Below, piece by piece: positions 1 through 64,000 of a stretch of 64,000 bases of DNA. Under the pieces are notes generated by a model. That model made no database searches and was not told where the DNA came from. It saw only the letters and a program-made list of their open reading frames with translations. The position numbers were made by a program, and so were the translations under genes. Source of the DNA: Deltaproteobacteria bacterium (GTDB lineage Bacteria > Desulfobacterota > DSM-4660 > Desulfatiglandales > Desulfatiglandaceae); assembly GCA_019307945.1 (NCBI GenBank), contig JAFDIS010000007.1, forward strand, positions 1 to 64,000. Reading direction: 5' to 3'. Positions within the stretch are counted from its first letter, which is position 1. Every line of letters starts with the position of its first letter.

Positions 1-616
1 CGGCGCATACCCCTTGCCGCGCAGGATCTTGTACACCTCTTCCACGTATGCAATACCATCGGTGTATCCTTGTTCCACCAATCGAATCATCCGCCCCATG
101 TGCCCGGCGGCCTCCGCCGCCTCCATGGTGTCATGCCTCCAGGCCGAAGCTGTCCCTTTCTTTGTGTACGGGGGACTGCCTGATGTAATAGAATCAGGTA
201 CGGATGATGGTAGGGCAGGCGACACTCGTTGATGAGTGCCACCGTGTCGAGGAGTGTCTCCTCGGTCTCCCCCGGAAAACCCACGATGAAACTACCCCGG
301 CTGTAAATCCCTTCTGCGTTCAGCGCCCGGATGGCCTCAAGGGACTGCTCCCGCCGCAACTTCTTGTCCATGTTCCGGAGCACCGCGTCGCTTCCCGATT
401 CGATCCCTACATCCACGAACTCAAGGACTCCCGGATCATCATCTCGAGGACGGCGCGAAAACGCTTGGGATCCGCCGTAAAATTGTCGTCCGTGAATCGG
501 ACATGCCTCACGAACCCTAGGTCTCGTGTCCCGCGCAGTTCCTCCCGAAGCACTTTGAGGGATTTGTAATTCACACGGGGAAAGTACCAGCGGCCGGAAA
601 AATCCTTTGACCCCCG
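1..616 (-). pseudogene. Decayed B12-binding/radical SAM family gene (runs off the left edge)
   Basis: Reading the minus strand gives recognisable pieces of one radical SAM protein in different frames. Near 616-445 there is a segment with FTDDNFTADPKRF. It meets an in-frame stop and loses about 20 residues before VDVGIESGSD resumes near 416. That part continues through GSFIVGFPGETEETL, then the frame shifts near 190 into SPVHKERDSFGLEA, and shifts again near 135 into WRHDTMEAAEAAG, ending at the window edge in EEVYKILRGKGYAP. The order matches B12-binding-domain radical SAM enzymes, but the CxxxCxxC cluster segment is not present in this window. One internal deletion and two frameshifts indicate a pseudogene; sequencing error is the alternative. 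The original substrate is unknown. Confidence 0.7.
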
Positions 617-697
617 GGGACCTAGGACGCTATGCTACATGATCGGCTACCCTGCCTTGGGCGGCCGGTAGTTTCGATCACCCATGAGGAAAGAAAA

Positions 698-3616
698 ATG
701 TCCGTCATCCATGGTTTTCGCCTGGTGAAAAAGGAGACGATAGGAGAACTCCGCACCCTTGCCGAACTCTACGTGCACGAGAAGACCGGGGCCCAGCTCC
801 TCTCCCTCCAGAACGAAGACGAAAACAAGGTGTTCGGCATCGCATTCCGGACGCCGCCCTCCGATTCCACGGGTCTCCCCCACATCCTGGAGCATTCCGT
901 GCTTTGCGGCTCCCGCAAGTACCCGGTCAAGGAACCCTTTGTGGAACTGCTCAAAGGTTCTCTGCAGACCTTCCTCAACGCCTTCACGTACCCGGACAAG
1001 ACCTGCTACCCCGTGGCCAGCCAGAACGTGCGGGATTTCTACAACCTGGTGGACGTGTACCTGGACGCGGTTTTCCATCCCCGGCTGACGCCGGACGTCT
1101 TCCGCCAGGAAGGGTGGCATTACGAACTGGAAGCGCCTTCGGGTGAGATGAAATTCAAGGGCGTGGTCTTCAACGAGATGAAAGGGGCCTATGCCTCCCC
1201 GGACAACCTGCTGGCCGAGTACAGTCTACACTCTCTGTTTCCCGACACCCCCTACCGCTTCGACTCGGGCGGCGATCCCAGGCAGATTCCCTCCCTCACC
1301 TTTGAACGTTTCGAGGCCTTTCACAAGACCTATTACCACCCTTCCAACGCCAGGATCTTTTTTCACGGGGACGACGACCCGCAAGAGCGCCTGAGGCTGG
1401 TGGACGGGTACCTGCGCGAATTCGACGCCGCAATTATCGATTCGTCCATCACATCCCAGCCGCCTTTTCCCGAGCCGGTACGGGAGGAACGATTCTACAT
1501 GGTGGGCGAGGGAGAAGACGATCAGAAAAAGGGCATGGTCACGGTGAACTGGGTCCTGGGTGAGACGGCCGCGGGGGAGATGAATTTCGCGCTACGGGTC
1601 CTCGACCACATCCTGCTGGGAACGGCGGGGTCGCCGTTGAGAAAGGCGCTCATCGAATCGGGCCTCGGTGAGGACATCGCCGGCGAAGGCCTGGGGGACG
1701 AGTTGCGGCAGATGTATTTTTCCGCAGGCCTCAAAGGGGTCCTGCCGGAAAACCTGGAGAAGGTGGAGCCTCTGGTCCTGCGCACCCTTGAGGACCTGGC
1801 CCGCCGCGGGATCGATCCCCGTACCGTGGAGGCATCCCTGAACACGGTGGAATTCAGGCTCCGGGAAAACAACACAGGGCATTTCCCCCGCGGGCTGCTG
1901 CTGATGCTCAGGGCGCTCACCACCTGGCTGTATGACCGGGACCCCCTCCTCCTGCTGGCCTTCGACGCACCCCTTAAGGTCGTCAAGGAACGGGCGCATC
2001 GCGACCCAGGGTATTTCCAGGAACTGGTCGGGCGCCTTTTCCTGGACAACACCCATCGCTCCACCCTTTTGCTGCGGCCCGACCCCGAACTCCGGAAAAA
2101 GTGGGAGGCATCGGAGAAAAAGGCGCTGGAAAGGGCGCGTTCACGCATGGGCCCGGCAGACATCGATCGGCTCGTTGCCGAGACCCTGCACCTCAAAAGA
2201 CGCCAGGAAACCCCCGATCCCCCCGAGGCGCTGGCCACCATTCCCACCCTCCGCCTGGAGGACCTGGAGCGGGAGAACAAGATCATCCCCCTGGAACACC
2301 TGGATATAGCCGACGCGCGGGTACTGTATCACGACCTTTTCACCAACGGCATCACCTACATTGACCTGGGGCTCGACCTTCACGCCCTGGATCGGAACCT
2401 TCTCCCTTACGTGCCCCTTCTGGGCCGGGCCTTCACGGAAATGGGCACCGAGGAGGAAGACTTCGTTTCCCTGGCCCAGAGGATAGGCCAGCTCACCGGC
2501 GGCATCGGATCACAGACCTTCACATCCCAGGTCAAAGGCGGGCGCAGTTCAGCCGCATGGCTCTTTCTGCGGGGCAAAGCCCTTGCGGGTCGGCAGGAGG
2601 GGCTCTTCGAGATCTTCCGGGACGTGCTCCTCAAGGTCCAGCTGGACAACCGGGAGCGTTTCCGGCAGATGGTTCTGGAGGAAAAGGCGCGTTGCGAGCA
2701 AAGGATAGTCCCTTCCGGGCACCAGATGGTCAACCTGCGTCTCCGGTCCCACTTCGGCGAAGGCCACGGCGCCGCCGAGCAGATGGAGGGGATCAACTAC
2801 TATTTTTTTATCCTGGATCTCGCCCGCAGGGTGGAGGAAGACTGGCCCGGAGTCCTGGCCAGACTCCGGGAAACCAGGCGGCGGCTGGTCAACCGCAATG
2901 CCATGGTCTTCAACATCACGCTGGATGAGGCGGGCATGAAGGGCCTGGAGCCGCGCCTGGCCGCCTTTGTGGAGGCCCTGCCCCGCTCACCCCTGCCCGA
3001 GTCCCGTTGGACGTTCGACCCACCCCCTCCCCACGAGGGGATGATGATTCCCTCCCAGGTCAACTACGTGGGGAAAGGGGCCGATGTCTACGCCCTCGGG
3101 TACCGTTTTCACGGCTCATCCCTCGTGATCACCCGCTACCTTCGCAACGCATGGCTCTGGGACAAGGTGCGGGTCCAGGGAGGGGCCTACGGCGCCTTTT
3201 GCCTGCTGGACCGATACTCCGGCGTCTTGACCTTCGTTTCCTACCGCGACCCCAATCTGGATGATACCCTGAAAGCCTTCGACGGTGCGGCGCACTTCCT
3301 CCGGCAGGCGGGCATTCCGGAAAAAGAACGCGTCAAGAGTATCATCGGTGCCGTGGGAGACCTGGACACCCATCTGCTCCCGGATGCCAAGGGATACACC
3401 TCCATGCTCCGATACCTGGCGGGCGAAACGGATGAGGCGCGCCAGCGGCTCCGGGAGGAGGTGCTGGGGACCCGGGAGAGGCATTTCCGTGAATTTGCCG
3501 AGGTAGTCGAAGGAGTCGCAGAGCGGGGCCTGGTAAAGGTCATGGGGTCTCCGGCCGCCCTGCAGGAGGCCGCCCGGCGCCGTCCCGGCTGGCTCGAGGT
3601 TTTTCGCGTCCTGTGA
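698..3616 (+). CDS. M16C family zinc metallopeptidase (PreP/Cym1-type, insulinase superfamily)
   Basis: This 972-residue protein has the length of presequence-protease-type M16C peptidases, single-chain clamshell enzymes that degrade unstructured peptides. The inverted zinc motif HILEH is at residues 62-66, and a downstream FNEMKGAY stretch carries the expected third zinc ligand Glu. The C-terminal half shows the M16 arrangement, with a GGAYGAF segment that helps form the substrate pocket in the family. The start at 698 is chosen because GAGGA lies 7 bases upstream and the product begins just before the conserved HGF segment; an in-frame extension to 632 has no ribosome site. No signal peptide is visible, so a cytoplasmic role in peptide turnover is likely. 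It is followed by an unrelated gene after 108 bases. Confidence 0.9.
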   Translation: MSVIHGFRLVKKETIGELRTLAELYVHEKTGAQLLSLQNEDENKVFGIAFRTPPSDSTGLPHILEHSVLCGSRKYPVKEPFVELLKGSLQTFLNAFTYPDKTCYPVASQNVRDFYNLVDVYLDAVFHPRLTPDVFRQEGWHYELEAPSGEMKFKGVVFNEMKGAYASPDNLLAEYSLHSLFPDTPYRFDSGGDPRQIPSLTFERFEAFHKTYYHPSNARIFFHGDDDPQERLRLVDGYLREFDAAIIDSSITSQPPFPEPVREERFYMVGEGEDDQKKGMVTVNWVLGETAAGEMNFALRVLDHILLGTAGSPLRKALIESGLGEDIAGEGLGDELRQMYFSAGLKGVLPENLEKVEPLVLRTLEDLARRGIDPRTVEASLNTVEFRLRENNTGHFPRGLLLMLRALTTWLYDRDPLLLLAFDAPLKVVKERAHRDPGYFQELVGRLFLDNTHRSTLLLRPDPELRKKWEASEKKALERARSRMGPADIDRLVAETLHLKRRQETPDPPEALATIPTLRLEDLERENKIIPLEHLDIADARVLYHDLFTNGITYIDLGLDLHALDRNLLPYVPLLGRAFTEMGTEEEDFVSLAQRIGQLTGGIGSQTFTSQVKGGRSSAAWLFLRGKALAGRQEGLFEIFRDVLLKVQLDNRERFRQMVLEEKARCEQRIVPSGHQMVNLRLRSHFGEGHGAAEQMEGINYYFFILDLARRVEEDWPGVLARLRETRRRLVNRNAMVFNITLDEAGMKGLEPRLAAFVEALPRSPLPESRWTFDPPPPHEGMMIPSQVNYVGKGADVYALGYRFHGSSLVITRYLRNAWLWDKVRVQGGAYGAFCLLDRYSGVLTFVSYRDPNLDDTLKAFDGAAHFLRQAGIPEKERVKSIIGAVGDLDTHLLPDAKGYTSMLRYLAGETDEARQRLREEVLGTRERHFREFAEVVEGVAERGLVKVMGSPAALQEAARRRPGWLEVFRVL

Positions 3617-3724
3617 ATCACAAGCTCAAAAACCCTTTTCAACAAGCGCCCGATGGGATATAGATGAAACTCCCGGGCAACCGCCCCGGTGGATGAGGAA
3701 AAAACGCTTGCGCTGGAAGGACCC

Positions 3725-5599
3725 ATGAAGACCTTTACCGTGCTGTTCATACCGGATAACCGATCCGTGCAGGTGGACGAAGGTGTCACCATTGCAGAGG
3801 CCGCCGCCAAGGCGGATGTGTTCATCAACAATTTGTGTGGGGGAGAAGGCGTCTGCGGTCAGTGCAAGGTACAAGTGACCAAGGGCCGTGTGGAACCCGA
3901 GGAGCGTGCCGGAGCCTTTTTTTCCGAAGAGGAGCTGGACGAGGGATTCGTGCTCGCCTGCCAGACGGAGATTCATGACGACCTGGAAGTGGTCATCCCC
4001 CCGGAATCCCGGCTGGAGGACGCCCAGATCATGACGGAGGAGGCCCGCGCGCTCCCACAGGACCCCAAGGTCACCCCGCTTGTCCGCAAGATATTCCTGG
4101 AGCTTTCGCCTCCCACCGCCGAGGACAACATCTCGGATATCGAGCGCATATCCCGGGAACTTAGGAAAAAACTCGGCTGGCATTCCTATGATATCTCCCT
4201 GCACTGTCTCCAGCACCTGTCCACCGATCTCCGGGACAACGACTGGAAGATTACGGCCTCGGTGGCCAAGGACCGCAACGGGTACCGGATCCTGAAGATC
4301 GAGGCGGGCGACACCTCCCATCGCAATTATGGCCTGGCCGTGGATGTAGGCACCACAACGGTCGTGGCCCAACTGGTGGACCTGACCTCCAGGGAGGTGT
4401 TGGGAGTGGAAGGGACCCATAACCGCCAAGCCCGTTTCGGCGAGGACGTCATCTCACGTATGATCTACGCCTGCGGCAAGGGAGGCCTGAATCCGTTGCA
4501 CGAAGCCGTGGTGGAAAACATCAACGGCCTGGTGGAGGCCCTGGCCCGGAATGCCGACATTGATCCGAAGCAGATCCATGTGCTGGTGGCGGCCGGAAAC
4601 ACCACCATGAGCCACTTCCTTCTGGGCCTGACGCCCTGCTCTATCCGGCTGGACCCCTACGTGCCCACGGCCGACGTCTACCCCCAGGTGCCGGCCCGGG
4701 AGATCGGTCTTCTGATGGACCCCGAAGGCATCGTGGAGACCCTGCCCAGCGTGGCCTCTTACGTGGGCGGTGACATCGTGGCCGGGGTGCTCGCCTGCGG
4801 CATGGCGGACAGGGACGAGGTGAGCGGGCTCATCGATATCGGCACCAACGGCGAAATAGCCATAGGCAACAACGAATGGCTCGTCTGCTGTTCCGCCTCC
4901 GCCGGACCGGCCTTCGAGGGAGGCGGGACCCGCTGCGGCATGCGGGCCACGCGGGGGGCCATCGAAAAAATCGAATTTGTGGAAGGACAGCTCCGTTACG
5001 AGACCATAGGAAACGCGGCCCCAAGGGGAATCTGCGGATCGGGTCTCATCGATTGCATCTACGAACTGGTGAGCCATGGAATCATCGGGGCCGATGGAAA
5101 ATTCCGGACCGACCTGGAAGACGATCGCCTCTGCTTCGAGGACGATATCCCCTGTTACGTCATCGCCCGGGCCCAGGAGACGGAAACGGGCGAACCGGTG
5201 GTGATCACCGCATCGGATATCGACAACCTGATCAAATCCAAGGGCGCCGTTTTTGCCGCCATCAAATCCCTGGTGGATTACATAGGCCTGGGTTTTGACC
5301 AGATAGAAACCTTTTACGTGGCGGGCGGGTTCGGCAGTTACCTCAACATCCCCAAGGCCATCGCCATCGGTCTTATCCCGGACATTCCCCAGGACCGCAT
5401 CCAGTTCATCGGGAACAGCTCGCTGACCGGCGCGCGGCTGTGTCTCCTCTCCGAGGAGGCCTTTGAAAAGGCCGTGTACATCTCCCGCTCCATGACGAAC
5501 ATCGAGCTGTCCCACTACCAACCCTTCATGGACGAATACGTGGCGGCCCTTTTCCTGCCGCACACGAACCGCAGGCTCTTTCCCTCGGTCACGTACTGA
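3725..5599 (+). CDS. RACo-like reductive activator of corrinoid protein (2Fe-2S + ASKHA ATPase, DUF4445)
   Basis: This 624-residue protein has a plant-type [2Fe-2S] ferredoxin domain at about residues 1-95, with ligands Cys38, Cys44, Cys47 and Cys79. A linker and an ASKHA-fold ATPase domain follow, with phosphate motifs AVDVGTTTVV (about 203) and DIGTNGEIA and a late YVAGGFGSYL segment. This is the architecture of RACo, which uses ATP to drive one-electron reduction of inactive Co(II) corrinoid Fe-S protein of CODH/ACS. The target protein (AcsC/CdhD) is encoded 48-55 kb downstream. RamA-type activators carry their Fe-S centre at the C-terminus, so RACo fits better. GGAAGG lies just upstream of ATG 3725; an upstream in-frame ATG at 3689 is less likely. 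A related methyltransferase activator remains possible. Confidence 0.8.
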   Translation: MKTFTVLFIPDNRSVQVDEGVTIAEAAAKADVFINNLCGGEGVCGQCKVQVTKGRVEPEERAGAFFSEEELDEGFVLACQTEIHDDLEVVIPPESRLEDAQIMTEEARALPQDPKVTPLVRKIFLELSPPTAEDNISDIERISRELRKKLGWHSYDISLHCLQHLSTDLRDNDWKITASVAKDRNGYRILKIEAGDTSHRNYGLAVDVGTTTVVAQLVDLTSREVLGVEGTHNRQARFGEDVISRMIYACGKGGLNPLHEAVVENINGLVEALARNADIDPKQIHVLVAAGNTTMSHFLLGLTPCSIRLDPYVPTADVYPQVPAREIGLLMDPEGIVETLPSVASYVGGDIVAGVLACGMADRDEVSGLIDIGTNGEIAIGNNEWLVCCSASAGPAFEGGGTRCGMRATRGAIEKIEFVEGQLRYETIGNAAPRGICGSGLIDCIYELVSHGIIGADGKFRTDLEDDRLCFEDDIPCYVIARAQETETGEPVVITASDIDNLIKSKGAVFAAIKSLVDYIGLGFDQIETFYVAGGFGSYLNIPKAIAIGLIPDIPQDRIQFIGNSSLTGARLCLLSEEAFEKAVYISRSMTNIELSHYQPFMDEYVAALFLPHTNRRLFPSVTY

Positions 5600-5640
5600 T
5601 CGGGCGCGAATCCCCAGCCGAAACCAAAGGGAGGTCAGCC

Positions 5641-6108
5641 ATGGAACGCTCCGACGTGCAACAGGCCCTGGGACGTTGCGAACTCTTTCGAGACCTGGAA
5701 GAGAAGGAGATCCGGGCACTCGGATCTCTCGGTCGCATGAAGACCTACCGGGCCGGGGAGACGATTTTCCGGCAGGGTGACCTGGGCGAGCACCTCTATG
5801 TGGTGGCCGAAGGGCAGGTATTCCTGGAAAGGACGGTGGATCTGGACGCGCGGCAGGGGAACGTCACCATCGGCATCCTGGGCGTGGGCAGGGCTCTGGG
5901 TTGCTGGTCCACCCTGCTGGGAGAACCGCACATCCTCATGTCTTCGGCCCTCTGCCCGAAAAAGACCAGGATCGTCGTGCTCAAGGGAGCCCAGGTTCGG
6001 GAAATGATGCTGGAGGATACGTGTATGGGCTTTTCCGTTATGCAGAGGCTATGCTTTCTCCTGCGAGATCGTATAGAGGGGGCCTACGGGGCCCTGGAGA
6101 AAGTGTGA
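5641..6108 (+). CDS. Stand-alone cyclic-nucleotide-binding-domain protein
   Basis: This 155-residue protein consists of a Crp/Fnr-type cyclic nucleotide-binding beta-barrel (LFRDLEEKEIRAL, then RAGETIFRQGDLGEHLYVVAEGQV) and a short C-terminal helix. No helix-turn-helix follows, so it is unlikely to bind DNA by itself. The phosphate-binding cassette is poorly conserved (GCWSTLLGEP where GE-ALL---R-A is usual), so cNMP binding is uncertain. GGGAGG lies 8 bases before the ATG. It sits 41 bases after the RACo gene and 89 bases before the NuoE-like gene on the same strand, which suggests co-transcription and a sensory or adaptor role for those redox proteins (inference). Confidence 0.75.
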   Translation: MERSDVQQALGRCELFRDLEEKEIRALGSLGRMKTYRAGETIFRQGDLGEHLYVVAEGQVFLERTVDLDARQGNVTIGILGVGRALGCWSTLLGEPHILMSSALCPKKTRIVVLKGAQVREMMLEDTCMGFSVMQRLCFLLRDRIEGAYGALEKV

Positions 6109-6197
6109 TCCGCCTCTTGAGAGGGAAAGCCGCCCGGGGGGGCCTTGCGTAGGGCCACGGGGATCCTGCTGGATATGATCATTGGAACGGACGGATA

Positions 6198-6758
6198 ATG
6201 CATGAGCAAAGCAAGGAATTCGAACTGACGGCCGAGGAGGCCGCCGCCCTGGATGAGATCGCCGGTGCGCTGGGCCGATTCGGGCAGGAGCGCGGAAACC
6301 TCATACCCATCCTCCAGATGGTCCAGGAACGGCTCTCCTACCTGCCGCCGCGCGCCATCGAGCTCGTGGCCTCACACCTGGGGATGGCCCCTTGCGAAGT
6401 CTACGGGGTGGCGACGTTTTACAACCAGTTTCGGTTTCACCCCCCGGGCAGATATCGGATCAAGGTGTGCCTGGGCACCGCCTGCCACGTGAAGGGCGGT
6501 GACATCATCCTGGAAAACTTCGAGCGAAAGCTGGGGATCCGTGATGGGGAGACCACGCCGGACCGGGAATTCAGCATTGAACGGGTGGCTTGCGTGGGAT
6601 GCTGCGCTCTGGCGCCGGTGACGGTTATCAATGAGACCGTACACGGGCATACGGCTCCCAGCAAGGTGGAAGGGCTGCTCCTGGGCTTTCAGATCGAAAG
6701 GGAACGCAAGGAAAGGGAAGACAAGAAACATGCCGACGGGGAATCCCAAGACCATTGA
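6198..6758 (+). CDS. NuoE/HydC-like [2Fe-2S] subunit of an NAD-linked oxidoreductase
   Basis: The 186-residue product matches the thioredoxin-like [2Fe-2S] family of complex I subunit NuoE and HydC of bifurcating hydrogenases. An N-terminal helical part includes YLPPRAIELVASHLGM and VYGVATFYNQF. The cluster ligands are in KVCLGTACHVKGG and ERVACVGCCALAPV. In the family this subunit passes electrons to or from the flavin subunit. Its end overlaps the start of the NuoF-like gene by 29 bases, so translation is coupled. No membrane complex I subunits are nearby, so a soluble HydABC-type enzyme is more likely than complex I. Confidence 0.9.
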   Translation: MHEQSKEFELTAEEAAALDEIAGALGRFGQERGNLIPILQMVQERLSYLPPRAIELVASHLGMAPCEVYGVATFYNQFRFHPPGRYRIKVCLGTACHVKGGDIILENFERKLGIRDGETTPDREFSIERVACVGCCALAPVTVINETVHGHTAPSKVEGLLLGFQIERERKEREDKKHADGESQDH

Positions 6759-8664
6759 TCAGGCCTTCAAGGACCTGAGGGAGGAGGCCCGAACGCGGTG
6801 GGAGGAGCTGAGGCAGACACCGGGACCCAAGTTCAGGCTCGGCCTTGCCACCTGCGGCATCGCTTCCGGGGCCCTAAACACAAAGGTCGCCCTGGAGGAG
6901 ACCCTGGCCGAACGGGGAATCATGGCGCAAATCCGGACCGTGGGTTGTATGGGGCACTGTTACGCCGAGCCCCTCCTGGTGGTGGAAAACCCGGGCTTTC
7001 CCCCCCTCCTCTATCACCAGGTAAGCCCCGGCAAGGCAAAGATGATCGTCCGTTCCTTCCTGGAGGGAGGCGATCCCCTCTTCGAACACGTATTGGGGGC
7101 CATGGAAGAAAACGACATGATCCCCTGGATCATGGATTTCCCCCGTTTCAGCAACGAAGTGCGGGTGATAACGGCTTTATGCGGCGTGGTGGACCCGGAA
7201 GAAATCAGCGACTATATCGCCCTGGGAGGGTATGCCGCCCTGGCCCGGGCACTTGAGTCGGAGCCTGAAGACCTGATCCGCGCGGTGGAAGAGGCGGGGC
7301 TTAGGGGACGCGGGGGAGCGGGATTTCCTACCGGGAAAAAATGGCGCCTTTGCGCGCAAGCCGCCGGAAAACGCAAGGTGGTCATATGTAATGCGGACGA
7401 GGGGGACCCCGGCGCTTACATGGACAGGACCCTGCTGGAGAGCAATCCGCACCAGGTCCTGGAGGGCATGGCCATCTGCGCCCGTGCCGTGGGGGCCCGG
7501 AGGGGCATTGTCTATGTGCGGGCGGAATATCCGCTGGCGGTCCGACTTATCACGACCGCCGTTCAACAAGCTGAAAAACTAGGGCTTCTCGGGGAAAGCA
7601 TCCTGGGCGGTGACTTCAGTTTTCATGTGCAGGTCTTTCGGGGCTCGGGCGCCTTTGTGTGCGGAGAAGAGACGGCCCTGCTCAGGTCCATCGAAGGCAA
7701 GAGGGGCATGCCCCGGCATCGCCCTCCATTTCCGGTCCAGGAGGGACTGGAAGGGCTTCCCACCGTGATCAACAACGTGAAAACCCTGGCCTCTGTCCCC
7801 CCTATCGTGGAAAAAGGTCCGAAGTGGTTCCGGGGCGTGGGCACGCCCCGGAGCCCCGGCACCGCTGTATTCTCGGTGGTGGGCGACGTGGTGCACCCGG
7901 GACTGGTGGAAATTCCCATGGGGACCACGCTGCGTTCCCTGATCTTTGACGTGTGCGGGGGCATCCCCCGGCGAAAGTCGTTCAAGGCCGTACAGATCGG
8001 AGGTCCTTCCGGCGGATGCCTTCCGGAGGACTTCCTGGACACCCCCATCGATTTCGACTCCTTGGTGGAGGCGGGAGCCATGATGGGATCGGGCGGCATG
8101 GTGGTCATGGACGAGGATGCATGCATGGTGGACGTGGCCCGCTATTTTCTCGATTTCACCCAGAAGGAGTCGTGCGGAAAATGCACCTTTTGCAGGATCG
8201 GCACCAGGCAGATCCTTGAGATCCTTGAGAGGATGACCCGAGGGGAAGGGCGGGAAGAGGACCTGGGGCTCCTGGAGACCCTGGCCGACGTGGTGCGGCG
8301 CGGCTCCCTGTGTGGGCTCGGAAAGACGGCACCCAACCCGGTGCTCACCTCCCTCCGCTATTTTCGCGAGGAATACGAGGCTCACGTCCGAGAGAAGCGA
8401 TGCCCGTCAGGGACGTGCCGCGCCCTTACGGCCTTCTACATCGACCTGGACCTCTGCGCCAGGGGGTGTGATGCCTGCGTGGGTTGCTGCCCGGTGGAAG
8501 CTATTTTCACCACCCTGAACAGGAAAAAGGGGATCGATCAGACCCTCTGCGTAAAGTGCGGCGAATGCGTGGCGGCCTGTCCGGAGGAATACAATGCGGT
8601 GAAGAAAGTCTCGCCCCCGCACCTGGCCCCCATCGTGGAGCGACCGCCGGTTCAAGAGACATAG
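6730..8664 (+). CDS. NuoF/HydB-like flavin and Fe-S subunit (NAD(H)-binding)
   Basis: The 644-residue protein has four parts. First is an N-terminal thioredoxin-like [2Fe-2S] domain (ATCGIASGA, then TVGCMGHCYAEPL). Next is the NuoF FMN/NAD core, with the glycine-rich RGRGGAGFPTGKKW at about 195 and CNADEGDPGAY. A SLBB part and the [4Fe-4S] site ESCGKCTFCRIGTRQ follow. The C-terminus has two ferredoxin [4Fe-4S] motifs, CARGCDACVGCCP and CVKCGECVAACPEEY. The extra N- and C-terminal clusters are typical of HydB-type subunits of electron-bifurcating enzymes rather than of respiratory NuoF. ATG 6730 lies inside the end of the preceding gene and follows a GGGAAG site; a longer reading from 6631 is an overlap artefact. 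It probably exchanges electrons between NAD(H) and low-potential ferredoxin. Confidence 0.92.
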   Translation: MPTGNPKTIDQAFKDLREEARTRWEELRQTPGPKFRLGLATCGIASGALNTKVALEETLAERGIMAQIRTVGCMGHCYAEPLLVVENPGFPPLLYHQVSPGKAKMIVRSFLEGGDPLFEHVLGAMEENDMIPWIMDFPRFSNEVRVITALCGVVDPEEISDYIALGGYAALARALESEPEDLIRAVEEAGLRGRGGAGFPTGKKWRLCAQAAGKRKVVICNADEGDPGAYMDRTLLESNPHQVLEGMAICARAVGARRGIVYVRAEYPLAVRLITTAVQQAEKLGLLGESILGGDFSFHVQVFRGSGAFVCGEETALLRSIEGKRGMPRHRPPFPVQEGLEGLPTVINNVKTLASVPPIVEKGPKWFRGVGTPRSPGTAVFSVVGDVVHPGLVEIPMGTTLRSLIFDVCGGIPRRKSFKAVQIGGPSGGCLPEDFLDTPIDFDSLVEAGAMMGSGGMVVMDEDACMVDVARYFLDFTQKESCGKCTFCRIGTRQILEILERMTRGEGREEDLGLLETLADVVRRGSLCGLGKTAPNPVLTSLRYFREEYEAHVREKRCPSGTCRALTAFYIDLDLCARGCDACVGCCPVEAIFTTLNRKKGIDQTLCVKCGECVAACPEEYNAVKKVSPPHLAPIVERPPVQET

Positions 8665-8749
8665 GGCACCCTGCCCCCCCGGTCCCGTCCCCCGCCGCTC
8701 AGCCCTCGGGGGCGGGCCGTCCAAAACAAGGCGGGGAGAGAAAGAAGAC

Positions 8750-9463
8750 ATGGCAACCATCTACATAGACGACAAAGCGGTGGAAGCAACCCCGGGCGAC
8801 TCCCTGCTCAGCGTGTGCCTGAAGAACGGGATCTATGTGCCCCACCTCTGTTATCTGGAGGAACTGAAGGAAACACCCGCCTCGTGTCGCCTCTGCTTTG
8901 TGGAGGTGGAGGGCGAACCGGCGCCGGTTACCGCCTGCACTACAATGGTTCGCGAAGATCTCCGCGTACGCACGGACACACCGGAGGTGCGCCGTCTTCA
9001 GCGCGCGGCCCTCAGGCTGCTGCTCTCCGTGCACAGGGTCGACTGCGGCCGCTGCCCCGCCAATAAACATTGCGATCTTCAGCGTATCGCAGCCCTCCTG
9101 GGAACGGGGCTGAAACCGAAAAACCTGGCCCTCCTGCTCCGGGAACCGCAAGTCGTGCGCGTACATCCCCTCTTCGACTACTATCCCAACCGGTGCGTCC
9201 TCTGCGGCCGATGTGTCCGTCTTTGCCGGGAGCGACACGCCATGCCGCTTCTCACCTTTGCGGACAGGGGCTTTAGCACCACCGTGACCTTTTACGGTCA
9301 AGGAAACAGCGAGGAAATCCCCTGCGCCGACTGCAGGGCTTGTGTGAAGGCCTGTCCTGTGGCGGCCCTATGGCCGCGGGACAGCGACGCTCCGGTCCCC
9401 GGGGGAGAGGAGGAACCGTCCCCGAATACGGCCGGCTCAGATCCTGCGGAGGCCGGCCCATAA
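8750..9463 (+). CDS. NuoG/HydA N-terminal-like Fe-S subunit without a catalytic domain
   Basis: The 237-residue product contains only the Fe-S modules found at the N-terminus of NuoG and HydA. There is a plant-type [2Fe-2S] domain (HLCYLEELKETPASCRLC), a His-Cys3 [4Fe-4S] site (VHRVDCGRCPANKHCDLQ), and two ferredoxin clusters (CVLCGRCVRLC and CADCRACVKACP). The protein then ends in a Pro/Glu-rich tail, with no H-cluster domain and no molybdopterin domain. A GGGGAGAGAAAGAAG site precedes the ATG. It closes the RACo-cNMP-NuoE-NuoF series, 85 bases after the NuoF-like gene. It may act as an electron wire to a partner encoded elsewhere, or the three subunits may form a bifurcating transhydrogenase-like complex. 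Confidence 0.88.
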   Translation: MATIYIDDKAVEATPGDSLLSVCLKNGIYVPHLCYLEELKETPASCRLCFVEVEGEPAPVTACTTMVREDLRVRTDTPEVRRLQRAALRLLLSVHRVDCGRCPANKHCDLQRIAALLGTGLKPKNLALLLREPQVVRVHPLFDYYPNRCVLCGRCVRLCRERHAMPLLTFADRGFSTTVTFYGQGNSEEIPCADCRACVKACPVAALWPRDSDAPVPGGEEEPSPNTAGSDPAEAGP

Positions 9464-9529
9464 GGCCTTGTCCCGCTGGAACCGCAATGGTAAAAAGCAC
9501 AAGTAAGAAAAGACTGTTATTGGCGCATG

Positions 9530-9557
9530 GGGGAGGGGAAGCTCCCTCTCCCCTCAT
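9530..9557 (+). terminator. Imperfect G/C hairpin downstream of the NuoG-like gene
   Basis: A GGGGAGGGGA arm pairs with TCCCTCTCCCC through a 3-base loop with one bulge. It lies 67 bases after the NuoG-like stop codon and just before the CbpM-like gene. There is no T run, so it may be a weak terminator or processing site. Confidence 0.3.
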
Positions 9558-9574
9558 GGGAGGATGAAAGGAGC

Positions 9575-9892
9575 ATGGCAGACACATTCCTCACCGAGAC
9601 GGAGGTCCTCCGGCGCTTCCGCATAGACGAAACGCTTCTCTCCTCCCTCATAGAGGAAGAGATCATCTGCCCCCTGTGCAGGGAGGAAACCCCGGCAAAA
9701 CTCTTTCCGTCGAGCGAGCTGGAAAAGCTCCGCCTGGCCGTTCTCCTGGTGGAGGAGATGGGGGTCAACCTCCCGGGGGTGGAAATCATTCTGCACATGA
9801 GGCGGCTTCTGCTGGAGATGAGAGCGCAGTTCGACGACATCCTGGAGGACCTCGCTCGCCAACTGGGCCGGGGCCCGGCCGGATCGCAGTAG
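9575..9892 (+). CDS. CbpM-like MerR-fold regulator/chaperone modulator
   Basis: The 105-residue protein begins with a MerR/CbpM-type winged-helix segment (TETEVLRRFRIDETLLSSLIEEEIICPLCREETPAKLF). It continues into a helical segment with VEEMGVNLPGVEIIL and MRAQFDDILEDLARQL, characteristic of chaperone modulator CbpM. In the family CbpM binds the J-domain protein CbpA; some members behave as DNA-binding regulators. ATG 9575 is preceded by AAAGGAG at good spacing, while an upstream in-frame ATG at 9527 lacks a site. No cbpA/dnaJ lies next to it here, so the partner is unknown. It ends 6 bases before the dus gene, so the two are probably co-transcribed. Confidence 0.7.
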   Translation: MADTFLTETEVLRRFRIDETLLSSLIEEEIICPLCREETPAKLFPSSELEKLRLAVLLVEEMGVNLPGVEIILHMRRLLLEMRAQFDDILEDLARQLGRGPAGSQ

Positions 9893-9898
9893 GCGCCC

Positions 9899-10927
9899 AT
9901 GAGGGAAAACACACGCGTTGCACCCGGTATGACGGAGGCGGTTCCGGTACGGCTCCGCATCAGCACGCTCCTCCTTTCCAACCGATGGCTAATGGCGCCC
10001 ATGGCCGGGATTACCCAGTCTGCCTTCCGGCGACTGGTCAAGGGATTCGGCGCAGGGCTCGTGACCACGGAGATGGTGAGCGCCATGGGCCTCAGGCTCG
10101 GCCAACCCAAGACCCTCCGATATTTGATCTTCCACCCGGAAGAACGACCCCTGGCCGTGCAGATTTTCGGATATGACCCGGAGGCCATGGCCGAGGCGGC
10201 CGGGATCGCGGTGGACGCGGGCGCCGACGCCCTGGACATCAACATGGGTTGCCCTGTGCGCAAGGTGGTCCGCACCGGGGCGGGCGGAGCCCTTCTGCGT
10301 GACCCGCAGCTTGCGGCCAAGATCGTGCGGGCGGTGCGCCGGGCATGCCAGGTACCCGTGACGGTGAAGCTCCGGGCCGGGTGGAGCCCGGATCGGTTCA
10401 CGGCGCCGGAACTGCTCCGGTCGCTGGAGGATTGCGGTGTGGATGCCGTGGTCTTGCACGCCCGGTTCGTGACCCAGGGCTTTTCGGGCCGTGCAGATTG
10501 GTCCCTCATCGCGCGGTTGAAGGAACAGGCAAGGGTCCCGGTGATCGGGAACGGGGATGTGGCAAAGGCCTCGGACGCACTTCGGATGGTCCGCGAGACC
10601 GGGTGCGATGGCGTCATGATCGGACGGGCTGCAACACATAACCCATGGATTTTTAAGCAAATAATTGATTTGGAAAAGGGCTTTCCCGTGACCCGCCCCA
10701 CACTCTCGGAGCGCAGGGGGCTCATCATGCGCCACTTTCATCTCCTGTGCGAAAGCCTGGGGCCCGATCGCGCGGCCCGACTCATGCGCGGCCTGTTGCT
10801 CCGCTATACCAAAGGCCTGGCCGGGGGAGCCCGCTTCCGTGGAGAGATTACCCGGGTCACGGACTTCGAATCGCTGGTGAAGGCCATGGATAGCTATTTT
10901 TCCTCTCTCGCCGAGTACGAGGCATGA
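9899..10927 (+). CDS. dus: tRNA-dihydrouridine synthase (DusB/NifR3 family)
   Basis: This 342-residue FMN-dependent enzyme reduces uridines in tRNA D-loops to dihydrouridine. The TIM barrel shows MAPMAGITQSAFRRL, the catalytic Cys in DINMGCPVRKVV, VTVKLRAGW and the FMN-phosphate segment DGVMIGRAATHNPW. The first 20-30 residues are not conserved, so ATG 9929 could be the true start; neither start has a strong ribosome site. The stop overlaps the start of the ispH fusion by 4 bases (ATGA), so translation is coupled. Confidence 0.92.
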   Translation: MRENTRVAPGMTEAVPVRLRISTLLLSNRWLMAPMAGITQSAFRRLVKGFGAGLVTTEMVSAMGLRLGQPKTLRYLIFHPEERPLAVQIFGYDPEAMAEAAGIAVDAGADALDINMGCPVRKVVRTGAGGALLRDPQLAAKIVRAVRRACQVPVTVKLRAGWSPDRFTAPELLRSLEDCGVDAVVLHARFVTQGFSGRADWSLIARLKEQARVPVIGNGDVAKASDALRMVRETGCDGVMIGRAATHNPWIFKQIIDLEKGFPVTRPTLSERRGLIMRHFHLLCESLGPDRAARLMRGLLLRYTKGLAGGARFRGEITRVTDFESLVKAMDSYFSSLAEYEA

Positions 10928-12666
10928 GGGTTCGGCTTGCCAAGACAGCAGGCTTTTGCATGGGCGTTCGGCGCGCCATGGAACTTGCCCTTTCCGAGGC
11001 GAACAAGTCCGACGGTCCCCTGTACACCTACGGCCCGCTGATCCACAACGAGCAGGTTCTGGACCTGCTCGAATCCAAGGGTGTGCGTTCCGTCACCGAC
11101 CTCGAGACGCTACGGGACTCGGCCCGGGGGCGGATCATCATCCGGGCCCACGGGATCCCCCCCGCCACGAGAAAGGCATTGAGGGCCTCGCCCCTGGAGG
11201 TGATCGACGGGACCTGTCCCAGGGTGGCACGCGTACAGGCCATCATCCGGTATTACACCAGCAAGGGACACACGGCTCTCATCGTGGGTGATCCTGAGCA
11301 CGCCGAAGTGGTGGGGCTCGTGGGGTATGCCAAGACCTCCGCTTATGTGATACGCCACGAAGACGAGGTGGCGGGACTCCCGGAACTGGATCGCGTGATC
11401 CTGGTGGCCCAGACCACCCAGGATGAAAAGAAATACGGGCAGGTGACACGAAAGGTCAAGGAGCGATTCCCCGACGCCAGGGTCTTCCAGACCATCTGCG
11501 AGGCAACCCGCCAGCGCCAGGAGGAAGTTCGACTCCTGGCCGAGTCCGTGGATGCAGTGGTGGTGGTGGGAGGTTATCACAGCGGCAACACGCAACGCCT
11601 CGCCCAGATCGCCCGTTCTCAGGGCGTTCCCACCTTCCACGTGGAGACTGAAAAGGAGCTGGACAAGGCAACTCTCGCGCGCATGGAGCTGATCGGGGTG
11701 ACGGCGGGCGCCTCCACCCCAAACTGGATGATCAAAAACGTGGTGAAGGAGATCGAGGGAATCCGGGATTTCCGCGACCTTCCCTGGTTGCACTGGGCCC
11801 GGAAGGGCTTCAAGTTCGCCGTGCTCAGCAACTTTCTCGCGGCCGTGGGGGCATTTTGCCTGGCCCAGACAGGTGCCGTACTTTCCGGGAGGACCGCAGG
11901 CGGCCTATACCCCTTTCTCACGTTTCTCTATATCTATGCCATGAACGTCCTTAACCGCTTCCTGGACAAGGGCGCAAGCGCGTACAACGACCCGGAAAGA
12001 GCGGCTTTCTATAGAAATTACAAGGTGTTACTGATTTTCTCGGGTCTCCTGGCGGTGACCCTTACCCTCGTGGTCGCCCACGGCCTGGGCCGCACCACTT
12101 TCTGGGTCCTTTGCGGGCTGAGTCTCCTGGGGCTGCTCTACAGCCTGCCCCTGGTACCCCGCGCCTTCCGTGGAAGTCGCCGGCGGAGCAGGATCAAGGA
12201 CATCCCCGGGTCCAAACCCCTGGTGGAAGCCCTGGCGTGGGTGGTTTTCATCTGCGTTGTCCCGCTCCTGGAAGGAGGTGGACCCTCCTGGCCCGGCGTG
12301 ACCGCCGCCGGAGTGGTGGTCTTTGCCATGAGCTATGCCCGTAGCACCTTGTTCGACCTGTTCCAGTTCCAGGGAGACCTCATCGTGGGAGCCGAGACCC
12401 TGCCCATCACCCTGGGCTTGAAAAAGACCTCCGTCCTGCTCCGCGTGGTCCTCTGCGTGGCGGCCGCAGTACTTCTGCTATCCCCGGTGCTCGGCCTGAC
12501 GCCACCTTTCTCCTTCCTCGTCCTGCTCTCCCTGGCCGCCCTTTCTTTCTGCCTGGCAGCCTACGAAAGGCGCTGGATTCACCCGGGCCCCGCCCTGGAG
12601 GCCATGGTGGAAGGGGCCTTCATCCTGAACGGGCTGCTGGCCCTGCTGTGGGGATGGGGGCGCTGA
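10924..12666 (+). CDS. ispH: Fusion: IspH (HMBPP reductase) with a C-terminal UbiA-like membrane domain
   Basis: Residues 1 to about 285 form a complete IspH. Cluster ligands are Cys12 (GFCMGVRRAME), Cys98 (DGTCPRV) and Cys192 (TICEATRQRQ). Substrate-site histidines in IHNEQV, RAHGIPP and GDPEHAEV and the SGN and GASTP motifs are also present. IspH makes IPP and DMAPP from HMBPP. Residues from about 290 to 580 form a polytopic membrane domain of the UbiA prenyltransferase fold. Its motif 1 reads NRFLDKGAS (canonical N-x3-D-x3-D; last Asp replaced by Ser). Motif 2 reads DLFQFQGDLIVG (middle Asp replaced). The membrane domain therefore may not catalyse normal prenyl transfer. There is no stop codon or frameshift between the parts. 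Confidence 0.88.
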   Translation: MRVRLAKTAGFCMGVRRAMELALSEANKSDGPLYTYGPLIHNEQVLDLLESKGVRSVTDLETLRDSARGRIIIRAHGIPPATRKALRASPLEVIDGTCPRVARVQAIIRYYTSKGHTALIVGDPEHAEVVGLVGYAKTSAYVIRHEDEVAGLPELDRVILVAQTTQDEKKYGQVTRKVKERFPDARVFQTICEATRQRQEEVRLLAESVDAVVVVGGYHSGNTQRLAQIARSQGVPTFHVETEKELDKATLARMELIGVTAGASTPNWMIKNVVKEIEGIRDFRDLPWLHWARKGFKFAVLSNFLAAVGAFCLAQTGAVLSGRTAGGLYPFLTFLYIYAMNVLNRFLDKGASAYNDPERAAFYRNYKVLLIFSGLLAVTLTLVVAHGLGRTTFWVLCGLSLLGLLYSLPLVPRAFRGSRRRSRIKDIPGSKPLVEALAWVVFICVVPLLEGGGPSWPGVTAAGVVVFAMSYARSTLFDLFQFQGDLIVGAETLPITLGLKKTSVLLRVVLCVAAAVLLLSPVLGLTPPFSFLVLLSLAALSFCLAAYERRWIHPGPALEAMVEGAFILNGLLALLWGWGR

Positions 12667-12671
12667 GAGGA

Positions 12672-13556
12672 ATGGATGGACCCCGCGTCAGCGTCATCAT
12701 CCCCACCTTCAACCGGGCCGAGTTCGTTGTCCGCGCCGTGCGATCCGCGCTGGAACAAACGGTAGCGCCCGCCGAGGTGATCGTGGTGGACGACGGCTCC
12801 CGGGACCATACGCCGGAGGTCCTGGCCCCCTTCGGAGACCGGATCGTCCGGATGGTCCATGACGGCAACCAGGGCGTTTCCGCGGCCCGGAACACGGGCC
12901 TTCGCCGCAGTCGGGCCCCCCTGGTGGCCTTCCTCGATTCGGACGATTATTGGCTTCCCCGGAAGCTGGCGGTCCAGGTCTCCTTTTTCAGGGACCACCC
13001 CGAGGCCGTGGCCTGCCAGACCGAAGAGGTCTGGATTCGCAGGGGCAGAAGGGTCAATCCCGGGGCCAGGCATCGCAAGCCTTCAGGAGACATCTTCGGT
13101 CCGTCTCTCGAGTTGTGCCTGGTAAGCCCTTCCGCCGTGATGCTGAAGCGGGATCTGTTCCGGGAGGTGGGGCTCTTTGACGAGCGCCTTCCGGCCTGCG
13201 AGGACTATGATCTGTGGCTGCGCATCGCCTGCAGATATCCGGTATACAGGCTGCCCGAGGCCCTAGTGATCAAGGAAGGCGGCCACCCCGATCAACTCTC
13301 CCGGCGATACCCCGCCATGGACCGGTACCGCATTCGATCCCTTGCCCGCCTCATCTCCAGCGGGTTGCTGGACGCCGGGCGCAGGGCGGCCGCCGTGGAG
13401 GCACTCGGGCGAAAGGCCGCCGTTTACGCGGGCGGCTGCTTCAAGCGCGGCAAGGCCATGGAAGGCATAGCGTGCCTGGCCCTCCCTCTGCTCCTTTCCG
13501 GAACCCTCAGGTCTCTTCCAGCAGGATCTTGTGATCCACCAGAGAAAGACTCTTGA
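12672..13556 (+). CDS. Family 2 (GT-A) glycosyltransferase
   Basis: This 294-residue protein has a GT2 fold: VSVIIPTFNRAEFV at the N-terminus, nucleotide-sugar-binding VIVVDDGSRD, the DXD-type FLDSDDYW, and the acceptor-side ED in ACEDYDLWLRI. It has no membrane segments and probably transfers a sugar to a lipid or cell-surface acceptor; the donor is unknown. The start is uncertain: ATG 12672 immediately follows GAGAGG, and ATG 12648 or 12654 would add 6-8 residues. The last 50 bases overlap the convergent cooT gene, and the C-terminal residues read from that overlap look unstructured. Confidence 0.85.
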   Translation: MDGPRVSVIIPTFNRAEFVVRAVRSALEQTVAPAEVIVVDDGSRDHTPEVLAPFGDRIVRMVHDGNQGVSAARNTGLRRSRAPLVAFLDSDDYWLPRKLAVQVSFFRDHPEAVACQTEEVWIRRGRRVNPGARHRKPSGDIFGPSLELCLVSPSAVMLKRDLFREVGLFDERLPACEDYDLWLRIACRYPVYRLPEALVIKEGGHPDQLSRRYPAMDRYRIRSLARLISSGLLDAGRRAAAVEALGRKAAVYAGGCFKRGKAMEGIACLALPLLLSGTLRSLPAGSCDPPEKDS

Positions 13557-13695
13557 CCCTGGCCTGGAGGTGCTTTCGTTCCCCGAAGATGTTTGTCAGG
13601 GTCACGGTCCCGCCCTCTTCTTCGAGGGTTTCCACATCCTCCAGGACCAATTCCTCCTGCCCGTTGCTCAGCAGATATGCGGACGATTCACACAT
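13507..13695 (-). CDS. cooT: CooT-family nickel-binding protein
   Basis: The 62-residue product begins MCESSAYL and has the short SH3-like beta-strand pattern of CooT (LVLEDVETLEEEGGTVTLTNIFGERK). In the family Cys2 is the nickel ligand, and CooT helps deliver nickel to carbon monoxide dehydrogenase. A GGAGCG ribosome site precedes the ATG. The start overlaps the stop of the DUF3842 gene by 8 bases, so the two are translationally coupled. CODH itself (cooS) is at 53 kb. The 3' end overlaps the convergent glycosyltransferase gene by 50 bases. Confidence 0.85.
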   Translation of the reverse strand: MCESSAYLLSNGQEELVLEDVETLEEEGGTVTLTNIFGERKHLQARVKSLSLVDHKILLEET

Positions 13696-14104
13696 GGGAA
13701 CAGCGCTCCTTCACCAATAAAACCACCTGTTGTACCAGGTGGGGCAAGGGTTCGTCGGTCAGGCCGACTATGGTCACCCGCTCCCGGGTCAGGGGGATGA
13801 GGATCTTCCCAGCGTCGCTGGAGGCCACCGCCGCGGCCATGGCGGGCGACACCTCTCCCATCATGGCATGAGCCATCAGGATGGATACCGACCCGATGAT
13901 GATGTCTGCCCTGCTGCTCGTGCGGGCGATGGCATTTTCCCCGGTGGCCCCCCGGTTGGCCCCCGCCTTCATCATCCGGGCCGTTGCCGTTGCATTGGTC
14001 CCCAGGGCCCAGATTTCGAGATCCTCACCCACTGCCTCTCGAAGCCCCTTGATCAGCAGGGCTCCGATGCCCCCTCCCTGCCCATCCATCACCATGATTT
14101 TCAC
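13688..14104 (-). CDS. DUF3842 family protein
   Basis: The 138-residue protein opens with KIMVMDGQGGGIGALLIKGL, a glycine-rich nucleotide-binding-like start typical of DUF3842. Conserved-looking GTNATATARMMKAGANRGATGENA and GRITI-like ILIPLTRERVTIVGL segments follow. No function is established. GTG 14104 is chosen because AAGGGGG lies upstream and family members start at this motif; a TTG 66 bases upstream is possible. It is translationally coupled to cooT, which suggests a link with nickel or CODH handling (inference). Confidence 0.8.
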   Translation of the reverse strand: MKIMVMDGQGGGIGALLIKGLREAVGEDLEIWALGTNATATARMMKAGANRGATGENAIARTSSRADIIIGSVSILMAHAMMGEVSPAMAAAVASSDAGKILIPLTRERVTIVGLTDEPLPHLVQQVVLLVKERCSHV

Positions 14105-14483
14105 TTGCGCCCCCTTGCCGGCGGAGTCGGCCGACAACGGCCCCCCCAATGGTTCTTTCGTTTCAGCCAACGTGTTCGATATGCTGTAAGAATATGATCA
14201 GCCGGGTTTTCATTATAGACCGGCCTGAAAATTGTTTAAAGACCATTCGGCCGTCGCGACGCTGAAATAGGAAAAGCCCTGCTTGCGGGCCTATTCAAAA
14301 GACACCAGAATCGCTTTCCCGCGCGAGCCCGCTCGGTGGTTGACCCCCACGGGCCTCTTGGCGTACCATGGCGGTCGACTTGTGCGCGTGGATCGACGCA
14401 CCCGAAAGGTACGCCTCCCGGATCTTATTAAAACAATGCCGACCCCCTTTGTCGGCCTGTCGGAAAATCCGGTCCCCCGAAAC
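14105..14483. other. Divergent intergenic region between the DUF3842 gene and plsY
   Basis: No gene is apparent. It holds a short G/C hairpin near 14275-14290 (GCCC-TGCTTGC-GGGC). A weak promoter-like pair on the plus strand, TTGACC at 14339 with TACCAT 18 bases later, could serve plsY. Nothing else recognisable is present. Confidence 0.3.
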
Positions 14484-15164
14484 ATGGATCCATCCTTCTT
14501 CCATATCGTCCTTCTTCCGCCCGCCGCCTATTTGCTGGGCTCCATTCCGTTCGGAAAACTGATCGCCCGGGCCGTAGCGGATGTGGACATAACCCGGAGG
14601 GGCAGCGGAAACATCGGGGCCACCAATGTGGCCCGGGAAGTGAGCCTTGGCTGGGGCCTCGCCACTCTCTTTCTGGACCTTCTAAAAGGGGCGCTGCCGG
14701 TGGCCGCATGGCTTTTTCTCTTTTCCGACGCTGGACTTCGGGGGGGTGGCAAAGGCCTCGCCGCAGCCCTGGCCGTTTCGGCCCTCTTGGGCCACCAGTT
14801 CCCGATCTTTTTGCGGTTCAAGGGCGGCAAGGGCGTCGCAACGGCATTGGGAGCCTTCCTCGTGCTCGCCCCGTGGCCCTGTCTCCTCTCCGCGCTCCTG
14901 TTCGCCCTCGTGGTTTACCTCCGGGGGTTTGTCTCCCTGGGATCCCTCGTCGGGGCCCTGGCCCTTCCTCTTTTCATGCTCCTAACGGCAAAGGGCCCTG
15001 CCCTGGTGAGCGCGGCCCTGGTCTCGGCCGCCCTGATCTTCCTCCGGCATCGCGACAACCTCAAACGCCTCCTTCATGGGGAAGAAATCCCCTGGCGCAG
15101 TGCGAGGCTCAAGAGAGAAGATCCAGCAGGCGGTCCAGTTCCTCGTCGGAAAAGAAATGAATGA
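14484..15164 (+). CDS. plsY: Glycerol-3-phosphate acyltransferase PlsY
   Basis: The 226-residue polytopic membrane protein transfers acyl groups from acyl phosphate to glycerol-3-phosphate, the first step of phospholipid synthesis. It shows the family motifs YLLGSIPFGKLIA, RRGSGNIGATNVAR, the RFKGGKGVATALG loop and the late LRHRDNLKRLLHGEE segment. ATG 14484 gives the normal family length. ATG 14436 would add 16 non-conserved residues; neither start has a strong ribosome site. The 3' end overlaps convergent parB by 56 bases. Confidence 0.92.
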   Translation: MDPSFFHIVLLPPAAYLLGSIPFGKLIARAVADVDITRRGSGNIGATNVAREVSLGWGLATLFLDLLKGALPVAAWLFLFSDAGLRGGGKGLAAALAVSALLGHQFPIFLRFKGGKGVATALGAFLVLAPWPCLLSALLFALVVYLRGFVSLGSLVGALALPLFMLLTAKGPALVSAALVSAALIFLRHRDNLKRLLHGEEIPWRSARLKREDPAGGPVPRRKRNE

Positions 15165-15948
15165 CGATCCTGCCCCCCTTGCCCTTACGGGCGATCTCCA
15201 CTTTAGTTCCAAGGCTCCTCTTGAGATCATCCTCCAGGCTGCGGATGTACGGGTCGGGCCGGGAGGGGGACCCAGCCCCCTTCCTTCGGCCTGAACGGGC
15301 CTTGACGCGCTCTTCCAATTGCCGCACCGAGAGCCCTTTCTTGACCACAAGATCGCGCAGCAGGGCCTGTTCCACGGGAGTCTTGACGCCGGCAAGAACC
15401 CTTGCGTGGCCCATGCTCAGCCGTCCCTCCATGAGGTCTTGCTGGATGTCGAGGGGCAGGCCAAGCAGTCGCAGTTGATTCGTGACCGTGGATCGATCTT
15501 TGCCCAGCCTCCTGGCAAGTTCCTCTTGCGTAACACCGGTCTGCTCCAGCAGGCGCTGGTATGCCAGGGCTTCCTCGATGGGGTTGAGATCCTGCCGGTG
15601 GAGATTTTCCACCAAGGCCAGTTCCAGCGATTCTGCAGGGGTTGCGTCCCGCACAACCACGGGTACCCGCTCGAGACCCGCCCTCTGGGCGGCGCGCCAG
15701 CGCCGCTCGCCGGCGATCAGTTGATAACCTTCTCCAGCCCGGCACACCAGAAGGGGTGTCAGGACCCCCTTCTCCTTGACCGAAGCGGCCATCTGCTCAA
15801 GCTCCGGTTCCGAGAACCGCTGGCGGGGCTGATGGGGGTTGGGGGAAATGGCGTCGATAGGGCACATGAGAAAGCCCCCCTCATCCTCCCGGTCCGCGTC
15901 TGGAATAAGGGCGCCGAGGCCTTTACCGAGTGCTTTTCTCTTTGCCAT
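15109..15948 (-). CDS. parB: Chromosome partitioning protein ParB
   Basis: The 279-residue protein starts MAKRKALGKGLGALIP. It has the CTP-binding/ParB box (PNPHQPRQRF and LIAGERRWRAAQRAGL), a HTH region (TGVTQEELARRLGKDRSTVTNQLRLLGL) and a C-terminal dimerisation part. ParB binds parS and slides on DNA as a CTP-gated clamp to organise the origin region. A GGGGGAGAAG site precedes ATG 15948, and the gene start overlaps the parA end by 26 bases. A perfect parS lies 113 bases upstream of parA. Confidence 0.95.
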   Translation of the reverse strand: MAKRKALGKGLGALIPDADREDEGGFLMCPIDAISPNPHQPRQRFSEPELEQMAASVKEKGVLTPLLVCRAGEGYQLIAGERRWRAAQRAGLERVPVVVRDATPAESLELALVENLHRQDLNPIEEALAYQRLLEQTGVTQEELARRLGKDRSTVTNQLRLLGLPLDIQQDLMEGRLSMGHARVLAGVKTPVEQALLRDLVVKKGLSVRQLEERVKARSGRRKGAGSPSRPDPYIRSLEDDLKRSLGTKVEIARKGKGGRIVIHFFSDEELDRLLDLLS

Positions 15949-16717
15949 GCTTCTCCCCCCCTCTTTCCATGAGTTCCCTGGCCAGGGCGAGGTAGCTTTG
16001 CGCCCCCGTGGACCGAAGGTCATACAGGAGCGCGGGTTTTCCGTGACTGGGTGCCTCGCTCAGCCGCACGTTTCGGGGAATCACCGTATCGAAAACGCCC
16101 TCCCGAAAATGGTTCCGCACCTCCTCGGCCACCTGCCGGGAGAGATTGTTGCGGGAATCATACATGGTGAGAACGATGCGGGCGAGCCGCAGGCCGGGAT
16201 TGAGGCTCCTTTTCACCGCCTTGATGGTGCGGATCAAGTGAGAAAGCCCTTCCAGTGCATAATACTCGCACTGCAGGGGCACCATCACCGCATGGGCGGC
16301 CGTCAAGGCGTTCACCGTCAGGTATCCCAGGGAAGGCGGACAATCGATGAAAACGTAATCATACCGATCATCGAGGCCCTTGAGCCCTCGGCGAAGACGA
16401 TACTCCCGCCTGTCCAGGGAGGCCAACTCGACTTCCGCGCCCACCAGTTCCGTTGTGGCCCCCAGAAGGTCCAAGCCCGCAAGGGCCGTGGGGCGGACCA
16501 CGTCCGTGAGCGGGACTCCGGCCAAGAGCAGATCGTATACGCCCCTCCGGAGGCCCTCGCGGTCGAACCCCAGGCCCGTGGTGGCGTTTCCTTGGGGATC
16601 GCAATCCACCAGGAGACAGCGTTTCTTGGCCGCCGCCAGGGAGGCGGACAGATTCACTGCGGTGGTGGTCTTTCCCACTCCACCCTTTTGATTGGCCACA
16701 CAGATGATCTCGGGCAT
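15923..16717 (-). CDS. parA: Chromosome partitioning ATPase ParA (Soj)
   Basis: The 264-residue deviant Walker-A ATPase shows NQKGGVGKTTTAVNLSASL at residues 9-27, DCDPQGNATTGLG, FIDCPPSLGYL and a C-terminal RNVRLSEAPSHGKPALLYD typical of chromosomal Soj/ParA. It forms a DNA-bound gradient that moves ParB-parS complexes. It is the first gene of the parAB operon, directly downstream of the parS-containing gap. Confidence 0.96.
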   Translation of the reverse strand: MPEIICVANQKGGVGKTTTAVNLSASLAAAKKRCLLVDCDPQGNATTGLGFDREGLRRGVYDLLLAGVPLTDVVRPTALAGLDLLGATTELVGAEVELASLDRREYRLRRGLKGLDDRYDYVFIDCPPSLGYLTVNALTAAHAVMVPLQCEYYALEGLSHLIRTIKAVKRSLNPGLRLARIVLTMYDSRNNLSRQVAEEVRNHFREGVFDTVIPRNVRLSEAPSHGKPALLYDLRSTGAQSYLALARELMERGGEKHGKEKSTR

Positions 16718-16829
16718 CGGATCCCTTGCACCCTCCGGAAAGCATGCCCACCGCTCTCCGGTCCTTTGGTCTATTTTCCGGGAATCTTGTTAGCACACCC
16801 CTCGCGCTTTGAAAAGGTCCAAAAACCGA

Positions 16830-16845
16830 TGTTTCACGTGAAACA
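16830..16845. promoter_or_regulatory. parS centromere site
   Basis: TGTTTCACGTGAAACA is an exact match to the bacterial parS consensus and a perfect 16-base palindrome. It lies between divergent parA and hypE, where chromosomal parS sites are often found close to the replication origin. I saw no second perfect copy in the window. Confidence 0.92.
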
Positions 16846-16970
16846 TGCCCCCCTGCCCCCTATCCCCTTGTGTAACGGGGTTCCGCCTGTTATCTTGTCG
16901 ACCCAACCGGTAGCCGACGGGCGGCAGATTCCTCGGGGACCCGCGCCGCCACGGCATGGGAGGATGAAGA

Positions 16971-17984
16971 ATGAGAGGCGATCGCGTACAACTGGATCAC
17001 GGCAGCGGCGGTGAGGCATCCCAGGAGCTGGTGTGCGACATCTTTCTCCGCAGGCTTCGAAACGACTACCTTGAAAAAATGGATGACAGCGCCCTGGTGG
17101 ACCTGCCGGGGTGCCGTCTGGCCATGACCACGGATTCCTACGTGGTGGATCCCATCTTCTTCCCGGGGGGTGACATCGGGGCGCTGGCCGTGCATGGCAC
17201 GATCAATGACCTTTCAATGCAGGGGGCAAGGCCCATGTTTCTCACGCTGGGCCTGATTCTCGAGGAGGGCTTTGCCCTGGAGGACCTCAAGCGCGTCATT
17301 GATTCGGTGGCCACAGCCTCGAAAGAGGCCGACGTAAAAATCGTGGCGGGGGACACCAAGGTCGTACCCAGGGGCCATGCAGACCGCATTTTCATCAACA
17401 CCGCCGGTATCGGTATCGTCCCCCCTGGCGTCCGCGTGGGCGCGGATAACGCCCAACCTGGCGATGTCGTCATCATCAACGGTACCATCGGAGACCACGG
17501 CCTGGCGGTCATGACCCGCCGCGAAGGCCTGGCATTGGAGGCGGAGATCCACAGCGACTCCGCCCCCCTCAACGCCCTCACCGAGGCGGCGCTGCAGGCT
17601 GGGGGGCCCGGGCTTCACGTCCTCCGGGACCCCACCCGCGGCGGTGTGGCCACGGCGCTCAACGAGATCGCCCGCCTGTCGGGCGTGCGGATCGAGCTGG
17701 CGGAGAAAGACTTGCCGGTGGCGCCGGCCGTTGAGTCTGCATGCGAGCTGCTGGGTCTCGACCCCCTTTACGTGGCCAATGAAGGAAAGTGCCTGTTGAT
17801 CGCGCACCCTGCCGGCGCTCCCGCCGTGCTCGAGGCCCTTAGAGGGCACCCTCTGGGCCATGGAGCGCGCATCATCGGCAAGGTGCGGGCAGCTCGCCGC
17901 CCCGGTGTCCTTCTCAAGACACGCGTCGGCGGGACGCGGATCCTTTCCATGCTCACGGGAGAGCAGTTGCCGCGTATCTGCTGA
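16971..17984 (+). CDS. hypE: Hydrogenase maturation protein HypE
   Basis: The 337-residue product belongs to the PurM/AIR-synthase-like family and has the diagnostic HypE C-terminus PRIC. The terminal Cys337 is carbamoylated and dehydrated to a thiocyanate that supplies the CN ligands of [NiFe]-hydrogenase. Family segments include HGSGG at the start, TTDSYVVDPIFFPGGDIG, VAGDTKVV and DPTRGGVATALNEIA. A GGGAGGATGAAGA site precedes the ATG. HypE implies an active [NiFe]-hydrogenase, but no hydrogenase structural genes or other hyp genes are in the window. The related SelD was considered and excluded because of the PRIC end. Confidence 0.95.
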   Translation: MRGDRVQLDHGSGGEASQELVCDIFLRRLRNDYLEKMDDSALVDLPGCRLAMTTDSYVVDPIFFPGGDIGALAVHGTINDLSMQGARPMFLTLGLILEEGFALEDLKRVIDSVATASKEADVKIVAGDTKVVPRGHADRIFINTAGIGIVPPGVRVGADNAQPGDVVIINGTIGDHGLAVMTRREGLALEAEIHSDSAPLNALTEAALQAGGPGLHVLRDPTRGGVATALNEIARLSGVRIELAEKDLPVAPAVESACELLGLDPLYVANEGKCLLIAHPAGAPAVLEALRGHPLGHGARIIGKVRAARRPGVLLKTRVGGTRILSMLTGEQLPRIC

Positions 17985-18751
17985 GACATCGGCACCGCCG
18001 AAAACATCTTCCGAAAAAGCCGATTTCCCGTGAATACAGGAAAAAACGGGCATCTTTTTATGAAATAATTCTCTTGCTGATTTTAAATCTCTATTTGTTT
18101 TCCGCGGTGATGCCCATAACTAGCTAATTTTTCAGCCTATTTTTCCATTGCAAGATCCTTGCCCGATTCATCCCCCGGTCGGCCCGGGGTTTGTCTCATG
18201 AAAAAATGAAGGCAAAAAAATGAAAAAAAGAAATAATCGACGAATTTGGAAGATATAGGAAGATCATCACTGTGGAAAATTTTTTCAACACAATCTCCTT
18301 CCAGGATAACGATCTGAATTCTGAAGCAAAAGCCCGGGTCCCATTTGCCCTCTCTTGACGCCACCTTACACCCCCTGAGAGCGTTTTTCTCGTGAGTTGC
18401 GCCAGTTACGTCCTGTCAAGAACAGCAAGACCCATAAGTGGCGGCTCCGGCCAGCGCCCTTTGACAGCACCAGCCCTTAGGGGCTAAAAGGCTGTCTCAG
18501 TTTTCGGCCGTCCCTGTGCGCCCCTGGACGGTCTCGCATCCAGAGAATACCAATCCCGGCTGTCGGCCGGATCGATCACGACGGGGAGAGGGGAGCCACC
18601 CCCAGGGGGGAGAAGGGATTACCCTCGTTCACCGGACAACCTAGAACTCCTGAATCAGAACAACGCTTAAGCGGGCCTCGAAGGCCGCGGCGCCCGGATG
18701 CCCCCGGGCCACAACCCGTTTTCCCGGCCGCTTGGCACAGTGGAGTTATTC
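17985..18751. other. AT-rich intergenic region, candidate replication origin (oriC)
   Basis: This 767-base gap has no coding capacity. Its first 340 bases are strikingly A/T-rich for this genome, including long A runs near 18198-18235. It holds one good DnaA box (18271-18279) with a near-match, TTTTCAACA, just after it. A hairpin lies at 18173-18189 (CCCCGG-TCGGC-CCGGGG followed by TTT). The second half is G/C-rich, with a weak promoter-like TTGACA at 18461 and TAAAAG 18 bases later, ahead of the dnaA paralogue. Closeness to parS/parAB and a dnaA gene supports an origin, but a DnaA-box cluster is not evident. Confidence 0.4.
18271..18279 (-). promoter_or_regulatory. DnaA box
   Basis: TGTGGAAAA is the complement of TTTTCCACA and fits the relaxed DnaA-box consensus TTWTNCACA. 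It lies in the A/T-rich part of the gap between hypE and the dnaA paralogue. A single box is weak evidence on its own. Confidence 0.4.
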
Positions 18752-20095
18752 ATGATGAAACTTTGGGATGAGGTCAAGAGACAGCTTCGTTCCGACCTGA
18801 CGGCACCCTGTTTTTCGCTGTGGATAAACCCCATTGAACCGCTTGACGAAAAGGAAGGGGAACTGGTGTTGGGTTGCCCGAACAAGTTTTCCATGAACTG
18901 GGTCACGGAAAACTACCGGGCCATGATCGAGGAAAAGCTGGACAGCCTCGCCGGGGGCCGGATGCGCCTCACCCTCAAGGTGGCCCCCCCGGCCGCAGAG
19001 GCGAATTCACCCCACCCGAGGCAGCGCCAGCTTCGGCTGCCTCACATCCCGGGCAACGGTCGCAACGGCAGCGCACCCTTCAACCCGGACTTCACCTTTG
19101 ACCGGTTCGTGGTGGGCCGTTCCAACGAATTCGCTTATTCGGCCTCCCGGGCCCTGGCGCAGCCAGGCTTCTGCGATTATAACACGCTCCTCATGCTGGC
19201 CAACACGGGGCTGGGGAAAAGCCACCTCTCCCAGGCCGTAGGCAACGCCATCGTGCAGAGCAACCCGCAATGCAGGGTCCGTTACGTGACGGCCGAAGAC
19301 TTCGCCAACGAGATGATCGCTGCCCTTAAGTCCCGCCGGGTGGAAGAGTTCAAGAACAAGTACCGGCGCTCCTGCGATGTGCTTCTGCTCGACGAGGTCC
19401 ATTTCCTGAGCGGGAAAGAAAAGATCCAGGCCGAAGTGGGCTACACCCTCGATGCCCTTGCCAACGACAAGAAGAAGATCATCTTTACAAGCGCCATGGC
19501 TCCCAAGAAGATCCCCCGCCTGTCCCGGGAACTCACAAGCCGCCTTACCTGCGGCCTGGTGACCACCATCGACAAGCCTGATTTCGATACCCGGGTCAAG
19601 ATCCTGGAGAAGAAGGCCAGGGAACAAAACCTCACCCTCTCCGAGGAGATCATCCATCACATCGCCGGGCGTCTGACCCGGGACGTGAGGCAGATGGAAA
19701 GTGTCCTGCGGTGCCTGAAGGCCAGGTCCGAGCTTCTCAAGGCCCGTCTCGATCTGGACCTCACCAGGGAGGTCATCTCCTGTCTCGTATCTCCGGAGCG
19801 GATCGTGAGCCTGGAGGACGTCCGCGACACGGTGTGTCGGTATTTCAAGGTGGATCCGGAAACCCTCAGATCCAAGTCCAGGAAGAAAATACACGCCCTG
19901 CCGCGCAACATCTACATCTACCTATGCCGCCGTCACGTGGAAGACACACTGGAGACCATCGCGCAATCGGTCAATCGCAGCCACTCCACGGCCCTGTACG
20001 CCTCGGAGGTCATCGAAAAACGCCTGAAGAGCGACGGAAGCCTCCGGAGGCAGGTGCGTTTCCTGAGTGAGAAGCTGGAGGAGAAGCGCAAATGA
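18752..20095 (+). CDS. dnaA: Divergent DnaA paralogue (chromosomal replication initiator family)
   Basis: The 447-residue protein has all four DnaA domains: an N-terminal helical domain (LWDEVKRQL), a short linker, the AAA+ core and a C-terminal DNA-binding domain. Walker A is ANTGLGKSH (150-158), Walker B is LLLDEVHF (211-218), and the arginine-finger segment is LTSRLTCGL. The DNA-binding signature reads VNRSHSTALYAS where DnaA normally has GRDHTTVLHA, so the Asp that precedes the His in the canonical motif is Ser. ATG 18752 has GGAG 6 bases upstream. It is one of two dnaA genes here (the other at 48.8-50.1 kb), and its stop overlaps the next small gene by 4 bases. Confidence 0.88.
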   Translation: MMKLWDEVKRQLRSDLTAPCFSLWINPIEPLDEKEGELVLGCPNKFSMNWVTENYRAMIEEKLDSLAGGRMRLTLKVAPPAAEANSPHPRQRQLRLPHIPGNGRNGSAPFNPDFTFDRFVVGRSNEFAYSASRALAQPGFCDYNTLLMLANTGLGKSHLSQAVGNAIVQSNPQCRVRYVTAEDFANEMIAALKSRRVEEFKNKYRRSCDVLLLDEVHFLSGKEKIQAEVGYTLDALANDKKKIIFTSAMAPKKIPRLSRELTSRLTCGLVTTIDKPDFDTRVKILEKKAREQNLTLSEEIIHHIAGRLTRDVRQMESVLRCLKARSELLKARLDLDLTREVISCLVSPERIVSLEDVRDTVCRYFKVDPETLRSKSRKKIHALPRNIYIYLCRRHVEDTLETIAQSVNRSHSTALYASEVIEKRLKSDGSLRRQVRFLSEKLEEKRK

Positions 20096-20349
20096 CCCTC
20101 CGGGGCCGGTCCTCACGGAAAAAGGTCCTGATTTGGGGTATAATCATCGGCACAGGACTCCCGGCCGCCTACTTGTGCTTCGTGGCGGCGGTGAGCCTCT
20201 GGATCGGATTCTCTCATGCGGAACAATCAGGCTTTTGGGTCCCGATCCTGGCGGGCCTCCTTTGCCTCTTTGTGGTCCTCGTGCTATACGTTCGTCTGAC
20301 CAGAAAACTCCTGCGCCGACTCGAGGACGAGGATGTCGTCCGCCTTTGA
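20092..20349 (+). CDS. Small two-helix membrane protein, unknown
   Basis: The 85-residue product has two hydrophobic segments, about residues 12-34 and 47-67, followed by a basic and acidic tail (RLTRKLLRRLEDED). I do not recognise a family. Its ATG overlaps the stop of the dnaA paralogue (ATGA), so it is probably made with it. Confidence 0.6.
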   Translation: MTLRGRSSRKKVLIWGIIIGTGLPAAYLCFVAAVSLWIGFSHAEQSGFWVPILAGLLCLFVVLVLYVRLTRKLLRRLEDEDVVRL

Positions 20350-20370
20350 CCGGATCTGCGGGACGCTATC

Positions 20371-20556
20371 TTACCCTTTCTTCCCTTGCTCGTAAAAAGA
20401 CACCAAAAAGGCCTCGTCCTTAGGTGACAGGTTGAACCGCCCCGCCGCCTGTGTGATAAGGACATCAAGGGCCGCTCCCTCCTCTTCCTCTAGGCACGCC
20501 GATATCCACTTGACGGCCTGCCTCAACTTTTCTCCCTTGGGCTGTATTGTGGCCAT
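20371..20556 (-). CDS. Small conserved-looking soluble protein, unknown
   Basis: The 61-residue product reads PKGEKLRQAVKWISACLEEE near its start and has a short helical C-terminus (SPKDEAFLVSFYEQ). A GGGGAGGAGGG site precedes the ATG. It resembles short uncharacterised proteins of anaerobic proteobacteria, but no function can be assigned. It is convergent with the small membrane protein gene. Confidence 0.6.
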   Translation of the reverse strand: MATIQPKGEKLRQAVKWISACLEEEEGAALDVLITQAAGRFNLSPKDEAFLVSFYEQGKKG

Positions 20557-20688
20557 GGGCCCTCCTCCCCTTGTTCTTTCCCCGGGGGCCCCCATGCCCC
20601 CCGAAGGCCCACCGTCTCATCAAAACTAACACACGAAGCGGGAGAATTCAAAGGCATCAGGCCCTCCCCCGCCCATTTTCACGAGAAC

Positions 20689-20721
20689 TTTACACGATTC
20701 CAACACGATGCTAACATTTCT
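20689..20721 (+). promoter_or_regulatory. Pho-box-like array upstream of phoB
   Basis: Three 11-base units follow each other without gaps: TTTACACGATT, CCAACACGATG and CTAACATTTCT. The 11-base period and the CTAACA-like core match the PhoB direct-repeat binding mode and the arrays at pstS and the porin. TATGTT at 20742 could be the -10. This implies autoregulation of phoBR. Confidence 0.6.
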
Positions 20722-20776
20722 CCTCCTAATTCAACCAGGCATATGTTCAACGTTGAGTCCCGCGGAGACCCCAACA

Positions 20777-21463
20777 ATGGCAAAGAAACGCATCCTCGTT
20801 GTGGACGACGAGGAAGACATCCTGGAATTGCTGGATTTCAATCTCTCCCGGGAGGGCTACCGGGTCGTGCGGGCCACGTCCGGTGAACAGGCCCTTGAAA
20901 AGACCCGGAACGAGCCTCCGGACCTCGTGCTCCTGGACTTGATGCTTCCCGACATGGACGGCCTGGAGGTTACCCGCATCCTCAAGAGTGACCCCGAAAC
21001 AAGGGCGCTCCCCGTGGTCATGCTCACAGCCAAGGGAGAGGAGGCGGATATCGTCCTGGGCCTGGAGCTGGGGGCCGACGACTACATTACCAAGCCTTTC
21101 AGCCCCCGCGTCCTGCTGGCCAGGGTCAAGGCGGTTCTTCGCAGAAACTCAGCAGAAAAATTCCACGATTCACCGGTCATCCGCATCCACGAGCTGGTGA
21201 TTCATCCCGGCCGCCGTGAAGTGCGCCTGGGGGGCAAGCCGGTGGGGCTCACCTTCACCGAATTCGAGATCCTTCACTACCTGGCCAGACGCCCGGGCTG
21301 GGTTTTCACGAGAAACCAGATCGTGGACGGGGTCCGAGGTCAGGACTACGCCGTGACCGACCGCTCCGTGGACGTCCAGATCGTAGGCCTCAGAAGAAAG
21401 CTGGGGCCCGCAGGCCGATACATCGAGACCGTTCGCGGCGTGGGCTACCGGTTCAAGGAGTGA
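20777..21463 (+). CDS. phoB: Phosphate regulon response regulator PhoB
   Basis: The 228-residue OmpR-family regulator has a receiver domain with acidic pocket DDEED (10-14), phosphoacceptor Asp54 (VLLDLMLPDMDG), the T/K switch segment (VVMLTAKGE) and a winged-helix output domain (LTFTEFEILHYLARRPGWVFTRNQI). The start is set at ATG 20777 with GGAG upstream; in-frame codons before it would add 23 non-conserved residues. Its stop overlaps the GTG start of phoR. Location before pst genes and matching upstream repeats support PhoB. Confidence 0.92.
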   Translation: MAKKRILVVDDEEDILELLDFNLSREGYRVVRATSGEQALEKTRNEPPDLVLLDLMLPDMDGLEVTRILKSDPETRALPVVMLTAKGEEADIVLGLELGADDYITKPFSPRVLLARVKAVLRRNSAEKFHDSPVIRIHELVIHPGRREVRLGGKPVGLTFTEFEILHYLARRPGWVFTRNQIVDGVRGQDYAVTDRSVDVQIVGLRRKLGPAGRYIETVRGVGYRFKE

Positions 21464-23241
21464 GAGTGCACAGCAAAAGACCTTTATTCTGGCGGATTTA
21501 CCCTTCCCATCTTTTCATCGCTTTTCTCTGCCTGGCCGCTTCCGTCTGGTTGGCCGTGACCACGTTGAGGGACTCCTATGTGGAGCAGCGCGTGGGAGAG
21601 CTTCGGGCCCTGGGACGTCTTCTGGAAATCCAGCTCCAACCCCTCCTTCACCCGCCGGACCCCAGGGGCATCGACCGCCTCTGCAAGGTGGCGGGTGCCA
21701 GGGTGGGGACCCGGATCACCATCGTCCTTCCAGACGGGCGGGTGGTCGGCGACTCGGAAGAAGACCCGCAGAGGATGGACAACCACCGCGACCGGCCCGA
21801 GGTCCGGCAGGCCTTCCTGGCGGGCGAGGGCCGATCCACAAGGTTCAGCCGCACTGTGCGGAAACGGATGCTCTACCTGGGCATTCGGGCGGGCCTCCCG
21901 GAAAGGGAACCCGCCATCCTGCGGCTTTCCGTGCCCATGACGGGGCTGGAGCAGGCCCTTGAGATCGTGGAGAAAAAGATTGTGGTCTGGGGTTTTCTCA
22001 TCGCCCTTGCCGCGGGCCTCTCCAGTCTCCTGCTGGCCCGAAGGCTCAGCCGGCCCATTCAAGAGTTGAAACGGGCTGCGGACAGGCTCAAGCAAGGAGA
22101 TCTTTCGTTACGCCCTCCCATGAGCCGCATCACGGAAGTGGATGCGTTGGCCGAAACCATGCACCGCATGGGACAGGATCTACACCGCCGCATCGAGACG
22201 GTCACGCTGCAACGAAACGAGATTGAAAGCGTGCTTTCCAGCATGGTGGAAGGGGTCCTGGCGGTGGACACCGGGGAGCGGGTGATCCGCATGAACGAGG
22301 CCGCCGGAAAAATGCTTCAATGCGATCCGCGCCGAGTCCAGGGCAGGGGTATCGAGGAGGCCATCCGAAACCCGGGGCTTCAGCGGTTCGTGAAAAAGGC
22401 CCTGTCGGCGGGCAACGTCACGGCCGAGGAGGACATCGTGCTGTCCGCCGGCGAGGAACGATTCGTCACCTGTCACGGCTCGGCGCTCAGGGACGGGGAG
22501 GGCCGGCAGACCGGAGCCCTGGTGGTCTTGAACGACGTCACGCGGCTGCGGAAGCTTGAAAAGATTCGTCGGGACTTCGTAGCCAATGTCTCTCACGAGA
22601 TCAAGACTCCCATCACGGCCGTCAAGGGTTTCCTGGAGACCCTCAGCGACGGAGCCATGAAATCGCCCGCCGAGGCCGCCCGGTTTCTGGCCATCATGGA
22701 AAAGCACGTCCTTCGCCTGGAGGCCATCGTGGAGGACCTGCTGTGCCTCTCCCGCATCGAACAGGAAGAAGAACGGGGAGGGATCCTCCGCTCCACGGTC
22801 CCCCTGGAGCCCATCCTCCATGCAGCAGTGCAGCTCTGCGAGGCAGGGGCTGCGGCCAAGGGTATTCACTTCCAAATCTCCTGTCCCAAGGACCTCACGG
22901 CACGCCTCAACCCCCCCCTGCTGGAACAGGCAGTGGTAAATCTCCTGGAAAATGCCGTGAAATACTCCCATCCCGGAAATCCGGTGGGCCTGACGGCGGA
23001 GCGCAGCGGCGGCGAAATCGTGATCCGCGTGCGGGACCAGGGCCCGGGCATCGACCCCGCCCACCATGACCGGCTCTTCGAGCGGTTCTACCGCGTGGAC
23101 AAGGCCCGAAGCAGGCAGGAGGGAGGCACAGGCCTGGGCCTTTCCATCGTCAAACACATCGTCCAGGCCCACGGGGGCCGCGTCACGGTCCAGAGCGCCC
23201 CTGGCAAGGGAAGTGCGTTCACCCTCCACCTGCCTGCCTGA
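21460..23241 (+). CDS. phoR: Phosphate sensor histidine kinase PhoR
   Basis: The 593-residue protein has a membrane helix at about 14-35, a periplasmic sensor part of about 130 residues, a second helix at about 170-195, then HAMP and PAS domains. The HisKA box is DFVANVSHEIKTPITAVKG with His379. The HATPase domain carries NLLENAVKYS, RVRDQGPGI and GGTGLGLSIVKHI. It phosphorylates PhoB when phosphate is scarce, normally under control of PstSCAB-PhoU encoded just downstream. The GTG start overlaps the phoB stop (GTGA). The periplasmic part is larger than in E. coli PhoR, as is usual outside the enterics. Confidence 0.92.
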   Translation: MRVHSKRPLFWRIYPSHLFIAFLCLAASVWLAVTTLRDSYVEQRVGELRALGRLLEIQLQPLLHPPDPRGIDRLCKVAGARVGTRITIVLPDGRVVGDSEEDPQRMDNHRDRPEVRQAFLAGEGRSTRFSRTVRKRMLYLGIRAGLPEREPAILRLSVPMTGLEQALEIVEKKIVVWGFLIALAAGLSSLLLARRLSRPIQELKRAADRLKQGDLSLRPPMSRITEVDALAETMHRMGQDLHRRIETVTLQRNEIESVLSSMVEGVLAVDTGERVIRMNEAAGKMLQCDPRRVQGRGIEEAIRNPGLQRFVKKALSAGNVTAEEDIVLSAGEERFVTCHGSALRDGEGRQTGALVVLNDVTRLRKLEKIRRDFVANVSHEIKTPITAVKGFLETLSDGAMKSPAEAARFLAIMEKHVLRLEAIVEDLLCLSRIEQEEERGGILRSTVPLEPILHAAVQLCEAGAAAKGIHFQISCPKDLTARLNPPLLEQAVVNLLENAVKYSHPGNPVGLTAERSGGEIVIRVRDQGPGIDPAHHDRLFERFYRVDKARSRQEGGTGLGLSIVKHIVQAHGGRVTVQSAPGKGSAFTLHLPA

Positions 23242-23419
23242 AGGCCCGGGCGCCCGCCCGATCTTTTCTCTCCTCACGAAAAACAAACAATTCCCCCATC
23301 CGTTCCCGACGATGGGGCGCGAAAAGGGATCGGCAAAGACAGAGGGCCGGCCCCGGCAAGAAAGAAGCGCCCAGAGGACGCCGGCACCAAAAAGAGAACC
23401 CTTTACGAAAGGAGTAAGC

Positions 23420-23707
23420 ATGGAAGAAAAGCATCGACACGTGGAAAAGCTTCTGTCCGTTTTCCATCTCACCATCCGGCACAGTCTCAGGCTGCCCCAG
23501 GAAGTTCGCACCGGGGTCCTGTTCCTCTATGATGGCCAAGAGGGGTCCAAGGACTTCCGGCTCCTGGACCCCGGCATCGGTCCGGAGATGCGCCGGCGGA
23601 TCACCGCGTGGCTTCACGAACATGTGGGCCCCCAGGATTTTTCCGAAAGACTTCGCCTCAATCGCCTGGACGCCGACGGCCACCTGAAGAACCACCCCCT
23701 CCCCTAA
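23420..23707 (+). CDS. Small protein of unknown function between phoR and pstS
   Basis: The 95-residue soluble, charged product (begins MEEKHRHVEKLLSVFHLTIRHS) matches no family I know. A near-perfect AAAGGAGTAAGC ribosome site stands before ATG 23420, which supports a real gene. It lies between phoR and the Pho-box arrays of pstS, so it may be a phosphate-response accessory protein (inference). Confidence 0.65.
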   Translation: MEEKHRHVEKLLSVFHLTIRHSLRLPQEVRTGVLFLYDGQEGSKDFRLLDPGIGPEMRRRITAWLHEHVGPQDFSERLRLNRLDADGHLKNHPLP

Positions 23708-23757
23708 ACGGTCCTCGAGACCCCCGGGCACTCCACGCACAGCCTTCCTTTGCAATC

Positions 23758-23790
23758 CCAACAGAATTCTAACCCTGCCTTCATCCAAAC
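23758..23790 (+). promoter_or_regulatory. Distal Pho-box-like array upstream of pstS
   Basis: Three abutting 11-base units are seen: CCAACAGAATT, CTAACCCTGCC and TTCATCCAAAC. They resemble the proximal array but are less regular. It lies about 105 bases upstream of the proximal array and may be a secondary PhoB site. Confidence 0.45.
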
Positions 23791-23895
23791 CAAACGCAAG
23801 GGCCTCACCTTGTCCCTGTCGTCGGCAAGGGCGCAACGAAATGCGCCGGACAAAAGGACCCTCGGATCTTAGAGATCCCCGGTCCTAAAAAAAGA

Positions 23896-23928
23896 CTCAC
23901 CAAAAGCTCACAGAAACCTAACAAACAG
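23896..23928 (+). promoter_or_regulatory. Proximal Pho-box-like array upstream of pstS
   Basis: Three abutting 11-base repeats read CTCACCAAAAG, CTCACAGAAAC and CTAACAAACAG. The strict period and shared CTNAC core make this the clearest PhoB-type site in the window. It ends 64 bases before the pstS start codon. Confidence 0.7.
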
Positions 23929-23992
23929 GCCCCATGATGCATCGGGTCCCTCGGTGGCACCGGCGCCAGGGGCCATCCCAAGGAGGAAAATC

Positions 23993-24811
23993 ATGAAAAA
24001 GACCATGCTCGGCCTATCCATTTTCGCAGCGGCGACGCTCCTTTTCGGGGGGGCGGCGTTTGGCGGAAATATCGTCATCAAGGGAAGCACCACCGTGCTG
24101 CCCATCGCCCAAAAAACGGCGGAGGCCTACATGCAGCAGAACCCTTCCGTGCGCATCTCCATCTCGGGCGGAGGGTCCGGAAACGGCATCAAGGCCCTGA
24201 TCGACGGCTCCTGCGACATCGCGGACAGCTCTCGCTTTATCAAGCAGAAAGAGGTCAAACTGGCCGTGGAACGGGGACGCTACCCCGTGCCCTTTGCCGT
24301 GGCCTATGACTCCATCGTTCCCGTGGTTCACCCTTCCAATCCTATGGTCAACGTCACCTTGGCCCAACTCAAGGACATTTACGAGGGCAAGATCCGGAAC
24401 TGGAAGGAGATCGGCGGCCCGGACCGCCCCGTGGTGGTGGTTTCGCGGGACACGTCTTCGGGCACCTACGAAGTCTGGAGAGAGAAGGTGCTGAAGAAAA
24501 AGCGCGTGTTCCCCGGGGCCCTGCTCCAGGCCTCCAACGGGGCCGTGCTTCAGGCCGTGGCCAAGAACAAGAATGCCATTGGCTACGTAGGGTTGGGCTA
24601 CCTGAATGACACGGTCAAGGCCCTCATGATCAACGGCGTGACGGGCAGCGAAGAGACCACGTTGAACGGGACGTTCCCCATCAGCAGGCCGCTTTTCATG
24701 TTCACGGCGGGCTGGCCCCAGGGGGAGACGCTCCGCTTCATCAACTTTGTGATCCATCCCCAGAAGGGTCAGCAATACGTGCGTGAGGCGGGTTTTGTGC
24801 CTCTCTACTAA
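23993..24811 (+). CDS. pstS: Periplasmic phosphate-binding protein PstS
   Basis: The 272-residue protein has a signal peptide (about residues 1-25, ending GGAAFGG). The mature part starts IVIKGSTTVLPIAQKTAEAY. Phosphate-site segments include ISGGGSGNGIKALIDGSCDIA and VVSRDTSSGTYEVW. It delivers phosphate to the PstCA permease. AAGGAGG lies 6 bases before ATG 23993. It is the first gene of pstSCAB-phoU and is preceded by the Pho-box-like arrays. Confidence 0.95.
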   Translation: MKKTMLGLSIFAAATLLFGGAAFGGNIVIKGSTTVLPIAQKTAEAYMQQNPSVRISISGGGSGNGIKALIDGSCDIADSSRFIKQKEVKLAVERGRYPVPFAVAYDSIVPVVHPSNPMVNVTLAQLKDIYEGKIRNWKEIGGPDRPVVVVSRDTSSGTYEVWREKVLKKKRVFPGALLQASNGAVLQAVAKNKNAIGYVGLGYLNDTVKALMINGVTGSEETTLNGTFPISRPLFMFTAGWPQGETLRFINFVIHPQKGQQYVREAGFVPLY

Positions 24812-24853
24812 GGCTCCGCTTCGGCACCTCGACTCACCCTGGAAACCGGGGTC

Positions 24854-24881
24854 CCGGGGTGGCCCTAAAAGGCCTCCCCGG
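24854..24881 (+). terminator. Hairpin between pstS and pstC
   Basis: An 11-base stem with one mismatch (CCGGGGTGGCC with GGCCTCCCCGG) closes a CTAAAA loop. No T run follows, so it may attenuate transcription or protect the pstS transcript, giving more binding protein than permease. Confidence 0.45.
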
Positions 24882-24921
24882 ATCCGTCGAGGACTTGGAC
24901 GGGTACAGGCAGCAGTGATCA

Positions 24922-25833
24922 ATGGCTTTGCTTGAACACGGGGCGAGGAGGCGTTTAAGGCGGGATCGGGCGGTCCGCCTCTTCTTCTTTGCGGTGGCCC
25001 TGGCCTCCACCGGGACCTTGGGTGCGATCGTCCTTTTTCTCTTCCGGGAAGGCCTTCCCATCTTTGAAAAGGTATCGGTGAAAGACTTCCTGTTCGGCCT
25101 TTACTGGTACCCCACGGATGATCCAGCAGATTTCGGCATCTTTCCCCTGATTGTGGCCTCCGTCGCCGTGACGGGGGTCTCTGCATGCCTATCCATTCCT
25201 TTGGGACTCTTTACGGCCCTTTACCTGGCGGAAGTCGCCTCTCCGCGGCTGCGCCGGTGGTTCAAACCCATCGTGGAACTCATGGCCTCTCTGCCTTCCG
25301 TGGTCATCGGGTTTTTCGGGATGGTCATCGTGGCCCCTTTTCTCCAGGAACTCCTGGATATCCCTACGGGACTCAACCTTTTCAACGCCTCGCTGATGCT
25401 GGCCTTCATGTCGGTTCCCACCATCTGCAGCATCTCCGAGGATGCCATCTACAGCGTGCCCCGGGAACTCAAGGAGGCCTCCCTGGCCTTGGGGGCAACG
25501 AGGTGGGAGACCATCCGCCGCGTCCTGCTTCCCGCCTCGCTCTCCGGGATCACCACGGCGGTGATCCTCGGCATGGCCAGGGCCATCGGGGAGACCATGG
25601 TGGTGCTCATGGTTGCGGGAGGTGCCGCCATGGTTCCCCGTTCCCTGTTCGACCCTGTAAGACCCATGCCGGCAAGCATCGCGGCCGAGATGGCCGAAGC
25701 CCCTTTCCGCGGGGACCATTACCACGCCCTTTTTGCAACGGGCATCGTTCTGTTCCTGTTCACGCTCCTCTTCAACCTGGCCGCAGACCAGATCTCCCAC
25801 CGCTACAAGCAAGTGGGCGCGGCGACCCTCTAA
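24922..25833 (+). CDS. pstC: Phosphate ABC transporter permease PstC
   Basis: The 303-residue polytopic protein has a typical PstC inner-membrane topology with a basic N-terminus and about six membrane segments. Its EAA loop ELKEASLALGATRWETIRRVLLP contacts PstB. DYWF-type segments such as FLFGLYWYPTDDPADFGIFPLI are PstC hallmarks. No strong ribosome site precedes ATG 24922, so expression may be lower than that of pstS. Confidence 0.93.
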   Translation: MALLEHGARRRLRRDRAVRLFFFAVALASTGTLGAIVLFLFREGLPIFEKVSVKDFLFGLYWYPTDDPADFGIFPLIVASVAVTGVSACLSIPLGLFTALYLAEVASPRLRRWFKPIVELMASLPSVVIGFFGMVIVAPFLQELLDIPTGLNLFNASLMLAFMSVPTICSISEDAIYSVPRELKEASLALGATRWETIRRVLLPASLSGITTAVILGMARAIGETMVVLMVAGGAAMVPRSLFDPVRPMPASIAAEMAEAPFRGDHYHALFATGIVLFLFTLLFNLAADQISHRYKQVGAATL

Positions 25834-25863
25834 CAGGAGCTCTCGAGGGGGATGAGGCAATCC

Positions 25864-26733
25864 ATGAAAAGACCGCTTCACATCAACCGGGCTCGGCGCC
25901 TGCGCCAGGGCATCATTTTCTGGGTTTTCCGATCGGCGGCCCTCCTCAACGGCGCAGCGCTACTCCTCGTCGTCTATTTTCTCGTCTCCCGCGGCTGGCG
26001 GGCCCTCACGTGGACTTTTCTGACCCAGGCCCCCTCGAACTCCATGACCGAGGGCGGAATCCTGCCTTGCATCGTCGGGACCCTGTGCCTCAGCGCGGGG
26101 GCCCTCCTTGTGGCGCTGCCCATCGGCGTGGCATCGGCGGTCTACCTTCATGAATATGCAACGGCCGGCCGACTGATCCGCCTCATCCGCCTCGGCGTCA
26201 ACAACCTGGCGGGCGTGCCCTCCGTGGTCTTCGGCCTGTTCGGCCTGGCCTTTTTCGTGGTCTACCTGAAGATGGGGGTGAGCATTCTCGCGGGCGCCCT
26301 CACGCTGGGGGCCATGTCTTTGCCCGTGGTGATCGGTGCGGCGGAAGAGGCTCTGCGCGCCGTGCCAGAGACCTACCGGGAAGCCTCCCTGGGCCTGGGA
26401 GCCACCAAGTGGCAGACCACCTACCGGGTGGTCTTGCCGGCGGCCTTGCCCGGCATCCTCACGGGTGGCATTTTGGCCTTGAGCCGGGCCGCGGGCGAGA
26501 CGGCGCCCATCATGTTTACGGCAGCGGTATTTTTCACGCCCACCTTGCCCCATTCCATCTTTGACGAGGTCATGGCTCTTCCCTATCATATCTATGTGCT
26601 TGCCACCGCGGGCACAAAGATTGAGGCCACCCGCCACCTCCAATACGGCACCGCCCTGGTGTTGATCGCCCTGGTGCTGGGCCTGAACCTTGCGGCCATC
26701 CTCTACCGCGCGCGGCTTGAAAAGAAACGATAG
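25864..26733 (+). CDS. pstA: Phosphate ABC transporter permease PstA
   Basis: The 289-residue permease has the partner EAA loop [23 protein letters not shown] and the PstA segment [24 protein letters not shown] 25864 has GATGAGG at suitable spacing; ATG 25852, four codons upstream, is possible but its G-rich site is too close. With PstC it forms the membrane channel for phosphate. Confidence 0.93.
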
Positions 26734-26792
26734 GAGGGGAAGGGGGCCGCCTCCGCTTTCGGTCCCAGGGAAGGCCCCCCACGGAATGCTCC

Positions 26793-27554
26793 ATGAACCA
26801 CGACCCCAAAATGAAGACCATTGAACTCAATTTCTTTTACGGGGACTTTCAGGCCCTTGACGGGATCACCCTCGACTTTGCGGCCAACGAGGTCACGGCC
26901 CTGATCGGGCCTTCGGGATGCGGCAAGAGCACGCTTCTGCGGTGCCTCAACCGGATGAACGATCTCATCCCCGGAACCCGCGTCCAAGGCCAGGTCTTCC
27001 TGGACAAGCAGAACATCTATGATCCGGACGTGGACGTAGTGAGCCTCCGCAGCCACGTGGGCATGGTCTTTCAAAAGCCCAATCCTTTTCCCAAGTCCAT
27101 CTTCGAGAACGTGGCCTACGGGCTCCGGGTCGGTGGGGTCAAGGACCGGGGTCTCATCGCCCAGCGCGTGGAGGAAAGCCTGCGGGGCGCTGCACTCTGG
27201 GACGAGGTGAAAGACCGGCTTCACGACTCGGCCCTGGGCCTTTCGGGCGGCCAGCAGCAGAGGCTTTGCATCGCAAGGGCCATGGCGGTCCGGCCCCAGG
27301 TCCTGCTCATGGACGAACCGGCCTCGGCCCTGGACCCCATCGCCACCCAGAAAATTGAGGAACTGATCCACGAACTCAAGGCCTCTTACACGATCATCAT
27401 CGTCACCCATAACATGCAGCAGGCCGCCCGCGTCTCGGACACCACGGCCTTTTTCTACATGGGAAAGGTGGTGGAGGTGGACCGGACGGAAACCATTTTC
27501 ACCCGGCCCAAGTTGAAGCAGACCTCCGACTACGTGACGGGTCGTTTCGGATAG
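26793..27554 (+). CDS. pstB: Phosphate ABC transporter ATPase PstB
   Basis: The 253-residue ATPase has Walker [20 protein letters not shown], the PstB-typical [16 protein letters not shown], signature LSGGQQQRL and Walker [14 protein letters not shown]. It energises PstCA. The start could be 26793 or ATG 26811. It is followed by phoU after 31 bases. Confidence 0.95.
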
Positions 27555-27585
27555 CCGCGATCCAGGCCCGGAAAGGAGCCCCTCC

Positions 27586-28239
27586 ATGACCGTTCATCTT
27601 CAGGTGGAACTGGACAAACTAAAGAAAAGGATTCTGGCCCTGGGGGCCATGGTGGAAGAGCAGTTATACAACGCCGTCAAGGCCCTCAAGGACCGGGACG
27701 GGGGTCTGGCCCGCGCCGTCGTGGAATCGGACCGCGAGATCGACGCGTGGGAAGTGGAGGTGGAAGAGGAGTGCCTCAAGATCCTGGCCCTGCACCAGCC
27801 CGTGGCCGCGGACCTCCGCTTCATCATCGCGGTGATCAAAATCAACAACGACCTGGAACGGATCGGCGACGAGGCCGTGAACATCGCCGAGGCCGTCACC
27901 TACCTTGCCGGGCGACCTGCCGTGAGCCATCCCTTTGATTTCGAGCGCATGGCCCGGGAAACCCAGGGCATGCTCAAGAAAAGCCTGGACGCCCTGGTGA
28001 ACCTGGACCTGGACCTGGCCTACCAGGTGGGCATCCTGGACGACGAGGTGGATCACCTCTACAAAGAAATTCACGACGGCGTCAAGCGCCTGATCCCCGA
28101 TCTGCCCCAACGCGTGGGCTCCCTCATCAAGCTGCTGCTCATCTCCCGCCACCTGGAGCGGGTGGCCGACCATGCGACCAACATCGCCGAAGAGGTGATC
28201 TACATGATCGAAGGGCTGATCCCGAGGCACGCGAGATGA
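27586..28239 (+). CDS. phoU: Phosphate signalling protein PhoU
   Basis: The 217-residue all-helical protein has two PhoU repeats with metal-binding E/DxxxD segments (RIGDEAVNIAEAV and RVADHATNIAEEV). In the family PhoU couples PstSCAB to PhoR and represses the Pho response when phosphate is ample. GGAAAGGAG precedes the ATG. It ends the pst operon. Confidence 0.95.
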   Translation: MTVHLQVELDKLKKRILALGAMVEEQLYNAVKALKDRDGGLARAVVESDREIDAWEVEVEEECLKILALHQPVAADLRFIIAVIKINNDLERIGDEAVNIAEAVTYLAGRPAVSHPFDFERMARETQGMLKKSLDALVNLDLDLAYQVGILDDEVDHLYKEIHDGVKRLIPDLPQRVGSLIKLLLISRHLERVADHATNIAEEVIYMIEGLIPRHAR

Positions 28240-28266
28240 CCCAAGGCCCGCCCTGCCGGGTCCGTC

Positions 28267-28284
28267 GCCGCCCCCCTGGGCGGC
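28267..28284 (+). terminator. G/C hairpin after phoU
   Basis: Perfect 7-base stem GCCGCCC/GGGCGGC with a CCCT loop, 28 bases after the phoU stop. The lack of a T tract makes termination efficiency uncertain. Confidence 0.45.
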
Positions 28285-28415
28285 CGATTCGCCCATGACA
28301 TTCCCGCAGCATCCATGCGCGACCCTACGCGGGTGAACACCCCACCCGGAACGACCGCTCCCAAGGTCCCTGCCCCACCTCTTAACGCACCCCGTGGGGC
28401 CTCCTTTCCTCTCTC

Positions 28416-28448
28416 CTAACCGAAATCTCTCTGATTTCTCATCTGATC
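28416..28448 (+). promoter_or_regulatory. Pho-box-like array upstream of the porin
   Basis: Three abutting 11-base units read CTAACCGAAAT, CTCTCTGATTT and CTCATCTGATC. They share the CT start and 11-base period of the pstS arrays, which suggests PhoB activates the porin during phosphate limitation. Confidence 0.5.
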
Positions 28449-28573
28449 CCAACCCTCCTTCTGGAAAAAAGGGGCGCCGACGACAGCAAAGGGGACCTAC
28501 CCGGCCCATGCCTTGGGCCTTGGCGCGTCCTGACGACGGAACCTCAACGATTTTGGAAAGGAAAGGAGAAACG

Positions 28574-29929
28574 ATGAAACGGAAGATCTGGTTTTTTGCA
28601 ACCCTTTTTCTCTTTGTTTCGGCCCTGGGGGTCTCACAGGCGTCCGCAGGCCAGGTGGACGTCTTGATCAACAAGCTGGTCCAGAAGGGGGTCCTGACTG
28701 AATCCGAGGCCAGGGATCTCCTCCGGAGCCTCCAGAAAGAGGATGCGAGACAGGAAAAGGCCCTTCAGGAGGTGGCGCGGGAAACTGCCCAGGAAACGGT
28801 CAAGAAGGAAGTGAAATCTGCCTCCGTGGACCTCCCCGCATGGGTGAAGAACAGCAAGGTCAAGGGCGACATCCGGGTGCGTTACCAGAAAGAGGACCGC
28901 GATAAGAACCCCTCCGTGGACAACAAAGACCGGACGCGGCTGCGGGTCCGCTTGGGCCTTGAAACCAGGGTGAACGAGCAGTGGAAGGCAGGCATTGGGC
29001 TGGCCAGCGGCGGGTCCGATCCCCGTTCCACGAACCAGACCTTGGAAAACACCTTTGACACTCCGGACATCCGGATGGACTACGCCTACGCCCAGTACCA
29101 GCCCTGCTCCTTTGCCAAGCTCACGGGCGGCAAGTTCAAAAACCCCCTCTGGAAGACCAAGGACCTGCTCTGGGATGGGGACATCCGGCCCGAAGGCGCA
29201 GCCCTGCAACTGCACTACGACCCCGCAAAGAATGTTCACCTCTGGGCCACGCCCGCCTACTTCATCCTGGAAAACATCGCCGGAACCGCAGACCCCAACA
29301 TGGTGGCGATCCAGGTAGGGGCCCAATTCAAATTTGCCGAGGCCCTCACCTTCAAGGTGGCCCCCACCTTCTATGAATTCAACCAGGTCAAGGGCCAGGA
29401 CTTCACCGCCGGCGGGGGTTACGGCAAAGGGACGAACTCAGAAGACGCCAACGGAAACTGGCTTTTTGACCATGACGCCTGGGCCTTGGACGCGGAACTG
29501 GGCGTGAAGATTCCCGGGCCCGTTCCCTATTTCGCCCTGTTCGGGCAGTTCGTCAAATCGAGTGCCGAAAAAAACGATGACGGCATCTCGAGTCGCTATG
29601 GAAAAGACGACGACACCGGGTATCTTGTGGGGTTCAAGCTGGGGCATAAAAATGTCAAGAAGCTCGGCCAGTGGCAGATCAACTACAACTACCGTAGGCT
29701 CGAAAACGATGCTTGGCCCGACTGGCTGCCTGACAGCGACTTCTACGGCGGCCGGACCAACGTCAAGGGCAGCGAATACGAAGTGGTGTTCGGGTTGGCC
29801 AAGAACGTGACCCTGGGGATCGACTACTACGACGCAAAACCGATCCGCACCCAGGCCGTGGGCCTCGGCGGCGGCCTCGCGGACCAGGATGAAAAGGTGT
29901 TTCAGGCAGACCTCGTCCTCAAGTGGTAG
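28574..29929 (+). CDS. Outer-membrane porin, probably phosphate-regulated
   Basis: The 451-residue protein has a signal peptide (residues 1-25, ending SQASA). A short helical/coiled-coil part (LLRSLQKEDARQEKALQEVA) resembles trimeric porins with a periplasmic stalk. A long beta-strand-rich barrel then ends in LVLKW, an aromatic C-terminus as required for barrel insertion. It fits the 'putative porin' family. GGAAAGGAGAAACG precedes ATG 28574. Its place after pst-phoU and a Pho-box-like array suggest a role in phosphate entry, analogous to PhoE/OprP but not homologous as far as I can see. Confidence 0.8.
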   Translation: MKRKIWFFATLFLFVSALGVSQASAGQVDVLINKLVQKGVLTESEARDLLRSLQKEDARQEKALQEVARETAQETVKKEVKSASVDLPAWVKNSKVKGDIRVRYQKEDRDKNPSVDNKDRTRLRVRLGLETRVNEQWKAGIGLASGGSDPRSTNQTLENTFDTPDIRMDYAYAQYQPCSFAKLTGGKFKNPLWKTKDLLWDGDIRPEGAALQLHYDPAKNVHLWATPAYFILENIAGTADPNMVAIQVGAQFKFAEALTFKVAPTFYEFNQVKGQDFTAGGGYGKGTNSEDANGNWLFDHDAWALDAELGVKIPGPVPYFALFGQFVKSSAEKNDDGISSRYGKDDDTGYLVGFKLGHKNVKKLGQWQINYNYRRLENDAWPDWLPDSDFYGGRTNVKGSEYEVVFGLAKNVTLGIDYYDAKPIRTQAVGLGGGLADQDEKVFQADLVLKW

Positions 29930-29951
29930 GAGAAGACCTCTCACCCCCGGT

Positions 29952-29978
29952 CGGCAGGGCGCACCACCGCTTCTGCCG
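29952..29978. terminator. Hairpin between convergent porin and birA genes
   Basis: CGGCAG and CTGCCG pair around a 15-base loop in the 60-base gap between two convergent stop codons. It could serve both strands but lacks T runs. Confidence 0.35.
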
Positions 29979-29989
29979 CCCGGGAACCC

Positions 29990-30784
29990 CTACGCCTTGT
30001 CGGTTGGGCGCACCAGGAAGACGTCGCCGCACAGGATCCTCTGCTCGCGGCCCCCTGGTTCCCGCAGCACCAAGGCGCCGTCCCGATCGATGCCCTGGGC
30101 CACGCCCTGCACCATGCCCCCGGGGACCTCCACCTTCACCGTCCGACCCAGCGTCGCCGACTTTTCATTCCAGCGCTTTTGCAGCGCCTCCAGCGCACCC
30201 TCCCCGAGAGACGCGTAGTTGGACTCGAACTCCAGGAGCAGGGAGGTCAATAGCGGTTCGCGGGCAATCTCCCGGCCCGCAGCCTTGGCCAGGCTCACGG
30301 ACGGGGAAAGGCCTTCTTCCGGGTGCCAGTTCACGTTGAGCCCCAGGCCCAGCACCACGGATTCCACCCTGCTGCCCGCCGCGGAAAACTCGGTCAGAAT
30401 CCCGCCCAGTTTCTTTCCCTCGACATAGAGATCATTGGGCCACTTGATGCCCGGGGAAACCCCGCAGACTTCCTCCGCGGCGGCTACCGCGGCCAGGGCA
30501 AGGATCATGGTGAGCCGGAAGACCTCTGCGGGGCGCAATGGCGGGCGCATCACCAGGGACACGAGGAGGTTTGTATTTTTGGGTGATTCCCACCGCCTTC
30601 CCAATCGGCCCCTCCCAGCGGTCTGCTCGTCGCAAAGCACGACAGTGCCTTCGGGCGCGCCCCGTGATGCCAGGTCCCGAGCCAGGCGGTTGGTGGAATC
30701 CAAGGACTCCCGGTAGACCAGGTTCCGGTTGAATAGGGAGGGGCCGAGGGCCGCCTCGATTTGCGGGATGGAAAGCTGTTTCAT
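29990..30784 (-). CDS. birA: Biotin--[acetyl-CoA-carboxylase] ligase BirA (no DNA-binding domain)
   Basis: The 264-residue protein has the catalytic and C-terminal domains of biotin protein ligase: STNRLARDL, the biotinyl-AMP loop QTAGRGRLGRRW, GIKWPNDLYVEGKKLGGIL and a C-terminal SH3-like segment. The N-terminal winged helix of bifunctional BirA is absent, so it should not repress biotin genes. ATG 30784 opens 14 bases after the permease gene, making it the last gene of a four-gene ABC operon. Confidence 0.93.
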   Translation of the reverse strand: MKQLSIPQIEAALGPSLFNRNLVYRESLDSTNRLARDLASRGAPEGTVVLCDEQTAGRGRLGRRWESPKNTNLLVSLVMRPPLRPAEVFRLTMILALAAVAAAEEVCGVSPGIKWPNDLYVEGKKLGGILTEFSAAGSRVESVVLGLGLNVNWHPEEGLSPSVSLAKAAGREIAREPLLTSLLLEFESNYASLGEGALEALQKRWNEKSATLGRTVKVEVPGGMVQGVAQGIDRDGALVLREPGGREQRILCGDVFLVRPTDKA

Positions 30785-30798
30785 GGGCCTTGCCCTTG

Positions 30799-31593
30799 CT
30801 AACCCCTCCACGGTATGAGTTTTCGCTCTACTCGCCCCAGCAGCCATGACAGGAAGAGCCCCAGCCCGGATAGCAGCATGATCCCGAAGAGCAGGCGGGT
30901 GGTCTGCATGAGGTCCGCGGCCGACAGGATAAGAAATCCGACCCCACTTTCCGCCGCAATCATCTCGGCCGTGACCACCAGGAGCAGGGCGATCCCCACC
31001 CCCAGCTTCAGCCCGGCGAAGATCATGGGCAGGCTTGCGGGCAGGATGACCTTTCGCACCACTCCCCACCGTCCCGACCCCAGGGACAGGGCCGCTTTCA
31101 CCAGCAAGGGGTCTACGTTCCGAACGCCGGCCCGGGCATTGATGGCCACGGGGAAAAACACCCCGAGGCCGATCACCGCCACCTTGGACGCCTCGCCTAT
31201 CCCCAGCCACAGGATCAGTAGGGGCAGCACCGCGATCTTGGGAACCGGGTAGGTGGCGGCAACGAGAGGGTGGATCGCATCGTCCGCCTTTTGGGAAAAC
31301 CCCAGGGCCACGCCCAGCAGAACCCCTAAGCCCGCCCCGACGGCAAAACCGCTTCCGATACGCCACAGGCTCGCGGCCAGATGGGAAAAAACCTCCCCGC
31401 TTCGGGTTATCTCCCAACCTGAAAGGAGCACCTGGGTCAAGGGCGGAAGAAAAAAAGGAGAGACCCAACCCGACCGGCCTACCGCCTCCCAGAGGCCCAG
31501 TACCACCAGCACGGTCAAGACCCCCAGGCGCCGGTCCTTCCGCCGTTCCAGGAAGCCGGCCTTGTCCCGCACCACTGTGCCTTCCCTGCTCAT
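30799..31593 (-). CDS. ABC transporter permease (SsuC/TauC/ThiX-like)
   Basis: The 264-residue inner-membrane protein has about six hydrophobic segments and the EAA loop LVKAALSLGSGRWGVVRKVILP. It belongs to the sulfonate/nitrate/taurine/pyrimidine-precursor permease family. The start overlaps the ATPase gene end by 4 bases. Substrate cannot be told from sequence. Confidence 0.88.
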   Translation of the reverse strand: MSREGTVVRDKAGFLERRKDRRLGVLTVLVVLGLWEAVGRSGWVSPFFLPPLTQVLLSGWEITRSGEVFSHLAASLWRIGSGFAVGAGLGVLLGVALGFSQKADDAIHPLVAATYPVPKIAVLPLLILWLGIGEASKVAVIGLGVFFPVAINARAGVRNVDPLLVKAALSLGSGRWGVVRKVILPASLPMIFAGLKLGVGIALLLVVTAEMIAAESGVGFLILSAADLMQTTRLLFGIMLLSGLGLFLSWLLGRVERKLIPWRG

Positions 31594-32369
31594 GACCCGG
31601 TCCCTTCCGCCGCTCCGCCCACGCCCCGCACCAGGCCCCAGATCCGTTCCAGGTATTCCACGTAGCGGGGCTCCACCTTGATGCGCTCCTCCCGCGGCCG
31701 GGGCAGGTCCACACGCACCTTTTCTCGGATAACGCCGGGCCTGCCCGTGAGGACGATTACCCGGTCTGCAAGAAACACCGCCTCGGGGATATAATGGGTG
31801 ATGTAGAGCACGCTCTTTGCCGTGGCCTCATAGATCCTGCTGAGTTCGAGCTGCATGTCCATGCGGGTCTGGGCGTCCAGGGCGCTGAAGGGCTCGTCCA
31901 TGAGCAGGAGGCCCGGGTCCACGGCCAGGGCCCTTGCGATGGCCGCGCGCTGCTTCATGCCCCCCGAAAGCTGGTGAGGGTAGTGCGCCTCGAAACCCTC
32001 CAGGCCCACCAGGGCGAGCCATTCCCGGGCGCGCCTCCGGCGATCCCTGCGCGCCACGCCCAGTTCCTCGAGGCCGTAACGGACATTGCCTTCCACGCTC
32101 CGCCAGGGGAACAGGGCAAGGTCCTGAAACACCACCGCTGTCCTGGGCCTTCCGTTCAAGGAGGCGCCGTGGAAGCGCACCCTGCCCGTGCTGGGGGCCA
32201 AGAGGCCCGCCACGATGTTGAGAAGCGTGGACTTGCCGCACCCGGACGGGCCCACCAGGGCCACGAACTCACCCTCCTCGATGGCAAAATCCACCCTGCC
32301 CAGTGCCTGGGTTTGCGGACCCTTGGGGTGATCGTATGCCTTTGAAACCCCTTCGACAACGGTGCGCAT
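31590..32369 (-). CDS. ABC transporter ATPase (SsuB/TauB/ThiZ-like)
   Basis: The 259-residue ATPase shows Walker [30 protein letters not shown], signature LSGGMKQRAAIARAL and Walker B LLLMDEPFSALDAQT. It pairs with the permease downstream and the binding protein 2 bases upstream, as in NMT1/THI5-type importers. Confidence 0.9.
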   Translation of the reverse strand: MRTVVEGVSKAYDHPKGPQTQALGRVDFAIEEGEFVALVGPSGCGKSTLLNIVAGLLAPSTGRVRFHGASLNGRPRTAVVFQDLALFPWRSVEGNVRYGLEELGVARRDRRRRAREWLALVGLEGFEAHYPHQLSGGMKQRAAIARALAVDPGLLLMDEPFSALDAQTRMDMQLELSRIYEATAKSVLYITHYIPEAVFLADRVIVLTGRPGVIREKVRVDLPRPREERIKVEPRYVEYLERIWGLVRGVGGAAEGTGS

Positions 32370-32371
32370 GC

Positions 32372-33406
32372 TCAGGGACCCAGCTGTGAAAGGGCCTTTT
32401 CCACGAGTGTGGTGTCCACTATCTTGGCGGGGTCGGGGCGTTTCTGCAAGAGGCCGTTTTCGTGGTACCAGTTGATCTGCGTGCCGATGTCTTGTGCCAA
32501 CAGGACCCCGTTGCGATCGTTGTAGTTGAGGCCCCGGGCGATGAGGTCAGGCTTTCGGCCCGTGTACTTGGAAATGGTGTCCATCACGCGGTCGAAGGCG
32601 GGACCCCGGATCTCTTTTCCATCCACCCGCTGGAGGCAATTGTCGTAATAGACGCGGCAACCGCGGATATAGGCCCGCAGGAAGGAAAGGGCCGTGGCCT
32701 TCTGCCGGGCCACGCTCCCCGACAGAAAGATCCCCGCGATCTGGTAGGAAAGGTGCTCGCTCACCCAGAACATGCGGTGCCCCATCTTCCTGGCCTCCAT
32801 CACGCTGCAAAAGGGCTGCACCATGAAGGCGGTCTCGATGCGGTTGGTGGCCACGGCGTCCATCATGTTCTTGACGCCGCCTAAGGGGGTCACCCGCACC
32901 CGGGAGGGAGGGATGCCGTGTTTTTGGAGAACCCGGCCCAACATATAGTGAAACGTGGAACCGATCTGGGTCACCCCCACCCGGCGGCCCGGAAGGTCCT
33001 GGATGCGCCGCAGGCCCTTGTCCCAGGCCTCGTTGCTCACCATGAGTCCCACCAATTGATAGCCGGGCCAGACCCTTCCCTTGTCCGCCACGATCCGCGC
33101 GTCCAGACCCCCTGCCAGGGCGTTGTAGAGCCCTGCCGTGAGCCCCGTGGCCCCCACGTCGATGTCCCGGCCCGCAAGGGCCACAGCCACGGGCTGGGCC
33201 GACTTCATGAACCTGAGTTCCACGGAGAGCCCCTCTTCCTTGAAATACCCCTCTTCCACGGCGATAAACACGGGCGCTGAGGAGGTGAGCCGCAACACCC
33301 CCACCCGAAGGGGCTCCGCACCCAGGGGCCCAGCGCCCCACAAAGACACAACTACCAGGAAAAAGACTGCCACCGCCTGGATCACACCACTGCCCCGCTT
33401 CGCCAT
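32372..33406 (-). CDS. Periplasmic substrate-binding protein, NMT1/THI5/SsuA-like
   Basis: The 344-residue protein has a signal peptide (about residues 1-29, ending GPLGA). The two-lobe binding fold is seen in VGVLRLTSSAPVFIAVEEGYFKEEGL, the ligand-site MKSAQPVAVALAGRDIDVG and DLPGRRVGVTQIGSTFHYML. Members bind sulfonates, nitrate, riboflavin or thiamine precursors. The ligand is unknown here; birA at the operon end is a hint toward a cofactor precursor but not proof. ATG 33406 is preferred over a TTG eight codons upstream. Confidence 0.85.
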   Translation of the reverse strand: MAKRGSGVIQAVAVFFLVVVSLWGAGPLGAEPLRVGVLRLTSSAPVFIAVEEGYFKEEGLSVELRFMKSAQPVAVALAGRDIDVGATGLTAGLYNALAGGLDARIVADKGRVWPGYQLVGLMVSNEAWDKGLRRIQDLPGRRVGVTQIGSTFHYMLGRVLQKHGIPPSRVRVTPLGGVKNMMDAVATNRIETAFMVQPFCSVMEARKMGHRMFWVSEHLSYQIAGIFLSGSVARQKATALSFLRAYIRGCRVYYDNCLQRVDGKEIRGPAFDRVMDTISKYTGRKPDLIARGLNYNDRNGVLLAQDIGTQINWYHENGLLQKRPDPAKIVDTTLVEKALSQLGP

Positions 33407-33420
33407 GCGCACCCTCCATA

Positions 33421-33485
33421 CAATGCACAATGCAGAAAATTGTTGTCAACCACGGATTGAGCGCCTATTATTGACCAAGTGGTCA
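33421..33485. promoter_or_regulatory. Overlapping divergent promoters with an operator-like dyad
   Basis: On the plus strand TTGTCA (33443-33448) and TATTAT (33466-33471) are separated by 17 bases, facing mqnE. On the minus strand TTGACA (33449-33444), with a weak -10 near 33426-33421, faces the ABC operon. The two -35 elements occupy almost the same bases. Directly after the plus -10, at 33472-33485, is a perfect dyad TGACCA-AG-TGGTCA covering the expected mqnE start point. A repressor there would block mqnE and could affect both directions. The regulator is unknown. Confidence 0.6.
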
Positions 33486-33586
33486 CCCCTGTCAAGCCCA
33501 GGTGGCCTAACCCACCGTTTCGACCGACCAAAGGGGTGGCGGAAAGGAGACCTCCGGCGCAGATGCAACCTCGAAGGACCGGCCCT

Positions 33587-34711
33587 GTGTCCATTCCCAG
33601 CAGCGCCCTGCGGCGCCTACGGGACGATCGCCTGGCCGCGGTGGCGGATAAGATCACGAACGGCGAAAGGCTCGGGGCCCGGGAGGCCCAAGCTTGCCTG
33701 GAAACCCACGACCTTGCGGGGCTGGGAAGCCTGGCCCTGGCCGTGCGATCCGCTCTTTACGGAACCCGGGCCTTTTACGTGGCGAATCTCCATCTCAACT
33801 ATACGAACGTCTGCGGAAACCGCTGTGCCTTCTGCGCGTTTCACCGTGACGCCGGGGCCCCGGACGCCTACACCCTGACCCCGGAGGAGGCGGCCCGCAC
33901 CGTGCGGGAAAGCCCGGTGCCGGGGCTCTGCGAGGTCCACGTGGTGGGGGGATGCCATCCGGAACTCCCCTTCGAATACTACACCGCCCTGCTCCGAGCC
34001 CTGAAGGCCCAAAGGCCCGGCCTCGGGCTCAAGGCCTTTACCGCCGTGGAGGTCCAGCACATGGCGGACCGGGCGGGTCTCACGGTCGCCCAGTGCCTCC
34101 GGGAACTGAAGGCCGCAGGCCTTTCAGCCATGCCGGGCGGGGGTGCTGAAATCTTCTCCCTGCGCCTTCACCGGGACCTGTTCCCCTCCAAGATTGACGG
34201 GGACCGGTGGCTTTCCATCCACGGCGAGGCGCACGCCCTAGGCATCCGCTCCAACGCCACCATGCTCTTCGGCCATCGGGAGACGGTGCAAGAGCGCGCC
34301 CGGCACCTCCTCCGCCTCCGGGACCAGCAGGACCGCACCGGAGGGTTTCAGGCCTTCATTGCCCTGCCCTTTCACCCCGAAAACACGCCTATGGCCCACC
34401 TTCCGGGACCCAGCGGCGTGGAGATCCTCAAGACCATTGCCACGGCCCGGCTGGTCCTTGACAATGTTCCCCACATCAAGGCCTACTGGGTGATGCTGGG
34501 TCTCAAGCTGACCCAGGTGGCCCTGTCCTTTGGTGCCGACGACCTGGAAGGCACCATTGTCCGGGAGCGCATCGCCCACCAGGCCGGGGCCCGCACGGCC
34601 CCGGGGCTTTCACTGGAGGAGCTGGCGCACCTGGTGCGGGAGGCGGGCTTTGAGCCCGTGCGCCGGGACACGTATCACCGTGAGGTGGCAGAAGCCGAGG
34701 AGGCGGCCTGA
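33587..34711 (+). CDS. mqnE: Aminofutalosine synthase MqnE (radical SAM)
   Basis: The 374-residue radical SAM enzyme carries the cluster motif CGNRCAFC within NLHLNYTNVCGNRCAFCAFHR and the family segments VVGGCHPELPFEYY, MPGGGAEIF and NATMLFGHRET. MqnE joins 3-[(1-carboxyvinyl)oxy]benzoate to SAM-derived adenosine, giving aminofutalosine in menaquinone synthesis. GTG 33587 with AAGGA 8 bases upstream gives the usual family length; ATG 33563 is the alternative. Its stop overlaps the mqnC start by one base (TGATG). Confidence 0.93.
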   Translation: MSIPSSALRRLRDDRLAAVADKITNGERLGAREAQACLETHDLAGLGSLALAVRSALYGTRAFYVANLHLNYTNVCGNRCAFCAFHRDAGAPDAYTLTPEEAARTVRESPVPGLCEVHVVGGCHPELPFEYYTALLRALKAQRPGLGLKAFTAVEVQHMADRAGLTVAQCLRELKAAGLSAMPGGGAEIFSLRLHRDLFPSKIDGDRWLSIHGEAHALGIRSNATMLFGHRETVQERARHLLRLRDQQDRTGGFQAFIALPFHPENTPMAHLPGPSGVEILKTIATARLVLDNVPHIKAYWVMLGLKLTQVALSFGADDLEGTIVRERIAHQAGARTAPGLSLEELAHLVREAGFEPVRRDTYHREVAEAEEAA

Positions 34712-35793
34712 TGAAGGCGCTCAAGGAAGCCCTGGCCCAGGCCCAACAGGACGTCCTGGATCAGGAAGCGGCCCGGGCCCTTTATGAGCAGGCCGACCTT
34801 CCCACCCTGGGGCAGTTGGCCCATGCGGCCCGTCTTCGGCACAACCCAGAGCCCGTGGTGACCTATGCCGTGGACCGCAACATCAACTACACGAATGTCT
34901 GCGTGTCCCGGTGCGCCTTTTGCGCTTTCTGCAGAGACCGGGATCACCCGGAGGCCTACGTGATGGACCGCGAGACCCTGGAGAAGAAATGCGATGAGAC
35001 TCTGGCCCTGGGAGGAACGCACATCCTCTACCAGGGGGGGCTTCATCCGGGGCTGGACCTTTGGTGGCACGAAGAACGGGTGCGGTTCATGCGCCAAAAG
35101 GGCCTTCATGTCCACGGTTTCAGCCCCCCGGAGATCGTCTTCTTGGCGGAACGCTCCGGCCTTAGCATCGCCGGGGTCCTGGAACGCCTCGTCAGAGCGG
35201 GCCTCGGGTCCATCCCCGGGGGCGGGGCCGAAATCCTTTCAGACCGGGTCCGGCAACAGATTTCTCCCCGAAAGGCCTCCACGTCCCAATGGCTGGAGGT
35301 GATGGAAACCGCCCACGGCCTGGGCCTCAAGACCACGGCCACCATGATGTTCGGGCATGTGGAGACCGTGGAAGACCGGCTGTTACACCTCTTTGCCGTG
35401 CGCAAACTGCAGGAGAAAACCGAAGGGTTTACCGCCTTCATCCCCTGGCCCTACCAGCCGGGGCCGGGGATCGTTCGCGCAGGCCCCACAGGCGGGGCAG
35501 CCTACCTGCGCATGCTGGCCCTGTCCCGCCTCGTGCTTCACAATGTTCCCCATGTGCAGGCCTCGTGGGTGACCCAGGGCGCGGCCATCGGTCAGGTGGC
35601 CCTCCATTTCGGAGCCGACGACCTGGGCTCCACCATGATCGAAGAGAACGTGGTGGCCGCAGCGGGCGTGAGCCATCGCCTTTCCGAGGCCCAGATGGTG
35701 CACCTGATCGAATCGGCGGGTTTCAGGGCCCGCCAGCGGGACGTCCTCTACCGGCCCGTATCCTGCGACCCGGAGGTCCAAGGATCATGTTGA
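34711..35793 (+). CDS. mqnC: Cyclic dehypoxanthinyl futalosine synthase MqnC (radical SAM)
   Basis: The 360-residue radical SAM enzyme has NINYTNVCVSRCAFCAFCRD with the CxxxCxxC cluster, LYQGGLHPGLDLWW, SIPGGGAEIL and TATMMFGHVETVEDR, all MqnC hallmarks. It cyclises dehypoxanthinyl futalosine. It is translationally coupled to mqnE and overlaps the next gene by 7 bases. Confidence 0.94.
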   Translation: MKALKEALAQAQQDVLDQEAARALYEQADLPTLGQLAHAARLRHNPEPVVTYAVDRNINYTNVCVSRCAFCAFCRDRDHPEAYVMDRETLEKKCDETLALGGTHILYQGGLHPGLDLWWHEERVRFMRQKGLHVHGFSPPEIVFLAERSGLSIAGVLERLVRAGLGSIPGGGAEILSDRVRQQISPRKASTSQWLEVMETAHGLGLKTTATMMFGHVETVEDRLLHLFAVRKLQEKTEGFTAFIPWPYQPGPGIVRAGPTGGAAYLRMLALSRLVLHNVPHVQASWVTQGAAIGQVALHFGADDLGSTMIEENVVAAAGVSHRLSEAQMVHLIESAGFRARQRDVLYRPVSCDPEVQGSC

Positions 35794-36986
35794 CGCACCG
35801 GGCCGCCTGGGCCATGATGGAGCCCCGGCACTGGATCGCCTCACCGGCGGTCACCTTGGAGGGAAACCGGATCGTTTCCGTGGCTGGCGGCTCCCGCGCC
35901 AGGACCCAAGGGCCGGTGGTGGATCACGGCCCAGGGGTCATCCTCCCAATCCTGGTCAACGCCCACACGCACCTGTCCCTTTCGGCGCTCAGGGGGCGAT
36001 TGCCCTGGGATCGGGGATTTGTCCCCTGGGTCCAGGCACTGATGAAGGAACGCGCCGCCCTTTCGGAGGCCCAAGCCCTCGGGGCCTGTGGGAAAGCGGT
36101 GGAGGAAATGACGCGAAGGGGCGTGGGCGCCGTGGGGGAATTCGGACCCCACGTGGCGGTGGAAAAGGCCCTGGGGCCTTCGCCCCTTGCCGCGCGGGTG
36201 TGGCTGGAGTTTTTCGGTGACGCGCGGAGGCTTCCGCCCTTGCCCGGAGACACTCAAGGGATTTCATGGGCCTATGCGGCCCACGCCCCCCACACCGTGA
36301 GCCCCGGGGGGCTCTGCCGCATCAGAGAGCAGGACCGGCGATCCGGCCGCCCCTTCTGCCTGCACCTGGCCGAATCCCGGGAAGAGGTCCTTTTCCTGGA
36401 ACAGGGAGGGGGGCCCTGGGCGGAATTTTTGGCCTCCTTGGGCCTGGACTTTTCAGCATGGGGTCTTCCGGTGGGCTCACCAGTGGCCTACGCCCACAGG
36501 CTGCGGCTCCTGGATTCGAACACCCTGGCGGTCCACCTGACCCAGGCGGGGGAAGAGGACTTGGACCTCCTGGCCGGTACCGGCACCCGGGTCTGTGTCT
36601 GCCCCCGCTCCAACTGGAACCTCCATCGCAGGCTCCCCCCCCTGGAGGAAATGGTGCGCAGGGGACTCGAGCCCGCCCTGGGCACGGATTCCCTGGCCAG
36701 CGTCCATACCCTGGACCTGTTCGACGAGATGGGTTTTGTGGCAGAGCAGTTCCCGGGGCTTTCGCCCGATACCATCCTGGCCATGGTAACGCTTTGGGGC
36801 GCAAGGGCACTTCACCTGCCGGGCCGGGGCACCCTGATCCCCGGGAGCAGGGCAGGCCTGATCTTCGTGGGCCTCGAGGCCCGCAACCCTTCCGAGGCGG
36901 CCCTCCGGCTCGTTTACGGGGAGTTTGAACGTGTAATCCGGCTGGAGGCCCCCAGCATAGGCAAGGAGGAAACCCGTGGCCTTTGA
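35787..36986 (+). CDS. Amidohydrolase, probable aminodeoxyfutalosine deaminase (MqnX-like)
   Basis: The 399-residue metal-dependent hydrolase has NAHTHLSLSALRG (metal ligands HxH), FCLHLAESREE, VHLTQ and the late GTDSLAS. In menaquinone clusters this family deaminates aminofutalosine to futalosine, the substrate of MqnB, which is also encoded here. That both are present supports the call, but the family covers many deaminases. GGAGG lies 10 bases upstream of ATG 35787. It overlaps the decarboxylase gene by 11 bases. Confidence 0.75.
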   Translation: MLTHRAAWAMMEPRHWIASPAVTLEGNRIVSVAGGSRARTQGPVVDHGPGVILPILVNAHTHLSLSALRGRLPWDRGFVPWVQALMKERAALSEAQALGACGKAVEEMTRRGVGAVGEFGPHVAVEKALGPSPLAARVWLEFFGDARRLPPLPGDTQGISWAYAAHAPHTVSPGGLCRIREQDRRSGRPFCLHLAESREEVLFLEQGGGPWAEFLASLGLDFSAWGLPVGSPVAYAHRLRLLDSNTLAVHLTQAGEEDLDLLAGTGTRVCVCPRSNWNLHRRLPPLEEMVRRGLEPALGTDSLASVHTLDLFDEMGFVAEQFPGLSPDTILAMVTLWGARALHLPGRGTLIPGSRAGLIFVGLEARNPSEAALRLVYGEFERVIRLEAPSIGKEETRGL

Positions 36987-38415
36987 CAACCTGCAGTCCC
37001 TCCTGGCGCCCCTGGAAAAGGCCGGGGAGCTAACACGCATCCGGGAACCCTTGAGCCCCCGCCTGGAGATCACCGAGGTGAGCGACCGGGTGGTAAAGGC
37101 GGGGGGGCCGGCGCTTCTCTTTGAAAGGCCCCGTGGGTTCAAAATCCCGGTGCTTACAAACCTTTACGGGTCGATGGAGCGCGTGCGCACCCTTTTCGGG
37201 ATCCAGGAACTGGACGACCTGGGGGCCCGCATCCGGCAGTTGTTGGACCTCGAGCCCCCGCGGAGCTGGATCGCAAAGCTCAAGCTCCTTCCCCGCCTCA
37301 AGGAGGTGGCCCAGGTCTTTCCCAGAGAGGTCCAGAAGGCCCCGTGCCAGGAGGTCGTCCAGACCGAGGACGCGGACCTCACCGATCTTCCCATCCTCAC
37401 CTGCTGGCCCGGTGACGGGGGTCCTTTCATCACCTTGCCCGTGGTGGTGACCAGACATCCCGTCACGGGCAAGCGCAACGTGGGCATGTACCGCATGCAC
37501 GTCTACGACGGTCGGACCACCGGCATGCACTGGCACATCCACAAGGGGGGAGCGGCCCAGTTCCGGGACGCGCGGCCTGACGTGCCTTTTCCTGTGGCCG
37601 TGGCCTTGGGTCCGGATCCCATCACCACCTACTGCGCCTCTGCACCCCTTCCCGAAGGGATGGACGAGTTCACGCTCGCGGGATTCCTTAGACAACGTCC
37701 CGTGGACCTCGTGAAATGTGTGACCAACGACCTCATGGTGCCGGCCGAAAGCCAGTTTGTTCTGGAAGGATATGTGAAGCCGGGGGAAATGCGCCGGGAG
37801 GGCCCGTTCGGAGACCACACCGGCTTCTACTCCCCGGCCGGCGACTACCCCGTGTTTCACCTGACCGCCGTGACCCGGCGACGAAACCCCATCTACCACG
37901 CTACGGTCGTGGGATACCCTCCCATGGAAGACGGCCTGCTGGGAAAAATCACAGAACGCCTCTTTCTTCCCCTGATCCAACAGCAACTTCCGGAAATCCT
38001 GGACATGAACCTGCCCGTGGAGGGCTGTTTTCACAACCTTTGCTTCGTGCGCATCGACAAACGCTACCCGGGCCATGCACAAAAGGTCATGCACGCCCTC
38101 TGGGGAATGGGTCAGATGATGTTTGCCAAGATGATCTTCGTGTTCGACCGGGAGGTGGACGTGCAGGACATCTCCCAGGTGCTCTTTTACCTGGGCAGCC
38201 ACGTTGATCCGGGCCGGGACACCACGGTGGTGCGTGGGCCGGTGGACGCCCTGGATCATGCGGCGGACATGTCTCACCTGGGAACCAAGATGGGCCTGGA
38301 CTGCACTAAAAAATGGCCGGAGGAAGGCTATGGCCGCCGGTGGCCCGAACGGATCGTCATGAGCCGGGAAGTCCGAAAAAAGATCGACGCGCTGTGGGGA
38401 AGGCTGGGGTTTTGA
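36976..38415 (+). CDS. mqnL: UbiD-family menaquinone biosynthesis decarboxylase (MqnL-like)
   Basis: The 479-residue prenyl-FMN-dependent decarboxylase shows LPILTCWPGDGGPFITLP, RNVGMYRMHVYDGRTTGMHWH, the catalytic ExxxxE-type region REGPFGDHTGFYSP and HDxDPG-like HVDPGRDTT. In the mqn cluster it likely decarboxylates 1,4-dihydroxy-6-naphthoate derivatives. It begins with GTG after AGGAGGAAACCC. It shares one base with the prenyltransferase gene start. Confidence 0.88.
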   Translation: MAFDNLQSLLAPLEKAGELTRIREPLSPRLEITEVSDRVVKAGGPALLFERPRGFKIPVLTNLYGSMERVRTLFGIQELDDLGARIRQLLDLEPPRSWIAKLKLLPRLKEVAQVFPREVQKAPCQEVVQTEDADLTDLPILTCWPGDGGPFITLPVVVTRHPVTGKRNVGMYRMHVYDGRTTGMHWHIHKGGAAQFRDARPDVPFPVAVALGPDPITTYCASAPLPEGMDEFTLAGFLRQRPVDLVKCVTNDLMVPAESQFVLEGYVKPGEMRREGPFGDHTGFYSPAGDYPVFHLTAVTRRRNPIYHATVVGYPPMEDGLLGKITERLFLPLIQQQLPEILDMNLPVEGCFHNLCFVRIDKRYPGHAQKVMHALWGMGQMMFAKMIFVFDREVDVQDISQVLFYLGSHVDPGRDTTVVRGPVDALDHAADMSHLGTKMGLDCTKKWPEEGYGRRWPERIVMSREVRKKIDALWGRLGF

Positions 38416-39257
38416 TGATCCGGACTTTCTTGAGCCTGGTAAAAATCGAGCACACCCTTTTTGCTCTGCCCCTGGCCCTGGCCGGGGCGGTACTGGGGGC
38501 CGGGGGCCTGCCCGCGTGGAAGACGCTGGGGCTCGTGGCGGTGGCCTTTGCGGGGGCCAGGGCCTCTGCCATGGCCTTCAACCGCCTCGTGGACCGCCAT
38601 TTCGACGCCCGGAATCCTCGAACGGCCGCGCGCGAATTGCCCACCGGGAGAGTCACCCCGGCGCAGGCAGGCTGCCTCGTTGCGGCAAGCATTGTGGTTT
38701 TTGTGGGCGCGGCGTGGGCCATCAATCCCCTTTGCGGGAAGCTCTCCCCTGTTGCACTGGTGGTACTCCTAGGCTACTCCTACACAAAGCGCTTCACCAT
38801 GTTTTCCCATTATGTCCTTGGACTCGCCCTGGGCATGGCACCCGTGGCCGGATGGCTTGCCGTCACCGGCCGCCTGGCCCTCACACCCCTCTGCCTCGGC
38901 GCCGGCGTGGCCCTTTGGACGGCGGGCTTCGATACCCTTTACGCTTGTCAGGACGTGGAGTTCGACCGCCGCACGAATCTTCACTCTCTGCCCGCTTGCC
39001 TGGGGACCGCCAGAGCCATGGGCTGGTCCCGCGCAAGCCACGCGCTGTCGTTCCTCTTCTTCGTGGGCGCGGGTGTCCTGGCCCGGCTAGGCTGGTGCTT
39101 TTATCCCTTGATCGCTCTGACGGGACTCATGCTGGTGTGGGAGCACAGGCTGGTGGGCCCGGCGGATCAATCCCGCCTGGACCTGGCCTTTTTTCGGATC
39201 AACAGCCTGGTGTCGGCCACTATCTTGCTCGCAGTGTCCGCGGGTCTTTGGTTGTGA
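38415..39257 (+). CDS. mqnP: UbiA-family polyprenyltransferase (MqnP-like)
   Basis: The 280-residue polytopic membrane enzyme has about eight helices and both Asp-rich motifs intact: NRLVDRHFDARNPRT (N-x3-D-x3-D) and YACQDVEFDRRTNLHSLP. It prenylates the naphthoate ring. ATG 38415 overlaps the mqnL stop (TGATG). Its intact motifs contrast with the altered ones in the IspH-fused UbiA domain at 10.9-12.7 kb. Confidence 0.88.
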   Translation: MIRTFLSLVKIEHTLFALPLALAGAVLGAGGLPAWKTLGLVAVAFAGARASAMAFNRLVDRHFDARNPRTAARELPTGRVTPAQAGCLVAASIVVFVGAAWAINPLCGKLSPVALVVLLGYSYTKRFTMFSHYVLGLALGMAPVAGWLAVTGRLALTPLCLGAGVALWTAGFDTLYACQDVEFDRRTNLHSLPACLGTARAMGWSRASHALSFLFFVGAGVLARLGWCFYPLIALTGLMLVWEHRLVGPADQSRLDLAFFRINSLVSATILLAVSAGLWL

Positions 39258-39263
39258 GGGCCT

Positions 39264-40097
39264 TCACGCGGCGTAAGCCAGCGTGGAAATCGAACAGCCG
39301 GGAAGGAGGCCCCGTGCTCGGGCCCTGTCAAAAAGGGTCTCCACCGAACGGATGCCTTCCTCTCCCAGATCAAGGCTGAAGCGGTTCACATACAGGTCGA
39401 TGTGGCGCCGGACCACGTCCTTTGACATCTCCTGGGAGTGCCGGAGCACATAGTCCATGGTGCCGGGGGAGCCCTCAAGAGATTTCTTGAGGGAATCGCA
39501 GATGGCGCGGTCTACCCGCTCCGCGGTCCGGGCACCCAAATCCCTGCGAATCGCGATGCCCCCCAGGGGGAGGGGAAGGCCGGTCTCCGATTCCCACCAG
39601 GAACCAAGATCCAGCAACATCTCCAGCCCATATTGCTTATAGGTAAATCGGCCTTCATGGATCACCAGGCCGTAGTCGGCCAGGCCTCGCGCCACCGCCG
39701 GCATGACCTCGGAGAAGACCATGTGGGAAAACCGGGGCGGCACCTTCAGGTAAAGGCCCATTAGAAGCCGCGCGGTGGTCCATTGCCCGGGCGCGGCGAT
39801 GAGACCGCTTTCCAGCCCTTCGAGGGACGCTCCCTTCCTGCCCACCAGGATGGGGCCGCACCCTCGTCCCAGAGCGCTTCCCGCACGCAGGAGGCCGTAA
39901 CGGTCGAGGACCCCGCCTAGTGCGAAAAACGAGATCTTCGTGACGGGGAGCTTCCCCTCCAAGGCCCACCCGTTCAGGGCCTCCACGTCGGCCAGCAGAG
40001 GTTCGAACCCCAAATCGGGATCCATGGTCTCGTCCAGGTGGGCAAAGATGAATGTATCGTTCGGACAGGGAGAATAACCTATTTTCAGGCTCGGCAC
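39264..40097 (-). CDS. mqnD: 1,4-dihydroxy-6-naphthoate synthase MqnD
   Basis: The 277-residue protein has the periplasmic-binding-like fold of MqnD, with the opening LKIGYSPCPNDTFIFAHL and later GLVIHEGRFTYKQYGL and LPLGGIAIRRDLG. It cleaves cyclic dehypoxanthinyl futalosine. GTG 40097 has GAGGAG upstream and matches the family start. It overlaps mqnB by 13 bases and ends 6 bases from the convergent mqnP stop. Confidence 0.93.
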   Translation of the reverse strand: MPSLKIGYSPCPNDTFIFAHLDETMDPDLGFEPLLADVEALNGWALEGKLPVTKISFFALGGVLDRYGLLRAGSALGRGCGPILVGRKGASLEGLESGLIAAPGQWTTARLLMGLYLKVPPRFSHMVFSEVMPAVARGLADYGLVIHEGRFTYKQYGLEMLLDLGSWWESETGLPLPLGGIAIRRDLGARTAERVDRAICDSLKKSLEGSPGTMDYVLRHSQEMSKDVVRRHIDLYVNRFSLDLGEEGIRSVETLFDRARARGLLPGCSISTLAYAA

Positions 40098-40795
40098 GGC
40101 ACACTCCTCAAATATTCCATCACGGCCCGCTGAACGCCCTCCCGGGCGGCCTTGAAGTCCCAGTGGTCCCTGTCGCGATCCCCGGCGGGGTTGCTTATGC
40201 CACGGATTTCCCCCACCGGTACGCCGAATCGCCGCCCCGCAAGGGCCAGGGCGTATCCTTCCATGTTTTCCGCCATGGCGCCGAATCTTTCGGCCCGTGT
40301 CTCGGCGACTCGCGCCCCGGCAGAGACCCCCACCACGGTGAGGGCCGGACCCTTTTTGACCCGCCCCACCACACTCCCCGCCCTGAAAAGGGCGGCTGAG
40401 AGCCCGGGGTCCAGGGGGATCTCCTGCCGAACCCCCGGCAACACCAGGGGTCTTGCATCCCCGATACCGGGTCCCCTCACCACTCCCAGTTCCGCCAGGA
40501 TCTCCGACTCGCAAACCAGCAGGTCCCCGGTCTCAAGGCCGGAGCCTGGCAAGGCCCCGGCCGACCCTACCATGAAAGCCGCCCTGGGGGCGAGCACTCC
40601 CAGAAGAGATCCGATGCTCAGGGCGGCCGACCCCAAGCCAACCCCCACCACTGCCAACGTCACGTTCTTTCCACCTGCACGGCCCTCATAAACCTCCTGG
40701 TGGAGGCCCCCGGGCCCATTGCGCCGCACCGCGTGGCACAGGGAGATGAGCAGCGTCAGCTCCGAGCGCACGGCGGCGAACACGCAAAGGGTCAT
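40085..40795 (-). CDS. mqnB: Futalosine hydrolase MqnB
   Basis: The 236-residue nucleoside-phosphorylase-fold protein has AVVGVGLGSAALSIGSLL, MVGSAGALPGSGLETGDLLV, AENMEGYALAL and EIRGISNPAGDRDRDHW. It removes hypoxanthine from futalosine. Its presence with a deaminase-type gene implies the two-step aminofutalosine-to-futalosine route. It overlaps the tetR stop by 4 bases and mqnD by 13. Confidence 0.92.
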   Translation of the reverse strand: MTLCVFAAVRSELTLLISLCHAVRRNGPGGLHQEVYEGRAGGKNVTLAVVGVGLGSAALSIGSLLGVLAPRAAFMVGSAGALPGSGLETGDLLVCESEILAELGVVRGPGIGDARPLVLPGVRQEIPLDPGLSAALFRAGSVVGRVKKGPALTVVGVSAGARVAETRAERFGAMAENMEGYALALAGRRFGVPVGEIRGISNPAGDRDRDHWDFKAAREGVQRAVMEYLRSVPCRA

Positions 40796-41454
40796 GTCCC
40801 GCCTCCCGGCGCGCCCATGCCTTGCCGAAACAGCGCCACCAATTCGGTGATATTGGGGCGATCGGTCTCCCCCAAGCCCATGCCCTGCCTTAGGGGACCA
40901 GCCGTGATCTCCAGGTGGTGCGCCTGCAGAAATCGATCAAGGACGCTCTGTAGCATGAAGGCCGCCGTGTCAGGGTTCAGGTCGCGCCGCACTTGACCCT
41001 TGTCCATCCCATGCTCCACCAAGGACCTTATGAAACGGTGTGATTCGCGCTTGAGTTCCCGAAGCATCTCCTCCTGGTACGGTGAATCGCCCGTGTACAG
41101 AAGATGGTAGTAGATCCGGGCCAGGCCCGGCTGGGTCTGGATGAAACGGATCCCGGCATCCATGATCCTTTCCAGGCGCCTGAAAAAATCCTCTTCCTTG
41201 GTCTCTTCCCGCACGGCCCGAAGGTAATCCTTCACCAGGCCGAACGCCATCTTGTACACGTATACGAACAGGCCGCTTTTGCTGCCGAAATACTGAAACA
41301 GGGCCCCCTTTGAGATCCCGGCTTCCCCCACCACCCGGTTCATGCTGGCCCCCGCGTAGCCCTTCTCTGCGAATTCACGAATCGCCGCCTCCAGGACGCG
41401 CCCCTTTTTTTCGGGCGCAAGTCGCAGAAAGCGCTCCGTTTCTCCCGATTTCAT
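40792..41454 (-). CDS. TetR/AcrR-family transcriptional regulator
   Basis: The 220-residue protein has the TetR HTH (VLEAAIREFAEKGYAGASMNRVVGEAGISKGALFQYFGSKSGLF) and an all-helical ligand domain. It heads the tetR-mqnB-mqnD operon, so it may control menaquinone genes or respond to a quinone or fatty-acyl signal (inference). I do not see the mqnE dyad repeated in front of it. Confidence 0.88.
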   Translation of the reverse strand: MKSGETERFLRLAPEKKGRVLEAAIREFAEKGYAGASMNRVVGEAGISKGALFQYFGSKSGLFVYVYKMAFGLVKDYLRAVREETKEEDFFRRLERIMDAGIRFIQTQPGLARIYYHLLYTGDSPYQEEMLRELKRESHRFIRSLVEHGMDKGQVRRDLNPDTAAFMLQSVLDRFLQAHHLEITAGPLRQGMGLGETDRPNITELVALFRQGMGAPGGGT

Positions 41455-41480
41455 GGCTCTCCCCGAAAATCTTTCCGCTA

Positions 41481-41508
41481 AAAAAAGGGGCCTTGCGGGG
41501 GGCCCCTT
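41481..41508 (-). terminator. Rho-independent terminator after gpsA
   Basis: On the minus strand AAGGGGCC and GGCCCCTT form an 8-base stem with an 8-base loop, followed by a run of T (plus-strand A run 41481-41486). It ends the dnaA-dnaN-gyrB-gyrA-gpsA direction before tetR. Confidence 0.8.
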
Positions 41509-41537
41509 CTCCTGGCTTCACCGGACCGCCGATGGAC

Positions 41538-42560
41538 TCAATGTTCGATCTCGGCCTTGAGTTCCCGCGTCATGAGGTCCCGGACCGCGTCCCGGGGGTC
41601 TTTTCCCTCGTACAGGATCCGATACACCTCCGCCGTTATGGGCATCTCCACGCCCATCTTACGGGCCAGGGCATGGGCCGCCTTTGTGGTGCGGATCCCT
41701 TCGGCCACCATCTTCATGCTCCCGGTGATCTCCTGGAGGCTCAGGCCCTGCCCGATCTTCAATCCCACAGTTCGGTTCCTGCTCAGATCACCGGTACAGG
41801 TAAGCACCAGGTCCCCCAGGCCCGCAAGGCCGGCCAGGGTGAGGGGGTTTGCCCCCATGGCCACGCCCAGACGCGTTATTTCCGCAAGCCCCCTGGTGAT
41901 GAGGCCCGCGCGGGCGTTGTGGCCGAACTGAAGTCCGTCGGAAGTGCCCGCCGCAATGGCGATCACGTTCTTGAGGGCGCCTGCCACCTGCACGCCGATG
42001 AGGTCGGTGGAAAAATATACCCTGAAAAAATCGGTGGACAACAGCTGCTGCAACGATGCCGCGTGGGTCTCATCCCTACTCGCTATGGTGATCACGGTTG
42101 GGACCTTACGGCTCACCTCGCGGGCGAAACTGGGACCCGCCAGACAGGCAAACGAACGGCGAAAAGGCTGTGTCAGGACCTCGTCGGCCACCTGGGACAT
42201 CAACAACAGGGACTGGTTTTCGATCCCTTTGGTGGCCGAGACGAGGGCCACGCCCTCTCTCAGGGAGGGGCGCATCCCCTCCAGGACCTCGCGGAACACG
42301 TGGGAGGGCACAACGATGAGAACCACTTCTTTTCCCTCAAGGGCCTCTTCATAGGACCTGACCGGCTGGATTCGAGCGGACAACTTGACATCAGGCAGAA
42401 ACTCCCGGTTCACCCGCTCCTTCAATATCTGCTCGTGGACCTCATCTTCTCTAACCCACAGGTCCACCGAGAGGCCCTTTTCCGCAAGCAAGTTGGCCAG
42501 CGTGGTGCCCCAGCTTCCTGCGCCGATCACGGCGATACGGGATATTTTGTCGGGTTGCAT
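41538..42560 (-). CDS. gpsA: NAD(P)-dependent glycerol-3-phosphate dehydrogenase GpsA
   Basis: The 340-residue enzyme has the Rossmann start AVIGAGSWGTTLANLLAEKG, KGIENQSLLLMSQV, GPSFAREVSR, the catalytic Lys in ALKNVIAIAAGTSDGL and GLGDLVLTCTGDLSRN. It reduces DHAP to sn-glycerol-3-phosphate for phospholipids, feeding PlsY. ATG 42560 begins 25 bases after the gyrA stop. Confidence 0.95.
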   Translation of the reverse strand: MQPDKISRIAVIGAGSWGTTLANLLAEKGLSVDLWVREDEVHEQILKERVNREFLPDVKLSARIQPVRSYEEALEGKEVVLIVVPSHVFREVLEGMRPSLREGVALVSATKGIENQSLLLMSQVADEVLTQPFRRSFACLAGPSFAREVSRKVPTVITIASRDETHAASLQQLLSTDFFRVYFSTDLIGVQVAGALKNVIAIAAGTSDGLQFGHNARAGLITRGLAEITRLGVAMGANPLTLAGLAGLGDLVLTCTGDLSRNRTVGLKIGQGLSLQEITGSMKMVAEGIRTTKAAHALARKMGVEMPITAEVYRILYEGKDPRDAVRDLMTRELKAEIEH

Positions 42561-42585
42561 GTCCGTTTCTTCCTCACCCCACCAT

Positions 42586-45006
42586 TCAATCCTCAATCAC
42601 TTTGGCCACGGCCACCACCTTTTCCCCCTGGGCCAGGTCAATCAATTTCACTCCTTTGGTGTTCCTCCCGATGATGGAGATGTCCCGCACCCTGAGGCGA
42701 ATAATCTTGCCGTGCTCCGTAATGATCATCAGTTGGTCCTGGTCCGTAACCTGATGAGAACTGACCACCGGGCCGTTTCTCTCTGAAGCCTTGATGGTCA
42801 GGATTCCCTTCCCGGCCCGCGCCTGCGTTCTATATTCCTCTGTCCTGGTCCGCTTCCCGTAGCCGTTTTCCGTAACGGTCAAAATGGTCGCGCCCTCGGT
42901 GAGGGCCTCCATGCCCACAAGGTAGTCCCCCCGGGCAAGGCGAATACCTATGTTTCCGGCCGCAACACGTCCCATGTTTCGCAGGTCCGCCTCGTGGAAC
43001 CGGATCGACTTTCCCTGCCTCGTTGAAAGAAAAATGTCCTGTTCCCCGCTCGTTACCCGTGCGGCTATCAGTTCGTCGCCCTCATTGATCCGAATGGCCA
43101 CGATGCCGCCGCTCCTGGGCCTGGAATAGGAGACCAGCTCCGTCTTCTTGACGAGGCCCCTGCGGGTTGCCATCACCACGTATCGGCCTTCTTTGAAGTC
43201 CTTCAAGGCAAGGGTGGTGGCCACGCGCTCTCCGCGCCTCAGTTCCAGCAGGTTCACGATGGCCTTTCCCCGGGACATCCTTCCCGCTTCCGGGATTTCG
43301 TGGACCTTTTTCCAGTACACCCTGCCGTGATTGGTGAAGAACAGCAGGTAGTCATGAGACGAGGCCACGAAAAGCATTTCTACAAAATCTTCTGCCTTGG
43401 GTTTGACGCCGGTCAGTCCCTTGCCGCCCCGTCTCTGCGCTCGATACAGGCTGATGGGATTTCGCTTTATGTAGCCCCGGTGACTGATGGTGACCACCAT
43501 GTCCTCTTCGGCAATGAGATCTTCTATGTCTATATCCCCCGTCTCATGGAGGATCTCGCTGCGCCTGTCGTCCCCGTAACGGTCCCGGATCTGTTCCGTC
43601 TCATCGCGGATGAGCCGGAGCACCATGGCCGGGGTCTGCAGAATGGATTGAAACCGCTCTATATCCCGGATGAGATCCTGATATTCCGCATTGACCTTTT
43701 CCCGCTCAAGTCCCGTCAGACGCTGCAGTCTCATGTCCAGGATCGCGTGGGCCTGGGCCTCGCTCAGATCAAACTCCGTGATGAGCCTTTCGCGTGCCTC
43801 CTTGGGATCGGCCGACGATCGGATCAGTTCTATGATCTCGTCCAAAAAGTCCAGCGCCTTTTTAAGTCCCTCAAGGATGTGGGCCCGCTCTTCGGCCTTT
43901 CGCAAATCATGGATGGTCCTGCGTATGATGATCTCGCGCCGGTGGGAAATGAAATGCTGAAGTATCTGCTTGAGGTTTAAAATCTCCGGCCGACCGTTCA
44001 CGATGGCCAGGAAGATGATCCCAAAAGAGGTTTCCATCTGGGTGAACTTGTAAAGCCTGTTGAGGATTACGAGGGCCTTGGCGTCGCGCTTGACCTCCAC
44101 CACCACCCGCATGCCGTCGCGGTCCGATTCGTCCCGGATATCGGAAACCCCTTCCACCTTTTTTTCCCGAACCAGTTCCGCGATCTTTTCCAGCAGTTTC
44201 GCCTTGTTCACCTGAAACGGAATCTCCGAGATGATGATCCGCTCCTTGTGCTGGCCCACTTTTTCCACAAAGGCCCGGGCCCTCATCTTGAAAATACCCC
44301 GGCCCGTCTCGTACGCCTCGCGGATCCCCTGTCTGCCCAAGATGAATCCGGCCGTGGGCAGGTCGGGCCCGGGAAGCACTTCCATGATCTGGTGTACCGT
44401 AAGATCAGGATCATCGATAAGGCGTATTATAGCATCGCACACTTCCCTCAGGTTGTGCGGTGGTATGTTGGTGGCCATACCCACCGCGATGCCGGCAGCA
44501 CCATTGATCAGGAGGTTGGGGATGGGGGTGGGGAGAATGGCGGGCTCCATCAGAGAGCCGTCGTAGTTGGGATTGAAGTCCACTGTTTCCTTGTCGATAT
44601 CCGATAGAAAATCCTGGGCCAGCCTCGTCATTCGCACTTCGGTATACCGCATGGCGGCCGGCGGATCTCCGTCAACCGATCCGAAATTGCCTTGCCCGTC
44701 GACTAGCGGATATCTCATGGAGAAATCCTGAGCCATCCGCACGATGGTGTCGTAGACCGCGGCATCCCCGTGGGGATGGTATTTTCCTATCACATCCCCC
44801 ACCACCCTCGCCGATTTCTTGTATGGGCGGTTGAAGTGGTTTTTCAGCTCATGCATGCCGTAGAGCACTCGCCGATGCACCGGCTTCAGTCCGTCGCGGA
44901 TGTCCGGAAGGGCCCTACCCACGATGACGCTCATCGAATACTCCAGGTAGGAGCGCTTCATCTCCTCTTCTATGTTGACGGCACGCGATTCGAGGTCCGT
45001 TGCCAT
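42586..45006 (-). CDS. gyrA: DNA gyrase subunit A
   Basis: The 806-residue protein has the breakage-reunion domain with the catalytic Tyr in [33 protein letters not shown] in the QRDR region, and six C-terminal beta-pinwheel repeats. The GyrA box appears as [10 protein letters not shown]. With GyrB it introduces negative supercoils. GGAGGAGGGAG precedes the ATG. It lies 40 bases after gyrB. Confidence 0.97.
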
Positions 45007-45046
45007 CTCCCTCCTCCGATAATCCAGAACGCCTTCCCTGTCCCGG

Positions 45047-48551
<3,505 letters not shown>

Positions 48552-48771
48552 TTTTTCCTCCCCGAGAAAGGTTTGTTATTCTAAGGTTCTTTGTATTAAT
48601 AGTCATCCATAATCGACGTGGAATTGTTGAATAGAAGCAAAACCACCCGCCGTTACACGGAAAGTTTTGAGGTGCTGCAGGACCCGAGTTTTCCACTTTT
48701 GGTCTGTTTCAATCTCTTTCAAAGTGTTCCATATCCGTTTTCGATAAATTATTAACCTATCAAAGAGCTGA
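48552..48771. other. AT-rich dnaA-dnaN intergenic region, second oriC candidate
   Basis: This 220-base gap is A/T-richer than its surroundings. It contains one near DnaA box, TTTTCCACT at 48689-48697 (one mismatch to TTTTCCACA). The dnaA-dnaN gap is a common origin position, but here no box cluster is evident. It probably also carries the dnaN promoter. Confidence 0.3.
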
Positions 48772-50091
48772 TCAAGGCATGAGGAGATGTTCCAGTTGCG
48801 ACAGGTCGCGCTGAACCTCTTTTCTGTTACGAATCTGGGATTCAATCCGTTTGACGGCGTAAATCACGGTGGAATGGTCTTTCCTTCCGAATGCGCGACC
48901 GATCTCCTTCAGAGGCCTGCCGGTATGTTTCCGACACAGGTACATGGCCAGGTGTCGTGGGTATGAAAGTGTGCGGGTCTTTTTGTTTGACAGTATGTCT
49001 GCGAGCGAGAGGTTGAAATACGCGGCCGTTATCCGAAGGATGTCGGCGATGGCAGGACACCTGCCCGGACGGTTTCCCTCCAGAAGGGATTTGACCGTGG
49101 AAATATCCAGGTTTGTGTGATAAATTGAAATATTGGCTTGTAACCTCACAAGGTCCTCCAGGAGGACTTTGATGTCGTCATTGCGGCCCGCGAGATAAAA
49201 GGCCACGTCCTCGGGGATGGTGAATTTTTGGCGTTGAGCGCTGTTTTTGATGATCTGTGCTTTTGTCTTGGAATCGGGTGTGGTGATTTCCGCCATGAGG
49301 CCTGATGTGAGCCTGGACTGAAGAGGAGAGGCGAGCCGGGGAACCAGTTGAGGTAAGACCCTGGAGGCTACGACGATCTGTTTCTTTCGGGACAAGAGGG
49401 CGTCGAAGAGCCACTGGAAAATTTCTTGTGATCGGGGCCGGTCTGACAGGTGCTGTGCGTCGTCGAAGAGAAGGATATCGGCGCGGGCGAACATGTTCTT
49501 CAATTGGTCCAGGTTGCCCGTCTTGGCGGCGGTGGAGATTTGCGCAGAGAACTTATCCGCCGACAAGTAGGTGGTATTAATAGGTTTTCCCGTTTCCAGC
49601 ACGAAGTTGGCTATGGCGTGGAGAAGATGAGTCTTTCCACAACTCGTCTTGCCCCAGATGAGAAAAGGATTGTAGGTCGTGCCCGGGCTGGATGCTACCT
49701 GGAGCGCGCTGGAATAGGCAAGGCGGTTATGGTCCCCCACGACCAGAGAAGAAAAGCGGAAGTCAGGATGCGTTCCCTGCTCTGGATCGATGGGCTTCGA
49801 GCGCCTTTGAGGTAAGTGCGTCGGAGGCGGAGCGCAGTCGGTGCCGGGCGCGGGAATATGAAACCGTATCTTTGGCGGCTTGGGCAAGAAAGTGGTAAAG
49901 GCGCGCTCGATAGCGCCCAGGTAACGTTCCTTTAACCACGCCGCCACAAACTTGTTGGGCACCTGGAGAACGACTTCCCCGGCCTGCATGCGGACCATTG
50001 AAGCCTTTGAAAACCAGGTGTCGAATATCTTTGCCGGCATGGAACTTCGGAGGTTTTCGCGGGCCTTTTTCCATATTTCGTGGTTTTTCAT
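48772..50091 (-). CDS. dnaA: Chromosomal replication initiator DnaA (copy linked to dnaN-gyrBA)
   Basis: The 439-residue protein has the N-terminal domain (IWKKARENLRSSMPAKIFDTWF), linker, AAA+ core and a well-conserved DNA-binding domain with FGRKDHSTVIYAVKRIE. Walker A reads GKTSCGKTH (147-155), with Ser-Cys in place of Gly-Leu. Walker B is ILLFDDAQHL, and the sensor-1 segment (VVASRVLPQL) lacks the usual T-S-D. ATG 50091 is chosen by homology; the upstream site is weak. The gene order dnaA-dnaN-gyrB-gyrA is the classical origin cluster. The DNA-binding half is closer to consensus than in the copy at 18.8 kb, whereas the ATPase half is less so. Confidence 0.92.
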   Translation of the reverse strand: MKNHEIWKKARENLRSSMPAKIFDTWFSKASMVRMQAGEVVLQVPNKFVAAWLKERYLGAIERAFTTFLPKPPKIRFHIPAPGTDCAPPPTHLPQRRSKPIDPEQGTHPDFRFSSLVVGDHNRLAYSSALQVASSPGTTYNPFLIWGKTSCGKTHLLHAIANFVLETGKPINTTYLSADKFSAQISTAAKTGNLDQLKNMFARADILLFDDAQHLSDRPRSQEIFQWLFDALLSRKKQIVVASRVLPQLVPRLASPLQSRLTSGLMAEITTPDSKTKAQIIKNSAQRQKFTIPEDVAFYLAGRNDDIKVLLEDLVRLQANISIYHTNLDISTVKSLLEGNRPGRCPAIADILRITAAYFNLSLADILSNKKTRTLSYPRHLAMYLCRKHTGRPLKEIGRAFGRKDHSTVIYAVKRIESQIRNRKEVQRDLSQLEHLLMP

Positions 50092-50196
50092 CGCGGTTTC
50101 AGGGCCAGAGAGCGGGATAAATATTAAAAGTGGTTGGATTTTAAATAAAAAGGGGGAGGATATCAACAAAAAAACCCCCATGGTAAGGAGGAGCAG
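50092..50196. promoter_or_regulatory. Divergent dnaA/cooC promoter region
   Basis: The 105-base A/T-rich gap must hold promoters for dnaA (minus) and cooC (plus). It contains GGATAAATATTAAAA and TTTTAAATAAAAA stretches and a loose GGGGG/CCCCC inverted repeat near 50151-50179. I could not fix exact promoter elements. Confidence 0.35.
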
Positions 50197-50949
50197 ATGT
50201 CTTATTCCATCGCGCTTGCGGGCAAGGGGGGCACCGGAAAGACCACCTTGGCGGGACTTGCCGTAAAGTACCTCGTGGAAAAGGGAAAACGGCCGGTCCT
50301 GGCAGTGGACGCAGATTCGAATGCTAATCTGAACGAAGTCCTCGGGCTTGAGGTCTCCACGACCCTGGGCCAAGCGCGTGAAGAGATGAAGAAGGGTGTG
50401 TCGGCCGGCATGACAAAGGATGTCTTCATGGAGATGAGACTCCAAGAGGCCGTGGTGGAGGCGGAAGGGTTTGATCTGATCGTCATGGGTAGGCCCGAGG
50501 GGGCGGGATGTTATTGCGCAGCCAATACGCTGTTGACTCAATATCTGGATCGACTGATCGACAACTATCCCTATATCGTCATGGACAACGAGGCCGGTAT
50601 GGAGCATATAAGCAGGCTTACCACCAATAATATTGATATGCTGCTGGTGGTGTCGGATCCCACCAGGCGGGGCCTGCAGGCGGCGGCGCGAATCGTGGAA
50701 CTCACGGAAGAACTAAACCTCAGCATCCGGAAAAAGTTGACCATTGTGAACCAGGCTCGGGACGGGCAGGAGCCGGCTATTCTGCAATCCGCCGCGGCTC
50801 TGGGGCTCCGGGTGGCGGGGTTCGTGCCGGAGGACGAGGAGCTGGCCGAGTTCGATCTTCAAGGCAGGCCCACCACACTGTTGGGTCCGCACAACAGAGC
50901 CGTGTCTGCGGCCTATCGCATCTTTGATGAGATCTTGGAGAAAGAGTAA
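50197..50949 (+). CDS. cooC: CODH nickel-insertion ATPase CooC (AcsF-like)
   Basis: The 250-residue deviant Walker-A ATPase shows LAGKGGTGKTTLAG (8-20), AVDADSNANLNEVLG and the CxC motif Cys105-Cys107 in PEGAGCYCAAN, the metal-binding site of CooC dimers. It matures nickel sites of CODH/ACS. TAAGGAGGAGCAG precedes the ATG. It heads the CODH/ACS region but is separated from cdhD by 330 bases with their own promoter. Confidence 0.94.
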   Translation: MSYSIALAGKGGTGKTTLAGLAVKYLVEKGKRPVLAVDADSNANLNEVLGLEVSTTLGQAREEMKKGVSAGMTKDVFMEMRLQEAVVEAEGFDLIVMGRPEGAGCYCAANTLLTQYLDRLIDNYPYIVMDNEAGMEHISRLTTNNIDMLLVVSDPTRRGLQAAARIVELTEELNLSIRKKLTIVNQARDGQEPAILQSAAALGLRVAGFVPEDEELAEFDLQGRPTTLLGPHNRAVSAAYRIFDEILEKE

Positions 50950-51037
50950 CGACATTGTGCGGGATTGATTCCCAAAAACACAAGATATGGGGTGTGGGCG
51001 GCCCGAAAGAACCATTCTGAATTACAGTAAAATTGTC

Positions 51038-51066
51038 TTGACAACGGCGGAGGCATCCACTATGTT
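51038..51066 (+). promoter_or_regulatory. Sigma-70-type promoter for the CODH/ACS operon
   Basis: TTGACA (51038-51043) and TATGTT (51061-51066) are separated by exactly 17 bases. The element lies 88 bases after cooC and about 215 bases before the cdhD start, so the operon has its own strong promoter and a long leader. Confidence 0.75.
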
Positions 51067-51077
51067 ACATCGCGAAA

Positions 51078-51103
51078 ACCTCTGTCGTGGAGGTCCTTTT
51101 TTT
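51078..51103 (+). terminator. Terminator-like hairpin in the CODH/ACS leader (possible attenuator)
   Basis: ACCTC and GAGGT form a short stem (plus one wobble pair) with a 5-base loop, followed by CC and seven T. It lies about 5 bases downstream of the expected transcription start of the promoter at 51038-51066. It either ends cooC transcripts or provides early termination of the acs operon. Confidence 0.55.
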
Positions 51104-51279
51104 GTCCGGCATTGTTATATTTTTCACAATTAACTTCAAATAGCCCTTCCTGTATGTCTTATCTTCCCTGAAGGGGGGACGGACTTTTAGGTCAACGGCG
51201 TTAGAGGCGCGAGAAGGAGGTTGACGCGTCCCATCAACGAACCAGTGCGGAAGAAAATTCCAAGAAGGAGGTAGAAACA

Positions 51280-52860
51280 TTGGCCTTTGAAATTCCCAAA
51301 CAGCCTTATTCCGGACAGATCGGGCAAACCACCATCGGCGTAGGTCCTCGGGCGGTGACGCTGGGAGGAGAGGACGCCTATCCGTTTCATCTGTTTGAGG
51401 GCAACATGCCCAATGTCCCCAAAATCGCGATGGAAGTGTGGGATTATGACCCCTCTGATGAATGGCCACAGGCGGCCGTCGAACCGTTCAAAGACGTCAT
51501 CGGGCAGCCCGATGCATGGGCAAAGAAATGCGTGGAAGAATTCGGAGCGGAAATCATTGTGCTCCAGCTCCGAAGCACCGATCCAAACGGCATGGACCGC
51601 AGTCCAGAGGAGGCTGCCGAGGTGGCCAAGAAGGTGGTGGATGCGGTCGAAGTACCGGTGGTGTTTTGGGGCACGGCGAACAACAAGAAGGATGAAGAGG
51701 TGCTCAAGAAGATTTGCGAGGCTTGCGACGGCAAAAATGTGGCGCTGGGTCCCGTCGAAGAAGGAAATCACAAGGGGGTCGGTGCCGCGGCGCTCGCCTA
51801 TGGTCATTGTATCGTGGCCTCCTCTCCCATCGATGTAAACCTTGCCAAACAACTCAATATCCTGCTGGGAAACCTCGGCGTGAAGCAGGACAAGATCCTG
51901 GTGGATCCCACCACGGGCGGCCTGGGGTATGGTTTGGAATACAGCTATTCCGTGATGGAGCGGATCCGGATGGCGGCCCTGACCCAAGAGGACGACAAGC
52001 TGCAGGTGCCGATGATCAACAATATCGGCTTCGAGGTGTGGAAATGCAAAGAGGCGGGTTTGGGTATTGATGAGGCGCCGACCATGGGGGATCCTGAGAA
52101 ACGCGCGATTCTCATGGAAGTAGTCAGCGCGGTCAGTTACCTGCTGGCCGGCTCCGATGTGGTGATCCTGAGGCACCCGGAGAGTGTGCGCCTGGTCAAG
52201 GCGTTCATCGACCGTCTGCTGAACGGCGGGTCGTTGCAGGACCTGGAGGGCATCGCCAAGAATCTTCCCGAGGAAAAGGCTGATCTGACTGCCGTGTCTC
52301 CGGAACCGAACCTGGACTTCGGAGAAGCCGAGGCGGCTCCCAAGAAGAAGGAGAAACCGCAGAAAAAGGCGGCCAAAAAAGAGCCGGCCAAGAAAAAAGA
52401 GGAGAAGAAGGAAGAAAAGAAGGTTGTTGAAATGAAGCCCAAGGCGCCTCCGGCCGAGAAGGAAGCGGCGCCGAAACCCAAGGCCGAGGCGGAAGAAGAA
52501 GCCAAGGCGAAAGCCGAGGCAGAAGCCAAGGCAAAGGCCGAAGCGGAGGCCAAGGCAAAGGCCGAGGCAGAAGCCAAGGCAAAGGCCGAGGCAGAAGCCA
52601 AGGCAAAGGCCGAAGCGGAAGCCAAGGCAAAGGCCGAAGCGGAGGCCAAGGCAAAAGCCGAGGCCGAGGCAAAGGCAAAGGAGAAAGAAAAGGAAGAACT
52701 CCAGGCGCTGCGTTTTAAGAGGGCCCGGGAGAGGGAGAAACTGGAGGCGGAAAGACAGGCGCGACAGGCACAGGCTGGTACCAAGACCCCTGCAAAAGAG
52801 CAGAAGGATCTGATCGACCGGCTCATCGAGAGTCTCGACCGAATCCACAGGCGGGTCTAG
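51280..52860 (+). CDS. cdhD: CODH/ACS corrinoid Fe-S protein small (delta) subunit with Ala/Lys/Glu-rich tail
   Basis: Residues 1 to about 340 form the TIM-barrel small subunit of the corrinoid Fe-S protein (GGEDAYPFHLFEGNMPN, VDPTTGGLGYGLEYSYSVMERIR). It holds the methyl-carrying cobamide between itself and AcsC. An Ala/Lys/Glu-rich tail of about 180 residues follows, including seven perfect-length AKAKAEAE repeats at 408-463, and ends QKDLIDRLIESLDRIHRRV. The tail is likely a long single alpha-helix. The start codon is TTG 51280, supported by AAGGAGG 9 bases upstream and by the conserved FEIPKQPYSG start; no ATG is near. The gene is first in the main operon. Confidence 0.9.
   Translation: MAFEIPKQPYSGQIGQTTIGVGPRAVTLGGEDAYPFHLFEGNMPNVPKIAMEVWDYDPSDEWPQAAVEPFKDVIGQPDAWAKKCVEEFGAEIIVLQLRSTDPNGMDRSPEEAAEVAKKVVDAVEVPVVFWGTANNKKDEEVLKKICEACDGKNVALGPVEEGNHKGVGAAALAYGHCIVASSPIDVNLAKQLNILLGNLGVKQDKILVDPTTGGLGYGLEYSYSVMERIRMAALTQEDDKLQVPMINNIGFEVWKCKEAGLGIDEAPTMGDPEKRAILMEVVSAVSYLLAGSDVVILRHPESVRLVKAFIDRLLNGGSLQDLEGIAKNLPEEKADLTAVSPEPNLDFGEAEAAPKKKEKPQKKAAKKEPAKKKEEKKEEKKVVEMKPKAPPAEKEAAPKPKAEAEEEAKAKAEAEAKAKAEAEAKAKAEAEAKAKAEAEAKAKAEAEAKAKAEAEAKAKAEAEAKAKEKEKEELQALRFKRAREREKLEAERQARQAQAGTKTPAKEQKDLIDRLIESLDRIHRRV
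52501..52668 (+). repeat. Seven tandem 24-bp repeats inside cdhD
   Basis: Seven in-frame 24-base units of the type GCCAAGGCAAAGGCCGARGC plus GAR encode AKAKAEAE. Units differ only at synonymous third positions, which suggests expansion by slippage or recombination under selection on the protein. Copy number may vary between strains. Confidence 0.9.
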
Positions 52861-53085
52861 GACACGGCTGAATCTCAAGATTCCCGCAATGCCACGGTAG
52901 TGTGGCCCGCAGGGGGGCGGCGGACCTGATTCGGTGTCTCCCTACTGAAGATTTGGGAACAGGAGTTAACCTGAGGGCTTCGGGGCAAGGAATGTTACTG
53001 AGAAACACCCGGACCGAGGGGGAGCGTTCCAACTGGGGGCCTTGCGGGACGTCAATTAACTAAGAAGAGAGGAGGAACCTCATCA
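52861..53085. other. Gap between cdhD and cooS
   Basis: These 225 bases contain no reading frame I would defend and no clear terminator. A GAGAGGAGGAACC ribosome site for cooS is at its end. A processing site or internal promoter is possible but not evident. Confidence 0.4.
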
Positions 53086-55128
53086 ATGGCAACTGAAGAT
53101 GTCAAGGCAAAAACCACCAAGAAAAAGGAAAAGGTTGCGCCCAAGCCGGCGGATCTGGCACTGGACGTGGCGAGCCAGGAGATGATCGCCAGGTCCCGGG
53201 AGATGGAAATAGAGACCATCTTTGATCGGGCACAGACAATGAAACCTTGTAATATCGGTGTACAGGGAACTTGCTGCAAGAATTGTGCGCAGGGGCCCTG
53301 TCGACTTCCTCTGCCGAAGAGTGGAATCGAAGGTAAAGACACCAGGAAAGGGCTCTGCGGCGCGACTCCCGAGACAATCGCCGCCAGAAATTTTGCAAGA
53401 ATGGTGGCGGGCGGGGCGGCCGCTCACTCCGATCACGGCCGGGGCGTAGCGGAGACCTTCCTGGCCGCGGCCCGCAAAGAGACCCATGACTACTCGATTA
53501 AGGATACGAAGAAACTTCTTGAAATCGCTCCCGACTTTGGAGTTGAAATTACGGTGGAAGGTGAAGACGGCCAGGTGATGGATCGTGACATCGACGAGAT
53601 CGCTCTCGAAGTCGCGGAAAAAGCGCTCGCCCAGTGGGGACAACAGCAGGGCGAGGTTATGACCGTGAAACGGGCGCCGGCTCCGCGCTACGAACTCTGG
53701 AAAAAGCTGGGAGTGGTACCCCGCGGGATCGACAGAGAGATCGTCGAAATCATGCACCGGACCCATATCGGCGTGGATCAGGATTATGAGAATATAGTGG
53801 AGCAGTGCTCAAGGGCCGCCATCGCTGACGGTTGGGGCGGCTCCATGATCGCCACGGATCTCCAGGATATTCTCTTTGGCTGCCCTTACCCGGTCAAGAG
53901 TTCGGCCAACCTAGGGATTCTCAAGGAAGACCATGTGAACATAATCATCCATGGGCACGAACCGTTGCTGAGCGAAATGATAGTACAGGCCGCCGAGCTT
54001 CCCGAGATGATCGAGTTGGCAAAGAAAAACGGTGCCAAAGGCATTCAGCTCGGAGGCATCTGTTGCACGGCCAACGAAATTCTCATGCGGCACGGCGTGC
54101 CCCTGGCGGGCAACTTTCTGCAACAGGAACTGGCCATTGTGACGGGGGCGGTGGATGCCATGGTGGTGGACGTCCAATGCATTATGGAAAATATCGCCAA
54201 TGTGGCCGACTGCTTTCACACCAAGATCATAACCACCAATCCCAGGGCCAAGATCGCCTCGGGCCATTGTCTGCACATCGAATTCGATGAGCACACCGCA
54301 TTTGAGGATGCCAAGCGAATCGTTCAGACCGCCATTGAAAACTTTCCCAACCGGGAAAAGGAAGTCATCATCCCCGATCAGAGACACGACCTGGTAGCCG
54401 GTTTCAGCTATGAGGCGATCAATTATCATTTGGGCGGCACCTTCCGGGGCTCTTACGTGCCTCTCAACGACAATATCATCAACGGACGCATCCGGGGCAT
54501 CGGCGGTGTCGTGGGCTGCAACAACGCTCGGACCATGCTGGATGACGGCCACATCACCGTGATCAAAGAGCTGATCAAACATGACGTCATCGTGCTCACC
54601 ACCGGATGTAACGCGATCGCCTGCGCTAAGGCCGGCCTGTTGACCCCTGAGTCGGCCAAGGTATTCTGTGGCCCCGGCCTGGCCGAAGTGTGCGAGACGG
54701 TGGGAATTCCGCCCGTGCTTCACATGGGCTCTTGCGTGGACAACAGCCGCATCCTCATGGCGGCCACGGAAGTGGTCAAGGCCGGGGGTTTGGGTAACGA
54801 CATCAGCGACGTGCCGGTGGCCGGATCCGCACCCGAGTGGATGAGCGAGAAGGCCATCAGCATTGGACATTATTTCGTGGTCTCAGGAGTCTACACGGTA
54901 TTCGGTGTGACCTTTCCGGTCAGCGGTGCGCCGGTTTTCGAGGACTACCTCTACAACAAGCTGGAAGGAATCTACGGCGGGATGTGGGACCTGGAGGCCG
55001 ACCCGATCAAGCACGCGCACAAGATGATCGCCCACATCGACAAGAAGCGCAAGGCCCTTGGAATCGACAAGGCAAGGGAACGCGTGCTCATGGACATGGC
55101 GGACCGGCAGAAGCTGGAAGCCGCGTAA
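53086..55128 (+). CDS. cooS: Carbon monoxide dehydrogenase catalytic subunit (CooS/AcsA)
   Basis: The 680-residue Ni-Fe-S enzyme interconverts CO2 and CO. The D- and B-cluster cysteines Cys55, Cys63, Cys64, Cys67 and Cys72 are in PCNIGVQGTCCKNCAQGPC. C-cluster region segments include GGICCTANEILMRHG, DVQCIMENIANVADC, GVVGCNNARTMLDDGH, TTGCNAIACAKAG and HMGSCVDNSRI. A basic Lys-rich N-terminus of about 25 residues precedes the core. It is the CODH of the acs operon and needs CooC/CooT for nickel. Confidence 0.96.
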   Translation: MATEDVKAKTTKKKEKVAPKPADLALDVASQEMIARSREMEIETIFDRAQTMKPCNIGVQGTCCKNCAQGPCRLPLPKSGIEGKDTRKGLCGATPETIAARNFARMVAGGAAAHSDHGRGVAETFLAAARKETHDYSIKDTKKLLEIAPDFGVEITVEGEDGQVMDRDIDEIALEVAEKALAQWGQQQGEVMTVKRAPAPRYELWKKLGVVPRGIDREIVEIMHRTHIGVDQDYENIVEQCSRAAIADGWGGSMIATDLQDILFGCPYPVKSSANLGILKEDHVNIIIHGHEPLLSEMIVQAAELPEMIELAKKNGAKGIQLGGICCTANEILMRHGVPLAGNFLQQELAIVTGAVDAMVVDVQCIMENIANVADCFHTKIITTNPRAKIASGHCLHIEFDEHTAFEDAKRIVQTAIENFPNREKEVIIPDQRHDLVAGFSYEAINYHLGGTFRGSYVPLNDNIINGRIRGIGGVVGCNNARTMLDDGHITVIKELIKHDVIVLTTGCNAIACAKAGLLTPESAKVFCGPGLAEVCETVGIPPVLHMGSCVDNSRILMAATEVVKAGGLGNDISDVPVAGSAPEWMSEKAISIGHYFVVSGVYTVFGVTFPVSGAPVFEDYLYNKLEGIYGGMWDLEADPIKHAHKMIAHIDKKRKALGIDKARERVLMDMADRQKLEAA

Positions 55129-55176
55129 CAGCGATTGCATCGCAAAGAAACCTCTTAGGAAGGGAGGAAAGAAAAC

Positions 55177-57393
55177 ATGTCAAAACTTGTTGCATTTGCC
55201 GCCATTCAGGGTGCGTACAACATCGTTTCGAAGGCGGAAGGGAAATACAAGCGAGCCCTTGAAACATACGGCGGCAGCCAGAAACTGGAGTTTCCCAACA
55301 CGGCCTACTATCTGCCGATCATCTATTCTCTGACGGGAATGGAGGTCACGGATCTGGACTCGGCACGAAGGCCTTTGGAGTTCGCGCGAAAACTCCTGCC
55401 CCCCCATGTCAAGAAGGACTGTCACCTTCCCTATCTGGGGCCCCTACTGGATGCAGGAATGGCAGCGCTTTTCGCCGAGGAGATCGTAGAAGCGATCCGT
55501 TACGTGGAGGATCCCGACTTCTACCAGCCGGAAGTGGAAGACCCGGATGTTGAAAACGGAAAGATCTGGCTGGGTGCGGCCGATGACGCCATCATGCGGA
55601 AAAGAGGCGTAGAATTCGTCGACGGCACCGCACCGGGCTTTGCCGCGATCGTGGGCGCGGCACCCGATTCGGCCACGGCCAAAAAGATCGCCGAGGAATA
55701 TCAGCAGAAGACCATCTACGTCTTCATGGCGGCCAACCAGAACGGGACGACTTTTACGGAACAGCTTATTGAAGAAGACGTCCAGATCGGCTGGAACACC
55801 AGGCTGGTCCCCTTCGGCCCCGATATCTCCGCCGCGGTCTTCGCCCTGGGGTTCGCCAACCGGGCGGGCATGGCTTTCGGCGGGATAGCACCGGGTGACT
55901 ACAAGCGGCAGTTGAAATATCAGAAGGACCGCATCTTCGCTTTTGTCAACGCCCTGGGTGATGTGAACGCCGAGTGGGCCGCGAACGCTGCGGGTTGCAT
56001 CAATTGGGGGTTCCCCACGATCGCGGATACGGACATCCCCGAAGTCCTTCCCACGGGTGTTTGCACTTACGAGCACGTGGTGGCCAACGTGGGCCATGAC
56101 GAAATGCCCTCCAGATCCATCGAGATCAGGGGTTTGAAGGTCACCATCACCGAGATCGACATTCCTCTGGCCTACGGTCCGGCCTTCGAGGGAGAGCGCG
56201 TCCGCAAGGACGACCTCTATCTTGAAATGGGCGGCGGCAAGACCCAGTGCACCGAGCTCGTTAAAATGGCCGACATGAACGAGATCGAAGACGGCAAGGT
56301 CATCGTGGACGGGCCCGACGTGACGGAAAAGAAGAAGGGCGACCGCCTGCCCCTGGGTATCTTCGTACAGGTGGCAGGGCGCGAGATGCAGGAAGACTTC
56401 GAGCCGATCCTGGAACGGCAGATTCATCACCTGATCAACTATGCCCAGGGCATTATGCATATCGGACAGCGGGACATCTCCTGGATCCGGGTGAGTGAAA
56501 AGGCCATCGAGAAAGGCTTTACGCTCAAGGACATCGGAACGATTCTTCACGCAAAGTTCCACCAGGATTTCGGCAACATCCTGGATAAGGTCCAGGTCAC
56601 CCTGTACACGAAAGACGACGCCGTGGACGAACTGACCAAGACGGCCCGCGCCGAGTACAAGCACAGGGACGAGCGCGTGGAGCAAATGACGGACGAGGGT
56701 GTGGACCTCTTCTATTCCTGCACCCTGTGCCAGTCCTTCGCCCCCAACCATGTTTGCGTGGTGAGCCCGGAACGTACGGGCCTTTGTGGTGCGTACAACT
56801 GGATGGACTGCAAGGCCTCCTACCAGATCAATCCTACGGGACCCAACCAGCCGGTGGAAAAGGGCGAATGCCTGGACCCGAAATACGGCCAGTGGAAGGG
56901 CGTCAACGACTTCGTGTTCAAGGCGTCCCGTCAGGCCGTGGAAAAGGTCAATTTCTACAGCATGCTCGTCTCACCCATGACCACCTGCGGTTGCTGTGAA
57001 TGCATCGCGGCCATGCTGCCCACCTGTAACGGCATCATGACGGTGCATCGAGATTACACCGGCGAGACGCCCTCGGGCATGAAGTTCACGACCCTTGCAG
57101 GTGTCATGGGCGGCGGTCAGCAGTCGGAAGGCTTCGTGGGCCACTCCAAGTTCAACATCACCCAGCGGAAGTTTCTGGTGGGCGACGGCGGCCTCCTTCG
57201 TATGGTCTGGATGCCCAAGTCCCTGAAGGAAGAGCTGCGGGAACGGCTCATCAAGCGGGGTGAGGAACTGGGGGTCCCGGATCTCATTGACCGGATCGCA
57301 GACGAGACCGTGGGGACCACGGAGGAAGAGATCCTGCCTTTCCTCCAGGAAAAGGACCATCCGGCCCTGAAGATGGAACCCCTCGTTGGGTAG
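55177..57393 (+). CDS. acsB: Acetyl-CoA synthase (ACS alpha/CdhC) catalytic subunit
   Basis: The 738-residue protein has the bacterial three-domain ACS length. The A-cluster ligands are Cys515, Cys518, Cys527 and Cys537 for the [4Fe-4S] cubane (YSCTLCQSFAPNHVC, TGLCG). Cys604-Gly-Cys606 (MTTCGCCECI) binds the distal nickel. It condenses CO, a methyl group and CoA to acetyl-CoA. The N-terminal CODH-docking domain is complete. A GGAAGGGAGGAAAG site precedes the ATG, 48 bases after cooS. Confidence 0.97.
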   Translation: MSKLVAFAAIQGAYNIVSKAEGKYKRALETYGGSQKLEFPNTAYYLPIIYSLTGMEVTDLDSARRPLEFARKLLPPHVKKDCHLPYLGPLLDAGMAALFAEEIVEAIRYVEDPDFYQPEVEDPDVENGKIWLGAADDAIMRKRGVEFVDGTAPGFAAIVGAAPDSATAKKIAEEYQQKTIYVFMAANQNGTTFTEQLIEEDVQIGWNTRLVPFGPDISAAVFALGFANRAGMAFGGIAPGDYKRQLKYQKDRIFAFVNALGDVNAEWAANAAGCINWGFPTIADTDIPEVLPTGVCTYEHVVANVGHDEMPSRSIEIRGLKVTITEIDIPLAYGPAFEGERVRKDDLYLEMGGGKTQCTELVKMADMNEIEDGKVIVDGPDVTEKKKGDRLPLGIFVQVAGREMQEDFEPILERQIHHLINYAQGIMHIGQRDISWIRVSEKAIEKGFTLKDIGTILHAKFHQDFGNILDKVQVTLYTKDDAVDELTKTARAEYKHRDERVEQMTDEGVDLFYSCTLCQSFAPNHVCVVSPERTGLCGAYNWMDCKASYQINPTGPNQPVEKGECLDPKYGQWKGVNDFVFKASRQAVEKVNFYSMLVSPMTTCGCCECIAAMLPTCNGIMTVHRDYTGETPSGMKFTTLAGVMGGGQQSEGFVGHSKFNITQRKFLVGDGGLLRMVWMPKSLKEELRERLIKRGEELGVPDLIDRIADETVGTTEEEILPFLQEKDHPALKMEPLVG

Positions 57394-57476
57394 TACCCCC
57401 TTCGGAAAGGGATCTCCGGGCGGGAGCTCCCCGCTTCCGCCCGGTTCGTCAACAGGATATTCGAGAGGAGTAGATT

Positions 57477-58820
57477 ATGGGATTAACCGGCATACAAATT
57501 TTCAAATTGTTACCCAAGACCAATTGCGGTGAATGCGGTGTCCCCACGTGTCTGGCCTTTGCCATGAACCTGGCATCGGGTAAGGCCGAACTGGACGCCT
57601 GCCCTTACGTTTCCGATGAGGCGAGAGAACAACTCGCCGAGGCTTCCGCACCCCCGATTCGGCCGGTGGCCATTGGGGTCGGCACCAGGGCCTTGAAGGT
57701 GGGCGGTGAAACGGTCATGTTCCGGCACGAGAAGACGTTTTACAATCCTACGGGCCTGGCCGCTCTGGTGAGCTCGGATCTGGACGGGGACACCCTGGAT
57801 CAAAAACTCAAGGAGTGGAACGCCCTCCAGTATGAGCGCGTGGGGTTGAACCTCCGGCCGGAACTGGTGGCCCTGAAGGATGCGGGGGCCGGAGCCGAGG
57901 CATTTGCGGGGGCCGCCGAGAAGATCGCAAAGGAAAGCGAATTCGGGCTGATCCTTATGACGGAAGACGTCTCGGTCATGAAGGCCGGTGCGGAGGCCTG
58001 TGCCTTCAAGAAGCCCCTGCTTTACGCGGCCACCGCGGAAAATGCGGACGACATGGGAGCCTTGGCCAAAGAAATGGGCCTTGCGCTGGCCGTCAAGGCG
58101 GAAAACATAGAGGGGCTCATCGCCTTGACCGACAAGCTGACCGATATGGGTCTCAAGGAGCTGGTCCTGGATTCCGGCGCACGGGAAATCAAGCAACTTT
58201 TTGAGGACCAGGTGGTGATCCGCCGGGCACCCCTCAAGGCGGGGAACCGTTCGTTGGGCTTTCCCACCATCACCTTCCCGTGCGAAATGGCCGACAATCT
58301 GGACGCGGAGACCCTCATCACCACAATGCTGATAGCCAAGTATGCGGGCATCGTGGTGTTGTCCGATTTTCAGGGGGAGAGTCTCTTCCCGTTGCTGCTG
58401 GAAAGATTGAACATATACACCGACCCCCAGCGGCCCATGACCGTGACGGAGGGCATATACGAGATCGGCGGTCCGGACGAGAATTCGCCGGTGCTCATCA
58501 CGACCAACTTCTCCCTGACATACTTCATCGTGAGCGGCGAGATCGAGGGGAGCCGCGTGCCGAGCTGGCTCTTGATCATGGATACGGAAGGTCTTTCGGT
58601 CATGACCGCATGGGCGGCGGGAAAGTTTTCCGGAGACCTGGTGGGAGCGTTCGTGAAGAAATGCGGCATCGCCGATAAAATCTCCCACAAGAAGGTGATT
58701 ATCCCGGGATACGCCGCCGCCATCAGCGGCGAGATGGAAGAGGAGCTGCCTGATTGGGAAATCGTCATCGGGCCCAGGGATGCGTCCTTGATCCCCAAGT
58801 TTTTGAAGGACATGGCGTAG
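57477..58820 (+). CDS. acsC: Corrinoid Fe-S protein large (gamma) subunit
   Basis: The 447-residue protein has an N-terminal [4Fe-4S] domain with Cys17, Cys20, Cys25 and Cys42 (KTNCGECGVPTCLAF, DACPYV). A TIM barrel and a C-terminal corrinoid-binding domain (GAFVKKCGIADKISHKKVIIPGYAAAISGEMEEEL) follow. It carries methyl-cobalamin between AcsE and ACS and is the substrate of RACo. GAGAGGAG precedes the ATG. Confidence 0.95.
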   Translation: MGLTGIQIFKLLPKTNCGECGVPTCLAFAMNLASGKAELDACPYVSDEAREQLAEASAPPIRPVAIGVGTRALKVGGETVMFRHEKTFYNPTGLAALVSSDLDGDTLDQKLKEWNALQYERVGLNLRPELVALKDAGAGAEAFAGAAEKIAKESEFGLILMTEDVSVMKAGAEACAFKKPLLYAATAENADDMGALAKEMGLALAVKAENIEGLIALTDKLTDMGLKELVLDSGAREIKQLFEDQVVIRRAPLKAGNRSLGFPTITFPCEMADNLDAETLITTMLIAKYAGIVVLSDFQGESLFPLLLERLNIYTDPQRPMTVTEGIYEIGGPDENSPVLITTNFSLTYFIVSGEIEGSRVPSWLLIMDTEGLSVMTAWAAGKFSGDLVGAFVKKCGIADKISHKKVIIPGYAAAISGEMEEELPDWEIVIGPRDASLIPKFLKDMA

Positions 58821-58865
58821 CCGCTCTTTCCTAACCCAATAACCAAAAGAACAGGGAGTGTGCCC

Positions 58866-59768
58866 ATGCTTTTGATCGGAGAGAACTTGAACGTCATCAA
58901 CCGTGTGATCGGCAAGGCTTTCAAAGAAAAGGATCCCGGCCCCATCGTAGAGGAGGCCAAGCGGCAAAAGGAACTGGGGATGGACTGGATCGATATCAAC
59001 CTGGGCCCTGCCCGCAAGGGCGGCCCCGAACTCATGGAGTTCGTGGTAAAGAGCATCCAGGATGAGATCGGCGACACGCCCCCCCTGTGCCTGGACACGT
59101 CCAATATTGAGGCCATGGAAGCGGGCCTGGCCGCCCACAAGGGCACGGCCATCATCAATTCCATCATGTGCCGGCCGGAACGCTACGAGAAGATGATCCC
59201 CCTGGCGGTGAAGTATGAAGCGAATATCATCGCCTTGATGTGGGGCCCCGAAGGCCTTCCCCGGGATGAAAACGAGAGAGCCGCTCTGGCGGTGGAACTG
59301 CTCTATGCCTGTAACGAGGCCGGCGTTCCGAACGAGCGGATCTTCGTGGACGGCATCGTGACACCGGTCAATATCCAACAGCCCCAGCTCATGAGCCTCA
59401 TGGCATTCCAGGAGATGTTACAGGACATCGCACCGGGGGCAAAGTCCACCTGCGGACTCTCCAACGTGTCCAACGGACCCCCGGACGAACTCCGGCCGAT
59501 CCTGAACCAGACCTACATGATCATGCTTGAACGCAAGGGGATGTACTCGGTTATCGCCGACGCCTATGATAAGGAGCTGGTGGCCCTGGCCCGGGGCGAA
59601 CGGCAGGACATCAAGGACCTGGTCTACAAGGTGATGGACGGGGAAAGCGTCGACGCGGACTCTCTTCCGGACAAGCCCCACGGCCGCTGGAAACTGGCCG
59701 ACTACGTCAAGAGTGCCCGCGTGATTATGGGGCATACGCTCTTTTCCGATTCCTGGCTGGAGGTGTAG
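58866..59768 (+). CDS. acsE: Methyltetrahydrofolate:corrinoid Fe-S protein methyltransferase AcsE
   Basis: The 300-residue pterin-binding TIM-barrel enzyme shows IGENLNVINRVIGKAF, WIDINLGPARKGG, PLCLDTSNIEAMEAGL and STCGLSNVSNGPP. It moves the methyl group from CH3-H4folate to Co(I) of AcsC/CdhD. ATG 58866 has GGGAG 7 bases upstream; a GTG two codons earlier is possible. It is the last gene of the acs series; genes for the folate (methyl) branch are not in the window. Confidence 0.94.
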   Translation: MLLIGENLNVINRVIGKAFKEKDPGPIVEEAKRQKELGMDWIDINLGPARKGGPELMEFVVKSIQDEIGDTPPLCLDTSNIEAMEAGLAAHKGTAIINSIMCRPERYEKMIPLAVKYEANIIALMWGPEGLPRDENERAALAVELLYACNEAGVPNERIFVDGIVTPVNIQQPQLMSLMAFQEMLQDIAPGAKSTCGLSNVSNGPPDELRPILNQTYMIMLERKGMYSVIADAYDKELVALARGERQDIKDLVYKVMDGESVDADSLPDKPHGRWKLADYVKSARVIMGHTLFSDSWLEV

Positions 59769-59799
59769 GCCGGGAAACAGTCTCAACCGGCGGAACGGG

Positions 59800-59850
59800 G
59801 GAGGACCTCTTCCAAAGGCGGCGTGATGCCGTGCGGAGGAGAGGTCCTCC
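59800..59850 (+). terminator. Long hairpin after acsE
   Basis: Perfect 11-base arms GGAGGACCTCT and AGAGGTCCTCC enclose a 29-base loop that can itself fold (CGGC-GTGAT-GCCG). It starts 31 bases after the acsE stop and probably ends or stabilises the acs transcript; only a weak T tract follows. Confidence 0.55.
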
Positions 59851-60015
59851 TGTGTTTGAAGGCCGCCCGCCCCGGGAATCATGGGGGGCCATGCCATCGC
59901 ATGTGGGCTTTCGGGTCTTTAATGCATTCAATCGGGTCTTCGCCCGGGCAACGGGCGGAGCGGTGGGGGCGGCAGGTGAGGAGGGCCGCCCGGGAAAGGT
60001 CAAGGACGATCCAAG

Positions 60016-60855
60016 GTGGAGTGTGGCAGGCACGGCGATCCGACTCCGGGAGACCTGGAGCGGGCGCAACAGGATAAGATGATCAGGTCGAATCTCTCCC
60101 GAATATCCCGAAAGATCCTGGTGATGAGCGGAAAGGGCGGGGTCGGCAAGAGTTCGGTGGCAGCATACCTCGCCCTGTTGTTGAGCAGGCGGGGAAAACG
60201 CGTGGGTTTGCTGGACGTGGACCTCCACGGGCCCAGCATACCGCGGCTCCTGGGCCTCGCAGGAGGCCTCGAAATGCCTGAGAAAGGGGTGGTCCGGCCG
60301 CACCGATTTTCGGAAAGCCTCGTGGTGGTGTCCCTTGAGATGGTCCTGGGGGATAAGGATGTGGCGGTGATCTGGCGAGGGCCGTTAAAGATCAGCGCCA
60401 TCCGCCAGTTCATCTCCGATATCGAGTGGGGAGATCTGGATTTCCTCATCGTGGATTCACCCCCCGGCACAGGCGACGAACCCCTCACCGTGGCCCAGAA
60501 CATCCCGGATGCCGAAGCCCTGGTGGTCACCACGCCCCAGGAGATCAGTCTTGCGGATGTACGCAAATCGATCGATTTCTGTCGGCAGGTGGGCATGAAG
60601 ATGCTTGGTGTGGTGGAGAACATGAGCGGCCTGGTTTGTCCCCATTGTGGAGAGACCGTCTCGCTTTTTGGAAAAGGCGGCGGGGGCCGCATGGCGTCCA
60701 GGATGGACCTGCCGTTCCTGGGAGAAATTCCCATGGAGCCCGCCATGGTAAGACTGGGTGACGAGGGGCGCCTGGAGTCGCTCCTGGAACAAGAGGACCT
60801 GGAGGTGAACCGGGCCTTTGATCGGGTGCTGGACGGTATCCTGCAAGCGGGCTGA
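60016..60855 (+). CDS. Mrp/NBP35-family Fe-S cluster carrier ATPase
   Basis: The 279-residue P-loop ATPase shows ILVMSGKGGVGKSSVAAYL, DVDLHGPSIPRLLGL, IVDSPPGTGDEPLTV and the cluster-binding CxxC in LVCPHCGETVSLFGKGGG. It likely assembles or delivers [4Fe-4S] clusters, useful to the Fe-S-rich CODH/ACS proteins encoded upstream. The start is GTG 60016 with a weak site; ATG 60079 is the next choice but would remove little of known importance. Confidence 0.88.
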   Translation: MECGRHGDPTPGDLERAQQDKMIRSNLSRISRKILVMSGKGGVGKSSVAAYLALLLSRRGKRVGLLDVDLHGPSIPRLLGLAGGLEMPEKGVVRPHRFSESLVVVSLEMVLGDKDVAVIWRGPLKISAIRQFISDIEWGDLDFLIVDSPPGTGDEPLTVAQNIPDAEALVVTTPQEISLADVRKSIDFCRQVGMKMLGVVENMSGLVCPHCGETVSLFGKGGGGRMASRMDLPFLGEIPMEPAMVRLGDEGRLESLLEQEDLEVNRAFDRVLDGILQAG

Positions 60856-60981
60856 ACGCTGAAAACCAGGCGGCAACGGGTCCCCGGGCGGCGGATTTCG
60901 TCTCCGTGATCTTTCCAGGAGAAGACGCACCGTCCGCGGCCGGGGGGAGAGCTGGGAGACAAGAGACAGATCGTCTTACCC

Positions 60982-61407
60982 GTGAGGGCGCAGCACCCGA
61001 AACCTCATGGCTTCCTTGTGATCCTGCTCATGGTCTTCCTTGATATCCACTATCTTTTGGAAAACCGGGACCAACTGGGGCCTTCCATCTATTTCGGCGT
61101 GTTCAAAGAGATCGTCTTCGCCTTCGGCGTCCTCCTGGTGCTTAGCCTCGCCATCATGGGGCGTTACGCGAGGAACCTGAGACGAACGTTGGGCATCCAG
61201 GTTCGGGCCATGGAGGAGATCAGCCGCGGGCAGTACGACGTCCAGGTGCCGGTATTGAGCAACGACGAGTTCGGCCTGATCGTGGAGCGCCTTCCCCCCG
61301 ACGTATTCCTCCTGGAACCCTTGGGCCCCGCCGAAATCCGCGGCAAGGCTCAGGCCGTCGAAATCTATCGCCTCCTGTCCCGGCGGGCCCCCGCCCAAGG
61401 CCCTTGA
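60982..61407 (+). pseudogene. Remnant of a membrane adenylate/guanylate cyclase with internal deletion
   Basis: The reading frame encodes two membrane helices (FLVILLMVFLDIHYLL and IVFAFGVLLVLSLAIM), then a HAMP-type region (IQVRAMEEISRGQYDVQVPVLSNDEFGLIVE). It then jumps to LPPDVFLLEPLGPAEIRGKAQAVEIYRLL, which is the extreme C-terminus of class III nucleotide cyclases. The catalytic domain of about 170 residues is missing without loss of frame. The protein cannot be a cyclase; I call it a deletion remnant, though a short membrane product could still be made. Confidence 0.65.
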
Positions 61408-61478
61408 CACCCCGCCCCGGCCCCGGGTAGTTTCTGACGAGTCGTTTCCACGTCTTCGGGCAGAGATGGGGTCGTGCC

Positions 61479-64000
61479 ATGGGAAAGTTCGCGGGCAAGT
61501 GGCTGAACATCTATCGTGACGAAAGCGGGTTGTTCTTCTGGTCGGTCCTGCTCCTCTTCCTGATCCGAAGTTCCGGGATCGTCTTCAACAATTTTGCGGA
61601 AACGGCATTCCTCAAGCGGTTCGGGGTGGAGTACCTGCCCATGGTCACCATGGCGAACTCGGTGACCACCTTCGTGATCATGGCGGTGCTCACCGGTGTG
61701 ATGGCGCGTCGGTCCGGCGCGCGCCTCCTGGCCGCGGTGCTCCTCTTTTGCGGCGCCTCCGTGGGAGGCCTGCGGCCGGTGGTTCCCTTGGGCTTCGGCC
61801 TTATCTACCCGTTGCTGTTCGTCATGAAAAGCCAGTACGAGGCCCTTCTGGCCCTCCTTTTCTGGAACCTTTGCAATGATCTTTTCAATACGAGGCAATC
61901 GAAACGGATCTTTCCCCTGATCACGGCAGGAGGAGTTCTGGGGGGGATCTTGGGCAGCTTCGGGACACCGGTCCTTGCGCGGCACATCTCCCTGGACAAC
62001 CTCATGTGGGTCTACCTGGGCACCACCTGGGCCGCGGCACTGGCGGTTACGGGCATGGGACGGAAATTCCCTTCGCTTCTTCTGTCCACGGGATCCCCGC
62101 GCAAGAAGGGGGCACGATTCGGGGTTGTAAGCGAATTTCGCAAGGTCATGCCCCTCATCCGCGAGTCGACCCTGGTGAAGATCCTGATGCTCCTGGTGCT
62201 TCTTCCCAACGTCATTATCCCCATATTCAACTACCAGTTCAATTTCGCAGTGGACGAGACATTCGCCAATGAAAGGACCATGATCGAGTTCTTCGGGTAC
62301 TTCCGTGGGGCGCTCAACGTGGTGAGCCTGACTATCCTTTTGTTCGTGGGACGCATTTACGGCCGATGGGGCATACCGGTGGCCCTGATGTTCCACCCGC
62401 TCAATTACGCCGTCGCCTTTCTGGGCCTGCTCTTTCGCTTCGACATCTTCGCGGCGATGTATGGAAGAATTTCCACGAACGTGATCCGCACAACCGTCAA
62501 CAACCCGGCACGGGCCGTACTCATGGGCCTGTTTCCGGCCGCACAGCGGGCCGTGGTGCGCCCGTTCCTCCGGGGGACCGTAGTGCGGGTGGGCACCTTG
62601 GGCGGGGCCGTCTTGGTCTTGCTGTCCGAGGGGTTGATTCACCCCCGCTTTCTTTCTCTGGCGGCCCTGGTGTTCGTGGGAGGATGGGTTGCCGCGGCGG
62701 TGGCCCTGAAGCGGACCTATTCGGGAATCCTCCTGGATCTGGTGGCCAGGAATCAGTTGGATCTCAAATCCCTGGAAAAGGACGTGATCGGGGATATGTT
62801 CCGCGACGCGAAAGTGCGGCAGAGATTAATACGGGACCTGGAAGAGGCCACGGGCCGGACCTGCATCTGGTATGCGGAACTGCTGGCGGGTCTGGGCATC
62901 CGGGAGGCGGATCATGCCATTCTGTCGGTGCTGGAAAAAAAGGATGAGGACACACAGGCCCGGCTCCTGTCGCTGATTTCTCCCCGGGCCGCAAGCGACG
63001 TGGTGGCGGTGTTGCTGGGAATGGTGGAAGAGGCGGGGCCCTCCGTGATGCTTGCCATGGCCATGGCTGCCGCCCGATTCCCGCCGGACGTGGCGGCACC
63101 CCTCCAGGCCGCTTTGTATGAAAAAGGGCCCAACCCGGAGGTCAAGGCCTATGCCATGGCAGGGCTCTACGGACAGGATCCAGATCGCTACAGACCGGTG
63201 GTGGAGCAGTGGCTGAACGCCTCGGACGGGGCCACCCGGAAAGCGGGGATCATCGCGGCCGGGCTGACTCGGGACCAGACCTTCATCCCGAAGCTGATGG
63301 CCCTTGCGGAGAAAGAAGACAACTCTCCTCTGCTGCCGTTCATTCTGAAAGCACTCCAGGAGCAGGGGGCGCCGGACCTGGACCGGCTGGCCGTGCCCAA
63401 TCTGGATAGTCCGCTGGTGGCGGTGCGCCTCGCGGCCCTCGAATGTCTGTCCCTGGAAAACGACCAGGGGCTCCGCATCGCCATCCGCATGCTGGGCGAT
63501 CCCGCAGAACAGGTGCTGGCCCTGGCCAAAGAAAGAATCCAGGAAGCTCCCCATCAAAATCTCCAACTCCTCGTGGAATCCCTGGTGTTGCCGGGTCGGT
63601 CCATTCGCAAGGGGATTTTCGAATTGCTGGAATCCCTCGACGTGAAGGATCTGGATGTGTACCGTTTCGCCCGGTCCCAGCTCGAGCAGGGATACAGGCT
63701 CTTGGCCATGGCCCAGGGACTAAGGACCCTTCCGGCGAGCCGGGAACGCGAATTGCTCCGGGATCACCTGGAGCAGCAGCGGTTGGTCTGCCTGGAAAAT
63801 GTACTTCGAGTCTTGGCGGCTCAGGATGAGACGGGCCAGATGCGGACCCTGTGGCGCGGTCTCAACGCCCGGGATACTCGGCAGCGGGCCAACAGCCTGG
63901 AGGCCCTGGAGGCCTTGGTGGATTCTTCGCTGACGAAGATTCTGGTGCCCCATTTGGAAGATATGCCTGCGGCAAGACGATTGGCGGCGGGGCGCAAGTT
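61479..64000 (+). CDS. NTT/Npt-like membrane transporter with helical-repeat (HEAT-like) C-terminus, cut by the window edge
   Basis: From ATG 61479 the frame stays open to the window end (840 codons). Residues 1 to about 430 are polytopic, with about 11 hydrophobic segments, and resemble the ADP/ATP translocase-like (Npt1/Npt2) MFS branch (FNNFAETAFLKRFGVEYLPM, QSKRIFPLITAGGVLGGILGS). The rest is helical repeats of HEAT type (for example AYAMAGLYGQDPDRYRPVVEQWL). Relatives often add a cNMP-binding domain further on, beyond this window. The substrate is unknown. The start codon has only a weak ribosome site. Confidence 0.75.
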   Translation, partial: MGKFAGKWLNIYRDESGLFFWSVLLLFLIRSSGIVFNNFAETAFLKRFGVEYLPMVTMANSVTTFVIMAVLTGVMARRSGARLLAAVLLFCGASVGGLRPVVPLGFGLIYPLLFVMKSQYEALLALLFWNLCNDLFNTRQSKRIFPLITAGGVLGGILGSFGTPVLARHISLDNLMWVYLGTTWAAALAVTGMGRKFPSLLLSTGSPRKKGARFGVVSEFRKVMPLIRESTLVKILMLLVLLPNVIIPIFNYQFNFAVDETFANERTMIEFFGYFRGALNVVSLTILLFVGRIYGRWGIPVALMFHPLNYAVAFLGLLFRFDIFAAMYGRISTNVIRTTVNNPARAVLMGLFPAAQRAVVRPFLRGTVVRVGTLGGAVLVLLSEGLIHPRFLSLAALVFVGGWVAAAVALKRTYSGILLDLVARNQLDLKSLEKDVIGDMFRDAKVRQRLIRDLEEATGRTCIWYAELLAGLGIREADHAILSVLEKKDEDTQARLLSLISPRAASDVVAVLLGMVEEAGPSVMLAMAMAAARFPPDVAAPLQAALYEKGPNPEVKAYAMAGLYGQDPDRYRPVVEQWLNASDGATRKAGIIAAGLTRDQTFIPKLMALAEKEDNSPLLPFILKALQEQGAPDLDRLAVPNLDSPLVAVRLAALECLSLENDQGLRIAIRMLGDPAEQVLALAKERIQEAPHQNLQLLVESLVLPGRSIRKGIFELLESLDVKDLDVYRFARSQLEQGYRLLAMAQGLRTLPASRERELLRDHLEQQRLVCLENVLRVLAAQDETGQMRTLWRGLNARDTRQRANSLEALEALVDSSLTKILVPHLEDMPAARRLAAGRK

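Follow-up and report, generated by a model that had tools for sequence, protein, structure and literature searches.

The ispH-ubiA locus

The genes and features at the locus are listed in Table 1, with coordinates given in the window, by which we mean the whole stretch of 64,000 nucleotides that was analysed. A single unbroken reading frame, whose start codon shares four bases (ATGA) with the stop codon of dusB, encodes an IspH followed in the same frame by a C-terminal UbiA-like domain, the arrangement by which IspH-UbiA proteins are recognised. An earlier note on this DNA had described a complete IspH running without interruption into a UbiA-fold domain, and this description was borne out by LYTB and UbiA Pfam matches within one open reading frame.

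Table 1. Positions of the ispH-ubiA gene, its parts, its neighbours and the free-standing UbiA used for comparison
Feature	Position	Strand	Basis or remark
dusB, tRNA dihydrouridine synthase, upstream, overlapping	9899..10927	+	neighbour in 21 related loci
ispH-ubiA fusion gene, 580 aa	10924..12666	+	ATG 10924, stop 12664-12666
IspH (LytB) half, residues 1-280	10924..11763	+	PF02401; VIA-align to E. coli IspH
UbiA-fold membrane half, about residues 291-580	11794..12663	+	PF01040; superposition on AfUbiA 4tq4 (predicted model)
Motif 1, residues 344-352, NRFLDKGAS; third acidic position Ser	11953..11979	+	profile alignment
Motif 2, residues 478-485, DLFQFQGD; Q481 in place of AfUbiA D198 equivalent	12355..12378	+	profile alignment
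Family 2 glycosyltransferase, directly downstream	12648..13556	+	next gene in 21 loci including the window
mqnP, free-standing UbiA, comparison	38313..39257	+	intact motifs NRLVDRHFD, DVEFD

The IspH-UbiA architecture has been known since 2015, when Rao, O'Dowd, Li, Wang and Oldfield described 47 such fusions, mainly from Desulfobacterales, as "Rosetta stone" proteins (PMC4746011), and the window protein adds a further one. It shares with those proteins the domain order, the length, the IspH half and the UbiA-like C-terminal half (PT_UbiA_5 class), but the DxxxD of its second motif starts with Gln, and most of the family as sampled here is without at least one Mg2+ ligand. In a phrase search, a single later paper named IspH-UbiA, and this as a citation; in the limited literature searched we found no earlier description of repeated metal-site loss in these proteins; the repeated loss of Mg2+ ligands in the membrane half of the fusions is what is new here. 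The IspH-RPS1 fusions likewise join IspH to a C-terminal partner and likewise occur in anaerobes, but that partner consists of ribosomal protein S1 repeats, is soluble and is unrelated to UbiA. The NF000907 match to the window protein covers the IspH part only.

It is very improbable that the gene gives two separate products, through an internal start or cleavage, and that the fusion is thus genetic only. In favour of such a split, most of the protein was truncated when other IspH-UbiAs were expressed heterologously in E. coli; Rao et al. did not obtain a full-length active IspH-UbiA by expression (PMC4746011). However, inspection of the junction by eye revealed close to it neither an ATG nor another start codon served by a well-placed ribosome-binding site, the first in-frame ATG past the junction being that of M340 at 11941; the continuous frame has been retained in more than 150 fusions despite great divergence; and the predicted two-domain model is confident, with only a short dip in confidence at the linker.

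The IspH half

For the N-terminal half, the LYTB match (PF02401) spans residues 3-278 as a full-length domain above the curated cut-off (302.8 bits, E 2.5e-90), and the protein scores 282.6 bits against the TIGR00216 cut-off of 187.85, which places it within IspH. The cluster cysteines (C12, C98, C192), the conserved histidines (H41, H76, H126) and the catalytic glutamate (E128) are all present, together with T165, N222, S220 and S264, and the catalytic residues of IspH do not vary across 103-107 fusions. Residues 1-281 of the predicted model superpose on E. coli IspH with Z 34.4 and rmsd 1.6 over 279 aligned residues (VIA-align). The window protein is the only IspH in its genome, which also holds one IspG, two polyprenyl synthetases and four further UbiA matches, the window mqnP among them. 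Since this sole IspH is accompanied by IspG, we expect that the half would be active as an HMBPP reductase.

Fold and motifs of the membrane half

The Pfam UbiA match (PF01040) covers residues 307-565 at 40.1 bits, just above the curated cut-off of 34.2, which assigns the C-terminal half to the family and its fold. The structures used for the fusion are predicted models; the AlphaFold2 model, built with 103 aligned fusions, has a mean pLDDT of 93.8 and a pTM of 0.89, and its residues 294-580 superpose on AfUbiA with bound DMAPP and Mg2+ (4tq4) with Z 19.5 and rmsd 3.9 over 264 aligned residues (VIA-align). The predicted fold is thus like that of AfUbiA (4tq3/4tq4) and of the archaeal DGGGP synthase (6m31/7bpu; Z 19.5 and 14.8, respectively), and a Tyr, an Arg and the last Asp of motif 2 are conserved in all three, but identity to these free-standing enzymes is 14-17% and in the fusion Arg345 occupies the second position of NDxxD. 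We considered this Arg as a mark of lost function and rejected it, since MqnP has NR as well.

The motif register was set by profile alignment to the DGGGP synthase (6m31), in which the positions equivalent to 344, 348, 352, 478, 481 and 485 are N, D, D, D, D and D. In place of NDxxDxxxD the window protein has N344-R-F-L-D348-K-G-A-S352, with the last Asp missing, and in place of DxxxD it has Q481-F-Q-G-D485, so that the AfUbiA residues D76 and D198 correspond to Ser and Gln. Both replacements had been read correctly beforehand, namely Ser for the second Asp of N-x3-D-x3-D and a changed middle Asp of motif 2, as had the presence in the window of a canonical UbiA, mqnP, with both motifs intact (Table 1). 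In AfUbiA the two Mg2+ ions are held by N68/D72 and D198/D202, D76 being too distant for direct contact; EcMenA depends on the equivalents of these four ligands for its function, and in AfUbiA the D198A mutation weakens GPP binding 45-fold without abolishing it (PMC4106721). Because S352 corresponds to D76 and Q481 to the ligand D198, Q481 is the greater change and S352 the lesser one. In the IspH-UbiA family, Ser is often found in place of the last Asp of motif 1.

Spread and origin of the fusion

A search for the same architecture and its phylogenetic spread found the C-terminal half in 112 of the 297 genomes sampled across the phylum, in nearly every case within a reading frame some 580 aa long, and the fusion is thus not a chance event. 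A scan of genome contigs gave 471 relatives, of which 80 were kept, 79 of them fused and one cut by a contig end. The set described by Rao et al. came from sulfate reducers only, whereas ours also includes fusions in records named Nitrospinota, Nitrospirota and Zixibacteria.

On a tree computed from the IspH halves of 178 rows (LG+G4, short search), the fused proteins formed essentially one set, the fused or solo state requiring four changes, and the solo IspHs of two genomes (L220 of G015 and L242 of G195) were nested inside the fused clade. Based on these placements, we concluded that the fusion had essentially one origin, followed by at least two losses of the membrane half. G015 is a single-contig genome whose only UbiA match is strong and canonical and lies at a different place from ispH, which indicates that the membrane half was lost there and not moved; its solo IspH being nested among fused ones, the UbiA half is dispensable for IspH function in that genome. 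No separate UbiA gene was found beside the solo ispH in 24 loci. One fused protein (L108 of G060) was placed among solo IspHs on a long branch, possibly through transfer or domain exchange, and in another locus (L106 of G022) in-frame stops interrupt the UbiA half but not the IspH frame, which may reflect either decay of the fusion or a fault in the assembly.

Loss of Mg2+ ligands across the family

Of 153 non-redundant fusions, 51 retain the equivalents of N344, D348, D481 and D485 together (60 of 189 before the removal of near-copies), and only two of the 153 retain all five motif positions. As a control, 31 free-standing UbiAs of the phylum were picked by profile, two of which were unreadable (one cut by a contig end and one not aligned); all five positions were kept in 29 of the 29 readable ones, a set that is biased to canonical proteins because these were the best Pfam scorers. 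On the IspH-half tree, nine changes were needed at D348, seven at position 481 and eight at N344, and the sites lost vary by clade, with G348 accompanied by D352 in some and A, Q, Y or E at 481 in others. The combination N344/G348 with D481 and D485 was found in 36 of the 153 fusions, Ala-481 in one clade of 13 rows, and Gln-481 in 11 proteins, all of them within a 14-row set that contains the window protein. Loss of the motifs is therefore a recurrent, clade-specific trend across the IspH-UbiA family; the changes reported in the earlier note stand, but they are not peculiar to the window protein.

A further clade of three fusions (L217:5211-6842, L218:5199-6839 and L219:5208-6848; family f31) comes from small genomes of 1.6-1.8 Mb. 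These proteins have no recognisable UbiA motif, nearly every motif residue being gone, Pfam UbiA does not match them at E 0.1, and they are nested among the fusions. A model of this clade, whose input alignment included ordinary fusions that may help the fold, was predicted with a pLDDT of 91.2 and superposed on UBIAD1 with Z 16.1 and on AfUbiA with Z 14.4; its matches above Z 8 were only IspH and UbiA-fold proteins.

Selection and conserved residues

In close pairs with enough changes, dN/dS for the membrane half was 0.09-0.17 and that of the IspH half was similar; for L218 and L219 of the motif-less clade there were too few changes for an estimate. The membrane half is thus under purifying selection and is not simply decaying. 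Its mean identity over 51 genome pairs was 31%, compared with 48% for the MqnP-type UbiA of the same pairs, and it was the lower of the two in 51 of 51. Several residues of the UbiA half are near-invariant, namely Y406 (97%), W439 (99%), R473 (96%), D485 (99%) and K/R431 (97%), and G498 and H341 are also kept almost everywhere. The persistence of D485 in the motif-less clade suggests that it has a structural role.

Role of the membrane half

Since the fusion was first recorded, a decade ago, its second half has been taken for an enzyme. Our preferred reading, which we hold with about even confidence, is that this half is a membrane-anchoring and largely non-canonical UbiA module that keeps IspH at the membrane, its conserved role being other than canonical two-metal prenyl transfer. 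One polypeptide would carry the cell's only IspH, with its catalytic residues intact, and the UbiA-fold domain would keep this IspH on the cytosolic side of the inner membrane. The membrane half would have descended from a real prenyltransferase on which family-wide selection for canonical two-metal prenyl transfer may no longer act; most likely it would anchor or position IspH near consumers of IPP/DMAPP in the membrane or near electron donors located there, and it might perhaps still bind a prenyl diphosphate. We infer in this way the membrane location of the protein, a lack of prenyltransferase activity in its membrane half and a benefit of anchoring IspH. The earlier note had suggested that the fusion may anchor IspH, channel IPP/DMAPP or use a different chemistry, and membrane attachment does appear likely from the predicted UbiA fold; membrane localisation and a local supply of IPP/DMAPP had also been suggested by Rao et al. 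(PMC4746011). Anchoring agrees best with the data, since the family retains no common set of catalytic residues. That different clades have repeatedly lost Mg2+ ligands while purifying selection has continued speaks for a conserved function of the half other than that of an enzyme. Against this stand the residues of the UbiA active-site face, which are conserved beyond what a mere anchor would require, and the retention of all four ligands by a third of the family. If anchoring is correct, the MEP pathway would end with a membrane-bound step in much of one phylum.

The main rival to anchoring, which we regard as possible and the less probable of the two, is a bifunctional protein: IspH would be the source of DMAPP/IPP, and the UbiA half would work as an active, somewhat unusual and possibly one-metal prenyltransferase for some acceptor. 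It was put forward by Rao et al., who judged prenyltransferase activity likely from two DXXXD sites (PMC4746011), and it is consistent with the almost invariant Y406, R473, K431 and D485, with dN/dS well below 1 and with DMAPP-bound AfUbiA as the nearest structure. In Rv3806c, a UbiA-fold phosphoribosyltransferase, an Asn/Asp pair suffices to hold a single Mg2+ (PMC10994848), and since the window protein keeps the same pair as N344 and D348, a one-metal enzyme is possible in this protein. A carotenoid-synthesis gene also adjoins ispH-ubiA in seven loci of one clade. However, the metal-binding set is not common to the family, its ligands having been lost several times in differing combinations, an entire clade is without the motifs, and among about 110 loci no acceptor-pathway gene is a general neighbour of ispH-ubiA. 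Prenyl transfer by the membrane half could still hold in individual clades.

It is unlikely, in our judgement, that the UbiA half acts as a sensor that would bind a prenyl diphosphate without turnover and adjust the activity or stability of IspH. The comparison here is with the UBIAD1-HMGCR complex (8djk), likewise a UbiA-fold protein physically tied to a reductase of the isoprenoid pathway, but formed by two proteins, in eukaryotes and with the mevalonate pathway, UBIAD1 being an active MK-4 synthase; binding of UBIAD1 inhibits the degradation of HMGCR (PMC9314443). A sensor would account for basic and aromatic residues that are conserved although the metal ligands are lost, and the structure on which the motif-less clade superposes best is UBIAD1 in the HMGCR complex. 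On the other hand, the two losses of the UbiA half left an ordinary-looking IspH. More doubtful still is the idea of a bacterial pseudo-prenyltransferase serving as a built-in membrane sensor that would tune IspH output, a single-chain counterpart of the UBIAD1-HMGCR feedback. With its repeated losses of Mg2+ ligands, the family offers a natural set of UbiA-fold proteins at differing stages of catalytic decay.

Neighbouring genes

Among about 110 loci, the genes beside ispH-ubiA included dusB (21), a family 2 glycosyltransferase (23), TlyA (13), a polyprenyl synthetase (12) and Dxs (8). Gene neighbourhood was rejected as a pointer to a pathway because the neighbours are not conserved across the family. 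The PF04240 (carotenoid synthesis) gene lies upstream of ispH-ubiA on the opposite strand in L040, L041, L046, L056, L059, L062 and L067, all seven from the Ala-481 clade, and we regard its presence beside this one clade as a lead only. Two genes downstream of the fusion in the window there is a DUF3842 gene on the minus strand (13688-14170), and genes of the same family lie near ispH-ubiA in eight other loci, at varying positions.
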